From: Sulfurimonas denitrificans DSM 1251
Lineage (GTDB): Bacteria; Campylobacterota; Campylobacteria; Campylobacterales; Sulfurimonadaceae
DNA: 64,000 nt
Direction of reading: 5' to 3'
NCBI RefSeq assembly: GCF_000012965.1
Contig: NC_007575.1
Location: 62,001 to 126,000 of the forward strand
The translations under genes were made by a program, and so were the position numbers. Shown piece after piece: positions 1-64,000 of this stretch. How positions within the stretch are numbered: the stretch's first letter is position 1; each line of letters starts with the position of its first letter. The notes under the pieces are model-generated. The model searched no databases, had not been told where the DNA came from, and saw nothing but the letters and a program-made list of their open reading frames with translations.

Positions 1-1444
<1,444 letters not shown>

Positions 1445-1448
<4 letters not shown>

Positions 1449-1768
1449 TCTCTGATAAAATCAGAACCTCTTTGTGTTAGCACAAGTGTTAGTCCATCGC
1501 TTTGAACTTCCATAAAACCGTTGTTGATAAGCTCATCCATCGCTTTTTTAAGAGCATCATTTTGTTTAGCATCTAATTTTGCTATGACATTACTAACAAC
1601 ATCTTGTTTGCTCATAATCTGACCGACGCTATTGCGTTTTTTAAACCACTGCAAAAACATCTCTTTGACCTCATTTTTTGGAGCGCTCTCTAAAGGCTTA
1701 TCTTTAGGAAATTTTTTAGTTGTGTTACTTTGATTTGTCTTGATTTGCTTTTTTTGTGATGGTTTCAT
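1445..1768 (-). CDS. Small lysine-rich protein with C-terminal winged-helix-like segment
   Basis: I do not recognise a named family. The ATG at 1766-1768 gives 107 residues. A longer frame opens at a TTG at 1813, but the added 15 residues look non-conserved and the TTG has no ribosome-binding site. The N-terminal 35 residues are lysine-, glutamine- and threonine-rich and probably disordered. The remainder (around EMFLQWFKKRNSVGQ to LTQRGSDFIRD) is predicted mostly helical with a final strand pair, like a small winged-helix domain. It is convergent with ackA and overlaps its stop by four bases. Function unknown. Confidence 0.6.
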
Positions 1769-1937
1769 TTTTTTGACTTTATAATAAATTTTATATCGTG
1801 CACATTTTACCAAATATTTCTGGGATTTATGGATTGTGGTAAATTTTAATCTTTCTCAAAGATGTATGGTATGCCAATTAGAAAATTGAGTTTAAGAATC
1901 TCAAAGTTCTCTTGATTTTTTGATGAGCATCAGCTTC

Positions 1938-2621
1938 TCAAGAACTATGCTCTAGAGACCATAAATAGGTTAAAATCTCTTTTTGCTCTTTTTTATTGTA
2001 GTTAAATTTAAACTCCGCTTCTTTTAAATAACTCAAAAAGTATTCACTTTTAACACCTTTGTAAGGTGTTATAAAAACTTCAAAAAATCTCCAAAATTTT
2101 ATAATTGTATTCTCAAGAGTTTTAAGTTTAGATATACGGTTAGTTAGCATAAATTTTTTGAACTCATTTTGATGTGCTACTTCCGAGTTATTACCACTAG
2201 GCTTAGTTTGAAACCGCTTTAGGGATGGAAGTAAAAAATTATATACTTTCTCCTCGTACGCAAATGTTATAAAATTTTGTGACTCGATAATGTTAGTGTA
2301 ATCTTTCTTTTTGCTCTGACATATATACATGTACTCTTCAAACTCATCGAGTTTATCTCTTTTGTACTCATAATAATCATGCGAATGGCGAATAAGTAGT
2401 TTTCGTATCTGCTCATATCTATTAAAAACTACTTGGTAGCTTAGGTTTAGTTTTATGGCACATGCTCTTGCTGTTGTTGACTCGACAAAAGCATCTATCA
2501 CATCAAAATCACGCTGTAGTTTCAAAAGACTGTATTTTTTTGCACATAAGGAGCATTTAACCATTCTGTTTTTAAGTTGATATAGCCTGCCATTACAGTA
2601 AAAACATATCTTTTGTTCCAT
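1938..2621 (-). CDS. IS1595-like transposase-derived protein, probably inactive or domesticated
   Basis: The 227-residue protein opens with a zinc ribbon (C6-x2-C9 and C23-x2-C26), followed by a helix-turn-helix-like segment, a middle part and a C-terminal segment with YFLSYLKEAEFKFNYN. The order zinc ribbon, HTH, divergent core, and a Y-L-x-E-x-x-F-x-x-N-type ending matches IS1595/ISXO2-type transposases. Those are normally 220-320 residues with a DDE/DDN core. The expected first-Asp block is replaced by an E-E-Y-M-Y stretch and no clear second and third catalytic acids are visible. I see no terminal inverted repeats or target duplication flanking it. It could be a fixed remnant or a co-opted DNA-binding protein. 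Confidence 0.55.
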   Translation of the reverse strand: MEQKICFYCNGRLYQLKNRMVKCSLCAKKYSLLKLQRDFDVIDAFVESTTARACAIKLNLSYQVVFNRYEQIRKLLIRHSHDYYEYKRDKLDEFEEYMYICQSKKKDYTNIIESQNFITFAYEEKVYNFLLPSLKRFQTKPSGNNSEVAHQNEFKKFMLTNRISKLKTLENTIIKFWRFFEVFITPYKGVKSEYFLSYLKEAEFKFNYNKKEQKEILTYLWSLEHSS

Positions 2622-2670
2622 TTTTAGATAAGAGAGCCTTTTTTTTAGAACGATTTTAACATATATATCT

Positions 2671-2676
2671 CATAAT
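2671..2676 (+). promoter_or_regulatory. Candidate -10 element of the nickel operon
   Basis: CATAAT differs from the TATAAT consensus at one base and ends six bases before the nikK ATG. Transcription would therefore begin at or next to the start codon. No Shine-Dalgarno sequence lies between, so a leaderless transcript is likely. Confidence 0.45.
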
Positions 2677-2682
2677 CTCGCC

Positions 2683-3339
2683 ATGATAAAAGAAATTATA
2701 ATAACACAAGCGCTTATATGCTCTCTCTTTGCACACGATATGTGGATTGATGACACTTTAATACTGCACTATGGACACATGCAGATGATAGATTCACATG
2801 GCGAAGAGAAAGAGATAAAAAAAGAGAGTATCGACAAAGTTTATTGTTCTACTAATTCTGATGTTTTTGAGGTAGAGAATAAAGAGTTAAGGGCTAACTG
2901 CGACACACTCTTTATGGTTCTAAATGAGGTCTATTACACAAAAACACCATACGGAACCAAAGAGCAGTCAAAAGATAAAACTAAGATGGCAATAAGCAGT
3001 TTTAAAAGTATAGAGTCTGTTAAAAGAATCAACAATGATAGTTCAGCACAAATTTTTAACAAAGGATTAGAGCTAAGCTTAACGAACAAACTCTCTAACA
3101 TAAAAGTAGGCGATAAAGCGAGGTTGTTAGTTACTTATGATGGCGTGCCTAAAGACGGAGTAAGTGTGGCTTATGCAAACAGTTTTAAAGGTGTTAGTGA
3201 TAAAGATGGAGCGATAAATATTCGCATTCAAGAAGCTGGACTTCAAAACATAAAAGCATCTCTGACATTTAAAGGTGATGGCATTAAGAGTGATGAGATT
3301 ATACACTCAAGCACACTAAATATAAAAGTCTTAAAATGA
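2683..3339 (+). CDS. nikK: NikK-type periplasmic component of nickel ECF transporter (DUF4198-like)
   Basis: The protein has 218 residues with a short N-terminal signal peptide ending near ALICSLFAHDMWID. The mature part begins with the H-D-M-W motif seen at the N terminus of DUF4198 proteins, and the C-terminal half looks like an Ig/CNA-B-type beta domain (YDGVPKDGVSVAYANSFKGVSDKDG). In nickel and cobalt ECF systems such NikK proteins sit in the periplasm and are thought to help deliver the metal. It is the first gene of a run of six same-strand genes and overlaps nikL by four bases (ATGA). Family assignment rests on the signature and the nikMQO neighbours. Confidence 0.75.
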   Translation: MIKEIIITQALICSLFAHDMWIDDTLILHYGHMQMIDSHGEEKEIKKESIDKVYCSTNSDVFEVENKELRANCDTLFMVLNEVYYTKTPYGTKEQSKDKTKMAISSFKSIESVKRINNDSSAQIFNKGLELSLTNKLSNIKVGDKARLLVTYDGVPKDGVSVAYANSFKGVSDKDGAINIRIQEAGLQNIKASLTFKGDGIKSDEIIHSSTLNIKVLK

Positions 3340-3761
3340 AGAAGCTCTTTTTGTTGGTTATGTTTGCAACTCTTCTTTTTTCTCACAACCTAAGTCATGT
3401 GGTCTCAAAGGAGCTAAGCGTTGTTGTCTCCTTCTCTTTTTCACAAAAGGATGACTTCTCATTTCAAAGCTATGAAGTTTATGCACCTCATAGTGAGATT
3501 CCATTTGCAGTTGGTAGAACAGATGCTCACTCAAGAGTATCTTTTTTGCCAAACACTAGTGGTAAGTGGAAGGTAAAAGCGTTTTCTGAAGATGGTCATG
3601 GAAAGATTATTGAGATAGAAGTTGATGAAGAAATGCTTCCAGATATGAGTGCAAAGAGTAGTAATACATTTGAGAAAACACTCATAGGTATCATGATACT
3701 TCTTGGGTTTTTTGGATTAATATACATTAAAAAAAAGGATAAGAAAAATGAAAAAATATAG
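3336..3761 (+). CDS. nikL: NikL-type small membrane component of nickel ECF transporter
   Basis: A 141-residue protein with an N-terminal signal or membrane segment (LFLLVMFATLLFSHNLSHVV), a periplasmic beta-rich domain and one C-terminal transmembrane helix (IGIMILLGFFGLIYI) followed by a lysine-rich cytoplasmic tail. This layout matches NikL, which replaces the NikN/CbiN accessory subunit in some nickel ECF importers. Histidine residues just after the signal sequence could bind metal (H-N-L-S-H). Its start overlaps nikK by four bases and its end overlaps the next gene by 14 bases, so the genes are coupled. Confidence 0.7.
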   Translation: MKKLFLLVMFATLLFSHNLSHVVSKELSVVVSFSFSQKDDFSFQSYEVYAPHSEIPFAVGRTDAHSRVSFLPNTSGKWKVKAFSEDGHGKIIEIEVDEEMLPDMSAKSSNTFEKTLIGIMILLGFFGLIYIKKKDKKNEKI

Positions 3762-4719
3762 CATGCTTTTAGCACTCTGTACATGTCTATTTGCACACCA
3801 TGGAGTTCCATCTATTAGTTTAGCAGGAGTTGAGGGACCAGGAGCGCCTATAGAGACAACCTCTTCTGCAACTTTACCAGAGGGGTCTTTGCTTGGGTAT
3901 ATGAAAGTAGATCATGCAAAGTACAAAACATATACTTCAGCCAAAGACGCTGAAGCGGAGTCAAGTGAGTACTTTATGTACGGTTTGGGTTATGGATTTA
4001 ACTCCTATTTTAGTGCTTATGTGTTTGTTCCCTACTATGTAAAATCTCAAGATAATGCTTTTCGTACATCTGGCTTTCACGATGTCTCATTTCAGTTTAT
4101 TTTAGGCATGAAGTACGATGATGGTTTGATGCTTACGCCAAACAGTGAGAGTTTAGATGATATGCAAGATTGGCACTTTACGACTTCATTTAGCTTTACT
4201 CTACCAACAGGAAAATCAAACGCTACCATGCCTGATGGCTCGCTCATAGATGCAGGTATGCAAACTGGTTTTGGAGAACCATCTTTTATGTTAGGAGTCA
4301 GTGCTACAAAATGGTTTGGAAATGATTGGACTCTAGTAGGAGACGTGTCGTATAATACATTTTTAGAAAATAGCTACAGTGATGGAAGTAAGATGCGTTT
4401 TGGAGATGAGGTACGAGTTAATGCTGCTTTGGCTTATATGCTCTACTCAAAACCAGCGAGCAAGTTGCGTTTGGATTTTAACATGGAAGCAAATTATCTG
4501 CATCTTGGACGAGATGAGGAGAATGGCATCAAAGTTGAAGCAACAGGCGGCGAGATGATATACTTAACTCCAGGGGCAAGACTCTCTTACAAAACCACCT
4601 CTGTAGCAGTTGGCGTTAAACTGCCAACATGGACAAATCTAAATGAAGAAGATTTGCAACAAGGTGCTGAGGGTAAAGAGGATTATAGACTTCTCTTTAC
4701 ATTTAGCACACTCTTTTAA
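3748..4719 (+). CDS. Outer-membrane beta-barrel protein within nickel uptake operon
   Basis: The 323-residue protein has a signal peptide (SMLLALCTCLFA followed by HHG), a mature part of alternating amphipathic strands, and a terminal phenylalanine (FTFSTLF), the usual outer-membrane barrel assembly signal. It resembles the porin-like transporters in the phenol-degradation-type outer membrane family, but I cannot name a characterised orthologue. It overlaps nikL by 14 bases and precedes nikM by nine, so it is an integral member of the nickel operon. By position it may let nickel or a nickel chelate cross the outer membrane. That role is inference. Confidence 0.65.
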   Translation: MKKYSMLLALCTCLFAHHGVPSISLAGVEGPGAPIETTSSATLPEGSLLGYMKVDHAKYKTYTSAKDAEAESSEYFMYGLGYGFNSYFSAYVFVPYYVKSQDNAFRTSGFHDVSFQFILGMKYDDGLMLTPNSESLDDMQDWHFTTSFSFTLPTGKSNATMPDGSLIDAGMQTGFGEPSFMLGVSATKWFGNDWTLVGDVSYNTFLENSYSDGSKMRFGDEVRVNAALAYMLYSKPASKLRLDFNMEANYLHLGRDEENGIKVEATGGEMIYLTPGARLSYKTTSVAVGVKLPTWTNLNEEDLQQGAEGKEDYRLLFTFSTLF

Positions 4720-4728
4720 GAGCTCAAA

Positions 4729-5370
4729 ATGCATATACCTGATGGCTTTATATCACCTCAAACATATATACCAGCTATAGCCATCAGTGCATCTCTTTTA
4801 GCTCTTGCATATAAAAAAATAGAGCTCGACGCTGAAAAAATCCCTCTTGTCGCAGGAGTTAGTGCCATCTCTTTTGTGATGATGCTCATAGCCATCCCTT
4901 TTCCGGGTGGAACTACCATGCATCTAAGCGGAGTAGCCATAATATCCTTGCTTTTTGGACCATGGATAGCTTTTGGTTCTATCTCTTTGGTTTTGCTCAT
5001 TCAAGCGCTTTTATTTGGAGAGGGCGGAATCACATCGTATCCCATAAATATTATAGCCATGGCATTTGTTGGAAGTTTTAGCTCTTTCTGGTTCTATAGA
5101 TTTTTCTCATCTCGCTCAAAAAACATAGCGATATTTATGGCTGGATGGAGTAGTATTTTTTTTCCAGCAATCATCATTGCGGTTGTTCTTGGCATCCAAC
5201 CCCTCGTAGCTTCAGTTGATGAAACTCCGCTCTACTTTCCTTTTGGGCTTAGTGTTACGATTCCCTCAGTAGTTATTCCTCATATTTTTATAGCCATAAT
5301 TGAGGGTTTAGTTACACTAAGCAGTGTTAAATTTTTGAGAACTCAGTTTCGGAGTGTTTTTGGTGAGTGA
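4729..5370 (+). CDS. nikM: Nickel ECF transporter substrate-binding membrane subunit (CbiM/NikM)
   Basis: 213 residues starting MHIPDGFISPQTYIPA. The invariant N-terminal M-H-I-P-D-G motif of CbiM/NikM proteins supplies the metal ligand from the N terminus and His2. About six hydrophobic helices follow. A conserved GGTTMHLSG segment near residue 62 is also typical. NikM is the S component that binds Ni2+ or Co2+ in the inner membrane. It works with the NikQ T component and the NikO ATPase encoded immediately downstream. Nickel rather than cobalt is inferred from the NikK/NikL companions. Confidence 0.9.
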   Translation: MHIPDGFISPQTYIPAIAISASLLALAYKKIELDAEKIPLVAGVSAISFVMMLIAIPFPGGTTMHLSGVAIISLLFGPWIAFGSISLVLLIQALLFGEGGITSYPINIIAMAFVGSFSSFWFYRFFSSRSKNIAIFMAGWSSIFFPAIIIAVVLGIQPLVASVDETPLYFPFGLSVTIPSVVIPHIFIAIIEGLVTLSSVKFLRTQFRSVFGE

Positions 5371-5908
5371 TAGAGCTTGGTTATTCGTTTATTTGGGTGC
5401 TGTAGTGATTTTAGGCTTTGTTCACAATGAGTGGATAATGTTTACATGTATCATCATAACAGTGGCACTTGGAGGCGGAGCTAGGTTTAAAATCTTTACA
5501 AAAGCACTATTTGTTATCGCTCTTTTTAACATTAGTATCTCACTATCTTACATAATCTATAGTTTTTTCGTAGATGTAGATATTTTTGCTCTTGTTCTTA
5601 TAAATCTTAGAGCTTTTGCTATTACTCTGCTTACATTTACTTTGGTTAGACGAATTAACTTGCATAAAGCGCTAGAGTTTAACAAAATCTTAGCCATTCT
5701 TTATGGTTTTACCTATGCTCAAATTATGCTTCTAAAAAACATGCTTTATAATTACTACGATGGACTTAAAAGCCGTGGAACTACACTAAAAACAAGTATA
5801 ACAAAAAAACAGTTGCAACCACTTTTAACAACTCTTTTTGGTACAATGCTTCACAAATCAAGCGAGCAAAGCATGGGATTGTGCTCAAGAGGATTAATAG
5901 ATGATTGA
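5363..5908 (+). CDS. nikQ: Nickel ECF transporter transmembrane coupling subunit (CbiQ/NikQ)
   Basis: About 181 residues with four to five hydrophobic helices and a cytoplasmic segment holding the S-R-G-T-T-type helix (GLKSRGTTLKT) that couples T components to the ATPase. I chose GTG at 5363 because GGAG at 5351-5354 lies eight bases upstream. A GTG in the same frame at 5354 sits on top of that site. The start overlaps the nikM stop and the end overlaps nikO by eight bases. NikQ transmits the ATPase cycle to NikM. Confidence 0.85.
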   Translation: MSDRAWLFVYLGAVVILGFVHNEWIMFTCIIITVALGGGARFKIFTKALFVIALFNISISLSYIIYSFFVDVDIFALVLINLRAFAITLLTFTLVRRINLHKALEFNKILAILYGFTYAQIMLLKNMLYNYYDGLKSRGTTLKTSITKKQLQPLLTTLFGTMLHKSSEQSMGLCSRGLIDD

Positions 5909-6683
5909 GTGTAAAAATCTCTCTTACAACTATCAAGACTTTCAACTAAATACGATAGAAGTTTTAAAAGATATTAGCTTTAAGATAGACAAGGGTGAAA
6001 AAGTACTTCTGCTTGGCATAAACGGCTCAGGAAAGTCAACACTTCTTAAACTTTTAAACGGACTTCTTTATGCAAAAAGCGGAGAGTACTATTTTAAAAA
6101 TGAGTTGGTAAATAAAAAATACCTAAAAGCAAACTCAAAAGATTTTAGAAAAAGCGTCTCACTGCAGATGCAAGACCCATCTTCTATGCTTTTTAACCCA
6201 ACTGTTTATGATGAGATAGCTTTTGGGCTTAAACATTTTGGCTTTGAGAGTGTAGATGAGAGAGTGTATCACTATGCAAAAGTGTTTGAGATAGAGAATA
6301 TCTTAAAATCGAGTCCCCTATCACTAAGCGGCGGACAGAAACAAAAAGTGCTTTTGGCATCTCTGCTTTGCGTTGAGCCTGAAGTATTGCTACTCGATGA
6401 GCCAACAGCGCATCTTGACCCGCCAACTACAGGCTGGTTAGTTGAGTTTTTGGATTCATTAGATGTAACAGCCCTTATATCAACTCACAATATAAGCTTA
6501 GGAAAAGAGTTAGCAGGCAGAGCCATAGTCATAGGGATAAACCATGAGATAGTTTATGATGGAGAAGTTCAAGCACTCCTTGAGGATATGCCAACACTCA
6601 TCAAAGCCCAATTAGTTCATAAACACAAACATGCACACGAAGGAGTAGAACATAAACACTACCATCTTCATAGTTGGACGTAA
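5901..6683 (+). CDS. nikO: Nickel ECF transporter ATPase with histidine-rich tail (CbiO/NikO)
   Basis: A 260-residue ABC ATPase with Walker A GINGSGKST (39-47), Q-loop around MQDPSSMLF, signature LSGGQKQ and Walker B EVLLLDEPTAHLDP. It powers nickel uptake with NikM and NikQ. The unusual part is the C-terminal end: eight histidines within about 18 residues (roughly 240-257), preceded by a normal CbiO C-terminal domain. A histidine-rich cytoplasmic tail on the ATPase could buffer imported nickel or sense it. It is the last gene of the operon, and 126 bases follow before the tRNA cluster. Confidence 0.9.
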   Translation: MIECKNLSYNYQDFQLNTIEVLKDISFKIDKGEKVLLLGINGSGKSTLLKLLNGLLYAKSGEYYFKNELVNKKYLKANSKDFRKSVSLQMQDPSSMLFNPTVYDEIAFGLKHFGFESVDERVYHYAKVFEIENILKSSPLSLSGGQKQKVLLASLLCVEPEVLLLDEPTAHLDPPTTGWLVEFLDSLDVTALISTHNISLGKELAGRAIVIGINHEIVYDGEVQALLEDMPTLIKAQLVHKHKHAHEGVEHKHYHLHSWT

Positions 6684-6809
6684 GGGTTTAGTTTGAAAAT
6701 CAGTAAATTTGTAAAATATGGATAGTAATATGATAGCAATGAGGTTTTTTTCGTAAGCTTAAAGTGTTATTTTGGAGTCTGTTTTAGGAGGTTTTAAAGG
6801 ATTTTATAG

Positions 6810-6898
6810 TGGTGGACCCTCAGAGATTCGAACTCTGGGAGGTATTACCCTCGCCGGTTTTCAAGACCGGTGCTATCGACCAACTCAGCCAAAGATCC
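6810..6898 (-). tRNA. tRNA-Ser (anticodon TGA)
   Basis: On the minus strand the sequence folds as a class II tRNA. The seven-base acceptor stem is GGATCTT pairing with AGGGTCC, followed by a GCT/AGC D stem. The anticodon arm CCGGT-CTTGAAA-ACCGG gives anticodon TGA. There is a long variable arm and a CAGAG/CTCTG T stem with TTCGAAT. CCA is encoded. It is the last of four tRNA genes transcribed leftward. Confidence 0.95.
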
Positions 6899-6927
6899 AC
6901 GTTTGTAAAGAAGTTATTATAAATAGT

Positions 6928-7001
6928 TGGAGGTGCCACCCAGATTTGAACTGGGGATAGCAGCTTTGCAGGCTGCGGCCTTACCACTTGGCGATGGCAC
7001 C
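6928..7001 (-). tRNA. tRNA-Cys (anticodon GCA)
   Basis: Minus-strand cloverleaf starting GGTGCCA with 3' partner TGGCACC, discriminator T and encoded CCA. The anticodon stem GCAGC/GCTGC encloses the loop CTGCAAA, giving GCA. The discriminator U is the usual identity base for cysteine tRNAs. Confidence 0.95.
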
Positions 7002-7026
7002 AGTTTCAACAAATATTTATAACTAA

Positions 7027-7113
7027 TGGTGCCCGAAGCCGGACTTGAACCGGCACACCCTTACGAGCGAGGGATTTTAAATCCCTTGTGTCTACCGATT
7101 TCACCACCCGGGC
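7027..7113 (-). tRNA. tRNA-Leu (anticodon TAA)
   Basis: Minus-strand class II tRNA with acceptor GCCCGGG paired to TTCGGGC, discriminator A and encoded CCA. The anticodon loop TTTAAAA between AGGGA and TCCCT gives TAA. The long variable arm (CGCTCGTAAGGGTGT region) fits leucine. Confidence 0.95.
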
Positions 7114-7161
7114 ATGGGTTATTTTTAAGATATCGGATATCTTCTTGTTTTTTATATTTTA

Positions 7162-7236
7162 TGGAGCGGGAAACGAGGTTCGAACTCGCGACCCCAACCT
7201 TGGCAAGGTTGTGCTCTACCACTGAGCTATTCCCGC
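7162..7236 (-). tRNA. tRNA-Gly (anticodon GCC)
   Basis: Minus-strand cloverleaf starting GCGGGAA with 3' partner TTCCCGC, discriminator T and encoded CCA. The anticodon loop TTGCCAA gives GCC. It is the first gene of the leftward Gly-Leu-Cys-Ser tRNA cluster, and the gaps between genes are 26-48 bases. Confidence 0.95.
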
Positions 7237-7329
7237 ATTTTTATCACTTATTTTTTTTAAGTGAGCGGAATTATAGCCATTTTATTTTCGTTTGTAAAGA
7301 GTTTTTATAAAAAAAAATAGAAATAATGC

Positions 7330-7335
7330 TATAAT
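7330..7335 (+). promoter_or_regulatory. -10 element of ilvD promoter
   Basis: A perfect TATAAT lies 45 bases before the ilvD start in an AT-rich stretch between the divergent tRNA cluster and ilvD. No convincing -35 box is visible, which is usual for Campylobacterota sigma-70 promoters. Confidence 0.6.
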
Positions 7336-7379
7336 CTCATCAATAATAAAAAACAACAACTATAAAACAAAGGATTTTA

Positions 7380-9065
7380 ATGAGAAGTGATACTATAAAA
7401 AAAGGGTTTGACAAAGCACCTCACCGCTCACTACTCCGTGCAACAGGGCTAAGAGATGAAGATTTTGATAAACCGTTTATCGGAATAGCGAACAGTTATA
7501 TAGACATTATCCCAGGACATTTCTTTTTACACGAATATGGTGAAATAGTTAAAGCGGCAATTCGTGAGGCTGGCGGAGTTCCATTTGTATTTAACACTAT
7601 TGGTGTTGATGATGGTATCGCTATGGGGCATGATGGTATGCTCTATTCTCTTCCTTCACGTGAAATTATTGCTGATTCTATCGAAACTGTTATGAATGCA
7701 CACAAGCTTGATGCTCTGATTTGTATTCCAAATTGTGACAAGATTGTCCCAGGCATGATTATGGGCGCACTTCGTGTGAACGTTCCTACGGTTTTTGTCT
7801 CAGGCGGCCCAATGGCAGCTGGTCATAAAAAAGATGGTACGCCAATAGATTTGGCAACAGCATTTGAGGCTGTAGGCGAACATGCAGAGGGGAAAATAAC
7901 AGATGAAGAGCTTTATGATATAGAGTGTAATGCATGCCCAAGTGGTGGAAGCTGTTCGGGTATGTTTACTGCAAACTCCATGAATACTCTTTGTGAAGCA
8001 ATGGGAATTGCACTTCCTGGAAACGGTACTGTATTGGCTATGACCCCAAGGCGCATCGAGATGGTTAAGGCGGCAGCTAAGAGAATTGTTGAGATGGCAA
8101 AAGCTGATGATAGCAAATATAATTTAAAAAATGTACTAAATGAAAAAGCTGTACATAACGCATTTGTTGTGGATATGGCAATGGGTGGAAGTTCAAATAC
8201 TGTTCTTCACATGTTGGCAATAGCAAGAGAAGCTGGAGTTGATTTTCCTATTGAGAAGATCAATGAAATAGCTGATAATGTTGCACATATTGCTAAAATA
8301 TCTCCATCATTAACAACTGTTCATATGGATGACATCGATAAAGCTGGCGGTGTTAATGCAGTTATGAAAGAGATAAGCAGAAGAGGCGGTCTTCTTTACC
8401 TTGAAAACCCTACTGTAACTGGCGAAACATTAGGCGAAAGAATAGCGGATGCTAAGATTCTGAATGAAGAGATTATCCATAGAAATGAAAATGCTTACTC
8501 TCAAGTTGGTGGGCTCTCTATCCTTTTTGGAAACTTGGCTACTGAGGGAGCTGTTGTAAAAACCGCTGGAATTGAGCTAAATATGAGACAATTTAAAGGT
8601 ACAGCTATCTGTTTTAACTCTCAACCAGAAGCGATTACTGGGATAATGAAGCATAAAGTAAAGCCTGGAAATGTTGTAGTCATACGCTATGAGGGACCAA
8701 AAGGTGGACCAGGTATGCAAGAGATGCTTGCACCTACTGCACTTATTCAAGGAATGGGTCTAGGCGATAGCGTAGCTCTTATAACTGATGGACGTTTTTC
8801 TGGCGCTACAAAAGGTGCTAGTATAGGACATGTTTCTCCAGAAGCTGCTGAGGGTGGTTTGATAGCATTTATTGAAGATGGTGATGAGATAGAGTTAGAT
8901 ACTGATAAGCATCTGTTGCGTTTGAATGTTAGCGATGATGTAATAGCAGCAAGAAAAGCAAATTATAAACCTTATAAAAACGAGGTTAAATCAAAATGGC
9001 TAAAGCGTTATCAGCTTTTAGTCTCAAACGCTTCAAACGGCGCAGTTTTAAAAACTGAACTTTAA
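7380..9065 (+). CDS. ilvD: Dihydroxy-acid dehydratase
   Basis: The 561-residue protein matches the IlvD/Edd family over its full normal length. It dehydrates 2,3-dihydroxy-isovalerate or 2,3-dihydroxy-3-methylvalerate in isoleucine and valine synthesis. Visible signatures are [31 protein letters not shown] (cluster cysteines) and a C-terminal GRFSGATKG. At residues 45-47 the sequence is P-G-H, where [2Fe-2S] enzymes usually have P-C. This points to an E. coli-type, oxygen-sensitive [4Fe-4S] enzyme. That is inference from family knowledge and fits a microaerobic host. It is followed after 20 bases by thrS. Confidence 0.95.
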
Positions 9066-9085
9066 AAAAGATAGGAATATATATT

Positions 9086-10894
9086 TTGAATGCAATAGCA
9101 ATAAAACATAATGGTGAAATTATCGACATGCAAACTGCCAAAGAGTGCGGGTTTGAGGGTGAACAGATTCTTCTTGATAACTCTGAAGAGTCTTTAAATG
9201 TTTTAAGACACTCAACAGCTCACCTTATGGCTCAAGCTATAAAATCTCTATATCCAGATGCAAAGTTTTTTGTTGGACCAAACGTAAAAGAGGGATTTTA
9301 CTATGATTTTAAGACATCTAGTGAGATAGGCGAGGGAGATTTAAAAAATATCGAAAAAGAGATGTTATCTCTTGCGAAGAAGAAGTACGAGATAGAAAAA
9401 TATGAGATTTCTATGGATGAGGCAAAAGAGAAGTTTAAAGATGATCATCTAAAACTTTTTGTTATGCAAAGAATCCCTGGCGATAGAGTTTCTATATATA
9501 AGCAAGGTGAATTTGAAGATTTGTGTCGTGGTCCACATTTACCAAATATAGGGCTTATAAGATATTTTAAACTTACTAAAATTGCAGGGGCATATCTTGG
9601 AGGAGACTCTAAAAATGAGATGTTAACTCGCATATATGGTATAGCATTCGCAGATAAAGAGGCTTTAAAGTCATACCTTGACATGATGGCCGAGGCTGAG
9701 AAGAGAGATCACCGTAAACTTGGTGCTGAGATGAAGATGTTTACTTTCCGTGAAGAGGTGGGTGCGGGATTCCCTATCTGGCTTCCTGCGGGTGGAAGGC
9801 TTCGTGCAAGACTTGAATCACTTCTTTTTAAAGCGCATCGTAAACGTGGATATGAGCCTGTAAGAGGACCAGAGATGCTTAGAAGTGATCTTTGGAAAAC
9901 ATCGGGGCATTACCAAAACTATGGCGAGAATATGTACTTTACAAATATTGACGAGATAGAGTTCGGCGTAAAACCTATGAACTGTGTTGGGCATATTAAG
10001 ATATATGAAGAGGATTTGCACTCGTATAGAGATTTACCTTTAAAATACTTTGAATATGGTGTTGTTCATCGTCATGAGATGACAGGTGCGCTTCATGGAC
10101 TCTTTCGTGTTAGAGAGTTTACCCAAGATGATGCACATATTTTTTGCAGAGCAGATCAGATTGAAGAGCAAATTATAGAGGTTGTTGATTTTGTTGATAA
10201 AATCATGTCAACTTTTGAATTTAATTATAAAATGATGCTCTCGACAAAACCAGCAAAAGCAGTTGGAGATGATTCAGTGTGGGAAGTTTCTACACAAGCA
10301 CTAAAAAATGCAATGGATAAAAATGGGCTTGTTTATGAGATAGATGAGGGTGGCGGAGCTTTTTATGGTCCTAAAATTGATATCAAGATTACTGACGCAA
10401 TCGGGCGTGAGTGGCAGTGTGGTACTATTCAGCTGGACTTTAACCTACCTTCAAGATTTGAGCTAGAGTATAATGGTGAAAACAATGATAAAATTCAGCC
10501 AGTTATGATTCATAGAGCAATTTTAGGTTCTTTTGAGCGTTTTATTGGTATATTAACAGAGCATTACGCTGGAGAGTTTCCGATGTTTATCGCTCCGACT
10601 CAAGTTGCAATCGTTCCAATTGCCCCTACGCACAACGATTATGCAAAAGAGTTATCAGATAAACTGATGGATTTAGGGGCTGACAGTGAGATCTACTCAA
10701 AGAACGATTCTTTAAATAAAAGGGTCAGAACAGCGGAAAAAACAAGGGTGCCTATGCTTGTAGTCATAGGTGATGAAGAGGTTGCTTCTCGAACTGTTGC
10801 GATTCGTGACAGAAGAACGAGAGAACAATACAATCTAAGTGAGAGTGAATTTCTCTCTCTTATACAAACTAAAATAAATGAGGTAAATTTTTGA
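9086..10894 (+). CDS. thrS: Threonyl-tRNA synthetase
   Basis: This 602-residue class II aminoacyl-tRNA synthetase has the editing domain motif [10 protein letters not shown] near residue 43, the motif 2 region [22 protein letters not shown], the zinc ligand cysteine in KPMNCVGH, and a C-terminal anticodon-binding domain. It charges tRNA-Thr. It starts at TTG with AGGA eight bases upstream. The N-terminal TGS domain of longer enzymes (about 640 residues) is reduced or missing, consistent with the shorter length. It overlaps infC by four bases. Confidence 0.95.
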
Positions 10895-11409
10895 GTAAAA
10901 AAACAGACCGTGTCATAATGAATGACGATATCCGTGTGCCAGAGGTACGTTGTAATGTAGATGGAGCAGAGTCGTTAGGGATTGTATCTACCGATGAGGC
11001 TATGGAGAGAGCAAATGAGTTAGGTTTAGATTTAGTTCTAATTGCTCCAGACGCAAAGCCCCCTGTTGCTAAGATTATGGATTACGGTAAGTATAGATAC
11101 CAAGAAGAGAGAAAACTCAAAGAGCAAAAGAAAAATCAAGTAAAAATTGATGTTAAAGAGATTAAGCTCTCTGTAAAAATTGCTGAAAATGATATTAACT
11201 ATAAAGTTAAACATGCTAGAGAGTTTTTAGCAGAGGGTAAACATGTAAAGTTTCGTGTCTTTTTAAAAGGTCGTGAGATGGCTAACCCAGAATCAGCAAA
11301 AGATGTTCTTTTGCGTGTTTGGGCAATGATAGAAGATGTTGGAGTAATGGACAAAGAGCCTAAATTTGAAGGTCGTTACTACAACATGTATGTACTTCCT
11401 CAAAAGTAG
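10891..11409 (+). CDS. infC: Translation initiation factor IF-3
   Basis: 172 residues with the IF3 N domain ([11 protein letters not shown]-like opening, [17 protein letters not shown] linker) and C domain ([23 protein letters not shown]). It binds the 30S subunit and proofreads start-codon choice. The start codon is TTG at 10891, overlapping the thrS stop (TTTGA). Non-canonical starts are common for infC and allow autoregulation. The usual followers rpmI and rplT are absent: 182 bases later comes an unrelated GH17 gene. Confidence 0.95.
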
Positions 11410-11490
11410 AATACTTTCTTTAGAAAAACAGTATATTTTCTTTAAAAAAGTCAAACGCTTTTTTTATAGAGGTGACATATTTCGCACAAA

Positions 11491-11519
11491 ATTAGAGTCT
11501 TTTTTAAATAGGCTCTAAT
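11491..11519. repeat. Inverted repeat downstream of infC
   Basis: ATTAGAG at 11491-11497 and CTCTAAT at 11513-11519 form a 7-bp stem around a 15-base loop rich in T. It lies between infC and the GH17 gene. It could act as a weak transcription terminator, but there is no 3' T tract. Confidence 0.35.
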
Positions 11520-11590
11520 CTTCAAAAACAAATCATCAAAAAATTGAGTACTATTGCGCTAATAATTTAAAGCACAAGAGAATACTACTT

Positions 11591-13507
11591 ATGAAAAAAA
11601 TATCAACATTAATCTTAAGCATTTTAACAATACTATTTTTTTGGCTTTTAATCGGAAGCTTTTTTACTCTAAAAGAGAGCAATGATTCATCTTCAAAACT
11701 TCAATGTGTCTCTTATGCCCCTTTTTCAAAAGATGAATCTCCTCTTACGTTCTCAGATGGGGTAGTTATCTCAGAAGAGTTGGTAAGAAGTGATTTGGCT
11801 CTACTCGCAAAATATACTACATGTATTAGAACATACTCAACTTTAGGGCTTGAGATAGTTCCAAAGATAGCTAGAGAAAATGGGTTAAAAATGTATATGG
11901 GTGCGTGGGTAAGTAGCGATAAGATAATCACTAAAAAAGAGATAAACAAACTTATATCACTTGCAAAAGAGAATGAAGATGTAGTAAAAGCTGTAATTGT
12001 AGGGAATGAAGTTCTTCTGCGTGGCGATACAAGCGAAAATCAGTTAGTTAGTTACATAAAACAAGTAAAAGAAGCTCTGCCAAATACTAAAGTTACATAC
12101 GCTGATGTGTGGGAATTTTGGGTAAAACATCCAAAAATTAAAGAAGTTACAGATTTTGTGACAATTCATATCTTGCCTTATTGGGAAGATGACCCGATGA
12201 ATATTGAAAAATCTATAGGACATCTAGCTGATGTTAGAGGCGAAGTAGAGGCTATTTTGGGAGATAAAAATATTCTCATTGGAGAAACAGGTTGGCCATC
12301 AGAGGGCAGAATGAGAGAGGATGCCCTTCCAAGCAAGATAAATCAGGCTATTTTTATAAGAGAGTTTGTCAAGTTAGCTGATGCCAATGGTTGGAGCTAC
12401 AACATTATCGAAGCATTTGACCAACCATGGAAAAGAGTGAGTGAGGGTGCTGTTGGAGGCTTTTGGGGGCTTTTTGATAAAGATAGAGGCGACAAAGGAG
12501 TATTAAGCGCAGAGGTGTCAAATTTTTCAAATTATAAAGTGTTGATGTTTGGCTCAATCGCTCTTGTTTTACTCTTCTCATTACTTTTAAAAAATAGAGA
12601 GATAAGCAGAAAAAATCTAATGCTTTTTTACATCTTTAATACTCTCTTTGCTATTTTATTTACTCTCTCACTTGAGCAGTACAGCGTTAGCGTAAGGGAT
12701 ATTTGGGAGTTTTCTTGGGCGGCTTTGGTGCTTTGTGTTCACATTTTTATCTATTACTTAACACTTGCGTATATCTCTGAGGACAGAGCAGCATATGTTG
12801 TTGGGGTAAGAGATATTTTATCTCAAAAGACAAGAGGAGTTGATGCCTCTTTGATGCTTCTTTTTTATACCTCATTCATTTTAGTTGCTATTGTAAATCT
12901 CTCTCTCGCATTTGATGGAAGATATAGAAATTTTGAAGTTTATATTTTTGCAATCTCTATTATCTCATTTCTATTTTTATATAGAAAAGCATACACAAAA
13001 CTTCTCTTTGGCAAATTTGAAAAAGCAGTTTTTGCAATAATTTTACTAAGCTCTATTACAATTTTTATAAACGAGACATACTTAAATATATTTTCAAATG
13101 TATGGGTTTTGATTTCACTTGGATATGCTTACATGTTATATATAGGAAGCAAAAAAATCTCATATAGTGAACTAAAAAAAGTTGCATTTTATACCGTACT
13201 ATTTCTTGGACTATTTTGGGCATTAAAATATGAATTTTTAAGAAATAGTACTCTTATTTTAGAGTGTGCAAACAGTTCATCATCCAGTCTTTGTCATATA
13301 AGAGACGCTTTAGGGCTATATATTTATCTAGGTTATTTTGGATTTACTGCCTTAATTTTTACGCTAGTCGGGTATTTTACAAATGACAAAATGGTACTAT
13401 TTATAGCTTTGATGGTTTCAATCGGAGCTATTGTTTTAGGAAATACACCACTTGGAGCAATCGCATCTTTAGCAGCTCTTTATATGCTTATAGAAGTTGA
13501 TTCTTGA
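11591..13507 (+). CDS. Membrane-anchored GH17 family beta-glucanase/glucanosyltransferase-like protein
   Basis: The protein has 638 residues: one N-terminal transmembrane segment (about 5-26), an extracytoplasmic domain (about 35-310) and roughly ten transmembrane helices (about 312-636). The soluble domain has GH17 hallmarks, with acid/base Glu140 in VGNE and nucleophile Glu232 in GETGWPSEG. GH17 enzymes cleave or transfer beta-1,3-glucans. Bacterial membrane versions are linked to exported beta-glucans. The glycan made here is unknown. The 3' end overlaps a convergent ABC exporter gene by 20 bases. It may remodel a surface or periplasmic glucan exported by that transporter. This link is inference. 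Confidence 0.75.
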   Translation: MKKISTLILSILTILFFWLLIGSFFTLKESNDSSSKLQCVSYAPFSKDESPLTFSDGVVISEELVRSDLALLAKYTTCIRTYSTLGLEIVPKIARENGLKMYMGAWVSSDKIITKKEINKLISLAKENEDVVKAVIVGNEVLLRGDTSENQLVSYIKQVKEALPNTKVTYADVWEFWVKHPKIKEVTDFVTIHILPYWEDDPMNIEKSIGHLADVRGEVEAILGDKNILIGETGWPSEGRMREDALPSKINQAIFIREFVKLADANGWSYNIIEAFDQPWKRVSEGAVGGFWGLFDKDRGDKGVLSAEVSNFSNYKVLMFGSIALVLLFSLLLKNREISRKNLMLFYIFNTLFAILFTLSLEQYSVSVRDIWEFSWAALVLCVHIFIYYLTLAYISEDRAAYVVGVRDILSQKTRGVDASLMLLFYTSFILVAIVNLSLAFDGRYRNFEVYIFAISIISFLFLYRKAYTKLLFGKFEKAVFAIILLSSITIFINETYLNIFSNVWVLISLGYAYMLYIGSKKISYSELKKVAFYTVLFLGLFWALKYEFLRNSTLILECANSSSSSLCHIRDALGLYIYLGYFGFTALIFTLVGYFTNDKMVLFIALMVSIGAIVLGNTPLGAIASLAALYMLIEVDS

Positions 13508-15257
13508 TAAACTCTAAGTAGTGCCCCTCTTCATCTTCTAGCTCTGCGTGCGTTCCTCTTTGAACAATTGTACCAGCATCCAAAACATAGATAGTATCTG
13601 CATTTTTTACAGTGCTTAGTCTATGTGCAATTGTGATGACGGTTTTGCTTTTTAAAAGTGGCTGCAGAGATACATGTAGCTTTGCTTCTGTGTGAACGTC
13701 AAGGGCTGAAGTTGATTCATCAAAAACCACAACGCTAGGGTTTGCTATAATCATTCTAGCTATGCTTAAGCGTTGGCGCTGCCCGCCTGAGAGTCTGATG
13801 CCGTGATGCCCTACTATGGTATCAAGGGCATTTGGCATACCATCCATCATCTCTTTTAGTTCTGCAATCTCTAAGGCTTTGAGTAGCTGTTCGTCCGTTA
13901 TGCTCTCATCACCCATTGAGATATTAAATCTTAAGGTAGAGTTGAAGAGTATAGGCATTTGAAGTACTAAAAATATTTTCTCTCGAACAGAGCTTTTCTC
14001 TAATGTTTCACTATCCTCGCCATTATATTTAAGAGAGCCACCGCTTTTTTCATAGAAACCAGAAATAATTTGAGCAAGAGTTGTCTTTCCGCTTCCGCTT
14101 GCCCCTATTAGTGCGATTTTTGAACCAGCTTTAATGTCAAGTGATATATCTTTGAGTATATCTTTACCTTTAATATATGAAAAAGAGAGGTTTTTGAGTG
14201 AGATATCTACCTCGCTTGAGTCTATTTTTTTTTCTCCACTCAACTCTTGCTCCAAAGAGAGAATCTTGTTCAAACGCTTAATTGCTCCAGATGCAGAGGC
14301 GTAGCTATACTGCATGGAGATGATATCTTGAACAGGAGTCATGATAAACCAGATATACCCAAACATGGCAAACATCATACCAATACTCAAATCACTGTAG
14401 GCAACTAAGAGAAGCCCAGATGCACGTAAAAGCTCAAATATAACCAAAAATAGAGTGTAGGAGAGTCTCTCATAGGCAACACTTTTGTAACCATATTCAT
14501 TTGAAGCATTTTGAATCTCTTTTGCATCTTTGATTGCATTTGAGAAGAAGTAAGACTCTTTATTGCTTGCTTTTATCTGCCCAAAGAGTTCTAATGTCTC
14601 TGCTGTATTGTTTTGAAATGTCTCAATCTTTTGATTTTCCTCTTTTTTTAGTGCTCCAACTTTTTTTGACATGTTTTTGCTAAGGAGCATAATAAGAGGC
14701 TGAATAATTAAAATCAAAAATCCTAAAATAGGGTCAATTGCAATCATTACCACACCAACTGCAACGAGTGTTAAAACAGAAGCTACAAAACGGCTAACAC
14801 TGCTCATAATAAAGGTATCAAGCGTATTTACATCTGTAACCAAGTTTGCAGTAATCGCACCACTTCCTATTGTTTCGTACTCATTCATAGATGTTGTTTT
14901 TAGATGATTTAACAACTCTGCTCTTATCATAAAAGTTACATGTTTTGAAATTTTTGTAAATATTTTTGTGGTAATTACACCAAGAATGTAGTAGATAAAT
15001 CGTAAGAAAACAACTCCAAAAGTTACTATAGCAATATAGTAAAATGGTGTTGTTCCACCAAAGATAGAGTCTATGTTATTTACAAAAAAAGCTGGTTTAT
15101 TTAAAAGAATCTCATCGACCATTACAGGAAGCATAAGAGGGATAGGAATGCTTACGAGTATGCCAAGCAGAGTAAGAAGCTGACCATAAACAAGGGCAGG
15201 TCTCTTCTTTAGTATCAGAGCAAAAAGCCTCTTTAAGGTGATTTGCTCTGTTTTCAT
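13488..15257 (-). CDS. ABC exporter, fused membrane and ATPase domains (MsbA/HlyB-like)
   Basis: 589 residues with a six-helix ABC transporter type 1 membrane domain (about 20-320) and a nucleotide-binding domain (about 345-589). Walker A is GASGSGKTT, signature LSGGQRQR, Walker B SVVVFDESTSALD and the H-loop IAHRLST. This is the half-transporter architecture used for lipids, glycans, peptides or drugs. It starts five bases after the stop of the MFS gene and is co-transcribed with it. Its 3' end converges on the GH17 gene, which makes a glucan substrate conceivable but unproven. Confidence 0.85.
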   Translation of the reverse strand: MKTEQITLKRLFALILKKRPALVYGQLLTLLGILVSIPIPLMLPVMVDEILLNKPAFFVNNIDSIFGGTTPFYYIAIVTFGVVFLRFIYYILGVITTKIFTKISKHVTFMIRAELLNHLKTTSMNEYETIGSGAITANLVTDVNTLDTFIMSSVSRFVASVLTLVAVGVVMIAIDPILGFLILIIQPLIMLLSKNMSKKVGALKKEENQKIETFQNNTAETLELFGQIKASNKESYFFSNAIKDAKEIQNASNEYGYKSVAYERLSYTLFLVIFELLRASGLLLVAYSDLSIGMMFAMFGYIWFIMTPVQDIISMQYSYASASGAIKRLNKILSLEQELSGEKKIDSSEVDISLKNLSFSYIKGKDILKDISLDIKAGSKIALIGASGSGKTTLAQIISGFYEKSGGSLKYNGEDSETLEKSSVREKIFLVLQMPILFNSTLRFNISMGDESITDEQLLKALEIAELKEMMDGMPNALDTIVGHHGIRLSGGQRQRLSIARMIIANPSVVVFDESTSALDVHTEAKLHVSLQPLLKSKTVITIAHRLSTVKNADTIYVLDAGTIVQRGTHAELEDEEGHYLEFIKNQLL

Positions 15258-15262
15258 ATCGG

Positions 15263-16579
15263 TTATTTAGAGATTTTAGAGATTAAATCATCTTTTTGTA
15301 TAGCACCAGTTGCATACTTGACGATAATAAGTTTTTCACTGTCATTTATGTACCACTCAGCGATATGAGCACTCTCTAAATTTTGTAGTTTTGTAGTATC
15401 TACATCATCTTGAGGGAGATAGAGATGAGAGTATTTTGTAGGATTTTGGAGTTTTAATGTCCATAAAAACCATAAGAGTGCAACAACGCCAACAGAGATA
15501 CCAATAGTCTCACGATCGCTTATGCCAAGAAGAAGACCAGCGGATGTTCCGCCTATAAATGTAGCAAAGTACGCAATAGAGTTTGAAATCCCAAGTGCTG
15601 CACCTTTTTGGTGCACTTTTGCAAACTTTGTTATCATCGATTGAACAAGTGGCTCCATCATATTAAAGGCAATAAAAAACAGAACTACTCCAACAACAAA
15701 AACAGAGCTTGAAGTTGTAAGCCCCATTATCAAAAATGAGACAATAAAAAGAGCGATAGAGAGAAGAAATATCTCTTTTGGTTTGTTATGTTTTTCTCCA
15801 AAAACAGCAGCAGGACCCATAGCAGCCAGACCAAAGAGCATAGCAGGAAGATATGCCATGTATAAATCAGATTTTTGCCAAGCAAAATCAGCACTTGTTA
15901 AAATAATAGGAATGAGAACAAACGCTATAGTCATAAGTCCCTTTTGCATCGCATTTATAACAATCATATTTAAAAGATTTGAATCTTTTAAAATATCTGA
16001 TGTTTTTGCAGTTGCATGGTAAGTATGCTTAATCTTTGGCGGAGTTGGTACTTTTGTAAAGAGTAAAATAATCGCAAGAACAGCAAAGAGCGCTGTTAGT
16101 ATAAATAGAAACTCAACACCATATTTAGCGCCCAAAACAGGACCAAGCCCCATAGCAAGTGCAAAACTAAGAGCGATTGAAGCGCCCATGATTGCCATAG
16201 CTTTACCACGAATCTCCTCTTGTACAAGATCAGAAATCATAGCAGTGATAACTGAGCCAATTGCCCCAGCACCCTGTAGAAAACGTCCAATCATAAGTGT
16301 ATAGATGTCGGTAGAGTAAGCACACAGTACTGAACCTACTAAAAAGATTAAAAGACCAACTAAAAGCGTTGGTTTTCTTCCTATTTTATCACTCATACTT
16401 CCAAAAGGAACTTGAAATATTGCTTGAGTAAGTGCATAACCGCCAACAACGATACCAACAAGAAAAGGAGTAGAACCTTTAAGCTCTAGTGCGTAGATAG
16501 ATATAACAGGCAGAACTAAAAATAGACCTAAAAATCTCAGCGAAAGAATTGCAGAGAGTGGGAAGACTTTTTTAAACAT
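15263..16579 (-). CDS. Major facilitator superfamily transporter
   Basis: 438 residues with about 12 hydrophobic helices and the MFS loop 2-3 motif GSMSDKIGRKPTLL. It resembles drug or metabolite efflux permeases of the DHA1 type, followed by a soluble C-terminal tail of about 45 residues (EWYINDSEKLIIVKY). I chose the ATG at 16577-16579 because it is preceded by AAGG and yields a normal MFS N terminus. An in-frame extension to 16750 would overlap rdgB and adds non-family sequence. It heads a two-gene operon with the ABC exporter. Substrate unknown. Confidence 0.85.
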   Translation of the reverse strand: MFKKVFPLSAILSLRFLGLFLVLPVISIYALELKGSTPFLVGIVVGGYALTQAIFQVPFGSMSDKIGRKPTLLVGLLIFLVGSVLCAYSTDIYTLMIGRFLQGAGAIGSVITAMISDLVQEEIRGKAMAIMGASIALSFALAMGLGPVLGAKYGVEFLFILTALFAVLAIILLFTKVPTPPKIKHTYHATAKTSDILKDSNLLNMIVINAMQKGLMTIAFVLIPIILTSADFAWQKSDLYMAYLPAMLFGLAAMGPAAVFGEKHNKPKEIFLLSIALFIVSFLIMGLTTSSSVFVVGVVLFFIAFNMMEPLVQSMITKFAKVHQKGAALGISNSIAYFATFIGGTSAGLLLGISDRETIGISVGVVALLWFLWTLKLQNPTKYSHLYLPQDDVDTTKLQNLESAHIAEWYINDSEKLIIVKYATGAIQKDDLISKISK

Positions 16580-16688
16580 TGTGTACCTTAATATAGTATA
16601 TAATTCGCAATTATAATAAAGATATTGTTTATGCAAACTTTGCCGAGCAAAAAAGCGCAACTTTAAAGTAAATACTAAGGAATGAACT

Positions 16689-17288
16689 ATGAGACTTATA
16701 TTGGCAACATCAAACAGAGGCAAAGTAAAAGAGATAAAAGCACTTTGCAAAGATTTTAAAGTTATTCCTTACAGCGAGTTAATAGAAGAGTTTGAAATTA
16801 TAGAGGATGCCTCTACTTTTAAAGGGAATGCCCTCATAAAAGCAAGAGCAGTATTTAAAGTGCTCAGCCAAAAAGATGAGTATAAAGATATGGTTGTTTT
16901 AGCAGATGACAGTGGTATAAGTGTTGATGTATTGGGTGGTGCACCTGGAATTTACAGTGCTAGATATGCCTCAAAGGGCGCATCAGATAAAGAAAATCTT
17001 TATAAGCTAATAGAGGATGTTAAGAAGAGTGGCGCTAAGGGCTCACCTGCTCACTACACCGCTGCAATCGCAATCGTTACTAAAAATTATGAGTATAGTG
17101 TTCATGGCTGGATGTATGGAGATGTAATTGCAGAAGTTAGAGGCGATGGCGGTTTTGGCTATGACCCAATGTTTATTCCTTTAGGATACGACAAAACATT
17201 AGGTGAGTTAGATGATGATACTAAAAAAAATATATCTCACCGTGCTAAAGCGCTCAGTCTAGCAAAAATAATTCTTCAAACTTTATAG
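16689..17288 (+). CDS. rdgB: XTP/dITP diphosphatase (RdgB/HAM1)
   Basis: 199 residues beginning [16 protein letters not shown], the T-x-N-x-x-K signature of the HAM1 nucleotide pyrophosphatases. [22 protein letters not shown] and the GFGYDPMF motif follow. It hydrolyses non-canonical purine triphosphates (ITP, XTP, dITP) to monophosphates, protecting DNA and RNA. GGA lies seven bases upstream of the ATG. It is divergent from the MFS gene. Confidence 0.95.
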
Positions 17289-17419
17289 AAATTTTTCGCT
17301 TAAAGTATAAATTGAAGCCTCAAATTTTTCTAAAATAATAGTAATTTTTGATTTATAAATAGTTAATGTCTTCATATTGTCTCTTTTTGGAAACATAAGC
17401 AAACACTATTCCAAAATTT

Positions 17420-18190
17420 TTAGTTGAAAAACAGAAGTAATATTACCCCAAAAACAATGCGATAAACTCCAAAGAAGAAAAAAGTAAACTTCTCTAAAAA
17501 TTTCAAAAAGAGCTTTATACTAAGATATGCAACGACAAATGATGTAACAAAACCAACGCCTAAGATGATTAAATTTGCTTCGCTAAAATCTTTATAATGT
17601 TTAAGTAAATCATATGCAGTTACGGCGCCCATAACAGGAAAAGCAAGTAAAAAACTAAACTCAGCACTCGCCTTTCTGCTAAGACCAACAAGGAGCGCTC
17701 CTATAATCGTTGAACCAGCCCTGCTTGTTCCTGGGATAAGTGCAAAGATTTGAGCAAAACCGATTATTAATGATTGTTTAAGAGAAATTGCCTCTACTTC
17801 ATAAATGGTTTTTTCATCTTCATTTATAAAAAATTTCTCTACTATTAAAAATACAACCCCGCCTACTATAAACATAACAGCAACTACATGTAAACTAAAT
17901 AGCTCTTTTATTTGAGTAGAAAATATAAAACCAATAATGGCCAATGGTAAGAACGCAATAAAAACCTTCATCCATAAATCAATTTTTTTGATGCTAAATT
18001 TATCTTTATAGTTAAAAATTACAGCTAATATCGCTGAGAATTGGATGATTACTTCATAGGCTTTATTGATAGCATTTTGCTCTAAACCTAAAAACTCACT
18101 TGCGACTATGAGGTGTCCAGTTGAGGAGATTGGCAAAAACTCTGTAAATCCTTCAATAGCACCTAAAATTATCGAATCTAATATAGTCAT
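17420..18190 (-). CDS. uppP: Undecaprenyl-diphosphatase (UppP/BacA)
   Basis: 256 residues and about eight membrane helices. The two active-site motifs are intact: [17 protein letters not shown] near the N terminus and GTSRAGSTI in the middle. It dephosphorylates undecaprenyl diphosphate at the membrane to recycle the carrier lipid for peptidoglycan and other envelope polymers, and confers bacitracin tolerance. It is a single gene divergent from the aminotransferase gene. The 131 bases between rdgB and uppP are AT-rich, and I saw no gene in them. Confidence 0.95.
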
Positions 18191-18272
18191 GAATGCCTTT
18201 GATAAACTTATGGTTTCTGTTTTTTATCGTAATTCTAACATAAAAGTAAAGAGTCACTTTAAGTTATTTGGA

Positions 18273-18278
18273 TATAAT
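18273..18278 (+). promoter_or_regulatory. -10 element upstream of class V aminotransferase
   Basis: A perfect TATAAT lies 38 bases before the ATG at 18317, in the divergent region with uppP. It would drive the aminotransferase-hisZ-purA gene run. Confidence 0.55.
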
Positions 18279-18316
18279 GCGAGGTTTTAAATTAATAATA
18301 TATTAGGAACTTTTAC

Positions 18317-19429
18317 ATGTTACTTTTCACGCCTGGACCGACCCCTGTACCTCAAAATGTTCGCAATGCAATGAGTGATGAAACGATGCACCACCGTACA
18401 CCCGAATTTGAAGCTATCTTCTTTAAAACAAGAGAGTATCTATTTAAACTTTTTGGCAGTGATGAGGTTGTAATGCTCTCATCAAGCGGAACGGGTGCTA
18501 TGGAAGCAGCTGTTGTGAACCTTTGTCACAACACTCTTTTGAATGTAAACTCAGGTAAATTCGGTGAGAGATTTGGAAAAATCGCACTCGCTCACGGACT
18601 TGGAAATGTTGAGATAAAAAATGAGTGGGATACGCCCGTATCTGTAGAAGAGGTTATAAAAGCAATAAAAGAAAACTCTAATATTGACGCAATTGCAGTT
18701 CAAATAAGTGAATCTGCTGGCGGTCTTCGCCATCCAGTTGAAGCAATAGCAAAGGCTGTAAAAGAGTTAAACCCAAATATCATGATTATAGCTGATGGTA
18801 TAACTGCTCTTGGCGTTGAGAAGATTGATATAGCATACATAGATTGTCTAATTGCAGGAAGTCAAAAAGCACTAATGCTTCCTCCAGGACTTGCTATATT
18901 GGGGCTTAGTAACGCTGCGATAGAGAAGATAGGCAAAGGTAGAGGATACTACTTTAACCTCGCAACAGAGATAAAATCTCAAAGAAAAAACACTACTGCT
19001 TGGACGGCTGCTACAACTCTAACTATAGGGCTTTTAGAGATACTAGAAACCATAGAGAGAAATGGCGGACTTGATAAGCTTTATGCAGATACTGCTTCTA
19101 GAGCTAAGGCGGTAATGGCTTCTCTTGTGGCAATCGGGCTACATGTATATCCAAAAACTCCAGCTCTCTCAATGACAACGATAGATGATGAAGATGCGTC
19201 AAAAATCAGAAAAATTTTAAAAACTGATTTTGACGTAAATGTTGCTGGGGGACAAGATCATTTAGATGGAAAAATTTTCCGTATAAATCAGATGGGAATA
19301 ATCGCTCCGTATGAAATTTCTTGGGTTGTAAACTCGATAGAACTAGCTCTTGACAAGCTTGGGCGTAGAGCTTACAACGGAGAAGCAAATAGAGTCTTTA
19401 ATGAAAACTATTTCAAAGTTGGCAAGTAG
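18317..19429 (+). CDS. Class V PLP-dependent aminotransferase (serine/alanine-glyoxylate type)
   Basis: 370 residues with the class V aminotransferase fold. It starts LLFTPGPTPVPQNVRNAM and has the HHRTPEFE substrate-side motif. GSQKALMLPPG carries the PLP-binding lysine. The closest described enzymes are serine-pyruvate, serine-glyoxylate and alanine-glyoxylate aminotransferases; older databases label many of these as a hydrogenase 42 kDa subunit. A role in serine or glycine metabolism is likely, but the substrate pair cannot be told from sequence. The stop codon is directly followed by the ATG of hisZ (TAGATG). Confidence 0.8.
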   Translation: MLLFTPGPTPVPQNVRNAMSDETMHHRTPEFEAIFFKTREYLFKLFGSDEVVMLSSSGTGAMEAAVVNLCHNTLLNVNSGKFGERFGKIALAHGLGNVEIKNEWDTPVSVEEVIKAIKENSNIDAIAVQISESAGGLRHPVEAIAKAVKELNPNIMIIADGITALGVEKIDIAYIDCLIAGSQKALMLPPGLAILGLSNAAIEKIGKGRGYYFNLATEIKSQRKNTTAWTAATTLTIGLLEILETIERNGGLDKLYADTASRAKAVMASLVAIGLHVYPKTPALSMTTIDDEDASKIRKILKTDFDVNVAGGQDHLDGKIFRINQMGIIAPYEISWVVNSIELALDKLGRRAYNGEANRVFNENYFKVGK

Positions 19430-20278
19430 ATGATACTTGAACATGAAATTCCTAGCGGTTCAAAACTCTATTTTGGCAATAGTGCTAAGATAAAAAGAGA
19501 GATTGAAAAGGTTGCTAGTGATATTTTATACTCTAGAGGATTTGAAGAGATAGTTACACCTATATTCTCATATCATCAACATAAAAGCATCGCCAATGAA
19601 AAAGAGCTTATAAAAGTAAATGATGAAAAAAACAACTCTATTTCGCTTAGAGCTGACTCTACAATAGATGTTGTAAGAATTATAGAAAAAAGACTTGGAA
19701 GAAATACAGAACATAAAAAATGGTTTTATATTCAACCTGTTTTTCGCTATCCAACGGATGAACAGTTTCAAATTGGTGTGGAGTTTATGGGCGAGAGCAA
19801 ACTCTCATCCGTACTAAATATAGCAATAGAGATTTTCAATACTTTAGAGGTTTATCCTCTTATCCAAATCTCAAATATGATGATACCTAAGCTTTTAGTA
19901 GAGATGTTTGATGATTTAACGTTAGATGATTTTAGACATGTAAATATAGAAAAGTTTTTGGCTCAGAGAGTTGATTGGTTAGAGAAACTTGTATATCTTC
20001 AACATCCAGAGCAGGTTGATAAACTTTTAGAAATTGTTCCTCAAAAGATAAAAATTGAGTTAGAAAAAATGAAGAGTTTATGCGAAGCTATAGGTTGTCC
20101 TAACAGCGTTTTAGCACCAATGTACTATGCAAAAATGCTCTATTATGATGAGCTGTTTTTTAGAATTATTGATAAAAATGAGGTTTACGCTAGAGGCGGA
20201 AGATATAAAAATCTAGAGCTTAGTTCTGTAGGTTTTGCAATTTACACAGACGTACTTATAGAGACAAAAGCAAAATAG
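19430..20278 (+). CDS. hisZ: ATP phosphoribosyltransferase regulatory subunit (HisZ-like)
   Basis: 282 residues resembling the catalytic core of histidyl-tRNA synthetase without an anticodon domain. The opening GSKLYFGNSAKIKREIEK is followed by FEEIVTPIFSYHQ, the motif 2-like WFYIQPVFRYPTDEQFQIGVEFMGE, and a C-terminal ARGGRYKNL. Such HisS paralogues act with short HisG in the first step of histidine synthesis. It adjoins an aminotransferase and purA, not hisG, so the identity rests on sequence. The length is shorter than typical HisZ (about 320-390). Confidence 0.75.
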   Translation: MILEHEIPSGSKLYFGNSAKIKREIEKVASDILYSRGFEEIVTPIFSYHQHKSIANEKELIKVNDEKNNSISLRADSTIDVVRIIEKRLGRNTEHKKWFYIQPVFRYPTDEQFQIGVEFMGESKLSSVLNIAIEIFNTLEVYPLIQISNMMIPKLLVEMFDDLTLDDFRHVNIEKFLAQRVDWLEKLVYLQHPEQVDKLLEIVPQKIKIELEKMKSLCEAIGCPNSVLAPMYYAKMLYYDELFFRIIDKNEVYARGGRYKNLELSSVGFAIYTDVLIETKAK

Positions 20279-20324
20279 AGGGATGATATGATAAAAATTA
20301 TAGTTCAATACATGGAGGAGCTAA

Positions 20325-21584
<1,260 letters not shown>

Positions 21585-21620
21585 GCCTCTTTGTTGAGGC
21601 TAAAAAAGGAGCATTTAATC

Positions 21621-22040
21621 GTGAAAAGCAGATTTACTCCACTTGTCAAAATTAAAAAAAATAGCATGCAGAGCAGCGAGCGATTTCTCCAAAGAGCAAA
21701 TAACAATCTAAATAGTGCGATTAGTGCGCTTGAACTCTCCTACAACTCTCTCAAAGATCTTGGCTCTCCACAAAAGGGAGCTATGAGAGAAATGCTCGCA
21801 ACAAGGGCGCTTCTTGACTCACAGAGAGAAATCATAAATCATAACAAAGAGTGGATTGCCTTTGCCAAAAACCAAGTTACTCAAGCCAAAGAGCAGCTTA
21901 AAATTGATATGATTGAGTATGAAAAATTTAAATACTTAGAACTTCAAGAGATAAAAGCAGAGCTGAAAAAGATGAATGCCAAAGAGGCAAAAGATTTGGA
22001 CGAGATTGCATTAATGACATATATAGGAAAAGCAAGATGA
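21621..22040 (+). CDS. FliJ-like flagellar export coiled-coil protein
   Basis: The GTG at 21621, with GGAG nine bases upstream, gives 139 residues. The frame opens earlier at a TTG inside the purA terminator-like hairpin, which is a poor start. The protein is almost entirely helical with heptad repeats, and has a basic N terminus followed by SSERFLQRANNNLNSAISALELS. Length and coiled-coil content match FliJ, the soluble stalk-like factor of the flagellar type III export ATPase. The location between purA and a MotE-like gene supports this. FliJ sequences are weakly conserved, so the name stays tentative. Confidence 0.6.
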   Translation: MKSRFTPLVKIKKNSMQSSERFLQRANNNLNSAISALELSYNSLKDLGSPQKGAMREMLATRALLDSQREIINHNKEWIAFAKNQVTQAKEQLKIDMIEYEKFKYLELQEIKAELKKMNAKEAKDLDEIALMTYIGKAR

Positions 22041-22549
22041 TGAAAATATTTTTTATAATACTTCTGTTTATGCTTCCGCTTATTGCACTTGAGACAAGCG
22101 ATAAGCTTTTTGAGTGTACCGAAATTTTTAAAGCAAGGAAAAGTGAACTTCTTATAGAACTTGAGAGAATTGATGAGCAAAAACAAGCACTAAGTGCTCT
22201 TAAAGTAGCAACAGAAGAGCTTTTAAAAAAGAGAGAAGCAAAAGTATCGCAAGAAGAAGAGAGTGTTTCAAAATCTCTCAGTGAGATAACCTCCAAAGAA
22301 GAGTCAATTAAAAAAATGCTTCAAGAAAATGAAGAGGTATTAAAAGAGATAAAAGAGGTTAAAATGCTTAAGATGTCAGAGACTTTTGCAAAGATGAAAG
22401 CAGCAAATGCAGCAAATGTTTTATCTGAAATGGACGCTTTAGAAGCCGCTGCTATTTTATCATCACTTAAACCAAAAACTATAGGAACAATTTTAAGCAA
22501 AATGGATGCGCAAAAAGCTTCAGAGCTTACACTACTTCTAGCAAAGTGA
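22037..22549 (+). CDS. MotE-like periplasmic protein with MgtE-N-like domain
   Basis: The 170-residue protein has an N-terminal signal or anchor helix (IFFIILLFMLPLIAL), a long coiled coil (about 35-115) and a C-terminal repeat of helix pairs (FAKMKAANAANVLSEMDALEAAAILSSLKPKTIG). The C-terminal part resembles the MgtE intracellular N domain seen in MotE/FliG-like proteins. Such proteins sit in the periplasm beside the flagellar motor. It overlaps the FliJ-like gene by four bases. A motor or stator-scaffold role is inference from family and context. Confidence 0.6.
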   Translation: MMKIFFIILLFMLPLIALETSDKLFECTEIFKARKSELLIELERIDEQKQALSALKVATEELLKKREAKVSQEEESVSKSLSEITSKEESIKKMLQENEEVLKEIKEVKMLKMSETFAKMKAANAANVLSEMDALEAAAILSSLKPKTIGTILSKMDAQKASELTLLLAK

Positions 22550-22552
22550 GTT

Positions 22553-22590
22553 TCATTTAAGAAAAATAAGATAAAATTATACTTAAATGA
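22553..22590. repeat. Inverted repeat between MotE-like and GGDEF-EAL genes
   Basis: TCATTTAAG (22553-22561) and CTTAAATGA (22582-22590) are perfect 9-base arms separated by 20 AT-rich bases. It lies just after the MotE-like stop and before the next start at 22610, so it could be a terminator hairpin or an operator for the downstream gene. Confidence 0.4.
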
Positions 22591-22609
22591 TTTAAGGTAG
22601 AGAATTTAC

Positions 22610-24481
22610 ATGCTAAATAATATTAGTTTTTATAATTTTATGCATAAACAAATTTTAGTATTAATCGCCCTGTTTGTCTCTACTGCAACCTCATATGTTT
22701 TTATTGGAATTGCTTACTCCTCTTATATTATAGAGCCATTATGGTATATGTTTGTTCTTACTCTGTCATATTTTGGATATAAGCTCTATGTAGAGTACTC
22801 AGACTCTAATTTAACGATTCAAGAGAAAGAGATATGGCTTAAAAAACTGCGTTATTTTATATTTTCTTACTTCTCATCATGGACAATTATGTTTGTTGTT
22901 TATGCTATGCGTGATAATATAGAACTTCACTATTTGGCTATTTTTACTCAACTTGGTGTCTCTGTTGTTGCTACTACCCTTCTCGTTTCAGAAAAAAAGT
23001 TAGCAACTTTTATACTAGCTTCTTCAATGCTTCCAATAACAATATATCTTTTGTTAATTGGAGAATTTTACTCATATATAATAGCAATATTAACTATTGT
23101 GCTTGCATGGGTTCTTTACTACGGTTTAAGAAATACTTATGGGTACCTTCAAAAAAATCAGTATCAAGCTAATCATGATTATCTGACAAATCTTGGAAAT
23201 AGACGCTATTTTGTTGAGCTTCTTAAAGATGCAATAAAGAAGCAAAAGAGCAATAATAAGTACATGTTTCTTTTTTTAATAGATTTAGACCATTTCAAAA
23301 CAATAAATGACACATTAGGACATGATATAGGAGATAAATTACTAAGTGAAGTTGCTAAAAGAATGGGCTTGCTTGCAAAATTAAATCGTAGCACTATATC
23401 AAGAATCGGTGGGGATGAATTTTGTTTACTTAGTGATACATACGAAGATAAAGTCACTTGCCTAAAACGTGCGCAAAGTTTTGCGCAAGAGCTTTTAGAA
23501 ACAATTAAACATACATATATAGTAGATGAGCACAATTTATACATTAGCTCAAGTATAGGTGTAAGTATTATAGACAATCCAAACATAACTGCAAATACTC
23601 TTATAAAAGAGGCAGATATCGCTATGTATGAAGCAAAACTAAAAGGCAGAGATGGAGTAATACTCTTTAACAATGAACTCTCAGTTAGAGTAGAGAGAAA
23701 ATTAGAAGTAGAGAGATTTTTACGTTTTGCTATAAAAAAAGAAGAAATAACACTAAACTATCAGCCACAAGTAGATAAAAAAGGCAAAGTCGTTGGCTGT
23801 GAAGTGCTAGTGAGATGGCATAATGAACAGTTAGGGAGTGTTGGCCCAGACGAGTTTATACCGATTTCTGAGCAGACAGGGTTTATAATTGAGCTTGGAC
23901 ACTATATTTTAGAAGAGAGTTTTAAAACACTTAGCGAATGGGATAAAAAAGGTCTAAAGCTAGAGCAGTTTTCTATAAATATTAGCATGAGACAGATGTT
24001 TTGTAACACATTTATAGATGACATGTTGTTATTGTGTGCAAAATATCTTAATGATTCTCTTAGTTCAAAACTGATTTTTGAGATTACAGAGTCAAGTGCT
24101 GCTGAAGATATACCAAAGTTGATAAACACAATGAACAGAGCAAAGGCATGTGGTATCCGTTTCTCTATGGATGATTTTGGTACTGGTTATTCATCGCTTA
24201 GTTATCTTCGCCAAATTCCAATATATGAGTTGAAAATAGATAAAGCTTTTATAAATGAGTTAGGTAATCCAAAAAAAGATGCAAATATGGTAAAAACAAT
24301 CCTAAATATTGCTAAAAATTTAGGATTAAGTGTTGTTGCTGAAGGCGTAGAGACGCAAATGCAAGAGAAATTTTTAATAGATGAAAAGTGTGATATTTTA
24401 CAAGGATACTACTTTTCAAAACCCCTCAGTAAAGATAAGTTTGAAGAGTTTTATTTAAAAGGTAAAATAAGCTCTCTCTAA
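22610..24481 (+). CDS. Membrane GGDEF-EAL cyclic-di-GMP protein
   Basis: 623 residues: an N-terminal sensor module of about six transmembrane helices (15-175), a GGDEF domain (about 185-355) and an EAL domain (about 365-620). The cyclase motif GGDEF (267-271) is intact. The phosphodiesterase signature reads E-V-L (398-400) instead of E-A-L, a substitution often tolerated, and DDFGTGYSSLSYL is present. The protein may make or degrade c-di-GMP. Which activity dominates cannot be told. The neighbouring flagellar genes suggest control of motility. AAGG lies about ten bases before the ATG. Confidence 0.85.
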   Translation: MLNNISFYNFMHKQILVLIALFVSTATSYVFIGIAYSSYIIEPLWYMFVLTLSYFGYKLYVEYSDSNLTIQEKEIWLKKLRYFIFSYFSSWTIMFVVYAMRDNIELHYLAIFTQLGVSVVATTLLVSEKKLATFILASSMLPITIYLLLIGEFYSYIIAILTIVLAWVLYYGLRNTYGYLQKNQYQANHDYLTNLGNRRYFVELLKDAIKKQKSNNKYMFLFLIDLDHFKTINDTLGHDIGDKLLSEVAKRMGLLAKLNRSTISRIGGDEFCLLSDTYEDKVTCLKRAQSFAQELLETIKHTYIVDEHNLYISSSIGVSIIDNPNITANTLIKEADIAMYEAKLKGRDGVILFNNELSVRVERKLEVERFLRFAIKKEEITLNYQPQVDKKGKVVGCEVLVRWHNEQLGSVGPDEFIPISEQTGFIIELGHYILEESFKTLSEWDKKGLKLEQFSINISMRQMFCNTFIDDMLLLCAKYLNDSLSSKLIFEITESSAAEDIPKLINTMNRAKACGIRFSMDDFGTGYSSLSYLRQIPIYELKIDKAFINELGNPKKDANMVKTILNIAKNLGLSVVAEGVETQMQEKFLIDEKCDILQGYYFSKPLSKDKFEEFYLKGKISSL

Positions 24482-24545
24482 TGCTAAACTAACCTAAGTT
24501 ATTGTAAAATTACAAAATTTATTTTAATACATATAAGGTTTCTGG

Positions 24546-25097
24546 ATGAAAATATCACTTAAAACTATCCCTCATATAGCCAACAAGATTGCAATTGACC
24601 TAAATAAAAGTGATGTCGTCAAGATGACAAAAGGACTTGAGCCTATAGCAAAAGAGGCAGAAAAAATATTGTCTCACGATGCCAAGCAAGAGATGGCACT
24701 TGAAGAGAAGACACACCAGATATGTGAAGCAAATGAAGAAGAGATAGAGTTCAACTTAGTAGATGAGAGACAGCTCTTCTTTATGATAAAGAAAAAACTA
24801 GCCCCAGAATTTGGTGTAATTCTAAATTATGAAGAGCGCTACTCTGATATATCTCATAAAATACTTGATGAACTATACGAAGAAGATTTAATCCACTTTG
24901 ATGTAACAGAAAATCGTATAAAAAACATTATCTACAATTCTATAACTTCATTTATTACTGAAGCTTCTGAACTTGACAATATTATTATGGATAAGATAAA
25001 AACATACAAAAAAAGATATATACCAGGAACTGATGAGTTTGATATTTTATATGAGAAAATTTATAGAGAAGAGCTAACTAGAAGGGGCATGGAGTAA
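24546..25097 (+). CDS. DUF507 family protein
   Basis: 183 residues, highly charged and helical. It has the DUF507 layout: a start like MKISLKTIPHIANKIAIDL, a middle rich in Glu and Lys, and a C-terminal helix region (ELDNIIMDKIKTYKKRYIPGTDEFDILYEKIYREEL). The function is unknown. The gene ends one base before carA, an arrangement common in Campylobacterota, which argues for co-expression with pyrimidine and arginine precursor synthesis. Confidence 0.75.
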   Translation: MKISLKTIPHIANKIAIDLNKSDVVKMTKGLEPIAKEAEKILSHDAKQEMALEEKTHQICEANEEEIEFNLVDERQLFFMIKKKLAPEFGVILNYEERYSDISHKILDELYEEDLIHFDVTENRIKNIIYNSITSFITEASELDNIIMDKIKTYKKRYIPGTDEFDILYEKIYREELTRRGME

Positions 25098-25098
25098 A

Positions 25099-26244
25099 AT
25101 GAGTATGGAATTATTAAAAAAAAGAGCTTGGATTTATCTTGAAAATGGAATTTTTTTAGAGGCAAATAGCTTTGGGGCAGAGAGTACCGTCGTTGGTGAA
25201 ATAGTTTTTAACGTATCAATGAGTGGTTATCAAGAGATTATGTCTGATCCATCTTATGCAGGTCAATTTGTAACATTTACTATGCCAGAGATTGGAAATG
25301 TTGGTGTTAATGCTCAAGATATGGAGAGTAAATCAGCACATGCTAAAGGGATGATAGTTAGAAAGTATCAAGATAGATACTCTAGCTTTAGAGCAGAAGA
25401 CTCTCTCTCTAATTTCTTAAAAAAACAAAATGTTATGGGTATTTGCGATATTGATACAAGATACTTAACTAAAATGCTAAGAGAAGAGGGGTCTATGATG
25501 ATGATAGCTTCAACTGAAATTAGCAACAAAGATGAGTTGAAGAAAATTTTACAAAATAGCTCTAGAATAGAACATGTAAATTATATAGAACAAGTTAGCA
25601 CAAAAGTAGCATATAAACATACTCAATCAACATATAATGATAGAGAGTTTAAATTTGATGAAGCTCCAGCATCTGAGGCAAATATAGTAGTTTTGGATTT
25701 TGGCGTAAAAACAAATATCTTAAATGAGCTGGTAAGTGCAAAAATTGGCGTAGAGGTAATCCCAAATAACTTTAGTGGCGATGAGCTTATAAAAAGATAC
25801 AACAACAAAGAGATTGATGGAGTCTTCTTGTCAAACGGCCCTGGAGACCCACTTGTGCTAAAGCATGAACAAAGAGAGATTAAAAAATTAATAGACGCAA
25901 AAGTTCCTATGTTTGGGATTTGTCTTGGTCATCAACTTCTCTCTATTGCTCATGGATATGATACTTTTAAACTAAAATTTGGTCACCATGGTGGAAATCA
26001 GCCTGTAAAAAATATGAGAACAGGATTGGTAGAGATTACTGCTCAAAATCATAACTATAATGTTCCAGATAATATTGTAGAAGTTGCAGAAGTGACACAT
26101 ACGAATTTATTTGATAACACAATTGAGGGTCTAAAGTACAACGACTCCCCAATATTCTCTGTTCAGCATCACCCAGAATCTAGTCCTGGACCAAAAGAGA
26201 GCAGATATATCTTCAACGAGTTCTTATCTTTAATTAAAAGATAA
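25099..26244 (+). CDS. carA: Carbamoyl-phosphate synthase small subunit
   Basis: 381 residues with the CarA N-terminal domain (AWIYLENGIFLEANSFGAES, FNVSMSGYQEIMSDPSYAGQ) and a C-terminal class I glutamine amidotransferase domain. The nucleophile cysteine is in FGICLGHQLL and the catalytic His-Glu pair is in FSVQHHPESSPGP. It hydrolyses glutamine and channels ammonia to CarB for carbamoyl phosphate. carB is not in the window, so the subunits are encoded apart here. Confidence 0.96.
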   Translation: MSMELLKKRAWIYLENGIFLEANSFGAESTVVGEIVFNVSMSGYQEIMSDPSYAGQFVTFTMPEIGNVGVNAQDMESKSAHAKGMIVRKYQDRYSSFRAEDSLSNFLKKQNVMGICDIDTRYLTKMLREEGSMMMIASTEISNKDELKKILQNSSRIEHVNYIEQVSTKVAYKHTQSTYNDREFKFDEAPASEANIVVLDFGVKTNILNELVSAKIGVEVIPNNFSGDELIKRYNNKEIDGVFLSNGPGDPLVLKHEQREIKKLIDAKVPMFGICLGHQLLSIAHGYDTFKLKFGHHGGNQPVKNMRTGLVEITAQNHNYNVPDNIVEVAEVTHTNLFDNTIEGLKYNDSPIFSVQHHPESSPGPKESRYIFNEFLSLIKR

Positions 26245-26388
26245 GAGCCTCTATCCTCACATTTTCCTCTTAAAAATAGCCTGAACCATAACATTTTTTT
26301 ATTAATATAATGTTAAGTGCAGGCAAAAATACAAAAAATGTCAAAATTTTGGCAATAATTAAGAATTCTTAAACATTTATACTGTTAC

Positions 26389-26394
26389 TATACT
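26389..26394 (+). promoter_or_regulatory. Candidate -10 element of the cbb3 oxidase operon
   Basis: TATACT lies about 75 bases upstream of ccoN in a 224-base gap after carA. No -35 box is evident. The long AT-rich leader that follows contains the inverted repeat at 26422-26440 and a strong AAGGAGG ribosome-binding site. Confidence 0.45.
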
Positions 26395-26421
26395 GAAGTT
26401 GATTAGTTTAATAAATTTAGC

Positions 26422-26440
26422 TTAAGTTAATTAAACTTAA
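26422..26440. promoter_or_regulatory. Inverted repeat in ccoN leader, possible operator
   Basis: TTAAGTT (26422-26428) and AACTTAA (26434-26440) are perfect arms around AATTA. It lies about 28 bases after the candidate -10 element and 28 before ccoN. It does not match the FNR consensus TTGAT-N4-ATCAA. It may bind a regulator of microaerobic respiration or simply reflect AT richness. Confidence 0.35.
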
Positions 26441-26468
26441 TTACTTTGAATCTTTAAGGAGGCTATAT

Positions 26469-27962
26469 ATGGAAAATCGTCCATTAGAGTACGACTACAC
26501 AATTGCTAAGATGTTTATGCTTACAACCATCGTCTTAGGAATTGTCGGAATGCTCATCGGTGTAATATTAGCATTTCAACTTGCATATCCAGGGTTAAAT
26601 TTAATACTTGGGGATAATCTAGCTGAATATACTAACTTCAGTCGTCTTCGTCCGCTGCATACAGATGCAGTAATATTTGGCTTTACACTAAGTGGTGTTT
26701 TTGCTACTTGGTATTATGTAGGTCAGCGTGTTTTAAAAGTATCGATGGCAGAATCAAAGCTACTTATGGCTTTGGGAAAACTTCATTTTTGGCTCTATTT
26801 AGCAGTTGTAGCTGCTGTTGTTGTTTCTCTTTTTGCGGGAGTTACTACTTCAAAAGAGTATGCTGAATTTGAGTGGCCTATAGATATTGGCGTAGTTGTT
26901 GTTTGGGTTTTATTTGGTATGAGTATTTTTGGTCTTATCGGTATCCGCCGTGAAAAATCACTCTACATATCTGTATGGTACTATATAGCAACGTTCTTAG
27001 GAATAGCTATGCTTTATCTATTTAACAATATGGAAATTCCTACAATGTTCGCTACTTCACCAGCAGGTGAGAGCGGGATAGGTGCATGGTATCACTCTGT
27101 ATCAATGTATGCAGGAACAAATGACGCTCTAGTTCAGTGGTGGTATGGTCATAATGCAGTTGCATTTGGTTTTACAGTTCCTATCGTTGCTATGATTTAC
27201 TACTTTTTACCAAAAGAGTCAGGTCAGGCAATCTACTCGTATAAACTCTCATTATTGTCTTTTTGGGGACTAATGTTTGTTTATTTATGGGCTGGTGGAC
27301 ACCACTTGCTATACTCAACTGTTCCAGACTGGATGCAGACAATGGGTTCGATTTTCTCTGTAATTTTGATTCTTCCATCATGGGGTTCAGCTATAAATAT
27401 GCTCCTTACAATGAAGGGTGAGTGGCAACAAGTTGCAGCGTCTCCACTTATTAAGTTTATGATTTTAGCTTCAACTTTCTACATGTTCTCAACATTAGAG
27501 GGACCAATTCAAGCGATTAAATCAGTTAACGCTATTGCTCACTTTACTGACTGGATTGTTGGTCACGTACATGATGGTGTTCTTGGTTGGGTTGGCTTTA
27601 TGATAATGGCAGCTCTATACCATATGGCTCCTCGTGTATTTAAACGTGAAATTTACTCTAAAGCGATTATGACGGCACAATTTTGGATTCAAACGTTAGG
27701 TGTTGTTCTGTACTTTACTTCTATGTGGATTGCAGGGATTACACAAGGGATGATGTGGCGTGCTCATGATGAGTTTGGTAACTTAGCTTACTCATTCATA
27801 GATACTGTAACAGTTCTTCACCCTTACTATACTATTCGTGGAATAGGCGGTCTTTTATACCTAGTTGGTTTCTTGATGTTTGCTTATAACATCTATAAGA
27901 CTATGTCTTCTCGCCCTGTTGAAGAGCGTGAATTACAAAATGCATCGCCTATGGGCGCTTAA
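26469..27962 (+). CDS. ccoN: cbb3-type cytochrome c oxidase subunit I
   Basis: 497 residues and about 12 transmembrane helices. Heme and copper ligands are visible: His in SRLRPLHTDAVIFGF for the low-spin heme, the helix VI region WWYGHNAVAFG, the HHLLYSTVPDWMQ pair and WIVGHVHDGVLGW for the hemes. This C-family heme-copper oxidase reduces O2 with high affinity and pumps protons in the inner membrane. AAGGAGG lies eight bases upstream. It is the first gene of ccoNOQP. Confidence 0.97.
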   Translation: MENRPLEYDYTIAKMFMLTTIVLGIVGMLIGVILAFQLAYPGLNLILGDNLAEYTNFSRLRPLHTDAVIFGFTLSGVFATWYYVGQRVLKVSMAESKLLMALGKLHFWLYLAVVAAVVVSLFAGVTTSKEYAEFEWPIDIGVVVVWVLFGMSIFGLIGIRREKSLYISVWYYIATFLGIAMLYLFNNMEIPTMFATSPAGESGIGAWYHSVSMYAGTNDALVQWWYGHNAVAFGFTVPIVAMIYYFLPKESGQAIYSYKLSLLSFWGLMFVYLWAGGHHLLYSTVPDWMQTMGSIFSVILILPSWGSAINMLLTMKGEWQQVAASPLIKFMILASTFYMFSTLEGPIQAIKSVNAIAHFTDWIVGHVHDGVLGWVGFMIMAALYHMAPRVFKREIYSKAIMTAQFWIQTLGVVLYFTSMWIAGITQGMMWRAHDEFGNLAYSFIDTVTVLHPYYTIRGIGGLLYLVGFLMFAYNIYKTMSSRPVEERELQNASPMGA

Positions 27963-27977
27963 TTGAAAGGATAAAAT

Positions 27978-28670
27978 ATGTTTCATTGGTTAGAAAAACA
28001 TCCGTTCTTTTTTGCGGTAGGTGTATTTATAGCAATTGCTTTTGCAGGTTTGATAGAGATTCTTCCAAATTTTGCTCAAGCTTCTCGTCCTGTAATCGGT
28101 ACGGCTCCTTACTCTACTTTAGAGTTGGCTGGTCGTCACGTTTATATTAAAAACAGTTGTAATGCTTGTCACTCTCAGCTTGTTCGTCCATTTAAGTCAG
28201 AGACTGACCGTTATGGTCACTATTCACTAAGTGGAGAATATGCTTACGATAGACCGTTTCTTTGGGGCTCAAAAAGAACAGGTCCAGATTTAATGCGTGT
28301 TGGTAACTATAGAACTACTGACTGGCATGAAAATCATATGAAAGATCCTCAAAGTGTTGTTCCAGGTTCAATTATGCCAGCATACAATTGGATGTTTACA
28401 AATAAAGCTGATATAGATACAGCATATGCGGAACAGTTAACAGTTGCAGAGCATTTTTCGGTTCCTTACAATCAAGATGTACCTATGAGAGATGGTTCTG
28501 TGAAAAATGTAAAGATGGCTCAAAGTCTTAAAGGTGCTCATGATATAGCTTTAGAAGAGGCGAAAATAGTTGCAGTGGATATGAAAGATCAAGATGTAAA
28601 AGATGCAGTTGCGCGTGGTGAAATCCCTGAAATCGTTGCATTAATAGCATATTTGAATAGTCTTAAATAG
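27978..28670 (+). CDS. ccoO: cbb3-type cytochrome c oxidase subunit II (mono-heme)
   Basis: 230 residues with one N-terminal membrane anchor and a periplasmic cytochrome c domain. The single heme site is CNACH, and the axial methionine is probably within VVPGSIMPAYNWM. CcoO passes electrons from CcoP to the CcoN core. GAAAGG precedes the ATG. It follows ccoN by 15 bases. Confidence 0.97.
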   Translation: MFHWLEKHPFFFAVGVFIAIAFAGLIEILPNFAQASRPVIGTAPYSTLELAGRHVYIKNSCNACHSQLVRPFKSETDRYGHYSLSGEYAYDRPFLWGSKRTGPDLMRVGNYRTTDWHENHMKDPQSVVPGSIMPAYNWMFTNKADIDTAYAEQLTVAEHFSVPYNQDVPMRDGSVKNVKMAQSLKGAHDIALEEAKIVAVDMKDQDVKDAVARGEIPEIVALIAYLNSLK

Positions 28671-28679
28671 GGGTTTGAA

Positions 28680-28883
28680 GTGAATATTGCAGAGATTCAG
28701 GCTTACGGATACTTTATATTAACATTTGCTCTTGTTTTAGTGTTGTATGGTTATATATACCACCTCTACACAAAAAAGAGAGATGCTGATGGGGTCGACT
28801 ATGAGAGTTATAGCAATATGGCACTAAAAGATGATATAGACGATGCTCCAGTGTCAGCTGTATCTGAAGAGAAAGAGAAATAG
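28680..28883 (+). CDS. ccoQ: cbb3-type oxidase small subunit CcoQ
   Basis: 67 residues starting at GTG, with one transmembrane helix (YGYFILTFALVLVLYGYIYHLYT) and a short acidic cytoplasmic tail. Position between ccoO and ccoP and this topology define CcoQ, which stabilises the oxidase complex. Confidence 0.88.
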   Translation: MNIAEIQAYGYFILTFALVLVLYGYIYHLYTKKRDADGVDYESYSNMALKDDIDDAPVSAVSEEKEK

Positions 28884-28892
28884 GAGGGATAT

Positions 28893-29816
28893 ATGAATAA
28901 GCTTTATCTTGGAGGAGCTATTTTTACCGTTTTGATGTTAATACTGACATATCTGTCTGTTGGGACATCAAAGGGCGGTTTTAATGGCGACATCGTTAAT
29001 ATGCTTGCAATTGCAGGAGCAATTGCTCTAGTTATAATTACAGTTTTTGTTGTAATTAAATATGTTCGTCAGATGCAAGTAGACAGTGCAACTGGTGAAC
29101 TTGCCGATGAAAATTGGGATGGAATAGGCGAGTATAAGAACAGTTTGCCAACTGGCTGGGCTGTTATGTTTTTACTTACAATGATTTGGGGTATGTGGTA
29201 TTTTACAATAGGTTATCCTGTAAATTCGTACTCTCAAATTGGTGAGTATAATGAAGATACAGCAGTTCATAATGCTAAATTTGAAGCTAAGTATAAAGAT
29301 ATTACTGGTGATAGATTAGTAGAGATGGGTGAGTCTGTATTTTTAGCTGAGTGTAAAGTTTGTCACGGAATTAATGCTGATGGTATTGATGGCAAAGCAG
29401 CAAACTTAAATAAAAGAATAGATGCTGCTTCTGTTAAACATGTTATTGAGAATGGTTCAAACTACCAGCTTCTTGGCTCTGAGATGCCAATGCCTGATCG
29501 TAATGGACTATTTAACAATAACACAGGTGCACTTATTACAGATGCTGAAATAGAAGTAGTTTCTAAGTATGTAGCAAATGGTATGAGTGGAGATGGTGCT
29601 GATATTTTTGTTGGTGCTTGTTCTGCATGTCATGGCGAAGATGGAAAAGGCATGGAGGCAGTTGCTCCAAATCTTGTAGCTTTCTCACCTGTTTTAGTAA
29701 CAAATGTTTTAACTCATGGTAAAAAAGGTATGATAGGTGTTATGCCTAAGTTTGATAGACTTAACGATAAACAAAAAGAAGCTGTTGGTGCATATATCAC
29801 TAACATAAGCAAATAA
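28893..29816 (+). CDS. ccoP: cbb3-type cytochrome c oxidase subunit III (di-heme)
   Basis: 307 residues with two N-terminal transmembrane helices and two cytochrome c domains. The heme motifs are CKVCH and CSACH, with methionines in GSEMPMPDRNG and GVMPKFD. An extra N-terminal helix (LGGAIFTVLMLILTYLSV) precedes the usual CcoP anchor. CcoP accepts electrons from soluble cytochrome c or the bc1 complex. GGAGG lies eight bases upstream. Confidence 0.96.
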   Translation: MNKLYLGGAIFTVLMLILTYLSVGTSKGGFNGDIVNMLAIAGAIALVIITVFVVIKYVRQMQVDSATGELADENWDGIGEYKNSLPTGWAVMFLLTMIWGMWYFTIGYPVNSYSQIGEYNEDTAVHNAKFEAKYKDITGDRLVEMGESVFLAECKVCHGINADGIDGKAANLNKRIDAASVKHVIENGSNYQLLGSEMPMPDRNGLFNNNTGALITDAEIEVVSKYVANGMSGDGADIFVGACSACHGEDGKGMEAVAPNLVAFSPVLVTNVLTHGKKGMIGVMPKFDRLNDKQKEAVGAYITNISK

Positions 29817-29826
29817 GGGGTCGTTT

Positions 29827-30036
29827 ATGAATGAAAATAGAAGCGTATTCTCTATTGATGGGATAACAGGCATGTTGGTAGCAACAGTGCTACTGCTTAG
29901 TATTTTAGTTGGATTAACACTTTGGGCTATTAATGTTCAACATGCTAGTGCAGCAAATTATTACGACATAAAAGATGAAGCATCTATAAAAATGTTTGGC
30001 TCTAATGTGGCTGATCATGTTGTTGATGTAAAGTAA
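29827..30036 (+). CDS. DUF4006-like small membrane protein of cco operon
   Basis: 69 residues with one transmembrane helix (GMLVATVLLLSILVGLTLWAINVQ) and a short soluble tail (AANYYDIKDEASIKMFG). A protein of this type follows ccoP in Campylobacterota and is called DUF4006. It lies ten bases after ccoP, so it is part of the operon. It probably helps assemble or stabilise the oxidase, but no function has been shown to my knowledge. Confidence 0.7.
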   Translation: MNENRSVFSIDGITGMLVATVLLLSILVGLTLWAINVQHASAANYYDIKDEASIKMFGSNVADHVVDVK

Positions 30037-30046
30037 GGAGTGGAAG

Positions 30047-30136
30047 ATGGAAAAAATTATTTCATGGGGCTTAGTTTTAATGGCTCTATATACACTCTAT
30101 GCAGTTTTAACACCTAATCATCTCTATATTGGTTAG
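30047..30136 (+). CDS. 29-residue single-helix membrane peptide in cco operon
   Basis: An ATG at 30047 preceded by AAGGAG (30035-30040) opens a 29-codon frame ending TAG at 30134-30136. The product starts MEKIISWGLVLMALYTLYAV and is one hydrophobic helix with a short polar end. It sits ten bases after the DUF4006-like gene. A strong ribosome-binding site and correct operon spacing support translation. It may be a tiny subunit of the oxidase, like the short subunits seen in other cbb3 enzymes. Confidence 0.55.
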   Translation: MEKIISWGLVLMALYTLYAVLTPNHLYIG

Positions 30137-30143
30137 GAAAAAG

Positions 30144-30848
30144 TTGAAGTTTTCAAGGGGGCTTTATGCCCTCCTTCTCACCCTTTTTTTTAACTCTTCA
30201 TTGGTTGCACAATACTTATATAAAGATGAACTTATATTTAATCCAGCATTTAATGTTGAGATAGAAAAACTAGGATCTGAGCTTTACGAAAAAACAGGCA
30301 TCTCTCTTAGACTTGTTATGTTAAAAAAATTGCCAGATTCTAAAAATATAGTAGAGTATGAAGAGCAACTCCTAGCAGAGTTTGATAAACCTACTATTTT
30401 GCTCACTTTTTCGCAGATGGATACAAAAGTGGATATTTTGGCGAATGAGACATCTTTATATAACTATTTTGATAAAAAACAGATACTAAGTCCAGTTGCT
30501 TCAGTAGTACAAGCTTTTACAATAGCACTATTTTATAGTGATAGTTTTGCGATGTTTAAAGAGATTATAAGCGATTATGGCGGAACAATTATCCCTCTTT
30601 TAGCTCAAAAATCAAAAGATAATGAGCTACTTGGCAAATATTCAGGCTCAATGTTTAACGGTTATGCAGATATAGCAGACCAGATTGCATCAAGTAAAGG
30701 TGTGGTGCTTGAAAATAGCGTGGGGAGTGCAAATCAGCAGAGTATATTTGTTGTAAAAGTATTATTTTACGGTTTTGTTCTTTATGGTATATATATGTAT
30801 ATTAAAAGAAAACTATATTTAAGAAAGCAGAAAAATGAAACTAAATAA
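30144..30848 (+). CDS. TPM-domain-like membrane-anchored protein of cco operon
   Basis: I chose the TTG at 30144 (234 residues) because AGGA lies six bases upstream. Another in-frame TTG at 30129 overlaps the tiny upstream gene. The protein has a signal peptide (GLYALLLTLFFNSSLVAQ), a soluble periplasmic domain resembling TPM/YgcG (about 25-190) and a C-terminal transmembrane helix (FVVKVLFYGFVLYGIYMYI) with a basic tail. TPM proteins have been linked to photosystem and respiratory complex repair. A role in oxidase assembly is inferred from position. It overlaps the next gene by 14 bases. Confidence 0.55.
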   Translation: MKFSRGLYALLLTLFFNSSLVAQYLYKDELIFNPAFNVEIEKLGSELYEKTGISLRLVMLKKLPDSKNIVEYEEQLLAEFDKPTILLTFSQMDTKVDILANETSLYNYFDKKQILSPVASVVQAFTIALFYSDSFAMFKEIISDYGGTIIPLLAQKSKDNELLGKYSGSMFNGYADIADQIASSKGVVLENSVGSANQQSIFVVKVLFYGFVLYGIYMYIKRKLYLRKQKNETK

Positions 30849-31341
30849 CGGCAGAATTTGGCCATATGCGATTAGTGCATCAATTATTTTTATATTTGGA
30901 GCATGTATAGCAACCATAGTAGTAACAAGTTCGCTTCCAGTCCAAGAGAGTGACACATACATGATGAGTTATCATGACGCTGATGCTAAAGCAAACGAGC
31001 TTATAAAGGCTAAAATAGATTTTGATAAGAAGTACAATATAGAGTACGTAACTCAGACATTTACAAAAGATAAAAGTGTCATAGCTTATAAAATTAGCGA
31101 TAAAGAGTCAAATCCTGTAAATAATGCAACTATAAAAGTGGTACTTACAAGACCATCAACTCTTAAAAATGACCAAGAGTTAAATAATCCAAGCGTGGAA
31201 AACGGCGTATATACTTTTGAGCCGACAACACTTAGCGCAGATGGAAGATGGGATATTATGGCTCAAGTGAGTGTTGGCGAAACAAGCAGATTTTACAACA
31301 TAAAAACAGACACAAGAGGGATGAATATAGTAGAGTATTAG
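30835..31341 (+). CDS. FixH/CcoH-like cbb3 oxidase assembly protein
   Basis: 168 residues with one N-terminal transmembrane helix (WPYAISASIIFIFGACIATIVV) and a periplasmic beta-sandwich. The domain around NNATIKVVLTRPST and PTTLSADGRWDIMAQVSVG resembles FixH/CcoH, a factor for maturation of cbb3 oxidase and its copper. Position at the end of the ccoNOQP gene run supports this. The gene is followed closely by a promoter for addB. Confidence 0.7.
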   Translation: MKLNNGRIWPYAISASIIFIFGACIATIVVTSSLPVQESDTYMMSYHDADAKANELIKAKIDFDKKYNIEYVTQTFTKDKSVIAYKISDKESNPVNNATIKVVLTRPSTLKNDQELNNPSVENGVYTFEPTTLSADGRWDIMAQVSVGETSRFYNIKTDTRGMNIVEY

Positions 31342-31343
31342 GC

Positions 31344-31349
31344 TATAAT
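31344..31349 (+). promoter_or_regulatory. -10 element immediately before addB
   Basis: A perfect TATAAT ends six bases before the addB ATG at 31356. The expected transcription start coincides with the start codon. There is no Shine-Dalgarno sequence, so addB may be read from a leaderless transcript. Confidence 0.5.
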
Positions 31350-31355
31350 TAAGCC

Positions 31356-33701
31356 ATGAATAACCAAACTATAGTACTCCCATCAGCTCGCTCTATTCGC
31401 AATGAACAGTTGAAGCTAGAGGGCGAAAACCTCTTCTTGGCACATTTTATCACTATGAGTGATTTTATATCAAGACTTTGTATAGTTAAAGATTTTAAGA
31501 TACTTGATGAAGATAGCAGAGTGCTTCTGCTCTTAGAAGCAAGTGATTTTAGTGATTTTAAAAACCTACAGATTGAGCGAAATTTCTTTACATTTACAAA
31601 AAATTCATCATATATATTTAAATTTTTTCAAGAACTTAGTGCTGAGTTATACGATATAAAAGAGTTAGAGAACTCTGATATTTATGCTGAATTTGCAGAG
31701 CATATAGCAATTCTACAAGAGCTGCATAAAAGGTATGAGAAGTTATGCTCTGAACGTAAATTCCTTGATAAAATATTTCTCCCAAAGCTCTACACTTTTA
31801 ACGAAGAGTATGCAAAAAGTCATGAGGCTCTAGAGCTACATGTTGATGGTCATCTGACAAACTTTGAGTTTGAACTGCTGCATAAGTGTTGTGAGTTTTG
31901 CAGCGTTGAACTTATATTTAGCACAAGCAGATTTAACTCAAAAATGAGAGTAAAGTTTGCAGAGTTGGGTATAGAACTAGAGGTTGGCTATAGATATAAA
32001 ATCTCTCTAAATGAGAAGAAAATAGTAGAAACAAAGAAGATTATACATAATAAAAATATAGTTGCTGACTCTTTTAGTGAGCCAATTCTACAAGCCGCAT
32101 TTGTAAAAAAGAAAATTTATGACTTTATAAAAAAAGGTTACAAAGCAGAGAATATAGCACTTATCTTGCCAGATGAGAAGTTTGCTACTGTTTTGGGGGT
32201 ATTTGATGAAAAATCAAACTTCAACTTTGCCATGGGTGAGCCATTTACTAACACACAGATATATAAAAAACTAAACGCTACATGTAAGTATATAGAGCAA
32301 GATTCAAAAGAGAATTATGCTAGGCTAAGAAGAGAGGGTGATGAGTTTCTTATAAAACTTAGCGCAATATACATGGGCAAAAGCAAAGATGTTGATGTTT
32401 TAGAGTTTCTAAAAGAGTATAAAGAGAGCTCAAGCAGTAAAAAAGAGATAAAAATATTTGATGAAGAGCTTTATAAATTTAAAAATATTTTGCCTTTTAT
32501 GAGAGAGATGAGTGTAAAATCAGTCATAAATCTATTTATGCAGAGATTATCAAAAAGAACATTAGATGATGTTAGAGGTGGAAAAATAACCGTTATGGGA
32601 GTTTTAGAGACTCGTTCTGTAACTTTTGAGGCAATAATAATAGTTGATTTCGATGACTCAAACGTTCCAAAAAAAAGTGATAAAGATATGTTTTTAAACA
32701 CTCAAGTAAGAGAGATGGCAAACCTTCCAACTATGAGTGATAGAGAAAATTTACAAAAGCACTATTATGAGATGCTTATAAATGGCTCAAAAGAGGTAGC
32801 GATAAGTTTTGTAAAGTCAAAAGAGAGTGCTGGTTCAAGATTTTTAAAACAGTTAAATATAAAAGAAAACAATCAACATAACGAGCAAGAGTACGCCTCT
32901 TTGCTCTTTAGTAGAGCAGGTGTGAACAAACAACAAGAGAGAGAGATTTCTTTTGATTATAGCTTTAGGGGCAAGACGCTCTCTGCTACAAAGTTAAAAA
33001 CATTTCTTACATGTAAGAGAAAATATTACTATCGTTATATTATGCAACTAAAAAATCATGAGATTCCAAAAGATATGCCAAAAGAACATGAGATAGGCAG
33101 TGACGTTCATAAAGCACTAAAGGAGCTATACACAAAAAAAAGCTCCTATGAGAGCCTTGAGGAGTTAAGAAAAGATTTGCATAAAGAGATGAGTTGTGCA
33201 TCTGGAGAGAGTGAGCTAGAGGGCTATCTCATGGCTGTTCAAGAGAGAAGAATGAGCGTTTTTGTTCAAAATGAGATTAAAAGGTTTGCTGAGGGATATG
33301 TAGTTTTAGAGTGTGAAAAGAGTCTTAGTGTGGAGTTTGGCGGGATGGTGTTAAATGGGCAGATAGATAGGATAGATATAAAAGAGAATGAACTCTATGT
33401 GCTTGATTATAAAACTGGCTCCTATCCAATATATACTCAAAAAAACTTCACAGAAGCAACAGACTTCCAGCTTGAATTTTACTATCTTCTAGCCTCAACA
33501 TTGGGTCAGGTAAAAGAGTGCGGATACTATGATTTAAAAGAATCAAAGATAGTAACAGAGCCACTCTTGAGCGAAAAACTCTCCATCTTAGGCTCACATG
33601 TAAAAGATTTGCTAAATATAGAACATCTAAATTTTAGCAAGTGTGAAGATATAAAAAATTGTCAATTTTGTGAATTTAAAATTATTTGTCAAAGGGAATA
33701 G
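31356..33701 (+). CDS. addB: AddB-like PD-(D/E)XK nuclease subunit of the AddAB recombination complex
   Basis: 781 residues with a degenerate helicase-like N-terminal part starting TIVLPSARSIRNEQL and a C-terminal nuclease domain. LSATKLKTFLTCKRKYYYRY gives the first Fe-S cysteine. GSDVHKAL, LNGQIDRID and LDYKTGSYP hold nuclease acids and lysine. NCQFCEFKIICQRE supplies the remaining cysteines. This is the epsilonproteobacterial AddB layout, shorter than Bacillus AddB (about 1160). With AddA it processes double-strand breaks for RecA. A 77-residue gene separates it from addA. Confidence 0.85.
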   Translation: MNNQTIVLPSARSIRNEQLKLEGENLFLAHFITMSDFISRLCIVKDFKILDEDSRVLLLLEASDFSDFKNLQIERNFFTFTKNSSYIFKFFQELSAELYDIKELENSDIYAEFAEHIAILQELHKRYEKLCSERKFLDKIFLPKLYTFNEEYAKSHEALELHVDGHLTNFEFELLHKCCEFCSVELIFSTSRFNSKMRVKFAELGIELEVGYRYKISLNEKKIVETKKIIHNKNIVADSFSEPILQAAFVKKKIYDFIKKGYKAENIALILPDEKFATVLGVFDEKSNFNFAMGEPFTNTQIYKKLNATCKYIEQDSKENYARLRREGDEFLIKLSAIYMGKSKDVDVLEFLKEYKESSSSKKEIKIFDEELYKFKNILPFMREMSVKSVINLFMQRLSKRTLDDVRGGKITVMGVLETRSVTFEAIIIVDFDDSNVPKKSDKDMFLNTQVREMANLPTMSDRENLQKHYYEMLINGSKEVAISFVKSKESAGSRFLKQLNIKENNQHNEQEYASLLFSRAGVNKQQEREISFDYSFRGKTLSATKLKTFLTCKRKYYYRYIMQLKNHEIPKDMPKEHEIGSDVHKALKELYTKKSSYESLEELRKDLHKEMSCASGESELEGYLMAVQERRMSVFVQNEIKRFAEGYVVLECEKSLSVEFGGMVLNGQIDRIDIKENELYVLDYKTGSYPIYTQKNFTEATDFQLEFYYLLASTLGQVKECGYYDLKESKIVTEPLLSEKLSILGSHVKDLLNIEHLNFSKCEDIKNCQFCEFKIICQRE

Positions 33702-33935
33702 ATGAAAGAAGAAGAAAAAAACAAAAACAACCCACTTCATGGTGTTACACTACAACATATTTTAGAGGTCTTGATTGAGCGTTACGGCTTTAAAGAGTTG
33801 GGTGCAAAAGTGGATATTAGATGTTTTTTGATAAATCCAACAATTAGCTCATGTTTGAAGTTTTTGAGAAAAACACCGTGGGCTAGGGCAAAAGTTGAAG
33901 AACTTTACATAAAAAGTATGGGCAAGCAGAGCTAA
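33702..33935 (+). CDS. VF530-like DNA-binding protein (DUF2132)
   Basis: 77 residues. The segment NPLHGVTLQHILEVLIERYGF, followed by CFLINPTISSCLKFLRKTPWARAKVEELY, is the characteristic VF530/DUF2132 sequence, a small helical fold proposed to bind DNA. It begins at the base after the addB stop and ends one base before addA, so all three are co-translated. Its place inside the addBA operon suggests a role in DNA end processing, which is inference. Confidence 0.8.
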   Translation: MKEEEKNKNNPLHGVTLQHILEVLIERYGFKELGAKVDIRCFLINPTISSCLKFLRKTPWARAKVEELYIKSMGKQS

Positions 33936-33936
33936 A

Positions 33937-36648
33937 ATGGTTATAAATAACCTAGCTTACGAGGCGAGTGCTGGAAGCGGAAAAACTTTTATGCTTGTTG
34001 TTCGCTATCTTAGTCTGCTCTTTATGGGAGCAAAGGCTTCAAGGATATTGGCGCTTACGTTTACAAACAAAGCCGCAAGTGAGATGCAAGAGAGGATTAT
34101 CGCAACACTCGAAGAGCTAGAACATAGAGGCGAGTTAGATGAGATTCTAAGAGTTACAGGGCTCTCTATTGAGTATCTTTTAGAGAATCGTCAAAGAGTT
34201 TTGGATGAGTTTTTAAACTCACATACAAAGATAATGACGATAGATAGTTTTTTCACAAAAATACTTAGAAAATTCTCCCTTTATGCTTCACTTATGCCAG
34301 ATTTTTCTACATTTTCTTCTCAGCATGAGCTAAAGCTTCTTTCGCGTTTTTTAAAAGAGGTAAGTATAACAAATCAAAAGGAGAGGCTAATATCGCTCTG
34401 GCTCTCTTCAAATAAGCGTCTTAGTGATATCTTTGAACTATTAGATGAGTTTTATGTCAAGTTTGCAGAGCTAAAACATATTGAGTTTAAAAAACAAAAT
34501 ATAGAGGTATTTGAAGAGGAAGCACTCTCTTATATGTCAGAGCTTAAAACGATTGTGACTTCTTGCCCTAGCGCTTCAAGTACAGCAATAAAATCTGTTG
34601 AAGCAAAAGATTTTGAAGAGCTTTGCTCAAAGAGTTGGCTAGAGAGGGAAAGCCTAGATTACAGAACCTTTGCAAAGTGCTACACTCCTGCTATGGATGA
34701 ACTGTTGCACAAGATAAAAGATGCCATAAAAAACCAAAATAGAGGACGTGAGCAGAACTTCTTTTTTTCGTTAAAAGGGCTGGTTGACACCTATATTAAG
34801 AGTAAAAAAGCGCTATATATGGATGATAATGAGCTTAGTTTTAGTGATGTGACATATCTTGTATATCAGATTTTAAAACTTCTTGGTGATGATAGTGAGT
34901 TTTTGTACTTTAGGCTTGATGCGCAGATAGAGCATATTCTCTTGGATGAGTTTCAAGATACTAGTATTTTGCAGTATGAGATACTAAAACCGCTTATTGA
35001 TGAGATAACCTCTGGAGAAGGAATCTTTAAAAATGGAAGTTTCTTTTTTGTGGGCGATGTTAAGCAATCCATATATAGATTCCGTGGCGGTGTGAGCGCA
35101 CTCTTTGAGAGTGTAGCGAGAGAGAACTCTACACATGTAGAAAAATTGCTCACAAACTATCGCTCACAAAGAGAGATAGTTTCGTTTGTAAATAGTGTTT
35201 TTATAGATAAGATAAAAAATTATACGCCACAGCTCTACAGAGAAGCCGCTAACTATGGGTATGTTGAAGTTGTGCAAAATGATGAGGTTTTAGAAGAGGT
35301 TGTTGCACAGGTAAAGAGCCTTTTAGCGCTTGGAGCAGATATAGATGAGATAGCCCTTCTTTGTGCTACAAATAGAGATGGCAGCTCAGTAAAAGAGGCA
35401 TTGGAAGCAGAAAATATTGAAGTTGTAACAGAGACAACAACAAAACTGATAAATCAAAACAGCGTCAAAGCTCTTTTGGAATATCTAAAATTTCACTACT
35501 TTGGTGAAGCTATCTATGCACATAATTTCTTTGCTCTTATATCACAAGAGTTTCGTCCTATGTGTAGAATTGACTTTAATAGAGTTGAACTTTTGCAGGT
35601 AGTAAAAGGGGCGATAAGAGAGTTTAGCTTATTTAGCGATAGCTTTAATCTACTTAGATTTTTAGACGCAATCTCAAGATACAACGATATAGAGGCACTA
35701 CTTTTTGAGTATGAGAGGATGGATGTAAGCGCTGCTGCTTCGGAGCTTAGAGGTGTAAGAGTGCTAACTGTGCATAAATCAAAAGGGTTAGAATATGAAC
35801 ATGTAATAGTGATGGATAGGCTTACAAAAACTCCACCATCACGTGAAGCTGTGATTTATGAATATGATGGACTTACGTTAGAAAATATCTATTTGCGTAT
35901 CAAAGGCAGAGAGAGTGTTGATGAGAAGTATGCCTTAGCTCTTTTAAAAGAGAAAGCTTTGCAGGTAGAGGATAGTTTAAATGCCCATTATGTAGCCTTT
36001 ACAAGAGCAAGAGAAAATCTTATAGTAGTTTTAAAATCAAAAGAGTCTATTTTTGATATTTTAGATTTAAGAGTGCAAAAAAATGGAGTTCTAAAGTGTA
36101 CATCTAAAGAGAAAAATATCAAAAAAGAGTTTATACCCTTGGAGTATCAAGAACTCTTTTATGGGACACAAAGTGATATCTTAGAACTCGAAAAAGAGCA
36201 AGAGGGCGATTTTGTATCTATAAATTTTGGAATAGCGATGCACTACATGTTAGAGATGCTAGGCGAGTTTAAAACAAAAAATATAGCTAATGCTAAAGAT
36301 AGCATGATTAATAAATATGGCGCACTTCTTCAAGAGAGCGAGATAAAAGATATCCAAAAAAGAGTAGAGATGCTACTTGAGAATAGTGAGTTTATCTCTA
36401 TCGTTGATGGTGTATGTTATAGAGAAAAAGCACTCCGTTATAAAAACTCTCTTAGATATATAGATCTTTTAGTACGTAGTAAAGAGGGGTATAATATACT
36501 CGATTACAAGAGCTCAAATTTGTACATGTATGAGCATGTAAAGCAGGTGCGCTCTTACGTAAAAGCGGTAGAAGAGATTACCAAAAAGAGTGCGCTGGGG
36601 TATATAATTTATCTGCTAGAAGATGAGATAAAGATAGTAAAAGTCTAA
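33937..36648 (+). CDS. addA: AddA-like UvrD-family helicase-nuclease subunit
   Basis: 903 residues. The SF1A helicase motifs are Walker A (ASAGSGKTF), motif Ia LALTFTNKAASEMQERI, DEFQD as Walker B (near ILLDEFQDTS), GDVKQSIYRFRGG and VLTVHKSKGLEY. The C-terminal nuclease region has RYIDLLVRSKEGYNILDYKSS. It unwinds and degrades DNA at breaks with AddB. Length is shorter than Bacillus AddA (about 1230) but normal for epsilon-type enzymes. Confidence 0.9.
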   Translation: MVINNLAYEASAGSGKTFMLVVRYLSLLFMGAKASRILALTFTNKAASEMQERIIATLEELEHRGELDEILRVTGLSIEYLLENRQRVLDEFLNSHTKIMTIDSFFTKILRKFSLYASLMPDFSTFSSQHELKLLSRFLKEVSITNQKERLISLWLSSNKRLSDIFELLDEFYVKFAELKHIEFKKQNIEVFEEEALSYMSELKTIVTSCPSASSTAIKSVEAKDFEELCSKSWLERESLDYRTFAKCYTPAMDELLHKIKDAIKNQNRGREQNFFFSLKGLVDTYIKSKKALYMDDNELSFSDVTYLVYQILKLLGDDSEFLYFRLDAQIEHILLDEFQDTSILQYEILKPLIDEITSGEGIFKNGSFFFVGDVKQSIYRFRGGVSALFESVARENSTHVEKLLTNYRSQREIVSFVNSVFIDKIKNYTPQLYREAANYGYVEVVQNDEVLEEVVAQVKSLLALGADIDEIALLCATNRDGSSVKEALEAENIEVVTETTTKLINQNSVKALLEYLKFHYFGEAIYAHNFFALISQEFRPMCRIDFNRVELLQVVKGAIREFSLFSDSFNLLRFLDAISRYNDIEALLFEYERMDVSAAASELRGVRVLTVHKSKGLEYEHVIVMDRLTKTPPSREAVIYEYDGLTLENIYLRIKGRESVDEKYALALLKEKALQVEDSLNAHYVAFTRARENLIVVLKSKESIFDILDLRVQKNGVLKCTSKEKNIKKEFIPLEYQELFYGTQSDILELEKEQEGDFVSINFGIAMHYMLEMLGEFKTKNIANAKDSMINKYGALLQESEIKDIQKRVEMLLENSEFISIVDGVCYREKALRYKNSLRYIDLLVRSKEGYNILDYKSSNLYMYEHVKQVRSYVKAVEEITKKSALGYIIYLLEDEIKIVKV

Positions 36649-36699
36649 AGTTAAATAAAACTTATAGTAAAATTTTGCAAATATATACAAAGAGGATTA

Positions 36700-37212
36700 A
36701 TGTTTAAGAACTTTTTTATCATAACGTTTTTTTTTCTTTGTACAGCGCTCTTAGCCAATACTCAAAGTGATGAAGATTATGGATTTCCACATATAAGTGA
36801 AGATATAAGCGAGCAAGAGAGAGTAATTGAGCCACTTACAACTAGGCTCCTATCGAAAGCAGAAGAGTTTTTAGGTACTCCATATAGATTTGGAAATAAG
36901 GGCGAAAAGAAGACTGACTGCTCAGGATTTACACAGCAAGTTTTTGGAGAGTTTGGAATCTTGCTTCCACGTTCGGCTACAGAACAGTCAAAATATGGCA
37001 AAAAAATAGAGCTTAAAGATTTAAAAGTAGGAGATTTACTCTTTTATCGAACTTATAAAAAAGCCCCATCACATGTAGGCATATATGCAGGAGATGGAAA
37101 AATCATTCATGCCTCTTATAGAAATAAAAAAGTTCAATACGACGCTATAGACAAGGGATATTATAAAAAACGTTTCTTATATGCTAAACGTATAGTCTCA
37201 AAAGATGATTAA
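36700..37212 (+). CDS. NlpC/P60 family cell-wall peptidase
   Basis: 170 residues with a signal peptide (FFIITFFFLCTALLA) and a C-terminal NlpC/P60 domain. The catalytic cysteine is in KKTDCSGFTQQVF, the histidine in SHVGIYAGDG, and a third polar residue follows in IIHASY. Such enzymes cut D-gamma-glutamyl-diaminopimelate bonds in peptidoglycan in the periplasm. AGAGGA precedes the ATG. It stands alone between addA and rplM. Confidence 0.85.
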   Translation: MFKNFFIITFFFLCTALLANTQSDEDYGFPHISEDISEQERVIEPLTTRLLSKAEEFLGTPYRFGNKGEKKTDCSGFTQQVFGEFGILLPRSATEQSKYGKKIELKDLKVGDLLFYRTYKKAPSHVGIYAGDGKIIHASYRNKKVQYDAIDKGYYKKRFLYAKRIVSKDD

Positions 37213-37216
37213 TTTA

Positions 37217-37246
37217 AAACCTTAAAAAAACCATAAATTAAGGTTT
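37217..37246. repeat. Inverted repeat after the NlpC/P60 gene
   Basis: AAACCTTAA (37217-37225) and TTAAGGTTT (37238-37246) form a 9-bp stem directly after the stop codon. It may be a transcription terminator, though no long T tract follows on the plus strand. Confidence 0.4.
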
Positions 37247-37263
37247 ATGTAAGTAAAAAAAGA

Positions 37264-37269
37264 TATACT
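37264..37269 (+). promoter_or_regulatory. -10 element of rplM-rpsI promoter
   Basis: TATACT lies 62 bases before the rplM start, leaving a leader of about 55 bases. Ribosomal protein leaders can carry autoregulatory folds, but I see no clear structure in it. Confidence 0.45.
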
Positions 37270-37331
37270 TTCGCCAATTAAACAGGCATTAAATATGTTG
37301 ATGTTAAGAAAATTACTTGAAAGGTTCAAGA

Positions 37332-37754
37332 ATGAAATTTACGAAAATTGCAACTCCTGAACAAATTGATCAAAAATGGGTTTTGATTGATGCTGAAGGT
37401 AAAACTTTTGGTCGTATTATTACTGAAGTAGCAACTCTACTTCGTGGTAAAAACAAGCCATGTTTTACTCCAAATATTGATTGTGGTGACTATGTTGTAG
37501 TAGTTAACGCTTCTAAAGCAAAATTTAATGGTCTTGGCAAAATCGCTAATAAAGAGTATTTCTCTTACTCTGGCTACTTCGGCAGTGTTAAGAGTACTAA
37601 AATGACTGAACTTTTAGAGAAAAATCCTGAGAAGCTTTACAAATTAGCTACTCGTGGTATGCTTCCTAAAACTAAGCTTGGTGCTAAGATGATTAAAAAA
37701 TTAAAAATTTATGCAAGTGCTGAACACCCTCACTCTGCACAATTAGCTAAGTAA
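37332..37754 (+). CDS. rplM: 50S ribosomal protein L13
   Basis: 140 residues matching L13 over full length: [46 protein letters not shown] and [20 protein letters not shown] are typical. I use the ATG at 37332 (AAGG upstream). A frame opening at 37317 is a non-family extension. It binds 23S rRNA early in assembly and is followed by rpsI after ten bases, the conserved pair. Confidence 0.97.
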
Positions 37755-37764
37755 GGACAACTAT

Positions 37765-38154
37765 ATGAAAAAAGTATATGCAACAGGACGCCGTAAAGCG
37801 TCAATCGCAAAAGTATGGTTAACTCCAGGCGCTGGGACTATGACAATCAATGGTTTATCATTAGATGCATGGTTAGGCGGATTAGAGGCTAAAAAACTTC
37901 GTGTTAAACAACCTCTTGCACTAACAAAACAAGATACATCGGTAAACATTGTAGCTACAGTTTTAGGCGGAGGTTTTGGCGGTCAAGCTGATGCTCTTCG
38001 TCACGGAATCTCTCGTGCATTAGTACGTTTCAATCCAGAGTTAAAAGCTATACTAAAACCTGAGGGTATGATGACTCGTGATTCACGTGTTGTTGAACGT
38101 AAAAAGCCAGGCAAGCGTAAAGCACGTCGTTCTCGTCAGTTCTCTAAGCGTTAA
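37765..38154 (+). CDS. rpsI: 30S ribosomal protein S9
   Basis: 129 residues, ending in the conserved basic tail [11 protein letters not shown] that reaches the ribosomal P site. The opening [21 protein letters not shown] and the [19 protein letters not shown] segment are S9 signatures. It is the second gene of the rplM-rpsI operon. Confidence 0.97.
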
Positions 38155-38174
38155 TCGTTATAGAGACCTCTTTT

Positions 38175-38193
38175 TCAGTGCTATTTGCACTGG
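38175..38193. terminator. Possible terminator hairpin after rpsI
   Basis: CAGTGC (38176-38181) and GCACTG (38187-38192) form a 6-bp stem with loop TATTT, extended by a T-G pair. It starts 21 bases after the rpsI stop. There is no T tract 3' of it, so it may stop transcription only weakly. Confidence 0.4.
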
Positions 38194-38242
38194 AAATATA
38201 CTTCGCTATTTTTTATTAACATTTTCCTCCATTTTACTTTGG

Positions 38243-38248
38243 TATAAT
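38243..38248 (+). promoter_or_regulatory. Extended -10 element upstream of solute-binding protein gene
   Basis: TGGTATAAT is an extended -10 promoter (TGn plus TATAAT). It lies 20 bases before the TTG start at 38269, predicting a leader of about 13-15 bases. Confidence 0.55.
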
Positions 38249-38268
38249 CACTCAAAAAAAGAGTAATT

Positions 38269-39765
38269 TTGCGCTACTTACTACCTCTGATTTTATCATT
38301 TCATCTTTTTGCATCAACACTTCACTTGGCTACATCTACCAATCCAGCAAGACTAAATCCTATTTTAGCAACAGATTCTAGCTCATCAGAGATAAGTGGT
38401 TTCATATTTAACGGACTTGTAAAGTATGATAAAGATTTATCAACTATAGTTGGGGATTTGGCAGAGAGCTTTTACTTTGAAGATGAAAAGACACTCCTGT
38501 TTAAACTTCGCTCTAATGTAAAGTGGCATGATGGAGAAAAATTTAGTGCAAATGATGTGCTCTTTACATACAACACGCTTATTTCACCAAAAATAAGTTC
38601 CCCATATAGTTCCAACTTTAGATTTGTTGAGAGTGTGGAAGTTGTTGATGAATTAACTCTAAGGGTAAGATACAAAGAGCCATATTTTAAAGCATTAGAG
38701 ACATGGATGATGGGTATTTTGCCACTACATGTATTGCGTGATGAGCAAAATCTAATGAGTTCTAGCTTTAACACAAATCCAATAGGAACGGGTGCATACA
38801 AGCTGCATCAGTTGGAATACTCTAAAAATATAGTATTGCGTGCATTTGATGAGTACTTTGAGGGGCGCTCAAAGATAGATACAATCTCATTTCACGTAAT
38901 TGCCGACCCAACGACTCGCTTTTTAATGCTAAAATCTGGCGCACTTGATATTGGAAGTATAGAGCCTATGCAGTATGAGAGACAGCTAGATAAGAGCTTT
39001 TTTGACAAATTTGATATTTATGAAAATATATCTCAATCATATACTTACTTGGGGTTTAATTTAAGAGTTGAAAAATTTCAAAATCCAAAAGTAAGAGAGG
39101 CGCTCTCTTTGGCAATTAACAGAGAAGAGTTGGTAAAGATACTTTTTTTTGACCATGCCAAAGTTTGCAGAGGTCCTTTCCTTCCAGCAACAAATGCTTT
39201 TAACGAAGATGTAAAGGCACCAAAACAAGATATAAAAAGGGCAAAGGAGCTTTTGCGTGAGGCTGGATATGACGAGAGTAATCCATTTACATTTGAGATT
39301 ACTACATCAAATTCAAGCGATATTAGACCTTATGCAGCGCAAATTTTGCAACATCAGCTAAAGGAGTCTGGAGTGGTTGTAACTCTTAGAGTAATGGAGT
39401 GGCAAGCATTTCTAAATATGGTAGTTTTTCCAAATAAGTTTGAGAGTGTACTCCTTGGCTGGGGACTCTCTCCTACACCAGACCCTTACATGTTTTGGCA
39501 TAGTGAGAGTGATAAGAGTGGGGGTTTTAACCTTGTCGGGTACCATAACGAAGAGATGAATGAGATGATAGAGAAGTCCCAAAGTATGATAGATGCCAAA
39601 GAGCTCTCTTTTATCTGGCAAAAGATGTTTAAAATGATAACAGATGAGAATCCATATCTTTTTTTATTCATCCCAAACTCAATAACAACTGTAAATAAAA
39701 AGATAAAAAACATAGAGCCAAGCCCGAGTGGAATTTGGCACAATTATATAAAATGGGAGAAGTAG
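38269..39765 (+). CDS. Peptide/nickel-type ABC transporter solute-binding protein (family 5)
   Basis: 498 residues starting at TTG, with a signal peptide (LLPLILSFHLFAS) and the family 5 extracellular solute-binding fold. Hallmarks are NPARLNPILATDSSSSEISGFIFNGLVKYD near the N terminus and WHDGEKFSANDVLFTYNTL around residue 90. Such proteins bind peptides, nickel chelates or heme in the periplasm. No permease or ATPase genes adjoin it: the next gene, two bases on, is a phosphatase. The transport partner and ligand are unknown. Confidence 0.85.
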   Translation: MRYLLPLILSFHLFASTLHLATSTNPARLNPILATDSSSSEISGFIFNGLVKYDKDLSTIVGDLAESFYFEDEKTLLFKLRSNVKWHDGEKFSANDVLFTYNTLISPKISSPYSSNFRFVESVEVVDELTLRVRYKEPYFKALETWMMGILPLHVLRDEQNLMSSSFNTNPIGTGAYKLHQLEYSKNIVLRAFDEYFEGRSKIDTISFHVIADPTTRFLMLKSGALDIGSIEPMQYERQLDKSFFDKFDIYENISQSYTYLGFNLRVEKFQNPKVREALSLAINREELVKILFFDHAKVCRGPFLPATNAFNEDVKAPKQDIKRAKELLREAGYDESNPFTFEITTSNSSDIRPYAAQILQHQLKESGVVVTLRVMEWQAFLNMVVFPNKFESVLLGWGLSPTPDPYMFWHSESDKSGGFNLVGYHNEEMNEMIEKSQSMIDAKELSFIWQKMFKMITDENPYLFLFIPNSITTVNKKIKNIEPSPSGIWHNYIKWEK

Positions 39766-39766
39766 A

Positions 39767-40405
39767 GTGATAATTTTATTTGATTTAGATGGTACTTTAA
39801 TAGACTCAACTGATGCGATTTTAGAGTCATTTCATCACTCATTTTCTAAACATAAGCATGATAAAAGAAAAGATGAAGAGATAAAGGCGTTAATAGGTTA
39901 TCCTCTTGATATTATGTTTGAAAATCTAGGGATAGATGAAGAAGAAGTTTGGGATATGGTAGCTACCTATAAAGAGCATTACAGAGAGATTTCAACACAA
40001 AAAACAGAGCTTTTAAAAAATGCAAGAGAGGCTGTGTTACTTGCAAAAGAGTTTGCTACACTTGGAATTGTGACTACAAAAACGGCACGTTATTCAAAAG
40101 AACTTATGGAATATTTTGACCTGATGAAACACTTTGAAGTTTTAATAGGCAGAGAAGATGTTCAAAATCCAAAACCTCATGCAGAGCCAATACTAAAAGC
40201 GTTAGAAAAAATGGATGTAAAAAATAGAGAAATTTGGATGATAGGAGATACAAAACTAGACATAATTGCAGCAAAAAATGCTAACGTTAATTCTATAGGA
40301 GTATTAAGTGGCTATGAAGATTTAAAATCTTTAAAAGAGTTTACAAACGTTATATTTAATGACGTGCTTGAAGCAACAATTTATCTACAAAGCAGGAAGA
40401 AATAA
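39767..40405 (+). CDS. HAD-family phosphatase (phosphoglycolate phosphatase-like)
   Basis: 212 residues with HAD motif I DLDGTLIDS near the N terminus, motif II T in LGIVTTKTARY, a lysine in QNPKPHAEP and motif IV GDTKLDIIAAKNA. The small helical cap matches the Gph/pyrophosphatase-like subfamily. It starts at GTG one base after the previous stop. The exact substrate (phosphoglycolate, pyrophosphate or a sugar phosphate) cannot be assigned. Confidence 0.85.
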   Translation: MIILFDLDGTLIDSTDAILESFHHSFSKHKHDKRKDEEIKALIGYPLDIMFENLGIDEEEVWDMVATYKEHYREISTQKTELLKNAREAVLLAKEFATLGIVTTKTARYSKELMEYFDLMKHFEVLIGREDVQNPKPHAEPILKALEKMDVKNREIWMIGDTKLDIIAAKNANVNSIGVLSGYEDLKSLKEFTNVIFNDVLEATIYLQSRKK

Positions 40406-40532
40406 CACATTTATTCTAGATATATAAAAAGAGTAAAACCTCAAGCTTTTTTTAAGAGCAACTTGTCTAAAATAAGGGGCAAAGTAGAATCAAATTAGAA
40501 TTTCGGTTTTATATTAAAAAGAAGGAGAGTTA

Positions 40533-41090
40533 ATGCTGGAGATTAGATGGCATAGTCGTGCTGGACAAGGCGCTGTTACTGGTGCTAAAGGTTTAGCAGA
40601 TGTTATTTCTACAACTGGTAAGCATGTGCAAGCGTTTGCATTTTATGGATCTGCAAAGCGAGGGGCAGCAATGACCGCTTACAACCGTGTAGATGATAAA
40701 GTGATTATGAATCATGAGAAGTATATGAAACCTGATTATGTTTTTGTTATTGACCCAGCACTTGTATTTACAAGTGATGTGACAATAAATCATAAAGACA
40801 GTACAAAGTACATTATTACAACTCATTTAACCACAGAAGAACTAATTAAAGCTCAGCCTAAACTAGAAGGCAAAGAAGTTTATACAGTTGATTGTATAAC
40901 AATTGCCAATGAAACAATTGGTCGTCCAATTCCAAATACACCGATGCTTGGTGCATTTATGAAAGTTTCTAAAATGTATGATATAGAATTTTTCAAAGAG
41001 AGTATGCAAAGAATTCTAGGGAAGTTACCACAAAAAATTATTGACGCAAATATGTTTGCTATTCAGCGCGCATATGATGAAGTAAAGTAA
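40533..41090 (+). CDS. porG: Pyruvate:ferredoxin oxidoreductase gamma subunit
   Basis: 185 residues with the gamma-domain opening EIRWHSRAGQGAVTGAKGLADV and AFAFYGSAKRGAAMTAYNR, typical of the gamma unit that shapes the CoA site. GAAGGAG precedes the ATG. With porD, porA and porB it forms the four-subunit enzyme that interconverts pyruvate and acetyl-CoA plus CO2 using ferredoxin. In rTCA-cycle autotrophs it fixes CO2 by making pyruvate. Confidence 0.93.
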   Translation: MLEIRWHSRAGQGAVTGAKGLADVISTTGKHVQAFAFYGSAKRGAAMTAYNRVDDKVIMNHEKYMKPDYVFVIDPALVFTSDVTINHKDSTKYIITTHLTTEELIKAQPKLEGKEVYTVDCITIANETIGRPIPNTPMLGAFMKVSKMYDIEFFKESMQRILGKLPQKIIDANMFAIQRAYDEVK

Positions 41091-41100
41091 GGGGCTGGTT

Positions 41101-41496
41101 ATGGCAAAAAAAGGATGGGATGAATTTGAAATCGGAGCTATGCTTCGCACTTTTGATGGAAAAATAGACGATATCGCTGGAACACAACAAGAAGATCGTG
41201 CATACTCACAAAGTAGTTCTTACACTGCAAGTGTTGCTGATTGGAGATTAATTAAACCAATTTTTAATAAAGATTACTGTATTGATTGCCAGTTTTGCTG
41301 GGTTTATTGTCCAGATGTTTCAATTATCTCAAGAGATAAAAAACTAATCGGTGTAGATATGGATCACTGTAAAGGGTGTGGAATATGTGTTGAGGTTTGT
41401 CCTACAAACCCAAAATCACTTCTAATGTTCCCAGAACAAGCCGATGAAGAGACAGAAATAGCTTCGTGGCCTAAAAAAGATGAGGAGGAAGCGTAA
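41101..41496 (+). CDS. porD: Pyruvate:ferredoxin oxidoreductase delta subunit (ferredoxin-like)
   Basis: 131 residues with two [4Fe-4S] ferredoxin motifs, CIDCQFCWVYCPD and CKGCGICVEVCP. It relays electrons between the TPP site in PorAB and ferredoxin. An N-terminal extension of about 55 residues precedes the clusters. The stop overlaps the porA ATG by one base. Confidence 0.93.
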   Translation: MAKKGWDEFEIGAMLRTFDGKIDDIAGTQQEDRAYSQSSSYTASVADWRLIKPIFNKDYCIDCQFCWVYCPDVSIISRDKKLIGVDMDHCKGCGICVEVCPTNPKSLLMFPEQADEETEIASWPKKDEEEA

Positions 41497-42719
41497 TGGC
41501 ATTTGATAAAATGGAATTAAGAGATATTGAAGTATGGGATGGAAATTTTGCTGCTGCTCAAGCAATGAGACAGAGTCAAATTGATGTTGTTGCAGCTTAT
41601 CCTATTACACCATCAACTCCTATAGTTGAAGGTTATGCACAGTTTTTAGCAGATGGCTATATCGAGGGTGAATTTGTTATGGTTGAGTCTGAACATGCCG
41701 CAATGAGCGGCTGTATCGGTGCAGCTGCTGCTGGTGGGCGTGTTGCAACTGCTACATCTTCTCAAGGCTTGGCACTTATGTCAGAGACGCTTTATCAAGC
41801 ATCTGGTATGAGACTTCCTATCGTTTTAAATCTTGTGAATCGTGCACTTGCATCTCCGTTAAATGTTAATGGTGATCACTCTGACATGTATATGGTTAGA
41901 GATAGCGGATGGATACAGTTTGATGCGTTTTGTCCACAAGAAGCTTATGATTTAAACCTTATTGCTTTTAGAGTTGCAGAAGATCATGATGTAAGATTAC
42001 CAGCTATTGTAAATCAAGATGGTTTTATGACTTCTCATACAGCCCAAGGTGTACATACTTTAACTGATGACGTTGCTTATGGATTTGTAGGTGAATTTAA
42101 ACCTATGAATGACATGTTAGATTTTGAACATCCTGTAACTCATGGTGTTCAGACCGAAGAAGATTGGCATTTTGAGCATAAAGCTCGTCAACATAATGAT
42201 TTGATGACAAAAGTTATGCCTAAAATCAAAGAAGTTTTTGCAGATTTTGAAAAGCTTACAGGGCGTAAATATTCTCCAGTTGAAAAGTACGATATGGATG
42301 ATGCAGACGTGTGTGTAGTATGTTTAGGAACATCAGTTGAGACTGCTCGTGAAGTTGCGAAAGAGATGAGAACTCAGGGTATTAAAGCTGGAGTTATAGG
42401 ATTACGCGTAATTCGTCCGTTCCCATTCTTTGAGATAGCAGAAGCACTAAAAAATGTTAAGGCAATAGCTGCACTTGACCGCTCATCTCCAAATGGTGCT
42501 GCTGGAATGTTGTTTAATGAAATAGCAGGCTCACTGTACAATACACAAAATAGAGCGCTTCTTTCTGGCTATATTTATGGACTTGGTGGACGTGACTTGA
42601 CAAAAGCTCATCTAGTGTCTCTGTTTAAAGAGTTACAAGCAAATGTTGATGCTGGTAAAGTAACTACTCAACTACAGCAGTTTATCGGTGTTCGTGGACC
42701 GAAACTGGCATATTTATAA
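41496..42719 (+). CDS. porA: Pyruvate:ferredoxin oxidoreductase alpha subunit
   Basis: 407 residues. The AAYPITPSTPIVEGYAQF opening, MVESEHAAMSGCIGAAAAGGRVATATSSQGLALM, and the central NRALASPLNVNGDHSDMYMVRDSGW are canonical for the alpha subunit of 2-oxoacid:ferredoxin oxidoreductases that act on pyruvate. It overlaps porD by one base, and porB follows after ten bases. Confidence 0.95.
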   Translation: MAFDKMELRDIEVWDGNFAAAQAMRQSQIDVVAAYPITPSTPIVEGYAQFLADGYIEGEFVMVESEHAAMSGCIGAAAAGGRVATATSSQGLALMSETLYQASGMRLPIVLNLVNRALASPLNVNGDHSDMYMVRDSGWIQFDAFCPQEAYDLNLIAFRVAEDHDVRLPAIVNQDGFMTSHTAQGVHTLTDDVAYGFVGEFKPMNDMLDFEHPVTHGVQTEEDWHFEHKARQHNDLMTKVMPKIKEVFADFEKLTGRKYSPVEKYDMDDADVCVVCLGTSVETAREVAKEMRTQGIKAGVIGLRVIRPFPFFEIAEALKNVKAIAALDRSSPNGAAGMLFNEIAGSLYNTQNRALLSGYIYGLGGRDLTKAHLVSLFKELQANVDAGKVTTQLQQFIGVRGPKLAYL

Positions 42720-42729
42720 GGAGAAAACT

Positions 42730-43686
42730 ATGAGTGAAATGAAAAATATAAAAAACTTAAAAGAGTTTTCAACATCAGCTGACCGTTTTGAGGGAGCCAA
42801 CCTTTTATGTCCAGGTTGTGCACACTCTATTATTGTTCGTGAAGTTTTAAATGCTACAAATGATGACTTAGTTCTATCTGCATCAACAGGATGTCTAGAG
42901 GTTTGTACAGCAGTTTATCCATATACTTCTTGGGATGCTTCTTGGATTCATATTGGATTTGAGAATAGTTCAACTGCAGTTGCTGGTGCTGAGACAATGT
43001 ATAAAGCACTAAAGAAAAAAGGGCGCCTAAAGCAACCAGAACGTAATCCTAAGTTTGTATCTTTTGCAGGTGATGGCGCATCTTATGATATCGGTTTTCA
43101 GTGGATTTCTGGATGTATGGAGCGTGGACACAATATGATGCATGTCGTTCTTGATAATGAAGTTTACGCAAATACTGGAGGACAAAGATCATCTTCAACT
43201 CCAATTGGCTCAAGTGCTACTACATCTCCAGCTGGTCGTGTTAGTTATGGGGAGAAAAGAAACAAAAAAGATATGATGTCAATTATGGCAGCTCATGGCA
43301 TACCATATGCTGCGCAAGTAGCTCCAAACAAGTGGAAAGATATGGTTAAGAAGATTCAACATGGTCTCTCAGTAGAGGGTCCTGTATTTATTAATGCAGT
43401 TTCTCCATGTACAACAGAGTGGAAATTTGATCCAAAAGATACAATGCACATTACAGATTTAGCAACAGATTCTTTAGTGTTTCCTCTTTATGAGATTATT
43501 GACGGAACAGAGTTAAATATTACATATAGACCTAAAAATGTTGTTCCTGTAGAGGAGTATTTAGCTGCTCAAGGGCGTTTTAAACACCTTTTCAAAGATG
43601 AGTACAAATACTTAATAAAAGAGTGGCAAGAGCGCGTAGATGCTAAATGGGCATATTTACAACGCCGTGAAGAGTCACGCGTATAA
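42730..43686 (+). CDS. porB: Pyruvate:ferredoxin oxidoreductase beta subunit
   Basis: 318 residues from the ATG at 42730, which has AAGGAG eight bases upstream. An in-frame upstream ATG at 42688 lies inside porA. Cluster and TPP motifs are visible: LLCPGCAHSIIVRE near the N terminus, FAGDGASYDIGFQW as the GDG Mg-TPP motif and LDNEVYANTGGQRSSSTPIG. It binds thiamine diphosphate and a [4Fe-4S] cluster. Confidence 0.95.
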   Translation: MSEMKNIKNLKEFSTSADRFEGANLLCPGCAHSIIVREVLNATNDDLVLSASTGCLEVCTAVYPYTSWDASWIHIGFENSSTAVAGAETMYKALKKKGRLKQPERNPKFVSFAGDGASYDIGFQWISGCMERGHNMMHVVLDNEVYANTGGQRSSSTPIGSSATTSPAGRVSYGEKRNKKDMMSIMAAHGIPYAAQVAPNKWKDMVKKIQHGLSVEGPVFINAVSPCTTEWKFDPKDTMHITDLATDSLVFPLYEIIDGTELNITYRPKNVVPVEEYLAAQGRFKHLFKDEYKYLIKEWQERVDAKWAYLQRREESRV

Positions 43687-43688
43687 AT

Positions 43689-43711
43689 TTTTGACGCTTT
43701 TAGCGTCAAAA
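43689..43711. terminator. Hairpin after the por operon
   Basis: TTTTGACGC (43689-43697) and GCGTCAAAA (43703-43711) form a perfect 9-bp stem with loop TTTTA, starting just after the porB stop. It is the most convincing terminator-like hairpin in the window and lies between convergent genes, so it may act in both directions. A long T tract is lacking. Confidence 0.6.
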
Positions 43712-43730
43712 CCCTATGCCTAGATTACTT

Positions 43731-43829
43731 TTATGAAGATTTTTTCGTTTTTTTATCGTTACGTTTTTCTTTTAACGATTTTTCTGGTTTTTTCTTGACT
43801 GCTTTTTGAACATCTTTGCCTTTTGCCAT
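43731..43829 (-). CDS. Lysine-rich 32-residue basic protein
   Basis: On the minus strand an ATG at 43827-43829, with AAAGGAG eight bases upstream, opens a 32-codon frame ending TAA. The product starts MAKGKDVQKAVKKKPEKS; about 14 of 32 residues are lysine. It has no hydrophobic segment and could bind nucleic acid or ribosomes. The excellent ribosome-binding site and isolated position convergent to porB support it as real. I do not know a named family. Confidence 0.6.
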   Translation of the reverse strand: MAKGKDVQKAVKKKPEKSLKEKRNDKKTKKSS

Positions 43830-44497
43830 AACATCTCCTTTGCTTAAACTAAAAATATAACTCTTCCTCTGCATTGTATATGATATATACTTAATGCAAG
43901 ACTTTTAAACTTCTAAAATAACAATGAAAGTTATTATTAAAATTTTAAGTAATAAAACTGTTTGATTTTAATTTAGTTAACAATAAGTGCGTTTGTATAG
44001 ATAAATTGTCATAGTGTAAAAGACAATATCTTAGCAAATGTATAATAGTCGCTGATTGCTTGAAGTGTTGTTAGTTACAGATGCAGATGGAAAGCTGATA
44101 GAAATAACCATACAAAAATCCTCAGTACTTCAAGAGCTGTCTTATTTTCATTAAGGATATTTGTATTTGTATTTTTTCCTGTGAATTCAAACTATAGATA
44201 TGGTACTTCCTCTTTGTAAGCGGATGTTACAGAGGTTTTAAATCTTATTAGTTTATAACCTTTAACAAGCTCTACATGTAGAATATGTGCACGGCTAAAT
44301 ATTTGGACAATAGTACATCAAATGCTGTATCATGAACTTTTAAATGGGTATAAGAAGTACACTTTGATATCCTAGAATTTGAACGCTGTATATCAAAAAT
44401 AGAGTTTATATGAAAAGATTATTTTTTAATCAAGAGTAATTGTTATTTTTGTCTATTTTTTAATTAGCTAACTGTAGAAATAGCTCTGCTTTGGCAC
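43830..44497. other. Gene-poor AT-rich stretch before narK remnant
   Basis: These roughly 670 bases hold no open frame longer than about 35 codons that looks coding. A TATAAT at 44041-44046 precedes a 32-codon frame (TTG 44056 to TAA 44154) whose product contains LLVTDADGKLIEI, but I cannot place it in a family. Another short frame around 44275-44360 (ending at a TAG) might be a gene remnant. The stretch looks like decayed coding DNA rather than a long regulatory leader. A TACATGTA octamer is at 44273-44280. Confidence 0.4.
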
Positions 44498-44503
44498 TAT
44501 AAT
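44498..44503 (+). promoter_or_regulatory. -10 element of the narK pseudogene
   Basis: A perfect TATAAT 27 bases before the ATG, followed by a consensus AGGAGG at 44519-44524. Expression signals of this gene are intact although its frame is broken. Confidence 0.55.
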
Positions 44504-44529
44504 TTTCCTATCAATTTTAGGAGGTTATT

Positions 44530-45408
44530 ATGGCTGGATTTAGCGCATTAAGAGGTCAAGGACATTGGCCGACACTATTGGCTACATTTTTGTACTTTGA
44601 TTTTAGTTTCATGGTTTGGACCATGCTTTGACCACCCTCTAGTGAGATTGCCGATTATTTGGCTATTTGCGGATTTATTATAAGTGAATCGCAAAAAGCG
44701 ATGCTTCTCTCTATTCCCGTTTTAGCAGGAGCAATTTTACGTATGGTTTTAGGATTTGGTATTGATAAATTTGGTGTTAAAATAACTGCACTTGCTTCTC
44801 AACTTGTAGTTATTATAGTTCTGTTTTATGCATATTTTAGAGGTGCAAGCTTATCTTACGATGAGCTATTGTTTGTAGCTATAGGACTTGGTTTTGCAGG
44901 TACTTCATTTGCAGTCGCACTTCCTCAGGCAGGGCAGTCGTATCCGCTGAAACTTCAAGGTACGGTTTTGGGAATTGCTTGAGCTGGAAATATTGGTGTT
45001 GTAATAGATTTTCTTTTTGCTCCAAAAATCGCTGAACTTTGGGGTTGGGAGAGCGTATTTTTAGTCGGTGCGGTTTTGTCAAGTATCATTTTTGTAACTT
45101 ATATTTTTATTGCAAAGGATGCACTGCTCGAGGTTTATACTCCACAACCAAAAAAACTGCGTGATTATGCCAAGCTGCTTCAATATAAAGACACTTGGTG
45201 GTTTAACCTTTTTTATGCGGTAAGCTTTAGAGGATTTGTTGGGTTTGCAGGGTATATGAAAGTTTATTTTATAAATAGTTATCAAGCTGACATGAGTGCT
45301 TTTGGAGTTGATATTTTAAATGAGCCAAATGTCAAAGTTGTAGCAGGTTATTTTGGCGTACTTTGTCTTTTTTTAGAGTTATTATTGAAAGATTTTTCCA
45401 GTTTATAG
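44530..45408 (+). pseudogene. narK: Nitrate/nitrite transporter NarK, two in-frame TGA and truncated
   Basis: One reading frame from the ATG at 44530 to a TAG at 45406-45408 (293 codons) encodes an NNP-family MFS nitrate transporter. Hallmarks are GHWPTLLATFLYFDFSFMVWTML at the start, AILRMVLGFGIDKFG, and AGNIGVV in helix 5. TGA codons interrupt it at codon 34 (44629-44631) and codon 151 (44980-44982). Both fall where the family has glycine: after WTML and in GIA-x-AGN. The C-terminal third, including the second nitrate signature, is missing, since NarK is normally 400-450 residues. Promoter and ribosome-binding site look intact. A pseudogene is the simplest reading. Confidence 0.8.
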
Positions 45409-45579
45409 CCGTCTATACTTTGCCCAGCTTGTTTGCGGGTTAATGCTAAGCAGTCTTGAAGCGCCTTTTAGACAAAGATTTCCGTTATTTATTGGATATG
45501 AAACATCCCCAAGCAGTTTTGAGTCATCATAAACAACACCACAACCAACACCGCAATATCCACAAACTGATTTTATCAT
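45403..45579 (-). pseudogene. N-terminal fragment of molybdopterin nitrate reductase (NasA-like)
   Basis: About 58 residues from an ATG at 45577-45579. The sequence MIKSVCGYCGVGCGVVYDDS followed by NNGNLCLKG is the N-terminal [4Fe-4S] motif (C-x2-C-x3-C-x27-C) of assimilatory nitrate reductases and related formate dehydrogenases. The frame stops after NPQTSWAKYRRL, where a full enzyme would go on for 650 or more residues. It overlaps the 3' end of the narK remnant by six bases. Both genes appear to have lost their 3' parts in one deletion. Confidence 0.75.
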
Positions 45580-45740
45580 CTCTAAGCCTATTTTAAAAAG
45601 CAAAAAATTATATACAAATTAGACAATTTTTGCTTTTTAGCATTGTTTAAAAATTAATCAATTTGCTGGTTTTTAAAGTTGCATATTTTGCTAAAGTTTT
45701 ATTTGTAGTTTTTTTATCAAAAAAATTTTAAGGAGAAAAG

Positions 45741-46334
45741 ATGACGGATTCGGTTGATGTGTTAAACATGTTAAAGATTGTATATACATTATACACTTTA
45801 GCGGTTATTTCACTTATATGTTGGTTTGGGCTTGGGGTTGTAAATCCAAAAGGCAAACCTAGAATAGTAAAGGCTTCTACATTTTATGTTTATGTAGGTG
45901 TCCTTATAACGGTTGGTGTAGCGATTCATATCGTAACATTTAATAAAATCCCATGGGTGGAGATAGACTTTAAAAGAGACTCTCTAAAAGCTTCGCAAGT
46001 CGTAAATATAACTATAGAAGATCACAAGTTTATACTTCCTAGCCCAATAATAGAACTTAAATGCAATGAGTATGTTATGTTTGACGTCATAAGCAAAGAT
46101 CTGACATACGGTTTTGGGATTTTTAGACAAAATAACTCCATGGTTACGCAGATGCAGGTAGTCCCCGGCAATAAAAACGACCTTATGTGGAAGTTTGGCA
46201 AAAACGGAGTCTATCATCTAAGGTCAACGGAATATTCGGGTCCAAAAGGTGCACACATGTATATAAAAGATGTTTTTGAAGTAACAGGTTGCATTGAGGA
46301 TGACAAATATTCACAAAAAAGGGGGAGTTTATGA
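45741..46334 (+). CDS. Subunit II-like cupredoxin of divergent heme-copper enzyme (no CuA ligands)
   Basis: 197 residues with two transmembrane helices (about 11-33 and 47-65) and a periplasmic cupredoxin domain (about 85-185). The CuA loop of oxidase subunit II reads C-x3-C-x3-H-x2-M. Here it is S162-T-E-Y-S166-G, so both cysteines are serine, and the upstream CuA histidine region (LTYGFGIF) has Tyr. CuA therefore cannot form, and electrons probably come from quinol rather than cytochrome c. AAGGAG lies six bases before the ATG. It overlaps the catalytic subunit by four bases. Confidence 0.8.
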   Translation: MTDSVDVLNMLKIVYTLYTLAVISLICWFGLGVVNPKGKPRIVKASTFYVYVGVLITVGVAIHIVTFNKIPWVEIDFKRDSLKASQVVNITIEDHKFILPSPIIELKCNEYVMFDVISKDLTYGFGIFRQNNSMVTQMQVVPGNKNDLMWKFGKNGVYHLRSTEYSGPKGAHMYIKDVFEVTGCIEDDKYSQKRGSL

Positions 46335-47968
46335 GTTTTTTACACACTTTGATATATGGTAATGAGGGCGGACTTAAAACAGACGGTCTGACTCCAACCC
46401 AAAAAGTTACCCTTAGAGCTGTAATTATAGGCGTTCTTTACTATGGTTTATCAGCTTTAGAGGGAATGATGATGAGAGTGCATGCTATCACTCCGCTTCC
46501 TATGCTAAATGACACACACTACTTTTCCGTTATGACGGTTCACCCGATAGTTGGTATTTTCGGCTCAACTTATCTCATAGTTTTTGGGGCGTTTACATTT
46601 CTTGTTCCATACTTGATGAAAAAACCGCTCTATAGCATAAAACTTGCAAACGCTACATGGATGCTGATTGCTCTTGGTGCTCTGCTCGCTTGGCTTGGCG
46701 GTTTCTTGTTTCACTATGCTCCGCTTTATACGCTCTACTGGCCGCTTCCTGTTGATTTTAAACAGTTTGATGCGGTTGGTGGGCTTGTGTTTATCTCGGG
46801 AATTGCGCTTATTATGATTGGAACTTTGGGTTTTATCTACAACATTTTTGCAACAGTATTTTATACTGAAGAGGGACATGAAAAGAGAGCGTTTAAGCCG
46901 CTTCTTCTCTCTGCTTTGGGGATTGATGGTATATTAAATATTTGGTACAAGATGACTGGTCGTGAGCCATACTCAAAAGAGCCAGCAGTTTCTCTTCCAG
47001 TTGTGGCAATCTTTCGCGGAACAATTGACACATTTCTTGACGCACTTGTGATTTTGACATGCGGAGTTTTAATCTTAGTCTATATTATCGGCGACCTATC
47101 AGGTGCTCCTATGGACTACACGGCAGTAAATGCGCTTCTTTATAAAAACTTTTTCTGGTGGGGCCTTGACCTTATCGCAGATGGTTTGGTGCTTATTTAT
47201 ATAGCTGGTTCTTGGTATCTTTTAGCGATGCTTATCACAGGAAAAAAACTCTTTATGCAAAATATCGCAAGAGCGGCTCTGTTGCTTGAGCTTATCGTTT
47301 CGTGGGCAGTTTGGTCGCATCACCTTTTGGCAGATCAGGGTCAGTACAACATGATGAAACTTGTAAGCGGCGAGATGGTGACGGCATTTGAGCTTGTTAC
47401 ACAGGGAATAGCGATTTTCATTACGCTTGTAACTTTGTGGAGTGCAAGACCTCTTAAAATGACGAATGAGCTGAAGTTTTTATTAGGCGGTATTTTGGGC
47501 TTTATGCTTGCTGTTCCTGCTGGAATCATTCAAGCAGATATGGGGCTAAATAGAATTTTACACAACTCTCAATGGGTTGCGGGACCGCACTTCCATGTAG
47601 CAATACTTGTCGGACTCACGATGACGCTTTATAGTGCCATTTACATACTTTGGCCGACACTTACAAACGGTGTAAAACTTTACAGCCAAAAAATGGCAAT
47701 GTATCACTTTTGGGCGCATCTAATCGGCGGCATAGGGATGGGTGCGTTTATGGGAATGGCAGCAATGGATGGAATGTTAAGACGAACACTCTATCTTGAG
47801 GGCGAATACCAGACATATATGATACTCGCAGGTATTTGTGGGCTTTTACTTCTCTCTGCATGGATAGTGTTTTTACTAAATGTTGTGCTGAGCATCGGCA
47901 TAAAAGGGCTTATCGGTATCTTTACAAAGTCAAAACTTCAAACTAAAGATTTAGTTCCAGAGGTGTAA
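46331..47968 (+). CDS. Divergent heme-copper superfamily catalytic subunit, probable NO reductase (gNOR-like)
   Basis: 545 residues and about 12-14 transmembrane helices. Heme-copper ligands are His71 in TVHPIVG, the His330-His331 pair in WSHHLLADQG, and His420 and His422 in GPHFHVAI. The helix VI motif, usually G-H-P-E-V-Y, reads FWWGLDLIADG (about 274-285), so one active-site histidine is replaced, with Asp280 nearby, and no crosslinked tyrosine is evident. A lost helix VI histidine together with a CuA-less subunit II is what has been described for gNOR-type NO reductases. It would reduce NO to N2O in denitrification. O2 reduction cannot be excluded. Confidence 0.75.
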   Translation: MSFLHTLIYGNEGGLKTDGLTPTQKVTLRAVIIGVLYYGLSALEGMMMRVHAITPLPMLNDTHYFSVMTVHPIVGIFGSTYLIVFGAFTFLVPYLMKKPLYSIKLANATWMLIALGALLAWLGGFLFHYAPLYTLYWPLPVDFKQFDAVGGLVFISGIALIMIGTLGFIYNIFATVFYTEEGHEKRAFKPLLLSALGIDGILNIWYKMTGREPYSKEPAVSLPVVAIFRGTIDTFLDALVILTCGVLILVYIIGDLSGAPMDYTAVNALLYKNFFWWGLDLIADGLVLIYIAGSWYLLAMLITGKKLFMQNIARAALLLELIVSWAVWSHHLLADQGQYNMMKLVSGEMVTAFELVTQGIAIFITLVTLWSARPLKMTNELKFLLGGILGFMLAVPAGIIQADMGLNRILHNSQWVAGPHFHVAILVGLTMTLYSAIYILWPTLTNGVKLYSQKMAMYHFWAHLIGGIGMGAFMGMAAMDGMLRRTLYLEGEYQTYMILAGICGLLLLSAWIVFLLNVVLSIGIKGLIGIFTKSKLQTKDLVPEV

Positions 47969-47983
47969 AAAAAGGAATTTGTT

Positions 47984-48580
47984 ATGGTGAATATACAAAA
48001 GGTATCAAATCAAATTTTAAATGACGCTCTATATAACACGCTTCTCTTTGAGATAAAAGAGAAGCTGTCTCTTCAAGATATTACTCCTGTAATGGTTGAG
48101 AATCTTTTACGAGAAGAGCCCTCGCTTCTAACAGAGTACAAAGAGATAAACAGACAAAGCGAACTCTCAAGTATTCAGGTAAAAGAGCTTGTTATTAATA
48201 AAAACGATACATATAAAATTATAAAAATAAAAAAAGAGATAAATCAAAATATTCAGATTTTAAAAAATCTTGAAAATTTTGAAACAGACTCCAAAAACAG
48301 TGCTTATCCTATTTGGATAGGGAGTGTCGGGGTTATGGTAATTTTTATGGCTCACAATGTTATAGCACTCTTTAGTGAGCTCTATTCTACACATAGCTTG
48401 CTTGTTTATGGATCATTTGCACTAATTCTGTTTTTTACGTATTTTGGCTATATAAAGATTAAAAAAAACCATGACAGCCAGCATCAACTCTTCAAAAAAA
48501 TATACGTAACAACTCAAAGGATGATAAAAGACGGTCTTAAAGCTTCAAATTTTACGCATGATGAAGTGTATGAAAAATAA
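47984..48580 (+). CDS. Unknown two-helix membrane protein following the heme-copper operon
   Basis: 198 residues not recognised as a family. The first 110 residues are soluble and helical (NQILNDALYNTLLFEIKEKLSLQDITPVMVENLL). Two transmembrane helices follow (PIWIGSVGVMVIFMAHNVIALF and LLVYGSFALILFFTYFGYIKI), then a basic cytoplasmic tail. AAAGGA precedes the ATG, and it starts 15 bases after the catalytic subunit stop, so it is probably co-transcribed. It may be an assembly or regulatory partner of the NO-reductase-like enzyme. Confidence 0.6.
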   Translation: MVNIQKVSNQILNDALYNTLLFEIKEKLSLQDITPVMVENLLREEPSLLTEYKEINRQSELSSIQVKELVINKNDTYKIIKIKKEINQNIQILKNLENFETDSKNSAYPIWIGSVGVMVIFMAHNVIALFSELYSTHSLLVYGSFALILFFTYFGYIKIKKNHDSQHQLFKKIYVTTQRMIKDGLKASNFTHDEVYEK

Positions 48581-48735
48581 AAATTTCTCTAAATATTTTA
48601 TTTTTACTGCATTTTCATTTTATGACATATTAGAGACAAATATATATAATTATCACAATATTTAAAGTTTTAAACTATTATAAATGTTGTGATAAATTAC
48701 AACACAAGAAAAAATATTTTTTGTATTAAAATAAG

Positions 48736-51700
48736 CTAAATCTGTGCAACAGGCTCAGAGAAATAGTACCCTTGAGAGTAATCAACTCCTAGCTCTCTTA
48801 CAATATCAAAAATCTCTCTATTTTCAACAAATTCGGCGACTGTTTTCATTCCAAGTTTCTTTGAGAATTCAACAATAGTTGAGACTACTAAGAGAGCATT
48901 TTTATCCTTATCTAAATTTTTGATAAGAGAACCGTCTATCTTTAGGTAGTCTGCTCTAAGCTTGATTAGATACTCAAAGTTGCTATACCCAGTTCCAAAA
49001 TCATCTATCGCAATCTTGCATCCATAACTTTTAACCTTATCTATAAAAGCTACAATGCTCTCAAAATTATCAATAGATTCAGATTCTACTATCTCAAAAA
49101 TAACCCTCTCTCCTATGCCATACTGCTTCAACATCTCAAAGATATAAGTCGTTGTTCGGGGCTCTAAAATATCTAATACAGATAGATTTATAGAGAAATG
49201 AGCATGTTTATCCTTAAATAGTTCAAAGGATTGCTTTACCACTGTTTTAGTGATTTCAGAGTACTGTCTTGTCTGCTTTGCAACTTCTAAGAAGAAAAAT
49301 GGAGAGATTATTTTACCATTATCAACTATCCTAATTAAACACTCATATTTAGTTGGGTTCTCTCTGTTGTCTATGCTGTTATTTATAATAGGTTGATAAA
49401 AAGTTACTAAATTGTTCTCTTTTATTGCACTAGAGAGTTTTTTTGCCCAGTTGAGATTATTTTTATATTGATCTTCTAATGAGATTTCAGAGCTATAAAT
49501 CAAAAAGTCTGTACTACTCTTTTTTGTAATTTTTAATGCCATGTTTGCAGTTGAGAGAAGATGTTCCTTTTCCTCAAAAGAGATACCAGCACTACAAGAG
49601 ATTAGAAGCTCTTCATTACCTATATAAAACTTCTTTTTAATAAGTTTCAAGATACCTTTTGTTTTCTCAAGAAGCTCATCTTTTGGAGCGTTAATCGCTA
49701 AAGTTACAAACTCATCACCTTGAAGTCTGTAAAATTTGAAATTTTTATCATGTTGGATATACATGTTAATTTTACTAGCAATTGTTTGGATAACTAAATC
49801 TCCAAAATTGTGTCCATAAAAATCATTTATTTGTCTAAAATTATCTAGGTTGAAGATAGCAACAGATAACTTTTCATTCTCTTGCATATCATAATGTAGT
49901 CTGAGCCTATTTCCACATCCCGTTAATGAGTCGGTTTTAGCGGCTATTTCAAACTCCTCTTTATGACGTATAATTTCGGTAATGTCAAAACGAATCTCAA
50001 GATACTCAATAATCTCTCCATGTAGATTTTTTATCGGAACAATAGTTGTTTTGGTCCAAAAATCTACTCCATATTTCGTTTTGCTTTTTATAACACCTTG
50101 CCATAACGTTTGATGATTTTCTAGAGCTTCATCTTGAGAGTTAAAAAAGTTATGGTTTTTCCCAACAAGCTCTTGGAGTGAGTATTTGCTAATCTCTAAA
50201 AATTTGTCATTTGCATATGTGATAATACCATTAACATCTGTTCTTAGTAAAATAGCGCTTGAGTCAATCGCCTTTTCATACTCTTTTGAGATATGCATAG
50301 AGTAGTCAAAGTTGGTTGCTGAAATTTTTAATTGATCTTCGAAATAACGAGCTATCTCTTTTTCTTGAGTGATGTCACTACACATTGCTATATACTCTAA
50401 AATATTGCCATTTTTATCAATTATGGGGCTTAAAATAGCCTTTATCCAATATGTTGCTCCACTCTTCGTAATGTTTTTAATTTCATTAATCCATGGCTTT
50501 TTAAGTTCTCTGACCTCATACCACATCTGATCAAAGAATTTTTTATCACTATGTGGATGTATTACAAGATCATAAGTTTTTCCAATTAGCTCCTCTTTTG
50601 TGTAACCGCTAATTTTGCAAAACTCATCATTAACATAACTGATAATTCCGTTTTTATCATTTTTTGAAACTATAAAACCTCTATCAATTGTTGATTTGTA
50701 CTGCTCTAAAAGAAGAAGTGAGTTGTCATATTTGCTCTCTAGAGAGCTAGCAGAAAATAGAATTTTTCTCGCTATGAGCAGTAAAAGAATAGTAACAATT
50801 ATTGCAGAGAGACCTAAAAATGAGAGAAGCATTGCAAGTTTATAGTGGATAGAGTCTAACTTTTGATTTACAAGAGTATTTATGGTATTGAAGAGACGCT
50901 CTTCTACGTTTCTTAGCAGATTCATGCTTTTTGTTGCTCTTTGAAACCATTGTGAATAGTCTGTTGTAAGGCTGAATTTGTTTTTATTTTTGACAATATC
51001 ATTAATAATTTTAAACATCTCATCAACATCTTCTCCTGTAAATACATCATTATAGAAGTTGATAATATCTTTGTTTGAGGCTGTTTTAAAGTTTTGTGTC
51101 TCAAGATTATATACTTTTAGATGCTCTTTAAAAAGTATAAAAATGTCATCTGAAACATCTCTGCTAAGGAGAGCTTGAACTAAGATTGAGCGAATCTGTC
51201 CCAACTCCTCTTTAGCCGAAGATAGATAGCTGTAAGATTGTATGCAGTTTCTGTTATCTTTATCTTCAATCAAAGATGGGATTGTTTTTATTAGATTTAA
51301 CAAAGAGGCTATATTTTTTGTGTAGAAGCATCTGGCTTCTGAGAGAGGTATATTTAGTAAATTTGCATTTTCTCTTAATGCAAGAATATCCAAGAGCTTT
51401 AAGGAGGTGCTATCTATGCACGTTTGGCATGAGAGCATTACTCTTTTTGCTTCATTTATTGCAATATTTGAATTCTCTTTTGCAATAAGAAGCTGTTGAG
51501 TGTTTTCATCTATACCATCATTTGCCAAGAGCTCAGTTGTTACACCTCTCTCTATTTGCAAAGAGTGAACAGCTTTTGAGATGGCTTCTGCTTCCAAGAT
51601 ATGATGTTTTGTAAATTCTAAATTATTTTTATCAACAAGCATCCCATAGAGTATGGTAATTGATAACCCTATAACAAACAAAAGAGGAATAACTAGAATA

Positions 51701-51744
51701 ATTAAGAGTTTTAATTTTAAATCTAACTTTATATAAAAACCCAT
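48736..51744 (-). CDS. NIT-PAS-PAS-GGDEF-EAL regulator (nitrate/nitrite-sensing type)
   Basis: 1002 residues: transmembrane helix (about 10-36), periplasmic NIT-like sensor domain (about 50-290) with the family-type LQIERG near residue 62, second helix (303-328), PAS domains (about 345-460 and 485-595), GGDEF domain (about 600-750) and EAL domain (about 765-1000). The cyclase motif is QGDEF (675-679), missing the first glycine. The phosphodiesterase motif is E-C-L (801-803) with DDFGTGYSNFEYL intact. It probably breaks down rather than makes c-di-GMP in response to nitrate or nitrite. It converges on the NO-reductase operon. Confidence 0.8.
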   Translation of the reverse strand: MGFYIKLDLKLKLLIILVIPLLFVIGLSITILYGMLVDKNNLEFTKHHILEAEAISKAVHSLQIERGVTTELLANDGIDENTQQLLIAKENSNIAINEAKRVMLSCQTCIDSTSLKLLDILALRENANLLNIPLSEARCFYTKNIASLLNLIKTIPSLIEDKDNRNCIQSYSYLSSAKEELGQIRSILVQALLSRDVSDDIFILFKEHLKVYNLETQNFKTASNKDIINFYNDVFTGEDVDEMFKIINDIVKNKNKFSLTTDYSQWFQRATKSMNLLRNVEERLFNTINTLVNQKLDSIHYKLAMLLSFLGLSAIIVTILLLLIARKILFSASSLESKYDNSLLLLEQYKSTIDRGFIVSKNDKNGIISYVNDEFCKISGYTKEELIGKTYDLVIHPHSDKKFFDQMWYEVRELKKPWINEIKNITKSGATYWIKAILSPIIDKNGNILEYIAMCSDITQEKEIARYFEDQLKISATNFDYSMHISKEYEKAIDSSAILLRTDVNGIITYANDKFLEISKYSLQELVGKNHNFFNSQDEALENHQTLWQGVIKSKTKYGVDFWTKTTIVPIKNLHGEIIEYLEIRFDITEIIRHKEEFEIAAKTDSLTGCGNRLRLHYDMQENEKLSVAIFNLDNFRQINDFYGHNFGDLVIQTIASKINMYIQHDKNFKFYRLQGDEFVTLAINAPKDELLEKTKGILKLIKKKFYIGNEELLISCSAGISFEEKEHLLSTANMALKITKKSSTDFLIYSSEISLEDQYKNNLNWAKKLSSAIKENNLVTFYQPIINNSIDNRENPTKYECLIRIVDNGKIISPFFFLEVAKQTRQYSEITKTVVKQSFELFKDKHAHFSINLSVLDILEPRTTTYIFEMLKQYGIGERVIFEIVESESIDNFESIVAFIDKVKSYGCKIAIDDFGTGYSNFEYLIKLRADYLKIDGSLIKNLDKDKNALLVVSTIVEFSKKLGMKTVAEFVENREIFDIVRELGVDYSQGYYFSEPVAQI

Positions 51745-51805
51745 TATTGTAATTTTTACTAAAACTTCTAGTAAATGATTGTAACAAAAAATAGTTAGTT
51801 TTTTG

Positions 51806-52816
51806 TTAAGAGTTATATAAGATACTCTCTATCTCTCTTAAAAGTTTTTCATTTTCAATACCATTGGCATGAGCGTATCCAAGAGCTGCCCCAGCACCAA
51901 CGCCCTCTTTTGCTTCACCATCATCATATTTTTTAAGAAGTGGTATTGATGTCTCTTTGAATGAGAATGTTGTGTAGAGAGCATGAGGTTTATAGCTAAG
52001 AAGTGAGAGAATATGAGCGATATCTGAATTTTTATCATTTGCTATCCATGAGGTGGTTGCAAGAGTGACATTATCACTCTTGATACGCATAAGCACATCT
52101 TCTCTTAATTTATCAGCTATGAGTAAAACAGATGCCATCTGTGTGCCGCCAGCTAAAACTACATGAAATCTTCTTGAGGCTTCAAGTAAAAAACCAGCGC
52201 AAAACAGAAGCATGTTATCACTAACATATGAGAGTTTTTCAAAATTTGTCATATCGTCGTTTATCAAAGAGAGTGCGCTCTTAATAGTCTCTTGTTTTAT
52301 GTTTTTTGGTACATGTAAGAAGCTTGAAGAGAAATCATCCTTGCAATCATAACCGAGTGCCAAAGCAGTAGCAGCGGCAGTTGTTGTGCCACTTGGCGTG
52401 CTCTCTGCTAAGATAAGATAACTCCCTTTTAGCTCATAACTTCTCCCAGCTCTCATACCTTTTTCAAAAATAGTCTTTGCGTCTATATTTGCTCCTGTTG
52501 CAATTGAGTCAGATGGAGCTATGCCAAAAGTGTGATAAGTGCTATTTTGAGGTAACTTTGTAAGTCCCAAATCAAGTATCTCAATAGAGCTAAAGGGAGT
52601 TAGGTTATGAACAGCTCTTGTAATGATGGCTGGAGTTGGCACACCCGAGGGTGTCTCTGCAATCTCGTCTAGTGAAAAAACTTTTGAGTTTGTTATAAAC
52701 TCCGCATCAAGTGTAGGAGTTAGTGGAATTAGCCCAGCAATCCCAGCTTGAGTAATTCCCTCTATTTCACATGTCAGAGTAACACAAGCGGCTAGTAAAA
52801 AATCAGCTCTTCCCAA
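51806..52816 (-). CDS. cobT: CobT-like nicotinate-nucleotide:dimethylbenzimidazole phosphoribosyltransferase
   Basis: 336 residues from a TTG at 52816. The family segments CEIEGITQAGIAGLIPLTPTLDAEFIT, AETPSGVPTPAIITRAVHNLTPFSSIEILDLGL and ESTPSGTTTAAATAL match the CobT-related proteins of TIGR00303 type. It activates the lower-ligand base of B12. The TTG has no ribosome-binding site. In the same frame the sequence continues upstream as KTYNIFTNEPDSLP, which looks like normal protein, back to an ATA at 52859-52861 preceded by AAGGA at six bases. The true start is probably that ATA. It is the last gene of the corrinoid operon. Confidence 0.8.
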   Translation of the reverse strand: MGRADFLLAACVTLTCEIEGITQAGIAGLIPLTPTLDAEFITNSKVFSLDEIAETPSGVPTPAIITRAVHNLTPFSSIEILDLGLTKLPQNSTYHTFGIAPSDSIATGANIDAKTIFEKGMRAGRSYELKGSYLILAESTPSGTTTAAATALALGYDCKDDFSSSFLHVPKNIKQETIKSALSLINDDMTNFEKLSYVSDNMLLFCAGFLLEASRRFHVVLAGGTQMASVLLIADKLREDVLMRIKSDNVTLATTSWIANDKNSDIAHILSLLSYKPHALYTTFSFKETSIPLLKKYDDGEAKEGVGAGAALGYAHANGIENEKLLREIESILYNS

Positions 52817-52847
52817 GGGAAGCGAATCTGGCTCATTTGTAAATATG

Positions 52848-53723
52848 TTATAAGTTTTTATCTTCTATCCTTCTTGTTGTTTCATCTTTTTTAAAAATCT
52901 CTTTAGCCAAAAGCTCTTTTAAAACTATCTCACTCATATCACTCTTAAAGGCAAACTCATAGCGAATATCCATCACATAAGCTTTTAAACTCATCTCAAT
53001 ATACGCTTTTTGTTCATTCATCTTGTTTGAAAAAAGTACAACTATTGGTTTGTTTAGGTAGATATATTTTGATACTTGAGCTGCTTCGATGGCAATTTTA
53101 CGAACTATTTGCGTATTGATATCAAGAGGCAGCATAATCTTTGCTATTACTTGACAATACAACTCTCCTGAGTTGCTATTTGAGATATATGCATTCATAA
53201 GCGTCATATTTGGGATGATTACAGTTGAGTCATCAGGGGTTACGATGCGTGTTGCTCTAAGTCCGATTGTTAAAACTTCACCGTAATTCTCTCCTACTTG
53301 TATCTTATCTCCTACTTTAAAAGGTCTATCAAAGAGAAGCATAATTCCGCCAAATATATTTTTGAGCAGGTCTTGTGTAGCAAAACCAATAGCAATAGCC
53401 ACAGAGGCAAGAGCAGTCATAAGCATCTCTACAGGCGGGTTATAGATTACTTTTATGGTTATTGCTACAAAAACACTCCAAAAAATTATCCTAACTATTG
53501 GTATAAATCCTTTTATTGTTATCCTGAGTTTAGAACTTTTTTCGGCAAAGAACTCTACTGTTTTTGCAAATAGTGTTATAAAAACATAGCTGATTATAAA
53601 GAAAAATATTGTCCAAAGAATTTTAGAAATAGAGATAATCTCGATAAAATTGACACTCTCTTCCTCTGTACCATAAGAGAAGCTGGTAAAAAAAAGTAGA
53701 AGTAAAAATATCATCGGTTTCAT
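52848..53723 (-). CDS. MscS-type mechanosensitive channel
   Basis: 291 residues with an apparent N-terminal signal peptide, about three transmembrane helices and the MscS pore helix region (ALASVAIAIGFATQDLLKNIFGGIMLLFDRPFKVGD). A beta domain with VTPDDSTVIIPN and a C-terminal cytoplasmic cage follow. It would open under membrane tension. It lies 14 bases after a gene for an unusual ATPase and overlaps cobT, so it is embedded in the corrinoid operon. Small-conductance channels of this size are common, but the pairing is not. Confidence 0.88.
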   Translation of the reverse strand: MKPMIFLLLLFFTSFSYGTEEESVNFIEIISISKILWTIFFFIISYVFITLFAKTVEFFAEKSSKLRITIKGFIPIVRIIFWSVFVAITIKVIYNPPVEMLMTALASVAIAIGFATQDLLKNIFGGIMLLFDRPFKVGDKIQVGENYGEVLTIGLRATRIVTPDDSTVIIPNMTLMNAYISNSNSGELYCQVIAKIMLPLDINTQIVRKIAIEAAQVSKYIYLNKPIVVLFSNKMNEQKAYIEMSLKAYVMDIRYEFAFKSDMSEIVLKELLAKEIFKKDETTRRIEDKNL

Positions 53724-53737
53724 ATTAGCATTCCTAT

Positions 53738-54967
53738 TTAATGAATAAAATTTTTAGATGAGAGGTAATCATATACAGGTTTGTATATGGCTGGATTTAT
53801 ATTGTATTTTTTGTTTGGCTGTATAAGCAAGCCTCTCTCAAGCATAGGCATAAGTATCTTTCTGCTTTGGGATAGCGATTCGTGCATAACAGTGCTAAAA
53901 TCTTTTATGCTCAGCCCATCATGTAAAATCAATGCTTGAAGAGTGAAGAGAGCCTCTGAGGATAAGTTTTTGATAAAAGAGTAGTCAAAATCATCAATCT
54001 CTTCAACACCCAAGCCGTTATCGTTAGTTGCGCTAATAGAGCGAATCCAGTAGAGTTGGGCAAGAGAGATATTTCCATTTGAGAGTTTATGCAGAAGTTT
54101 AAAAAACTTCTCTTGCAAATATGACTGTTTCTCACTCTGGCTTAAATTCTGAAAAGTTTTACTCTCTATGGTTTGCTCATTTGGAATAAATTCTAATCTT
54201 GTAGATTCGCAATCAATCCGCTTGAGTATAATCTCTTTTATGGTCTCATAACCCAACTGCTCCATAACTATCTCGCTTGTGAAGTAGTTTGATATGGCGA
54301 TAGTTTTATCCAGATAGTTCCATGTTTGAGGTGTAAAAACTCCTATCCAAAGCACTTTTTTAGTTGTGTATGAGAGAAGTTCAAAGAGCATCTCCATACT
54401 CTCAAATCCACCTACTTTTTTTAAAAACATATGATGAAGATTTTCAATTATGATGATTTTGTGCTCTTGTGTATTGTTTAAAAAGTCAATCAGACCTTTG
54501 TTATTTTTAATATCCTCTGTTTTTAGCAGTGAGTTAAAAAAGGCAAAGTACTCCTCGTCTGTATATATCTTTTGACTTAAATCTGCTTTTATTGTCTCTA
54601 TTTGAGGTATTTTTTTTAAAAAAGAGTTTAGTGCTGAGGTTACTCCGCACCCTTTTTCACCAATAATGGCGCATGTCACAAAGCGGTCTTTAAACCAGTT
54701 CTCATAAGAGAGGTGAAGTTTTTGTATCTCTGCTTCTCTGTTTATAAAAAAATCACCCTCTGCTACCTTTAGTTCATAAAGATTTTTATACTCTTTTGGT
54801 AGTTTCATAAGTGAGGAGTTGACCTCTTGCATAAATTCTGAGATTTTAAAAGAGATAGGCTCTTTTTGATCCACAATTCCAACTAGTTTTTTTAACTCGT
54901 CAATTCTACTTTTTATGTAAGATAAAAAATTTACACTTTGTGTTATTTGAGATTTATCGCTACTCAT
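53738..54967 (-). CDS. P-loop ATPase-like protein with degenerate Walker A, paired with MscS gene
   Basis: 409 residues resembling STAND/AAA-type ATPases. The Walker A region is GEKGCGVTS (103-111): the essential lysine is Val109. Walker B is IIIIEN (171-176). A C-terminal helical and winged-helix-like region follows (ALFTLQALILHDGLSIKDFS). The N terminus is charged and helical with no membrane segment, so it is cytosolic. With the lysine gone it may bind but not hydrolyse nucleotide. It starts 36 bases after the cobC stop and ends 14 bases before mscS. It could control that channel. Confidence 0.6.
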   Translation of the reverse strand: MSSDKSQITQSVNFLSYIKSRIDELKKLVGIVDQKEPISFKISEFMQEVNSSLMKLPKEYKNLYELKVAEGDFFINREAEIQKLHLSYENWFKDRFVTCAIIGEKGCGVTSALNSFLKKIPQIETIKADLSQKIYTDEEYFAFFNSLLKTEDIKNNKGLIDFLNNTQEHKIIIIENLHHMFLKKVGGFESMEMLFELLSYTTKKVLWIGVFTPQTWNYLDKTIAISNYFTSEIVMEQLGYETIKEIILKRIDCESTRLEFIPNEQTIESKTFQNLSQSEKQSYLQEKFFKLLHKLSNGNISLAQLYWIRSISATNDNGLGVEEIDDFDYSFIKNLSSEALFTLQALILHDGLSIKDFSTVMHESLSQSRKILMPMLERGLLIQPNKKYNINPAIYKPVYDYLSSKNFIH

Positions 54968-55003
54968 ACATGTAACCTTATTTTCAACTATTGGTGCATT
55001 TTA

Positions 55004-55540
55004 TCATATTTCTAAGAGTGTGATTGAGTTATACTCAACTTTAATGCTAAATGCCTCTTCTAAGCTTATGTTGTGAATGATTGATAACAAAACTCGAATA
55101 ACTCCAGCATGCGTTATAACTAAGATGTTCTCTTTTTTAAGCGATGGCAGATAGTCTAAAAAAAACTCTTTTACTCTTTTGATATAGTCCAAATAAGGCT
55201 CTCCATCGAGTATCTTTATCCACTGTAAAAAGCTTATATACGCAATTTTCTCCCTTAAAACTATCTCATCATAGCTCATACCCTCATGCTCTCCCCATGA
55301 CTTCTCTCTTAGTTTATCACTATATATGGCACTCTTTACATGTAGTGAGTGTTTAAGGCTCTCTTTTGCACGTCTCAAATCAGAGCAAAAAACAGCGTCA
55401 AACTCTAGTGAATCAATCTTTTGGGCTAACTCTTTTGCTTGAAATTCTCCATTTTTTGAGAGTCCTATATCATTGTGCCCGTTATAGCAGTTTTTGTATC
55501 TCTTATCAACTTCACAGTGGCGGACAAGTGTTAGTTTCAT
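55004..55540 (-). CDS. cobC: Histidine phosphatase, probable alpha-ribazole phosphatase
   Basis: 178 residues with the histidine phosphatase core: LTLVRHCEVD (catalytic His), then a FCSDLRRAKES segment and VITHAGVIRVLL with the second catalytic His. It is small for the phosphoglycerate mutase family. Four bases overlap cobS, and the neighbourhood of cobS, cobU and cobT makes alpha-ribazole-5'-phosphate the likely substrate, as for CobC. Confidence 0.85.
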   Translation of the reverse strand: MKLTLVRHCEVDKRYKNCYNGHNDIGLSKNGEFQAKELAQKIDSLEFDAVFCSDLRRAKESLKHSLHVKSAIYSDKLREKSWGEHEGMSYDEIVLREKIAYISFLQWIKILDGEPYLDYIKRVKEFFLDYLPSLKKENILVITHAGVIRVLLSIIHNISLEEAFSIKVEYNSITLLEI

Positions 55541-56259
55541 AAGCTAAAGAGAAGTACGTTTAGTAAAATCAGTTCTGTTACTTCTATGCTAAAGCCGTAA
55601 ATATCGCCAGTGAAACCGCCATAACACTTTATAAAAAAGCTCTTTATAACAAACAAAACTAACAAGGCAGTAGCTAAAGCTAGCCACATGTTAAAAAAAG
55701 CGACAAGAATAAGAGAGTAAAAAAGAGCGATAAACATCTGTTTTTTTGTAAGTTCCTCTTTTGCCAAAGTGTTCATTCCATTTGGAGTTACATAAGGGTA
55801 GAGGTAGATTGCTAAAACTATATTTAGTCTTGAGAGCATAAGGATAATTGGTAGTAGATAAAAGGCTTCAAAGTGGGCTAAAGATGACGCTTTTGCTATC
55901 AAAAAAGTAGCACTTATAATCATCCCCATCCCACCGACATGTGAATCTTTCATCACTTTTAGAGCTTTTTCTTTTGCGACATAAAGTCCATCAACAGTGT
56001 CACTTAACCCATCAAGATGAAGTGCGCCAGTTAGCAAAACCCACAAAACAAATATGATAATACCAAGATGAAAAGATGGCGCAAAAGGAGATAAAAGTGA
56101 TTGAACACCCCAAAGAGCAGAACCGAGCAAAAACCCAACAAGTGGGTAAAACATCACCGCATAGCCGTTTATGCCCTTAAAAAAATCATGAACTTTGAAA
56201 AAAGGAACAGTTGTTAACATAGATACGGCTAGTGCAAACCCTTTAAAAATATCTCTCAT
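55537..56259 (-). CDS. cobS: Adenosylcobinamide-GDP ribazoletransferase
   Basis: 240 residues, very hydrophobic with about six to seven membrane helices. It carries the CobS motifs GALHLDGLSDTVDGLY near residue 80, and DSHVGGMGMI. It joins GDP-cobinamide to alpha-ribazole at the inner membrane, finishing the corrinoid. Four-base overlaps with cobU and cobC show tight coupling. Confidence 0.95.
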   Translation of the reverse strand: MRDIFKGFALAVSMLTTVPFFKVHDFFKGINGYAVMFYPLVGFLLGSALWGVQSLLSPFAPSFHLGIIIFVLWVLLTGALHLDGLSDTVDGLYVAKEKALKVMKDSHVGGMGMIISATFLIAKASSLAHFEAFYLLPIILMLSRLNIVLAIYLYPYVTPNGMNTLAKEELTKKQMFIALFYSLILVAFFNMWLALATALLVLFVIKSFFIKCYGGFTGDIYGFSIEVTELILLNVLLFSL

Positions 56260-56753
56260 TTTATCCTCGTTGAAATACCAGCAATGGTATGATAAACCTC
56301 ATCGCATTTTGAAGCTATGAGTTGGGATAGTTTACCGCTTATATCTACAAATTCCCTTGCCAGAGCATTGTCTGGGATAACTCCACTTCCAATATCATTT
56401 AAAACAAAAACTACTGTTTTATCAAGCTCTAAAATCTTCTCCAACTCCTCTTTCATATCAGCAAATGTAAAGCCATGATATAACATGTTATTTATCCACA
56501 TGCTAACACACTCAACTAAAATGGCACTCTTGCACTCTAAAATTTTGTTATAAAGTTTTAGCGGCTCTTCGATAGTTTCAAAACTATCCATCCTGCTCTG
56601 TTTGTGAGCGTTTATGCGCTCTTGCAACTCTTTGTCTATAAATTCAGTAGTTGCCAGATAGATGGGTTTTTGCAAAGAGGAGGCTAGGATATAGTTTTGG
56701 GCATTAAGAGATTTTCCACTCTTAATACCGCCGATAAAGAGTGTCTTTTTCAA
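56256..56753 (-). CDS. cobU: Adenosylcobinamide kinase / guanylyltransferase
   Basis: 165 residues with the P-loop FIGGIKSGKS at the N terminus, the RINAHKQSR motif carrying the guanylylated histidine, and VFVLNDIGSGVIPDNALAREF. This is the bifunctional CobU/CobP enzyme that phosphorylates cobinamide and adds GMP. It lies 71 bases after the Cys-rich gene and overlaps cobS by four bases. Confidence 0.95.
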   Translation of the reverse strand: MKKTLFIGGIKSGKSLNAQNYILASSLQKPIYLATTEFIDKELQERINAHKQSRMDSFETIEEPLKLYNKILECKSAILVECVSMWINNMLYHGFTFADMKEELEKILELDKTVVFVLNDIGSGVIPDNALAREFVDISGKLSQLIASKCDEVYHTIAGISTRIK

Positions 56754-56824
56754 ATTTTTTTGCTCCTTTTAGTAATATCTTATTTTAACATAGTTGGAAA
56801 TTTTTTAAAAAAAAATAAACTCTT

Positions 56825-57253
56825 TCATACTCTGCACTCTCTCATTATATTTTTCCACTCTAAATCAAAACACTTTTTTACAAAAGTTTTGCTATGAGGT
56901 ATTTTGCAATCTGAACAGTCTTGGTGAATGCTATTTTCATAGGTAATCTCTTTTGAATTTTTTGCGTCTATTGCGCAGAAACTGTAGAGTGTTTTTGACT
57001 CTTTTTTCTCTATGCCTTTATCGCTAAATCTAAAGTGAGGGCATGCGCAAAGGAAGCAGTTTAGCTTTTTTATGTCATGACATTTTTTATTATCTTTATA
57101 GAGCGGGCAAAACTCTTTTTCCTCTTGAAGCATATTTTCAAAGTCAAAATACTCTATTATTTTATCCTCGTTATAGCCTTTTGTTACAAGTTTATCTACG
57201 ATTTTTTTATGCTTCTCTTTGTGTTGCCAAAACCACTCCTCATAACTCATCAT
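56825..57253 (-). CDS. Cysteine-rich small domain protein in corrinoid operon
   Basis: 142 residues with 11 cysteines. The arrangement CPLYKDNKKCHD, NCFLCACPHFRF and a later C-S-D-C-K-I-P-H resembles the cysteine-rich small domain (PF04071 type), a presumed metal-binding module often beside cobalamin genes. The first 45 residues are a charged helical part (EEWFWQHKEKHKKIVDKL). It starts inside the ycaO stop (ATGATGA) and precedes cobU. A role in cobalt or Fe-S handling for corrinoids is inferred from family and position. Confidence 0.65.
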   Translation of the reverse strand: MMSYEEWFWQHKEKHKKIVDKLVTKGYNEDKIIEYFDFENMLQEEKEFCPLYKDNKKCHDIKKLNCFLCACPHFRFSDKGIEKKESKTLYSFCAIDAKNSKEITYENSIHQDCSDCKIPHSKTFVKKCFDLEWKNIMRECRV

Positions 57254-58860
57254 ATCATCGCCGCTTTACTTTGTGTTAGTCTCTCATACATTGCTAACAT
57301 GTTATGGTAGTCGTTATGCAGCGTTATATCAATAAAATACTCTTCTTTATTGAGGATTTTTAGCGCTTTTTCTACGTTTGGCTTTGAAAATATATTAAAA
57401 AGAGCCTCTTCATACTCTTGGTAATCTTGCTCTTGGAGTTCCATGTGGATAAGCTCTGAGATAACTTTTGCTTCACTCTTTGAGCTGTACTCTAAAAACT
57501 CTAAAGCGTCCTCTTTAGCGCCTACTTGAAGATGTAGATGTACTTTGAACTCTGCCATTGTGAAGTTGTTTTTGAAGATAACGCCTATGTATTTCTCCAT
57601 GCCAAGCGAGTCATCAAGCGAGACAATCGTGTCTAAAATATCCTCTGCATCATAGTCACTAAAGTTTAAAACCATATCACGGATGGCTTTTGCGCTGTTT
57701 TTGTTGTTATATGCCAAATCATCTATCGGATAGACCTCTGAGATGCTTGGGATTAGCATCTGACATGAGTAAAAACCTAGATAGTCATACTCTCTTGTGT
57801 ATATCTCTTTGCCCATGTCCGAGGCAATGTTTGTTAAAAACTCCAGTTCATCCATTTTCGTATCATACTTCCAAGCAGAGAACTCAAAACTCTTTTTGGA
57901 GCTTAAAAATGCAAATCCAAGCTTTGCGTTTGAGTCCACAAAATGAGACTCAAGATTGAAGCTATCTGAGACTATACTCATGTCAAATGTTGGTGTCTCA
58001 AAATCATTAAGAGTATCGAGTGAGCGCCCTTGCATAAGCTCTGTCATAGTTCTCTCCAAACTTACTTCAAGAATCGGATGCGCACCAAAAGAGACAAATA
58101 GAGTTGAGTTTTTTGGGTTTATCAGTGAGATGGCAGTTACTGGAAATGCTCCTCCAAGAGAGGCATCGAGAACTTCTACAATATATCCGAGGTTACGCAG
58201 AGCTGAAATATCTTCGTTTAGTTTTGAAAATGACTCTATAACACTTTGCGGAAATTTTGGCAGAGCGTAACCATTTTTTATGATTTCAAACTTTGCGTAT
58301 CTCTCATAAATTTCACTTAGAGCCTGAACTTGAGCCTCTTTAGGGGTGTTTCCAGCGGATAGACCGTTACTAACATAGAGATTGTGTAGAATGTTTACTG
58401 GAAAGTGGATTGTCTCATTTGTAGAGAGTTTTTTAAATGGAAGTGAGATAATTTTTTTGCTATCACTATTGAAATCAACAAAAGCATCTCCAAGAAGTTC
58501 GCCATCTGGGTCATATATGTCAAACAACTCTTCACTTAAAAAATCTCCATCGAGTTCAAACTCTACTTCATCTGGATAGTGTTTTCTACGAGGAAGATAA
58601 AAATCACTAAAGAACATGTTAGTCTGAAGCCTCTCAATGTACTCTCCAAGCGCACTTGCCAATGCAGAATCCTCAAGTGAGCCTTTGCCATTTGAGTAGA
58701 TGTGAGATGGAGCTTCAGTAGAGCTAAGGTTTAGCGAATAACAGTTTTGTAGCGGATGGTGCTCTTTTGAGACAATAGTTTCGCATCCAACACTCTTTAA
58801 GACATTTTTCATTTTTTTGATAGAGACTTCAAGTGGAGCCTCTTTTGATAAGATATTCAC
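57250..58860 (-). CDS. YcaO-family ATP-dependent cyclodehydratase-like protein
   Basis: 536 residues with the YcaO domain (about 40-400) and a C-terminal helical, TPR-like part (about 430-536). The ATP/Mg site is intact: S69-x3-E73-x2-E76-R77 and N171-x3-E175-x3-Q179-x3-E183-x2-E186-R187. These enzymes activate amide backbones in peptides or proteins. The domain layout and length are like E. coli YcaO (586 residues), which is linked to S12 methylthiolation. No P-x-P-x-P end typical of azole-forming YcaO is present. It overlaps btuC and the Cys-rich gene by four bases each. Substrate unknown. Confidence 0.85.
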   Translation of the reverse strand: MNILSKEAPLEVSIKKMKNVLKSVGCETIVSKEHHPLQNCYSLNLSSTEAPSHIYSNGKGSLEDSALASALGEYIERLQTNMFFSDFYLPRRKHYPDEVEFELDGDFLSEELFDIYDPDGELLGDAFVDFNSDSKKIISLPFKKLSTNETIHFPVNILHNLYVSNGLSAGNTPKEAQVQALSEIYERYAKFEIIKNGYALPKFPQSVIESFSKLNEDISALRNLGYIVEVLDASLGGAFPVTAISLINPKNSTLFVSFGAHPILEVSLERTMTELMQGRSLDTLNDFETPTFDMSIVSDSFNLESHFVDSNAKLGFAFLSSKKSFEFSAWKYDTKMDELEFLTNIASDMGKEIYTREYDYLGFYSCQMLIPSISEVYPIDDLAYNNKNSAKAIRDMVLNFSDYDAEDILDTIVSLDDSLGMEKYIGVIFKNNFTMAEFKVHLHLQVGAKEDALEFLEYSSKSEAKVISELIHMELQEQDYQEYEEALFNIFSKPNVEKALKILNKEEYFIDITLHNDYHNMLAMYERLTQSKAAMI

Positions 58861-59819
58861 TCTTTTTTCCTAATAATGAGATATATAAAAAATGGTCCAC
58901 CTATTAGAGCGGTAACAATTCCTATGGGCAAATCGTTTTGAGATGATAACAGTCTCGCTATTGTGTCACAAAAAACTAAAAATAGAGCCCCAAAGAGAGC
59001 AGTTTTGAGAACTCTTGAACTTATGGAGGATGGATAGAGCATTGAGATTATGTGAGGAGTTATAAGCCCTACAAAGCCTATTGGTCCGCTAATGCTAACA
59101 ACTCCTCCTACAGCGAATGAAGAGATAAGCAAAAGTAGATATGTAACTTTTTTGCTATGAAGACCTTTTAATTTTGCACTCTCATCGGAGGTAGCCAAAA
59201 GCTGTAACTCAAATCTATAAAGATAGACAACTATCACCAGCACAGACGTGATTAAACCGATAAACAAAGGGTTTTGCCACCCTATGATAGAGAGAGAACC
59301 CATCGTAAAGCGTATAAGCATATCATTTTGGATGGCACTTCCTAAATAAAAAATTATCATCAAAGCAGAGGTGTAAAAGAGTGAGAGGGCAATTCCTAAG
59401 AGTAAAAAAGATTCACTTTTTGCATTTTTGATAAATAGATTTAGATAAAGAAGCAAAAACAGCGTTAGGATAGCACCTAAAAAACCAAAGATATTTATGG
59501 CGCTTATTCCAAAGATAAGAGTTCCAAGCCCCAATTTTATAGCTATTCCAGCTCCTAAAACTGCGCCGCTTGAAATACCTAATGTGTAAGGAGTCATAAG
59601 TGCATTTCTAAAGAGTGTTTGAAACAGAAGCCCACTTATGGAGAGAATCGCTCCAGCAAAGAGTGCAAACATAACTCTAGGCAGACGCAACTCGAAAAAT
59701 ATCTGTGAATGTAAGCTAGAAAAGTTAAATATATCTGCTACATGTAGTGTAACTGCGCCGATAAATGGGGAGAGAAAAAGAAAAACAGTTAAAGTAAACC
59801 ATACAAAAAATCTACTCAT
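58857..59819 (-). CDS. btuC: Corrinoid ABC transporter permease (BtuC-like, FecCD family)
   Basis: 320 residues from the ATG at 59817-59819 and about ten transmembrane helices. FecCD-family segments are RLPRVMFALFAGAILSISGLLFQTLFRNAL near the start and GPIGFVGLITPHI toward the end. A frame opening upstream at 59852 adds 11 residues but would lie inside btuD. The chosen ATG overlaps the btuD stop by eight bases. It forms the inner-membrane channel with BtuD and receives substrate from BtuF. Confidence 0.88.
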   Translation of the reverse strand: MSRFFVWFTLTVFLFLSPFIGAVTLHVADIFNFSSLHSQIFFELRLPRVMFALFAGAILSISGLLFQTLFRNALMTPYTLGISSGAVLGAGIAIKLGLGTLIFGISAINIFGFLGAILTLFLLLYLNLFIKNAKSESFLLLGIALSLFYTSALMIIFYLGSAIQNDMLIRFTMGSLSIIGWQNPLFIGLITSVLVIVVYLYRFELQLLATSDESAKLKGLHSKKVTYLLLLISSFAVGGVVSISGPIGFVGLITPHIISMLYPSSISSRVLKTALFGALFLVFCDTIARLLSSQNDLPIGIVTALIGGPFFIYLIIRKKE

Positions 59820-60537
59820 ACTCAAGCACCAAAGAGTTAAAAGATACTCCATAAAGCTCTTCTAAAATCTTATCGTTAAAAAAAGTATCTCCATAAAATG
59901 CTACATGTTGCTCTTTTATGAAAGCTATATCAGAGCCTATAAAAGAGGCAAGATGCAAGTCGTGAGTAATAAGAATAATTTGATGTGTATTTTTTAAATT
60001 TTTTATATAATTTGCTACTATTTTAGAGTTATATGGATCAAGATTTGCGGTTGGCTCATCATAAATCATAATCTTACTCTCCATGCAAAGAGCCGATGCC
60101 ATAAGTGAGAGTTGCTGTTGACCAGAGCTTAGGGACAAAATAGAGCACTCACTTAGATGCTCTAAGCCAAGAAGCGAGATATATTTCTCTGCTATCTTTT
60201 TATCCTTGGCTGAGTAGTCAAAAAAGCTCTTTTTGTAAGGAAATCTGCCAAGTAAAACAAACTCTCTAAGCGTTATAAAAGAGTCATAAAGCTCCAATTT
60301 TGGCGGAACATAAGAGATGGTTTTTGCTCTTGTTTTGTTAGATAAGCTCTTTAAATCAACACTATCTATAATTATTTCTCCATCATAATCAATCAAAGCG
60401 CACAACGCGCGAGCTAGTGTACTTTTGCCAGAACCGTTTGCTCCAAGTATGCTTAGATGAGAGGTTATTTTTAGATTTACATCTTTTAAAATTGTAGTTT
60501 TGCCATAACTACATGTAAGGTTTTTTAGCTCTATCAT
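59812..60537 (-). CDS. btuD: Corrinoid ABC transporter ATPase (BtuD-like)
   Basis: 241 residues from the ATG that overlaps the btuF stop (ATGA); an upstream TTG would add six residues. Walker A is ILGANGSGKSTLARAL, the signature is LSLSSGQQQLSLMA and Walker B is KIMIYDEPTANLD. It drives import by BtuC. The gene order F-D-C and following cob genes favour a corrinoid, though FecE-type iron importers look similar. Confidence 0.88.
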   Translation of the reverse strand: MIELKNLTCSYGKTTILKDVNLKITSHLSILGANGSGKSTLARALCALIDYDGEIIIDSVDLKSLSNKTRAKTISYVPPKLELYDSFITLREFVLLGRFPYKKSFFDYSAKDKKIAEKYISLLGLEHLSECSILSLSSGQQQLSLMASALCMESKIMIYDEPTANLDPYNSKIVANYIKNLKNTHQIILITHDLHLASFIGSDIAFIKEQHVAFYGDTFFNDKILEELYGVSFNSLVLEYE

Positions 60538-61346
60538 CTGTTTATCTCTTCGCAAATTCTCTTGATGATAAGAGCAACTCTGTTTGATGGGATGTGTATA
60601 TAACTCTCATCTATCACTGTTATACGTCTGTTTTTACTTGCGTTAGTAGGAAGTGAGTGCCAGGCACTCAATGCTCTTTGTCTGTTAACTCCGCTGTTTG
60701 AAGCATTTGAGTGGAGTATGATTATCTGATCTGGGTTTAATGCTATAACGTTTTCATAACTTAAAGAGGGTTGGTTAGTATCACTTGATGCGTAAGCGTT
60801 AGTTTTGCCACACAACTTAATTATGTCATCATAAAAGATACCTCCTCCAGCTATATAAATACCTCTGCTTAAATCTTCATAAAGTCCAAAAACAATCATC
60901 ACCTTATGACTCTCTTTGCCTTTTGCAACGCTATTTATTGCACTTTGTATCTCATCAACTATGGGTTTAGAATCTACATGTAACTCGTAAGCTATCTTTA
61001 GAATGGAGTTTTTTATATCATTAATTTGTTGTAGCTTTACCATAAGGGTTTTGATACCAAATCTCTCTAATTTTTCTAATGTTGCTTGGTTAAAATCTTG
61101 CCCGATTACCAAAGTAGGGCATAGAGATATGATTTTTTCTAAGTTTGGGTTTGAGTATCCGCCGATAAGCTTTAGCTCTTTTGCTTCTGGTGGATAGAGT
61201 GAGAACTCACTTGTTGCAACAAGTGAGTCTCCTTTTTTCAGCGCATAGATTATCTCTGTGACTGATGGCGAAAGAGAGATAATCCTCTCATTTGCTTCTA
61301 GCGTGAACACAAAAAAGAGTGCTAAAAAAAGGAGTTTTATGTTCAC
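60534..61346 (-). CDS. btuF: Corrinoid-type periplasmic binding protein (BtuF-like)
   Basis: 270 residues starting at GTG, with a signal peptide (IKLLFLALFFVFTLEA) and a class III solute-binding fold: RIISLSPSVTEIIYALKKGDSLVATSEF near the start, TLVIGQDF and NPDQIIILHSNAS later. This is the BtuF/helical-backbone family. It carries the corrinoid to BtuCD in the periplasm. It starts nine bases after btuB. Confidence 0.88.
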   Translation of the reverse strand: MNIKLLFLALFFVFTLEANERIISLSPSVTEIIYALKKGDSLVATSEFSLYPPEAKELKLIGGYSNPNLEKIISLCPTLVIGQDFNQATLEKLERFGIKTLMVKLQQINDIKNSILKIAYELHVDSKPIVDEIQSAINSVAKGKESHKVMIVFGLYEDLSRGIYIAGGGIFYDDIIKLCGKTNAYASSDTNQPSLSYENVIALNPDQIIILHSNASNSGVNRQRALSAWHSLPTNASKNRRITVIDESYIHIPSNRVALIIKRICEEINR

Positions 61347-61355
61347 TTGCTATCC

Positions 61356-63257
61356 TTAAATTTTTAGTTTAAACCCTGCGATTGCAGTTGTGGTAAAGTT
61401 CATTGGATAGATGGCATTATCCTCAACCCATAAACCATTTTTTTGATTAAACAGATTGCTTATTTTAGCGAAAAGTTCCAAACGCTCTTTTGTGTAACTG
61501 ATCGAGATATCACTACTTTTGTAAGCATCTTGTTTTTGCGCAAAATTATTATTAAAATCATTTATCGCATACGTCTTTGAGCGGTAAGTTTGCGTTAGAG
61601 CAAGAGAAGTGTTTTTGTTCAAAGAGTAAGCAAGAGTTGCTTTTATGTTGTGATTTGACACTCCTGGTAATTTGTTGCCTGAATAATCATCCCCATTCTC
61701 ACTCTCTTTATCGATAACTGCTTGAACATAGTTGTAGTTTAGAACAACGCTTAGCGCCTCATCTATAAGCCATTTATCATAAATATCTAAACCATATTTA
61801 TACGATTTATCAATATTTGTGTTTCTTGAGCTTTGATATGTTGGGTCTGCATAGTAGTAAATCTCATCTTCTAAAGAGATGTAATAAAGAGAGATTTTGA
61901 GTCTGTTCATCGGTGTGAGATAGTTAAACCCAACTGTAAAGTTATCAGACTCAGATGGCTTTACATAGCCTGTAAATGCACCGCTACTCCAGTCAAATAG
62001 TCTATCTAAGCTAGAGGATTGATATGCATGCGAATAGTTTGCAAAGAGAGATTTTTCTCTATCAAAGGTGTAGTTGTAACCGAGTTCTACGCCATATAGT
62101 GTGTCGTCTTGATCTTCGCCACTTTTGCTCTTAAAAGAGATATCCTCATATCTAGCTCCCATCTTTATAGTACTGCTTCCTAGATAAATCTCATTTATAA
62201 AGTAAAGAGCGTTAGAAATTTTTCTTAGGTCACTCTTGGTATTTACAAGATTGCCATCAAAGATATCATAACCAAGAGTAAAACTAAAGAGAGTATCAAT
62301 ATAATTTAGTGATGAGTTAAGTGAATCATACTCATAATCTGTTTGAGAAATTGAGTTATAAACTGATTTCTTCTTCTCTTTTGCCCCATCAATATTTAAA
62401 GAGATTTTATCACTTAAGTTGTAGCTAAAGCCTAAGTTTAGGGCGTCTGTGTCGTACTTTTGATTTGCTGCACCCCAGTTTGTACCTCCAGCTTGCTTAG
62501 TATCATCATTGTACTCATCAAGCGTTAAAAAACTTCCATAAGTTATATCTGTTCTCGCAAAAGATGCACCAGCACGCAGTTCTAACGTATCTATTGGGTT
62601 ATAAGATATGTTTAGTGAGGCTGTTTTTAAAGAGCTCTCGTCCTTGTCTTGAGCGCTATTTATATAACGGCTTCCATCACCTCTTTGTGCTTCGCCACTT
62701 GAGGATATTGAGAATCTCTCTTCACTATGTCCTAGATAAAATGAGCCATCTGCCGTGCCTTGAGTTCCGCTATATACTGTTATCTCTTTTGCGCTATCTT
62801 TTTTTGTGATGATATTTATAGCTCCAGCATTCGCACCATCGCCACCTTTTACAATTCCGCTTGATTTGATAATTTCTAATCTTTGGATTGAAGCGGGAGA
62901 AATAGCCGATAGAAGCTGAGGAGTCATGTCAATATTGTTGATTTTTTTGCCGTTAATTGTAATAAGGATATTTTGGTATCCATCTCCTATCCCATAACCT
63001 CTAAAATCTAGCTTTTGCATAAAGGAGTTTCCAAAGGAAGGGGTGGCTGTAGCTGAAGACTGTTGGTTTAAAAACTCATAAATATTTTGAACATGAGCCT
63101 TTTGTATATCCTCTGCTGTATATATCTCTACTGCATCAGTTGATTTCAACTCATCTGTTGTTATGGCAGTTGAGGTGATGCTTAAAGGTTTTAGCTCAAT
63201 ACTTTGAGCAACTAAGATGCTTGAGATAAATATCGATAAAAGTATCTTTTTTTTCAT
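61356..63257 (-). CDS. btuB: TonB-dependent outer-membrane receptor (BtuB-like)
   Basis: 633 residues with a signal peptide (ILLSIFISSILVA), a plug domain (about 30-155; DFRGYGIGDGYQNILITINGKKIN) and a 22-strand-type barrel ending in AIAGFKLKI. An N-terminal segment after the signal could be the TonB box. BtuB-type receptors import cobalamin through the outer membrane using TonB energy. Its size is close to E. coli BtuB (614). Identification as corrinoid receptor rests on the btuFDC and cob genes downstream. A weak AGGG site precedes the ATG. Confidence 0.85.
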   Translation of the reverse strand: MKKKILLSIFISSILVAQSIELKPLSITSTAITTDELKSTDAVEIYTAEDIQKAHVQNIYEFLNQQSSATATPSFGNSFMQKLDFRGYGIGDGYQNILITINGKKINNIDMTPQLLSAISPASIQRLEIIKSSGIVKGGDGANAGAINIITKKDSAKEITVYSGTQGTADGSFYLGHSEERFSISSSGEAQRGDGSRYINSAQDKDESSLKTASLNISYNPIDTLELRAGASFARTDITYGSFLTLDEYNDDTKQAGGTNWGAANQKYDTDALNLGFSYNLSDKISLNIDGAKEKKKSVYNSISQTDYEYDSLNSSLNYIDTLFSFTLGYDIFDGNLVNTKSDLRKISNALYFINEIYLGSSTIKMGARYEDISFKSKSGEDQDDTLYGVELGYNYTFDREKSLFANYSHAYQSSSLDRLFDWSSGAFTGYVKPSESDNFTVGFNYLTPMNRLKISLYYISLEDEIYYYADPTYQSSRNTNIDKSYKYGLDIYDKWLIDEALSVVLNYNYVQAVIDKESENGDDYSGNKLPGVSNHNIKATLAYSLNKNTSLALTQTYRSKTYAINDFNNNFAQKQDAYKSSDISISYTKERLELFAKISNLFNQKNGLWVEDNAIYPMNFTTTAIAGFKLKI

Positions 63258-63281
63258 AATGATTTTCCCTAAATTAGTTTG

Positions 63282-63623
63282 TTAGTCTGTTTTGTTAGTA
63301 GTTAGGGGCGGAGGAGAGAGATTGTTATTTAAATTTTCAAAGTAGTTTGAGATTAGTTTTTGAAATTTGCACAGAAGAAGAGTTTTTCTTGTGCGACAAA
63401 AGTAGTAACAGTTACAATGGCAAGGTTTTGAAGATAGTTCTAAGGGCAGTGCGGCGGCGAGATCATCATCTTCTATCTCTACTTCTTGCTCATCACCATT
63501 AAAGTTTGACATGTGAAAACTCTCTACACAAGATGCTCTAGCATGAAGAGTCACTTGATTTGTCGTTGCAGTAATTGCTCTTAGAGTAAAATAGTTTTTG
63601 CCAAAGCCCTTAGGAAGTCTCAC
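63282..63623 (-). CDS. Cysteine-rich small protein heading the corrinoid operon
   Basis: 113 residues from a GTG with GAGG five bases upstream. No family recognised. It has six cysteines, five of them clustered at C68, C70, C72, C76 and C85 (PCHCNCYYFC). An acidic patch (EVEIEDDDL, about residues 47-55) precedes the cluster, and the tail is proline- and threonine-rich. The amino-acid mix is poorer in lysine than most neighbours. It begins about 20 bases from a consensus -10 element and ends 24 bases before btuB. It may bind metal or serve a modifying enzyme, but it could also be a chance frame. Confidence 0.5.
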   Translation of the reverse strand: MRLPKGFGKNYFTLRAITATTNQVTLHARASCVESFHMSNFNGDEQEVEIEDDDLAAALPLELSSKPCHCNCYYFCRTRKTLLLCKFQKLISNYFENLNNNLSPPPLTTNKTD

Positions 63624-63649
63624 AAACGCCTCATCTGTTTTTTTTTGAA

Positions 63650-63655
63650 ATTATA
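63650..63655 (-). promoter_or_regulatory. Extended -10 promoter of the corrinoid operon
   Basis: On the minus strand TGCTATAAT (TGn plus a perfect TATAAT) lies 26 bases before the GTG of the first small gene. The predicted leader is only about 20 bases, too short to contain a cobalamin riboswitch. Confidence 0.6.
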
Positions 63656-63943
63656 GCACTATAAATTTATGCTACATGTAAAGATGCAAAAAGTAGCAAA
63701 AATTTATTTAAAGGGCTTAATGTCCGCCCTTATGTAGTGTGGCAACCCACCAAAATCTTATAATAAGAGCCTTTCGGATGTAATTGTACTAGATATTGCT
63801 GATAGAAGAAAGTGTTTAGCTATTTTGAGTTCCTTGTGTAATTATCTTTTTCTATATGCATCGTACATAGTTATTGCTTAAAATACATAAGTTTTACATC
63901 AAATTATATATTTTTACTTGGCTTTATATTTTTTATAATATAA
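63656..63943. other. Divergent intergenic region with two small hairpins
   Basis: About 290 bases between the corrinoid operon promoter and the promoter of the gene at the window end, with no credible coding frame. AAGGGC (63711-63716) and GCCCTT (63726-63731) form a 6-bp stem. GTGG and CCAC around CAAC (near 63739-63750) form another. I searched by eye for a B12 box (GCCACTG-like) and found none. These hairpins could be operator sites. A TACATGTA octamer is at 63673-63680. Confidence 0.4.
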
Positions 63944-63949
63944 AATAGA
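63944..63949 (+). promoter_or_regulatory. -10 element of the last gene
   Basis: A perfect TATAAT 20 bases before the ATG at 63970, followed by an AGAAGGA ribosome-binding site. A TTGGCT at 63918-63923 is too far away (20 bases) for an ideal -35. Confidence 0.5.
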
Positions 63950-63969
63950 TATTTTAGAAGGAAAAAAAT

Positions 63970-64000
63970 ATGGAATTTGAAAAGTTTTTAGAGCGCTTAA
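63970..64000 (+). CDS. Start of a gene truncated by window end
   Basis: An ATG preceded by AGAAGGA begins a frame reading MEFEKFLERL and leaving the window. The promoter, ribosome-binding site and start are convincing, but ten residues do not allow identification. Confidence 0.6.
   Translation, partial: MEFEKFLERL

Follow-up and report, generated by a model that had tools for sequence, protein, structure and literature searches.

Here, we report that a three-gene operon of Sulfurimonas denitrificans DSM 1251 very probably encodes a putative gNOR-type NO reductase (NorG/NorH) together with a dedicated third membrane protein. The operon lies in a window of 64,000 nucleotides (contig NC_007575.1, positions 62,001 to 126,000 of the forward strand), from the first letter of which all coordinates below are counted. 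The ORFs of subunit II and subunit I overlap by 4 bases, and the third gene follows subunit I after a gap of 15 bases (Table 1). Judged by its sequence, the operon is a gNOR (norGH), a family already described in Sulfurimonas, and is in itself no discovery. New here are the third membrane protein tied to gNOR, the match of Glu354 in subunit I to a conserved glutamate of cNOR and qNOR, and a genome (G131) in which gNOR is the sole protein of its superfamily family PF00115; these points add something testable.

Table 1. Features of the putative gNOR operon (window coordinates)
Feature	Coordinates	Strand	Basis or remark
gNOR subunit II, 197 aa	45741..46334	+	Cupredoxin domain that lacks CuA ligands, preceded by two TM helices at the N-terminus
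gNOR subunit I, 545 aa, predicted catalytic heme-copper subunit	46331..47968	+	12 TM helices; PF00115, Foldseek, tree
His71, helix II, predicted low-spin haem b ligand	46541..46543	+	Shares its alignment column with helix II His in every family
Residues 210-215 (GREPYS), helix IV-V loop	46958..46975	+	Deleted in the clade without the third gene
Asp280, at the position of the CuB/FeB-binding His of helix VI	47168..47170	+	Alignment
Asp284, in place of the oxidase active-site Tyr or the cNOR Glu (Glu211)	47180..47182	+	Alignment; PMC8756737 Table A4
His330-His331, helix VII, predicted metal B ligands	47318..47323	+	Alignment
Glu354, helix VIII, aligns with conserved Glu280 of cNOR and qNOR	47390..47392	+	Alignment
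His420 and His422, helix X, predicted ligands of active-site haem and haem b	47588..47596	+	Alignment
Third gene, 198 aa, probable gNOR-specific accessory protein	47984..48580	+	gNOR adjacency; AlphaFold model

Subunit II matched no Pfam family, and its NCBIfam match to cytochrome c oxidase subunit II (CoxB, 1.7e-5) fell far short of the family cut-off. A profile built from 27 homologues, when searched against the PDB, matched CuA domains (best 1.3e-8). In the alignment with CuA subunits, the His-Cys-Cys-His columns are occupied by Tyr123, Ser162, Ser166 and Gly170, and Glu164 and Met173 of the CuA region are retained. The pattern is kept across 107 homologues, with Tyr123 in all 107, Ser162 in 106, and either Ser or Ala at position 166 in all 107. 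By this alignment, subunit II is a cupredoxin-type oxidase subunit II that has lost its CuA ligands, and the two-subunit form with such a subunit agrees with what defines gNOR.

Subunit I matched PF00115 (5.1e-48), and its AlphaFold model (pLDDT 74) resembled cytochrome c oxidases in Foldseek (TM ~0.7). The active-site geometry of the model was not relied on, because pLDDT falls to 54-59 around residues 260-290. The residues were placed by aligning subunit I, in MAFFT, with cNOR, qNOR and oxidases of types A, B and C. In helix VI, FWWGLDLIADG stands opposite FWFFGHPEVY of A-type oxidases and WWVVHLWVEG of cNOR, which puts Asp280 at the His column and Asp284 at the Tyr/Glu column. His71, Asp280, Asp284, His330, His331, His420 and His422 were invariant in 104 of 104 subunit I homologues, which excludes chance and indicates that there is no hidden helix VI His. 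An Asp where oxygen reductases have the active-site Tyr is also the residue by which Table A4 of PMC8756737 defines gNOR. Glu354 was invariant as well (104/104), in the motif TAFE as against SALE in cNOR/qNOR, and none of the aligned oxidases carries an acid in this column. The alignment thus shows the acids Asp284 and Glu354 at the catalytic glutamate positions of cNOR/qNOR. The column of the A-type K-channel Lys is Ala361 in subunit I, and the invariant helix acids Glu348, Glu354 and Asp233 leave a proton path open. In addition, one extra residue stands immediately ahead of the helix X His pair in all gNORs compared, and the other families are without it.

We then placed subunit I in a heme-copper tree of 34 sequences, including ten gNORs and one eNOR-like reference, with no sNOR among them; none was found on plasmids. 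There, gNOR formed its own clade with full support (100/100) on a long stem (1.81), outside any oxidase clade. The group closest to it comprised the B-type oxidases and the eNOR-like Thermus protein (87/83), and a sister relation of gNOR and B-type is not firmly supported. A tree constrained to join gNOR with cNOR/qNOR was rejected (p-AU 0.036), and one joining it with A-type was not (p-AU 0.18). Membership in cNOR/qNOR was dismissed on the same test and on Asp280 in the place of the helix VI His. Since this grouping is rejected, the acids common to gNOR and cNOR/qNOR look convergent, and would have arisen independently if the tree holds. Taken together, tree and alignments show an own-clade heme-copper enzyme without CuA, whose predicted metal B site consists of two His and one Asp. 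The eNOR-like reference (L133:1851-3536) is encoded on the Thermus plasmid pTthSNM6-6b; its helix VI contains HGAQQ, and its helix X contains HFK, with Lys in place of the second His. Its subunit II has an intact CuA, and Rrf2 and DUF542 genes adjoin.

These features were compared with what has been published on gNOR. Table A4 of PMC8756737, which follows Hemp & Gennis 2008 and cites Sievert et al. 2008, gives D as the active-site residue, no proton channel, and Sulfurimonas, Sulfurovum and Persephonella as the genera. The family is further described as norGH, quinone-oxidising and non-electrogenic (PMC8906906), and as a proposed NO reductase related to the B-family, the biochemically characterised NORs being cNOR, qNOR, bNOR and eNOR only (PMC11388526). 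As cited in these three papers, it goes back to Hemp & Gennis 2008, Sievert et al. 2008 and Murali et al. 2024. We found no measured gNOR activity in the literature, where gNOR is called proposed only, and PMC8756737, PMC8906906 and PMC11388526 mention neither the third gene nor the match of Glu354 to cNOR Glu280. A name-blind homologue search, from which the genome records of S. denitrificans itself were left out, recovered Sulfurimonas, Sulfurovum, Nitratiruptor, other Campylobacterota, Persephonella and one Bacteroidota MAG, and thus all three published genera. The nearest named relatives were Sulfurimonas MAGs (97% and below).

The S. denitrificans operon shares with the published gNOR the Asp active-site residue, the cupredoxin-type subunit II and the genera. 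With cNOR and qNOR (NorCB, NorZ) it has in common the second-sphere acids of helices VI and VIII and the same proposed reaction, but gNOR forms a separate clade, has Asp for the helix VI His, and carries a cupredoxin rather than a cytochrome c as subunit II. The B-type (ba3) oxygen reductases are the closest clade, and the gNOR cupredoxin is related to their CuA domains; in contrast to them, gNOR lacks CuA, the helix VI His and the active-site Tyr. Likewise, eNOR and sNOR are two-subunit, B-related NORs with a cupredoxin, and at the active-site position Gln is found in eNOR and Asn in sNOR (PMC8756737), as opposed to Asp in gNOR.

A first-pass annotation of this DNA had read both CuA cysteines as serine, the His pair and the helix II and X histidines as kept, and FWWGLDLIADG as standing in for G-H-P-E-V-Y with loss of the helix VI His; the alignments bear out each of these readings. 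It had argued from them against a cytochrome c oxidase, a candidate that we also rejected, as CuA, a three-His CuB site and the active-site Tyr are all missing and the tree speaks against it. The match to gNOR-type NO reductases that it proposed holds as a family assignment (own clade, Asp active site, the genera of PMC8756737), while NO reduction by gNOR itself is something that we infer.

Three PF00115 proteins are encoded by S. denitrificans, namely CcoN, the NorB of a cNOR, and gNOR subunit I. The canonical cNOR (NorCB) sits beside nirS, so that gNOR would be a second NOR of this organism; its genome also holds two copies of NosZ, and ccoN and ccoO of the cbb3 oxidase are found at 26469-28670 of the same window. 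We surveyed 249 Campylobacterota genomes, in which gNOR was present in 27 and absent from 222. With kinship among the genomes ignored, nirS occurred in 24/27 gNOR genomes versus 13/222 gNOR-free ones (p 5e-21), cNOR in 23/27 versus 14/222 (p 5e-19), and NosZ in 21/27 versus 55/222 (p 1e-7). One genome, G131, carries nirS and nosZ without cNOR and has gNOR as its sole PF00115 protein, although this is a 99%-complete draft from which a contig may be missing.

In the mechanism that we propose, gNOR would receive its electrons from menaquinol and not from cytochrome c, because CuA is missing and because published statements say so. Haem b (His71/His422) would hand the electrons on to the active-site haem (His420) and to metal B, which is probably iron with His330, His331 and Asp280 as ligands. 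There, the reaction 2 NO + 2 e- + 2 H+ -> N2O + H2O would take place, presumably with no proton pumping. As a NOR additional to cNOR, the enzyme may act in the nitrate-to-N2 pathway or protect it. Since most gNOR genomes also carry cNOR, its use may be respiratory or detoxifying. That gNOR reduces NO for detoxification, or with a soluble periplasmic donor in place of quinol, seems to us rather unlikely, although a reading of this kind has several points in its favour: the cNOR of those 23 genomes would make gNOR redundant for respiration, gNOR is unlinked to nir genes, and NO detoxification has been suggested for the additional NORs of Methylomirabilis (PMC6094997). Similarly, the lack of nirS in 3 of the 27 gNOR genomes (G125, G146 and G229) suggests that the role may be NO detoxification. 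However, the operon is intact and invariant throughout a phylum and is present in Aquificota too, gNOR is the only NOR candidate in G131, and subunit II has neither CuA nor haem c able to take electrons from such a donor.

The third protein matched no family in Pfam or NCBIfam and had no sequence relative in the PDB, and a fold search against the PDB gave nothing better than E 0.34. In its AlphaFold model (pLDDT 86.9), the N-terminal domain is helical, two TM helices span ~108-152, and a long helix forms the C-terminal part. The ORF is real, with intact frames and conservation down to ~20% identity. It adjoins subunit I in 24/27 gNOR genomes and in 0/222 gNOR-free genomes (p 2e-30, kinship ignored); of the 77 loci of named genomes that could be assessed, 69 have it behind gNOR, Persephonella among them. 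These counts favour the earlier suggestion that a two-helix protein of no known family could be a partner of the enzyme; as to whether it always co-occurs, it is confined to gNOR genomes, but not all of them have it. We conclude that the third protein probably serves gNOR specifically, either as an accessory subunit or in assembly, which is the simplest reading. In L041, L042 and L044, the third gene is doubled in tandem behind gNOR.

The third gene is missing from L111 and from one clade of gNOR loci (L013, L015, L016, L054, L057-L059, L061, L063 and L103), and it was not found elsewhere in the genome in the clade members G053, G125, G225 and seven others. Every member of this clade has a deletion of ~4-6 residues at positions 210-215 of subunit I. 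By helix count, this helix IV-V loop should face the cytoplasm, where the soluble, Lys-rich portions of the third protein should also lie. We would set at about even chances a model in which gNOR has three components across most of its range, with a gNOR-exclusive two-helix protein, new to the literature, that docks on the cytoplasmic IV-V loop as a subunit or assembly factor, and in which one sub-clade lost this protein together with a piece of the loop. The soluble parts of the protein would both lie in the cytoplasm, and it would contact the loop and stabilise or assemble the complex. In a loop-free tree, the loop changes once and the third gene twice, the extra case being L111, where the gene is lost and the loop kept. 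Since loop deletion and gene loss make up one shared event, the link between them is suggestive only. The clade member L103 is a Prolixibacteraceae (Bacteroidota) MAG, which may reflect horizontal transfer or contamination.

We hold it improbable that the third protein has nothing to do with gNOR and is only carried along in the operon: its low conservation (~20-25% between main clades) and its absence from an entire clade and L111 fit such a view, but it never occurs without gNOR among the 249 genomes, it stays directly downstream despite rearranged neighbourhoods, also in Aquificota, and the loop deletion goes along with its absence, though as a single event. An unusual O2-reducing quinol oxidase derived from B-type oxidases, in place of an NO reductase, is highly improbable and was rejected on residues and tree, for although B-type oxidases are the closest tree neighbours and a subunit II without CuA is also typical of quinol oxidases such as CyoA, the Tyr and helix VI His of nearly all aligned oxidases (the C-type Tyr, which sits at another place, is the exception in that column) are both Asp in 104/104 gNORs, gNOR strongly co-occurs with nirS and cNOR, and G131, which has nirS and nosZ, encodes no other heme-copper protein.

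Outside the three genes, we saw no shared gene neighbourhood around the gNOR operon, and in S. denitrificans no nir or nos genes adjoin it. Upstream lie a NarK nitrate transporter remnant with in-frame stops (44560-45408, + strand) and a molybdopterin oxidoreductase stub of 60 aa (45403-45603, - strand), which together look like a decayed assimilatory nitrate locus. The molybdopterin oxidoreductase is intact (~660 aa) and divergent from norGH in L032, L034 and L035, the last of which has an intact narK as well. Convergent with the operon is a gene for a NIT (nitrate/nitrite sensing)-PAS-GGDEF-EAL protein (48736-51744, - strand), which was not seen at the corresponding place in L032-L035.

Campylobacterota are major denitrifiers at redoxclines. 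To our knowledge, gNOR is among the last NO reductase families that owe their name to sequence and have no measured activity, and since S. denitrificans is cultivable, the question of gNOR activity can be settled there. The three-gene unit indicates what to co-express. Moreover, surveys that count only cNOR and qNOR overlook cases like G131. Finally, with Glu354 and Asp284 next to a metal ligated by Asp, gNOR would be a case in which catalytic acids for N2O formation evolved twice.
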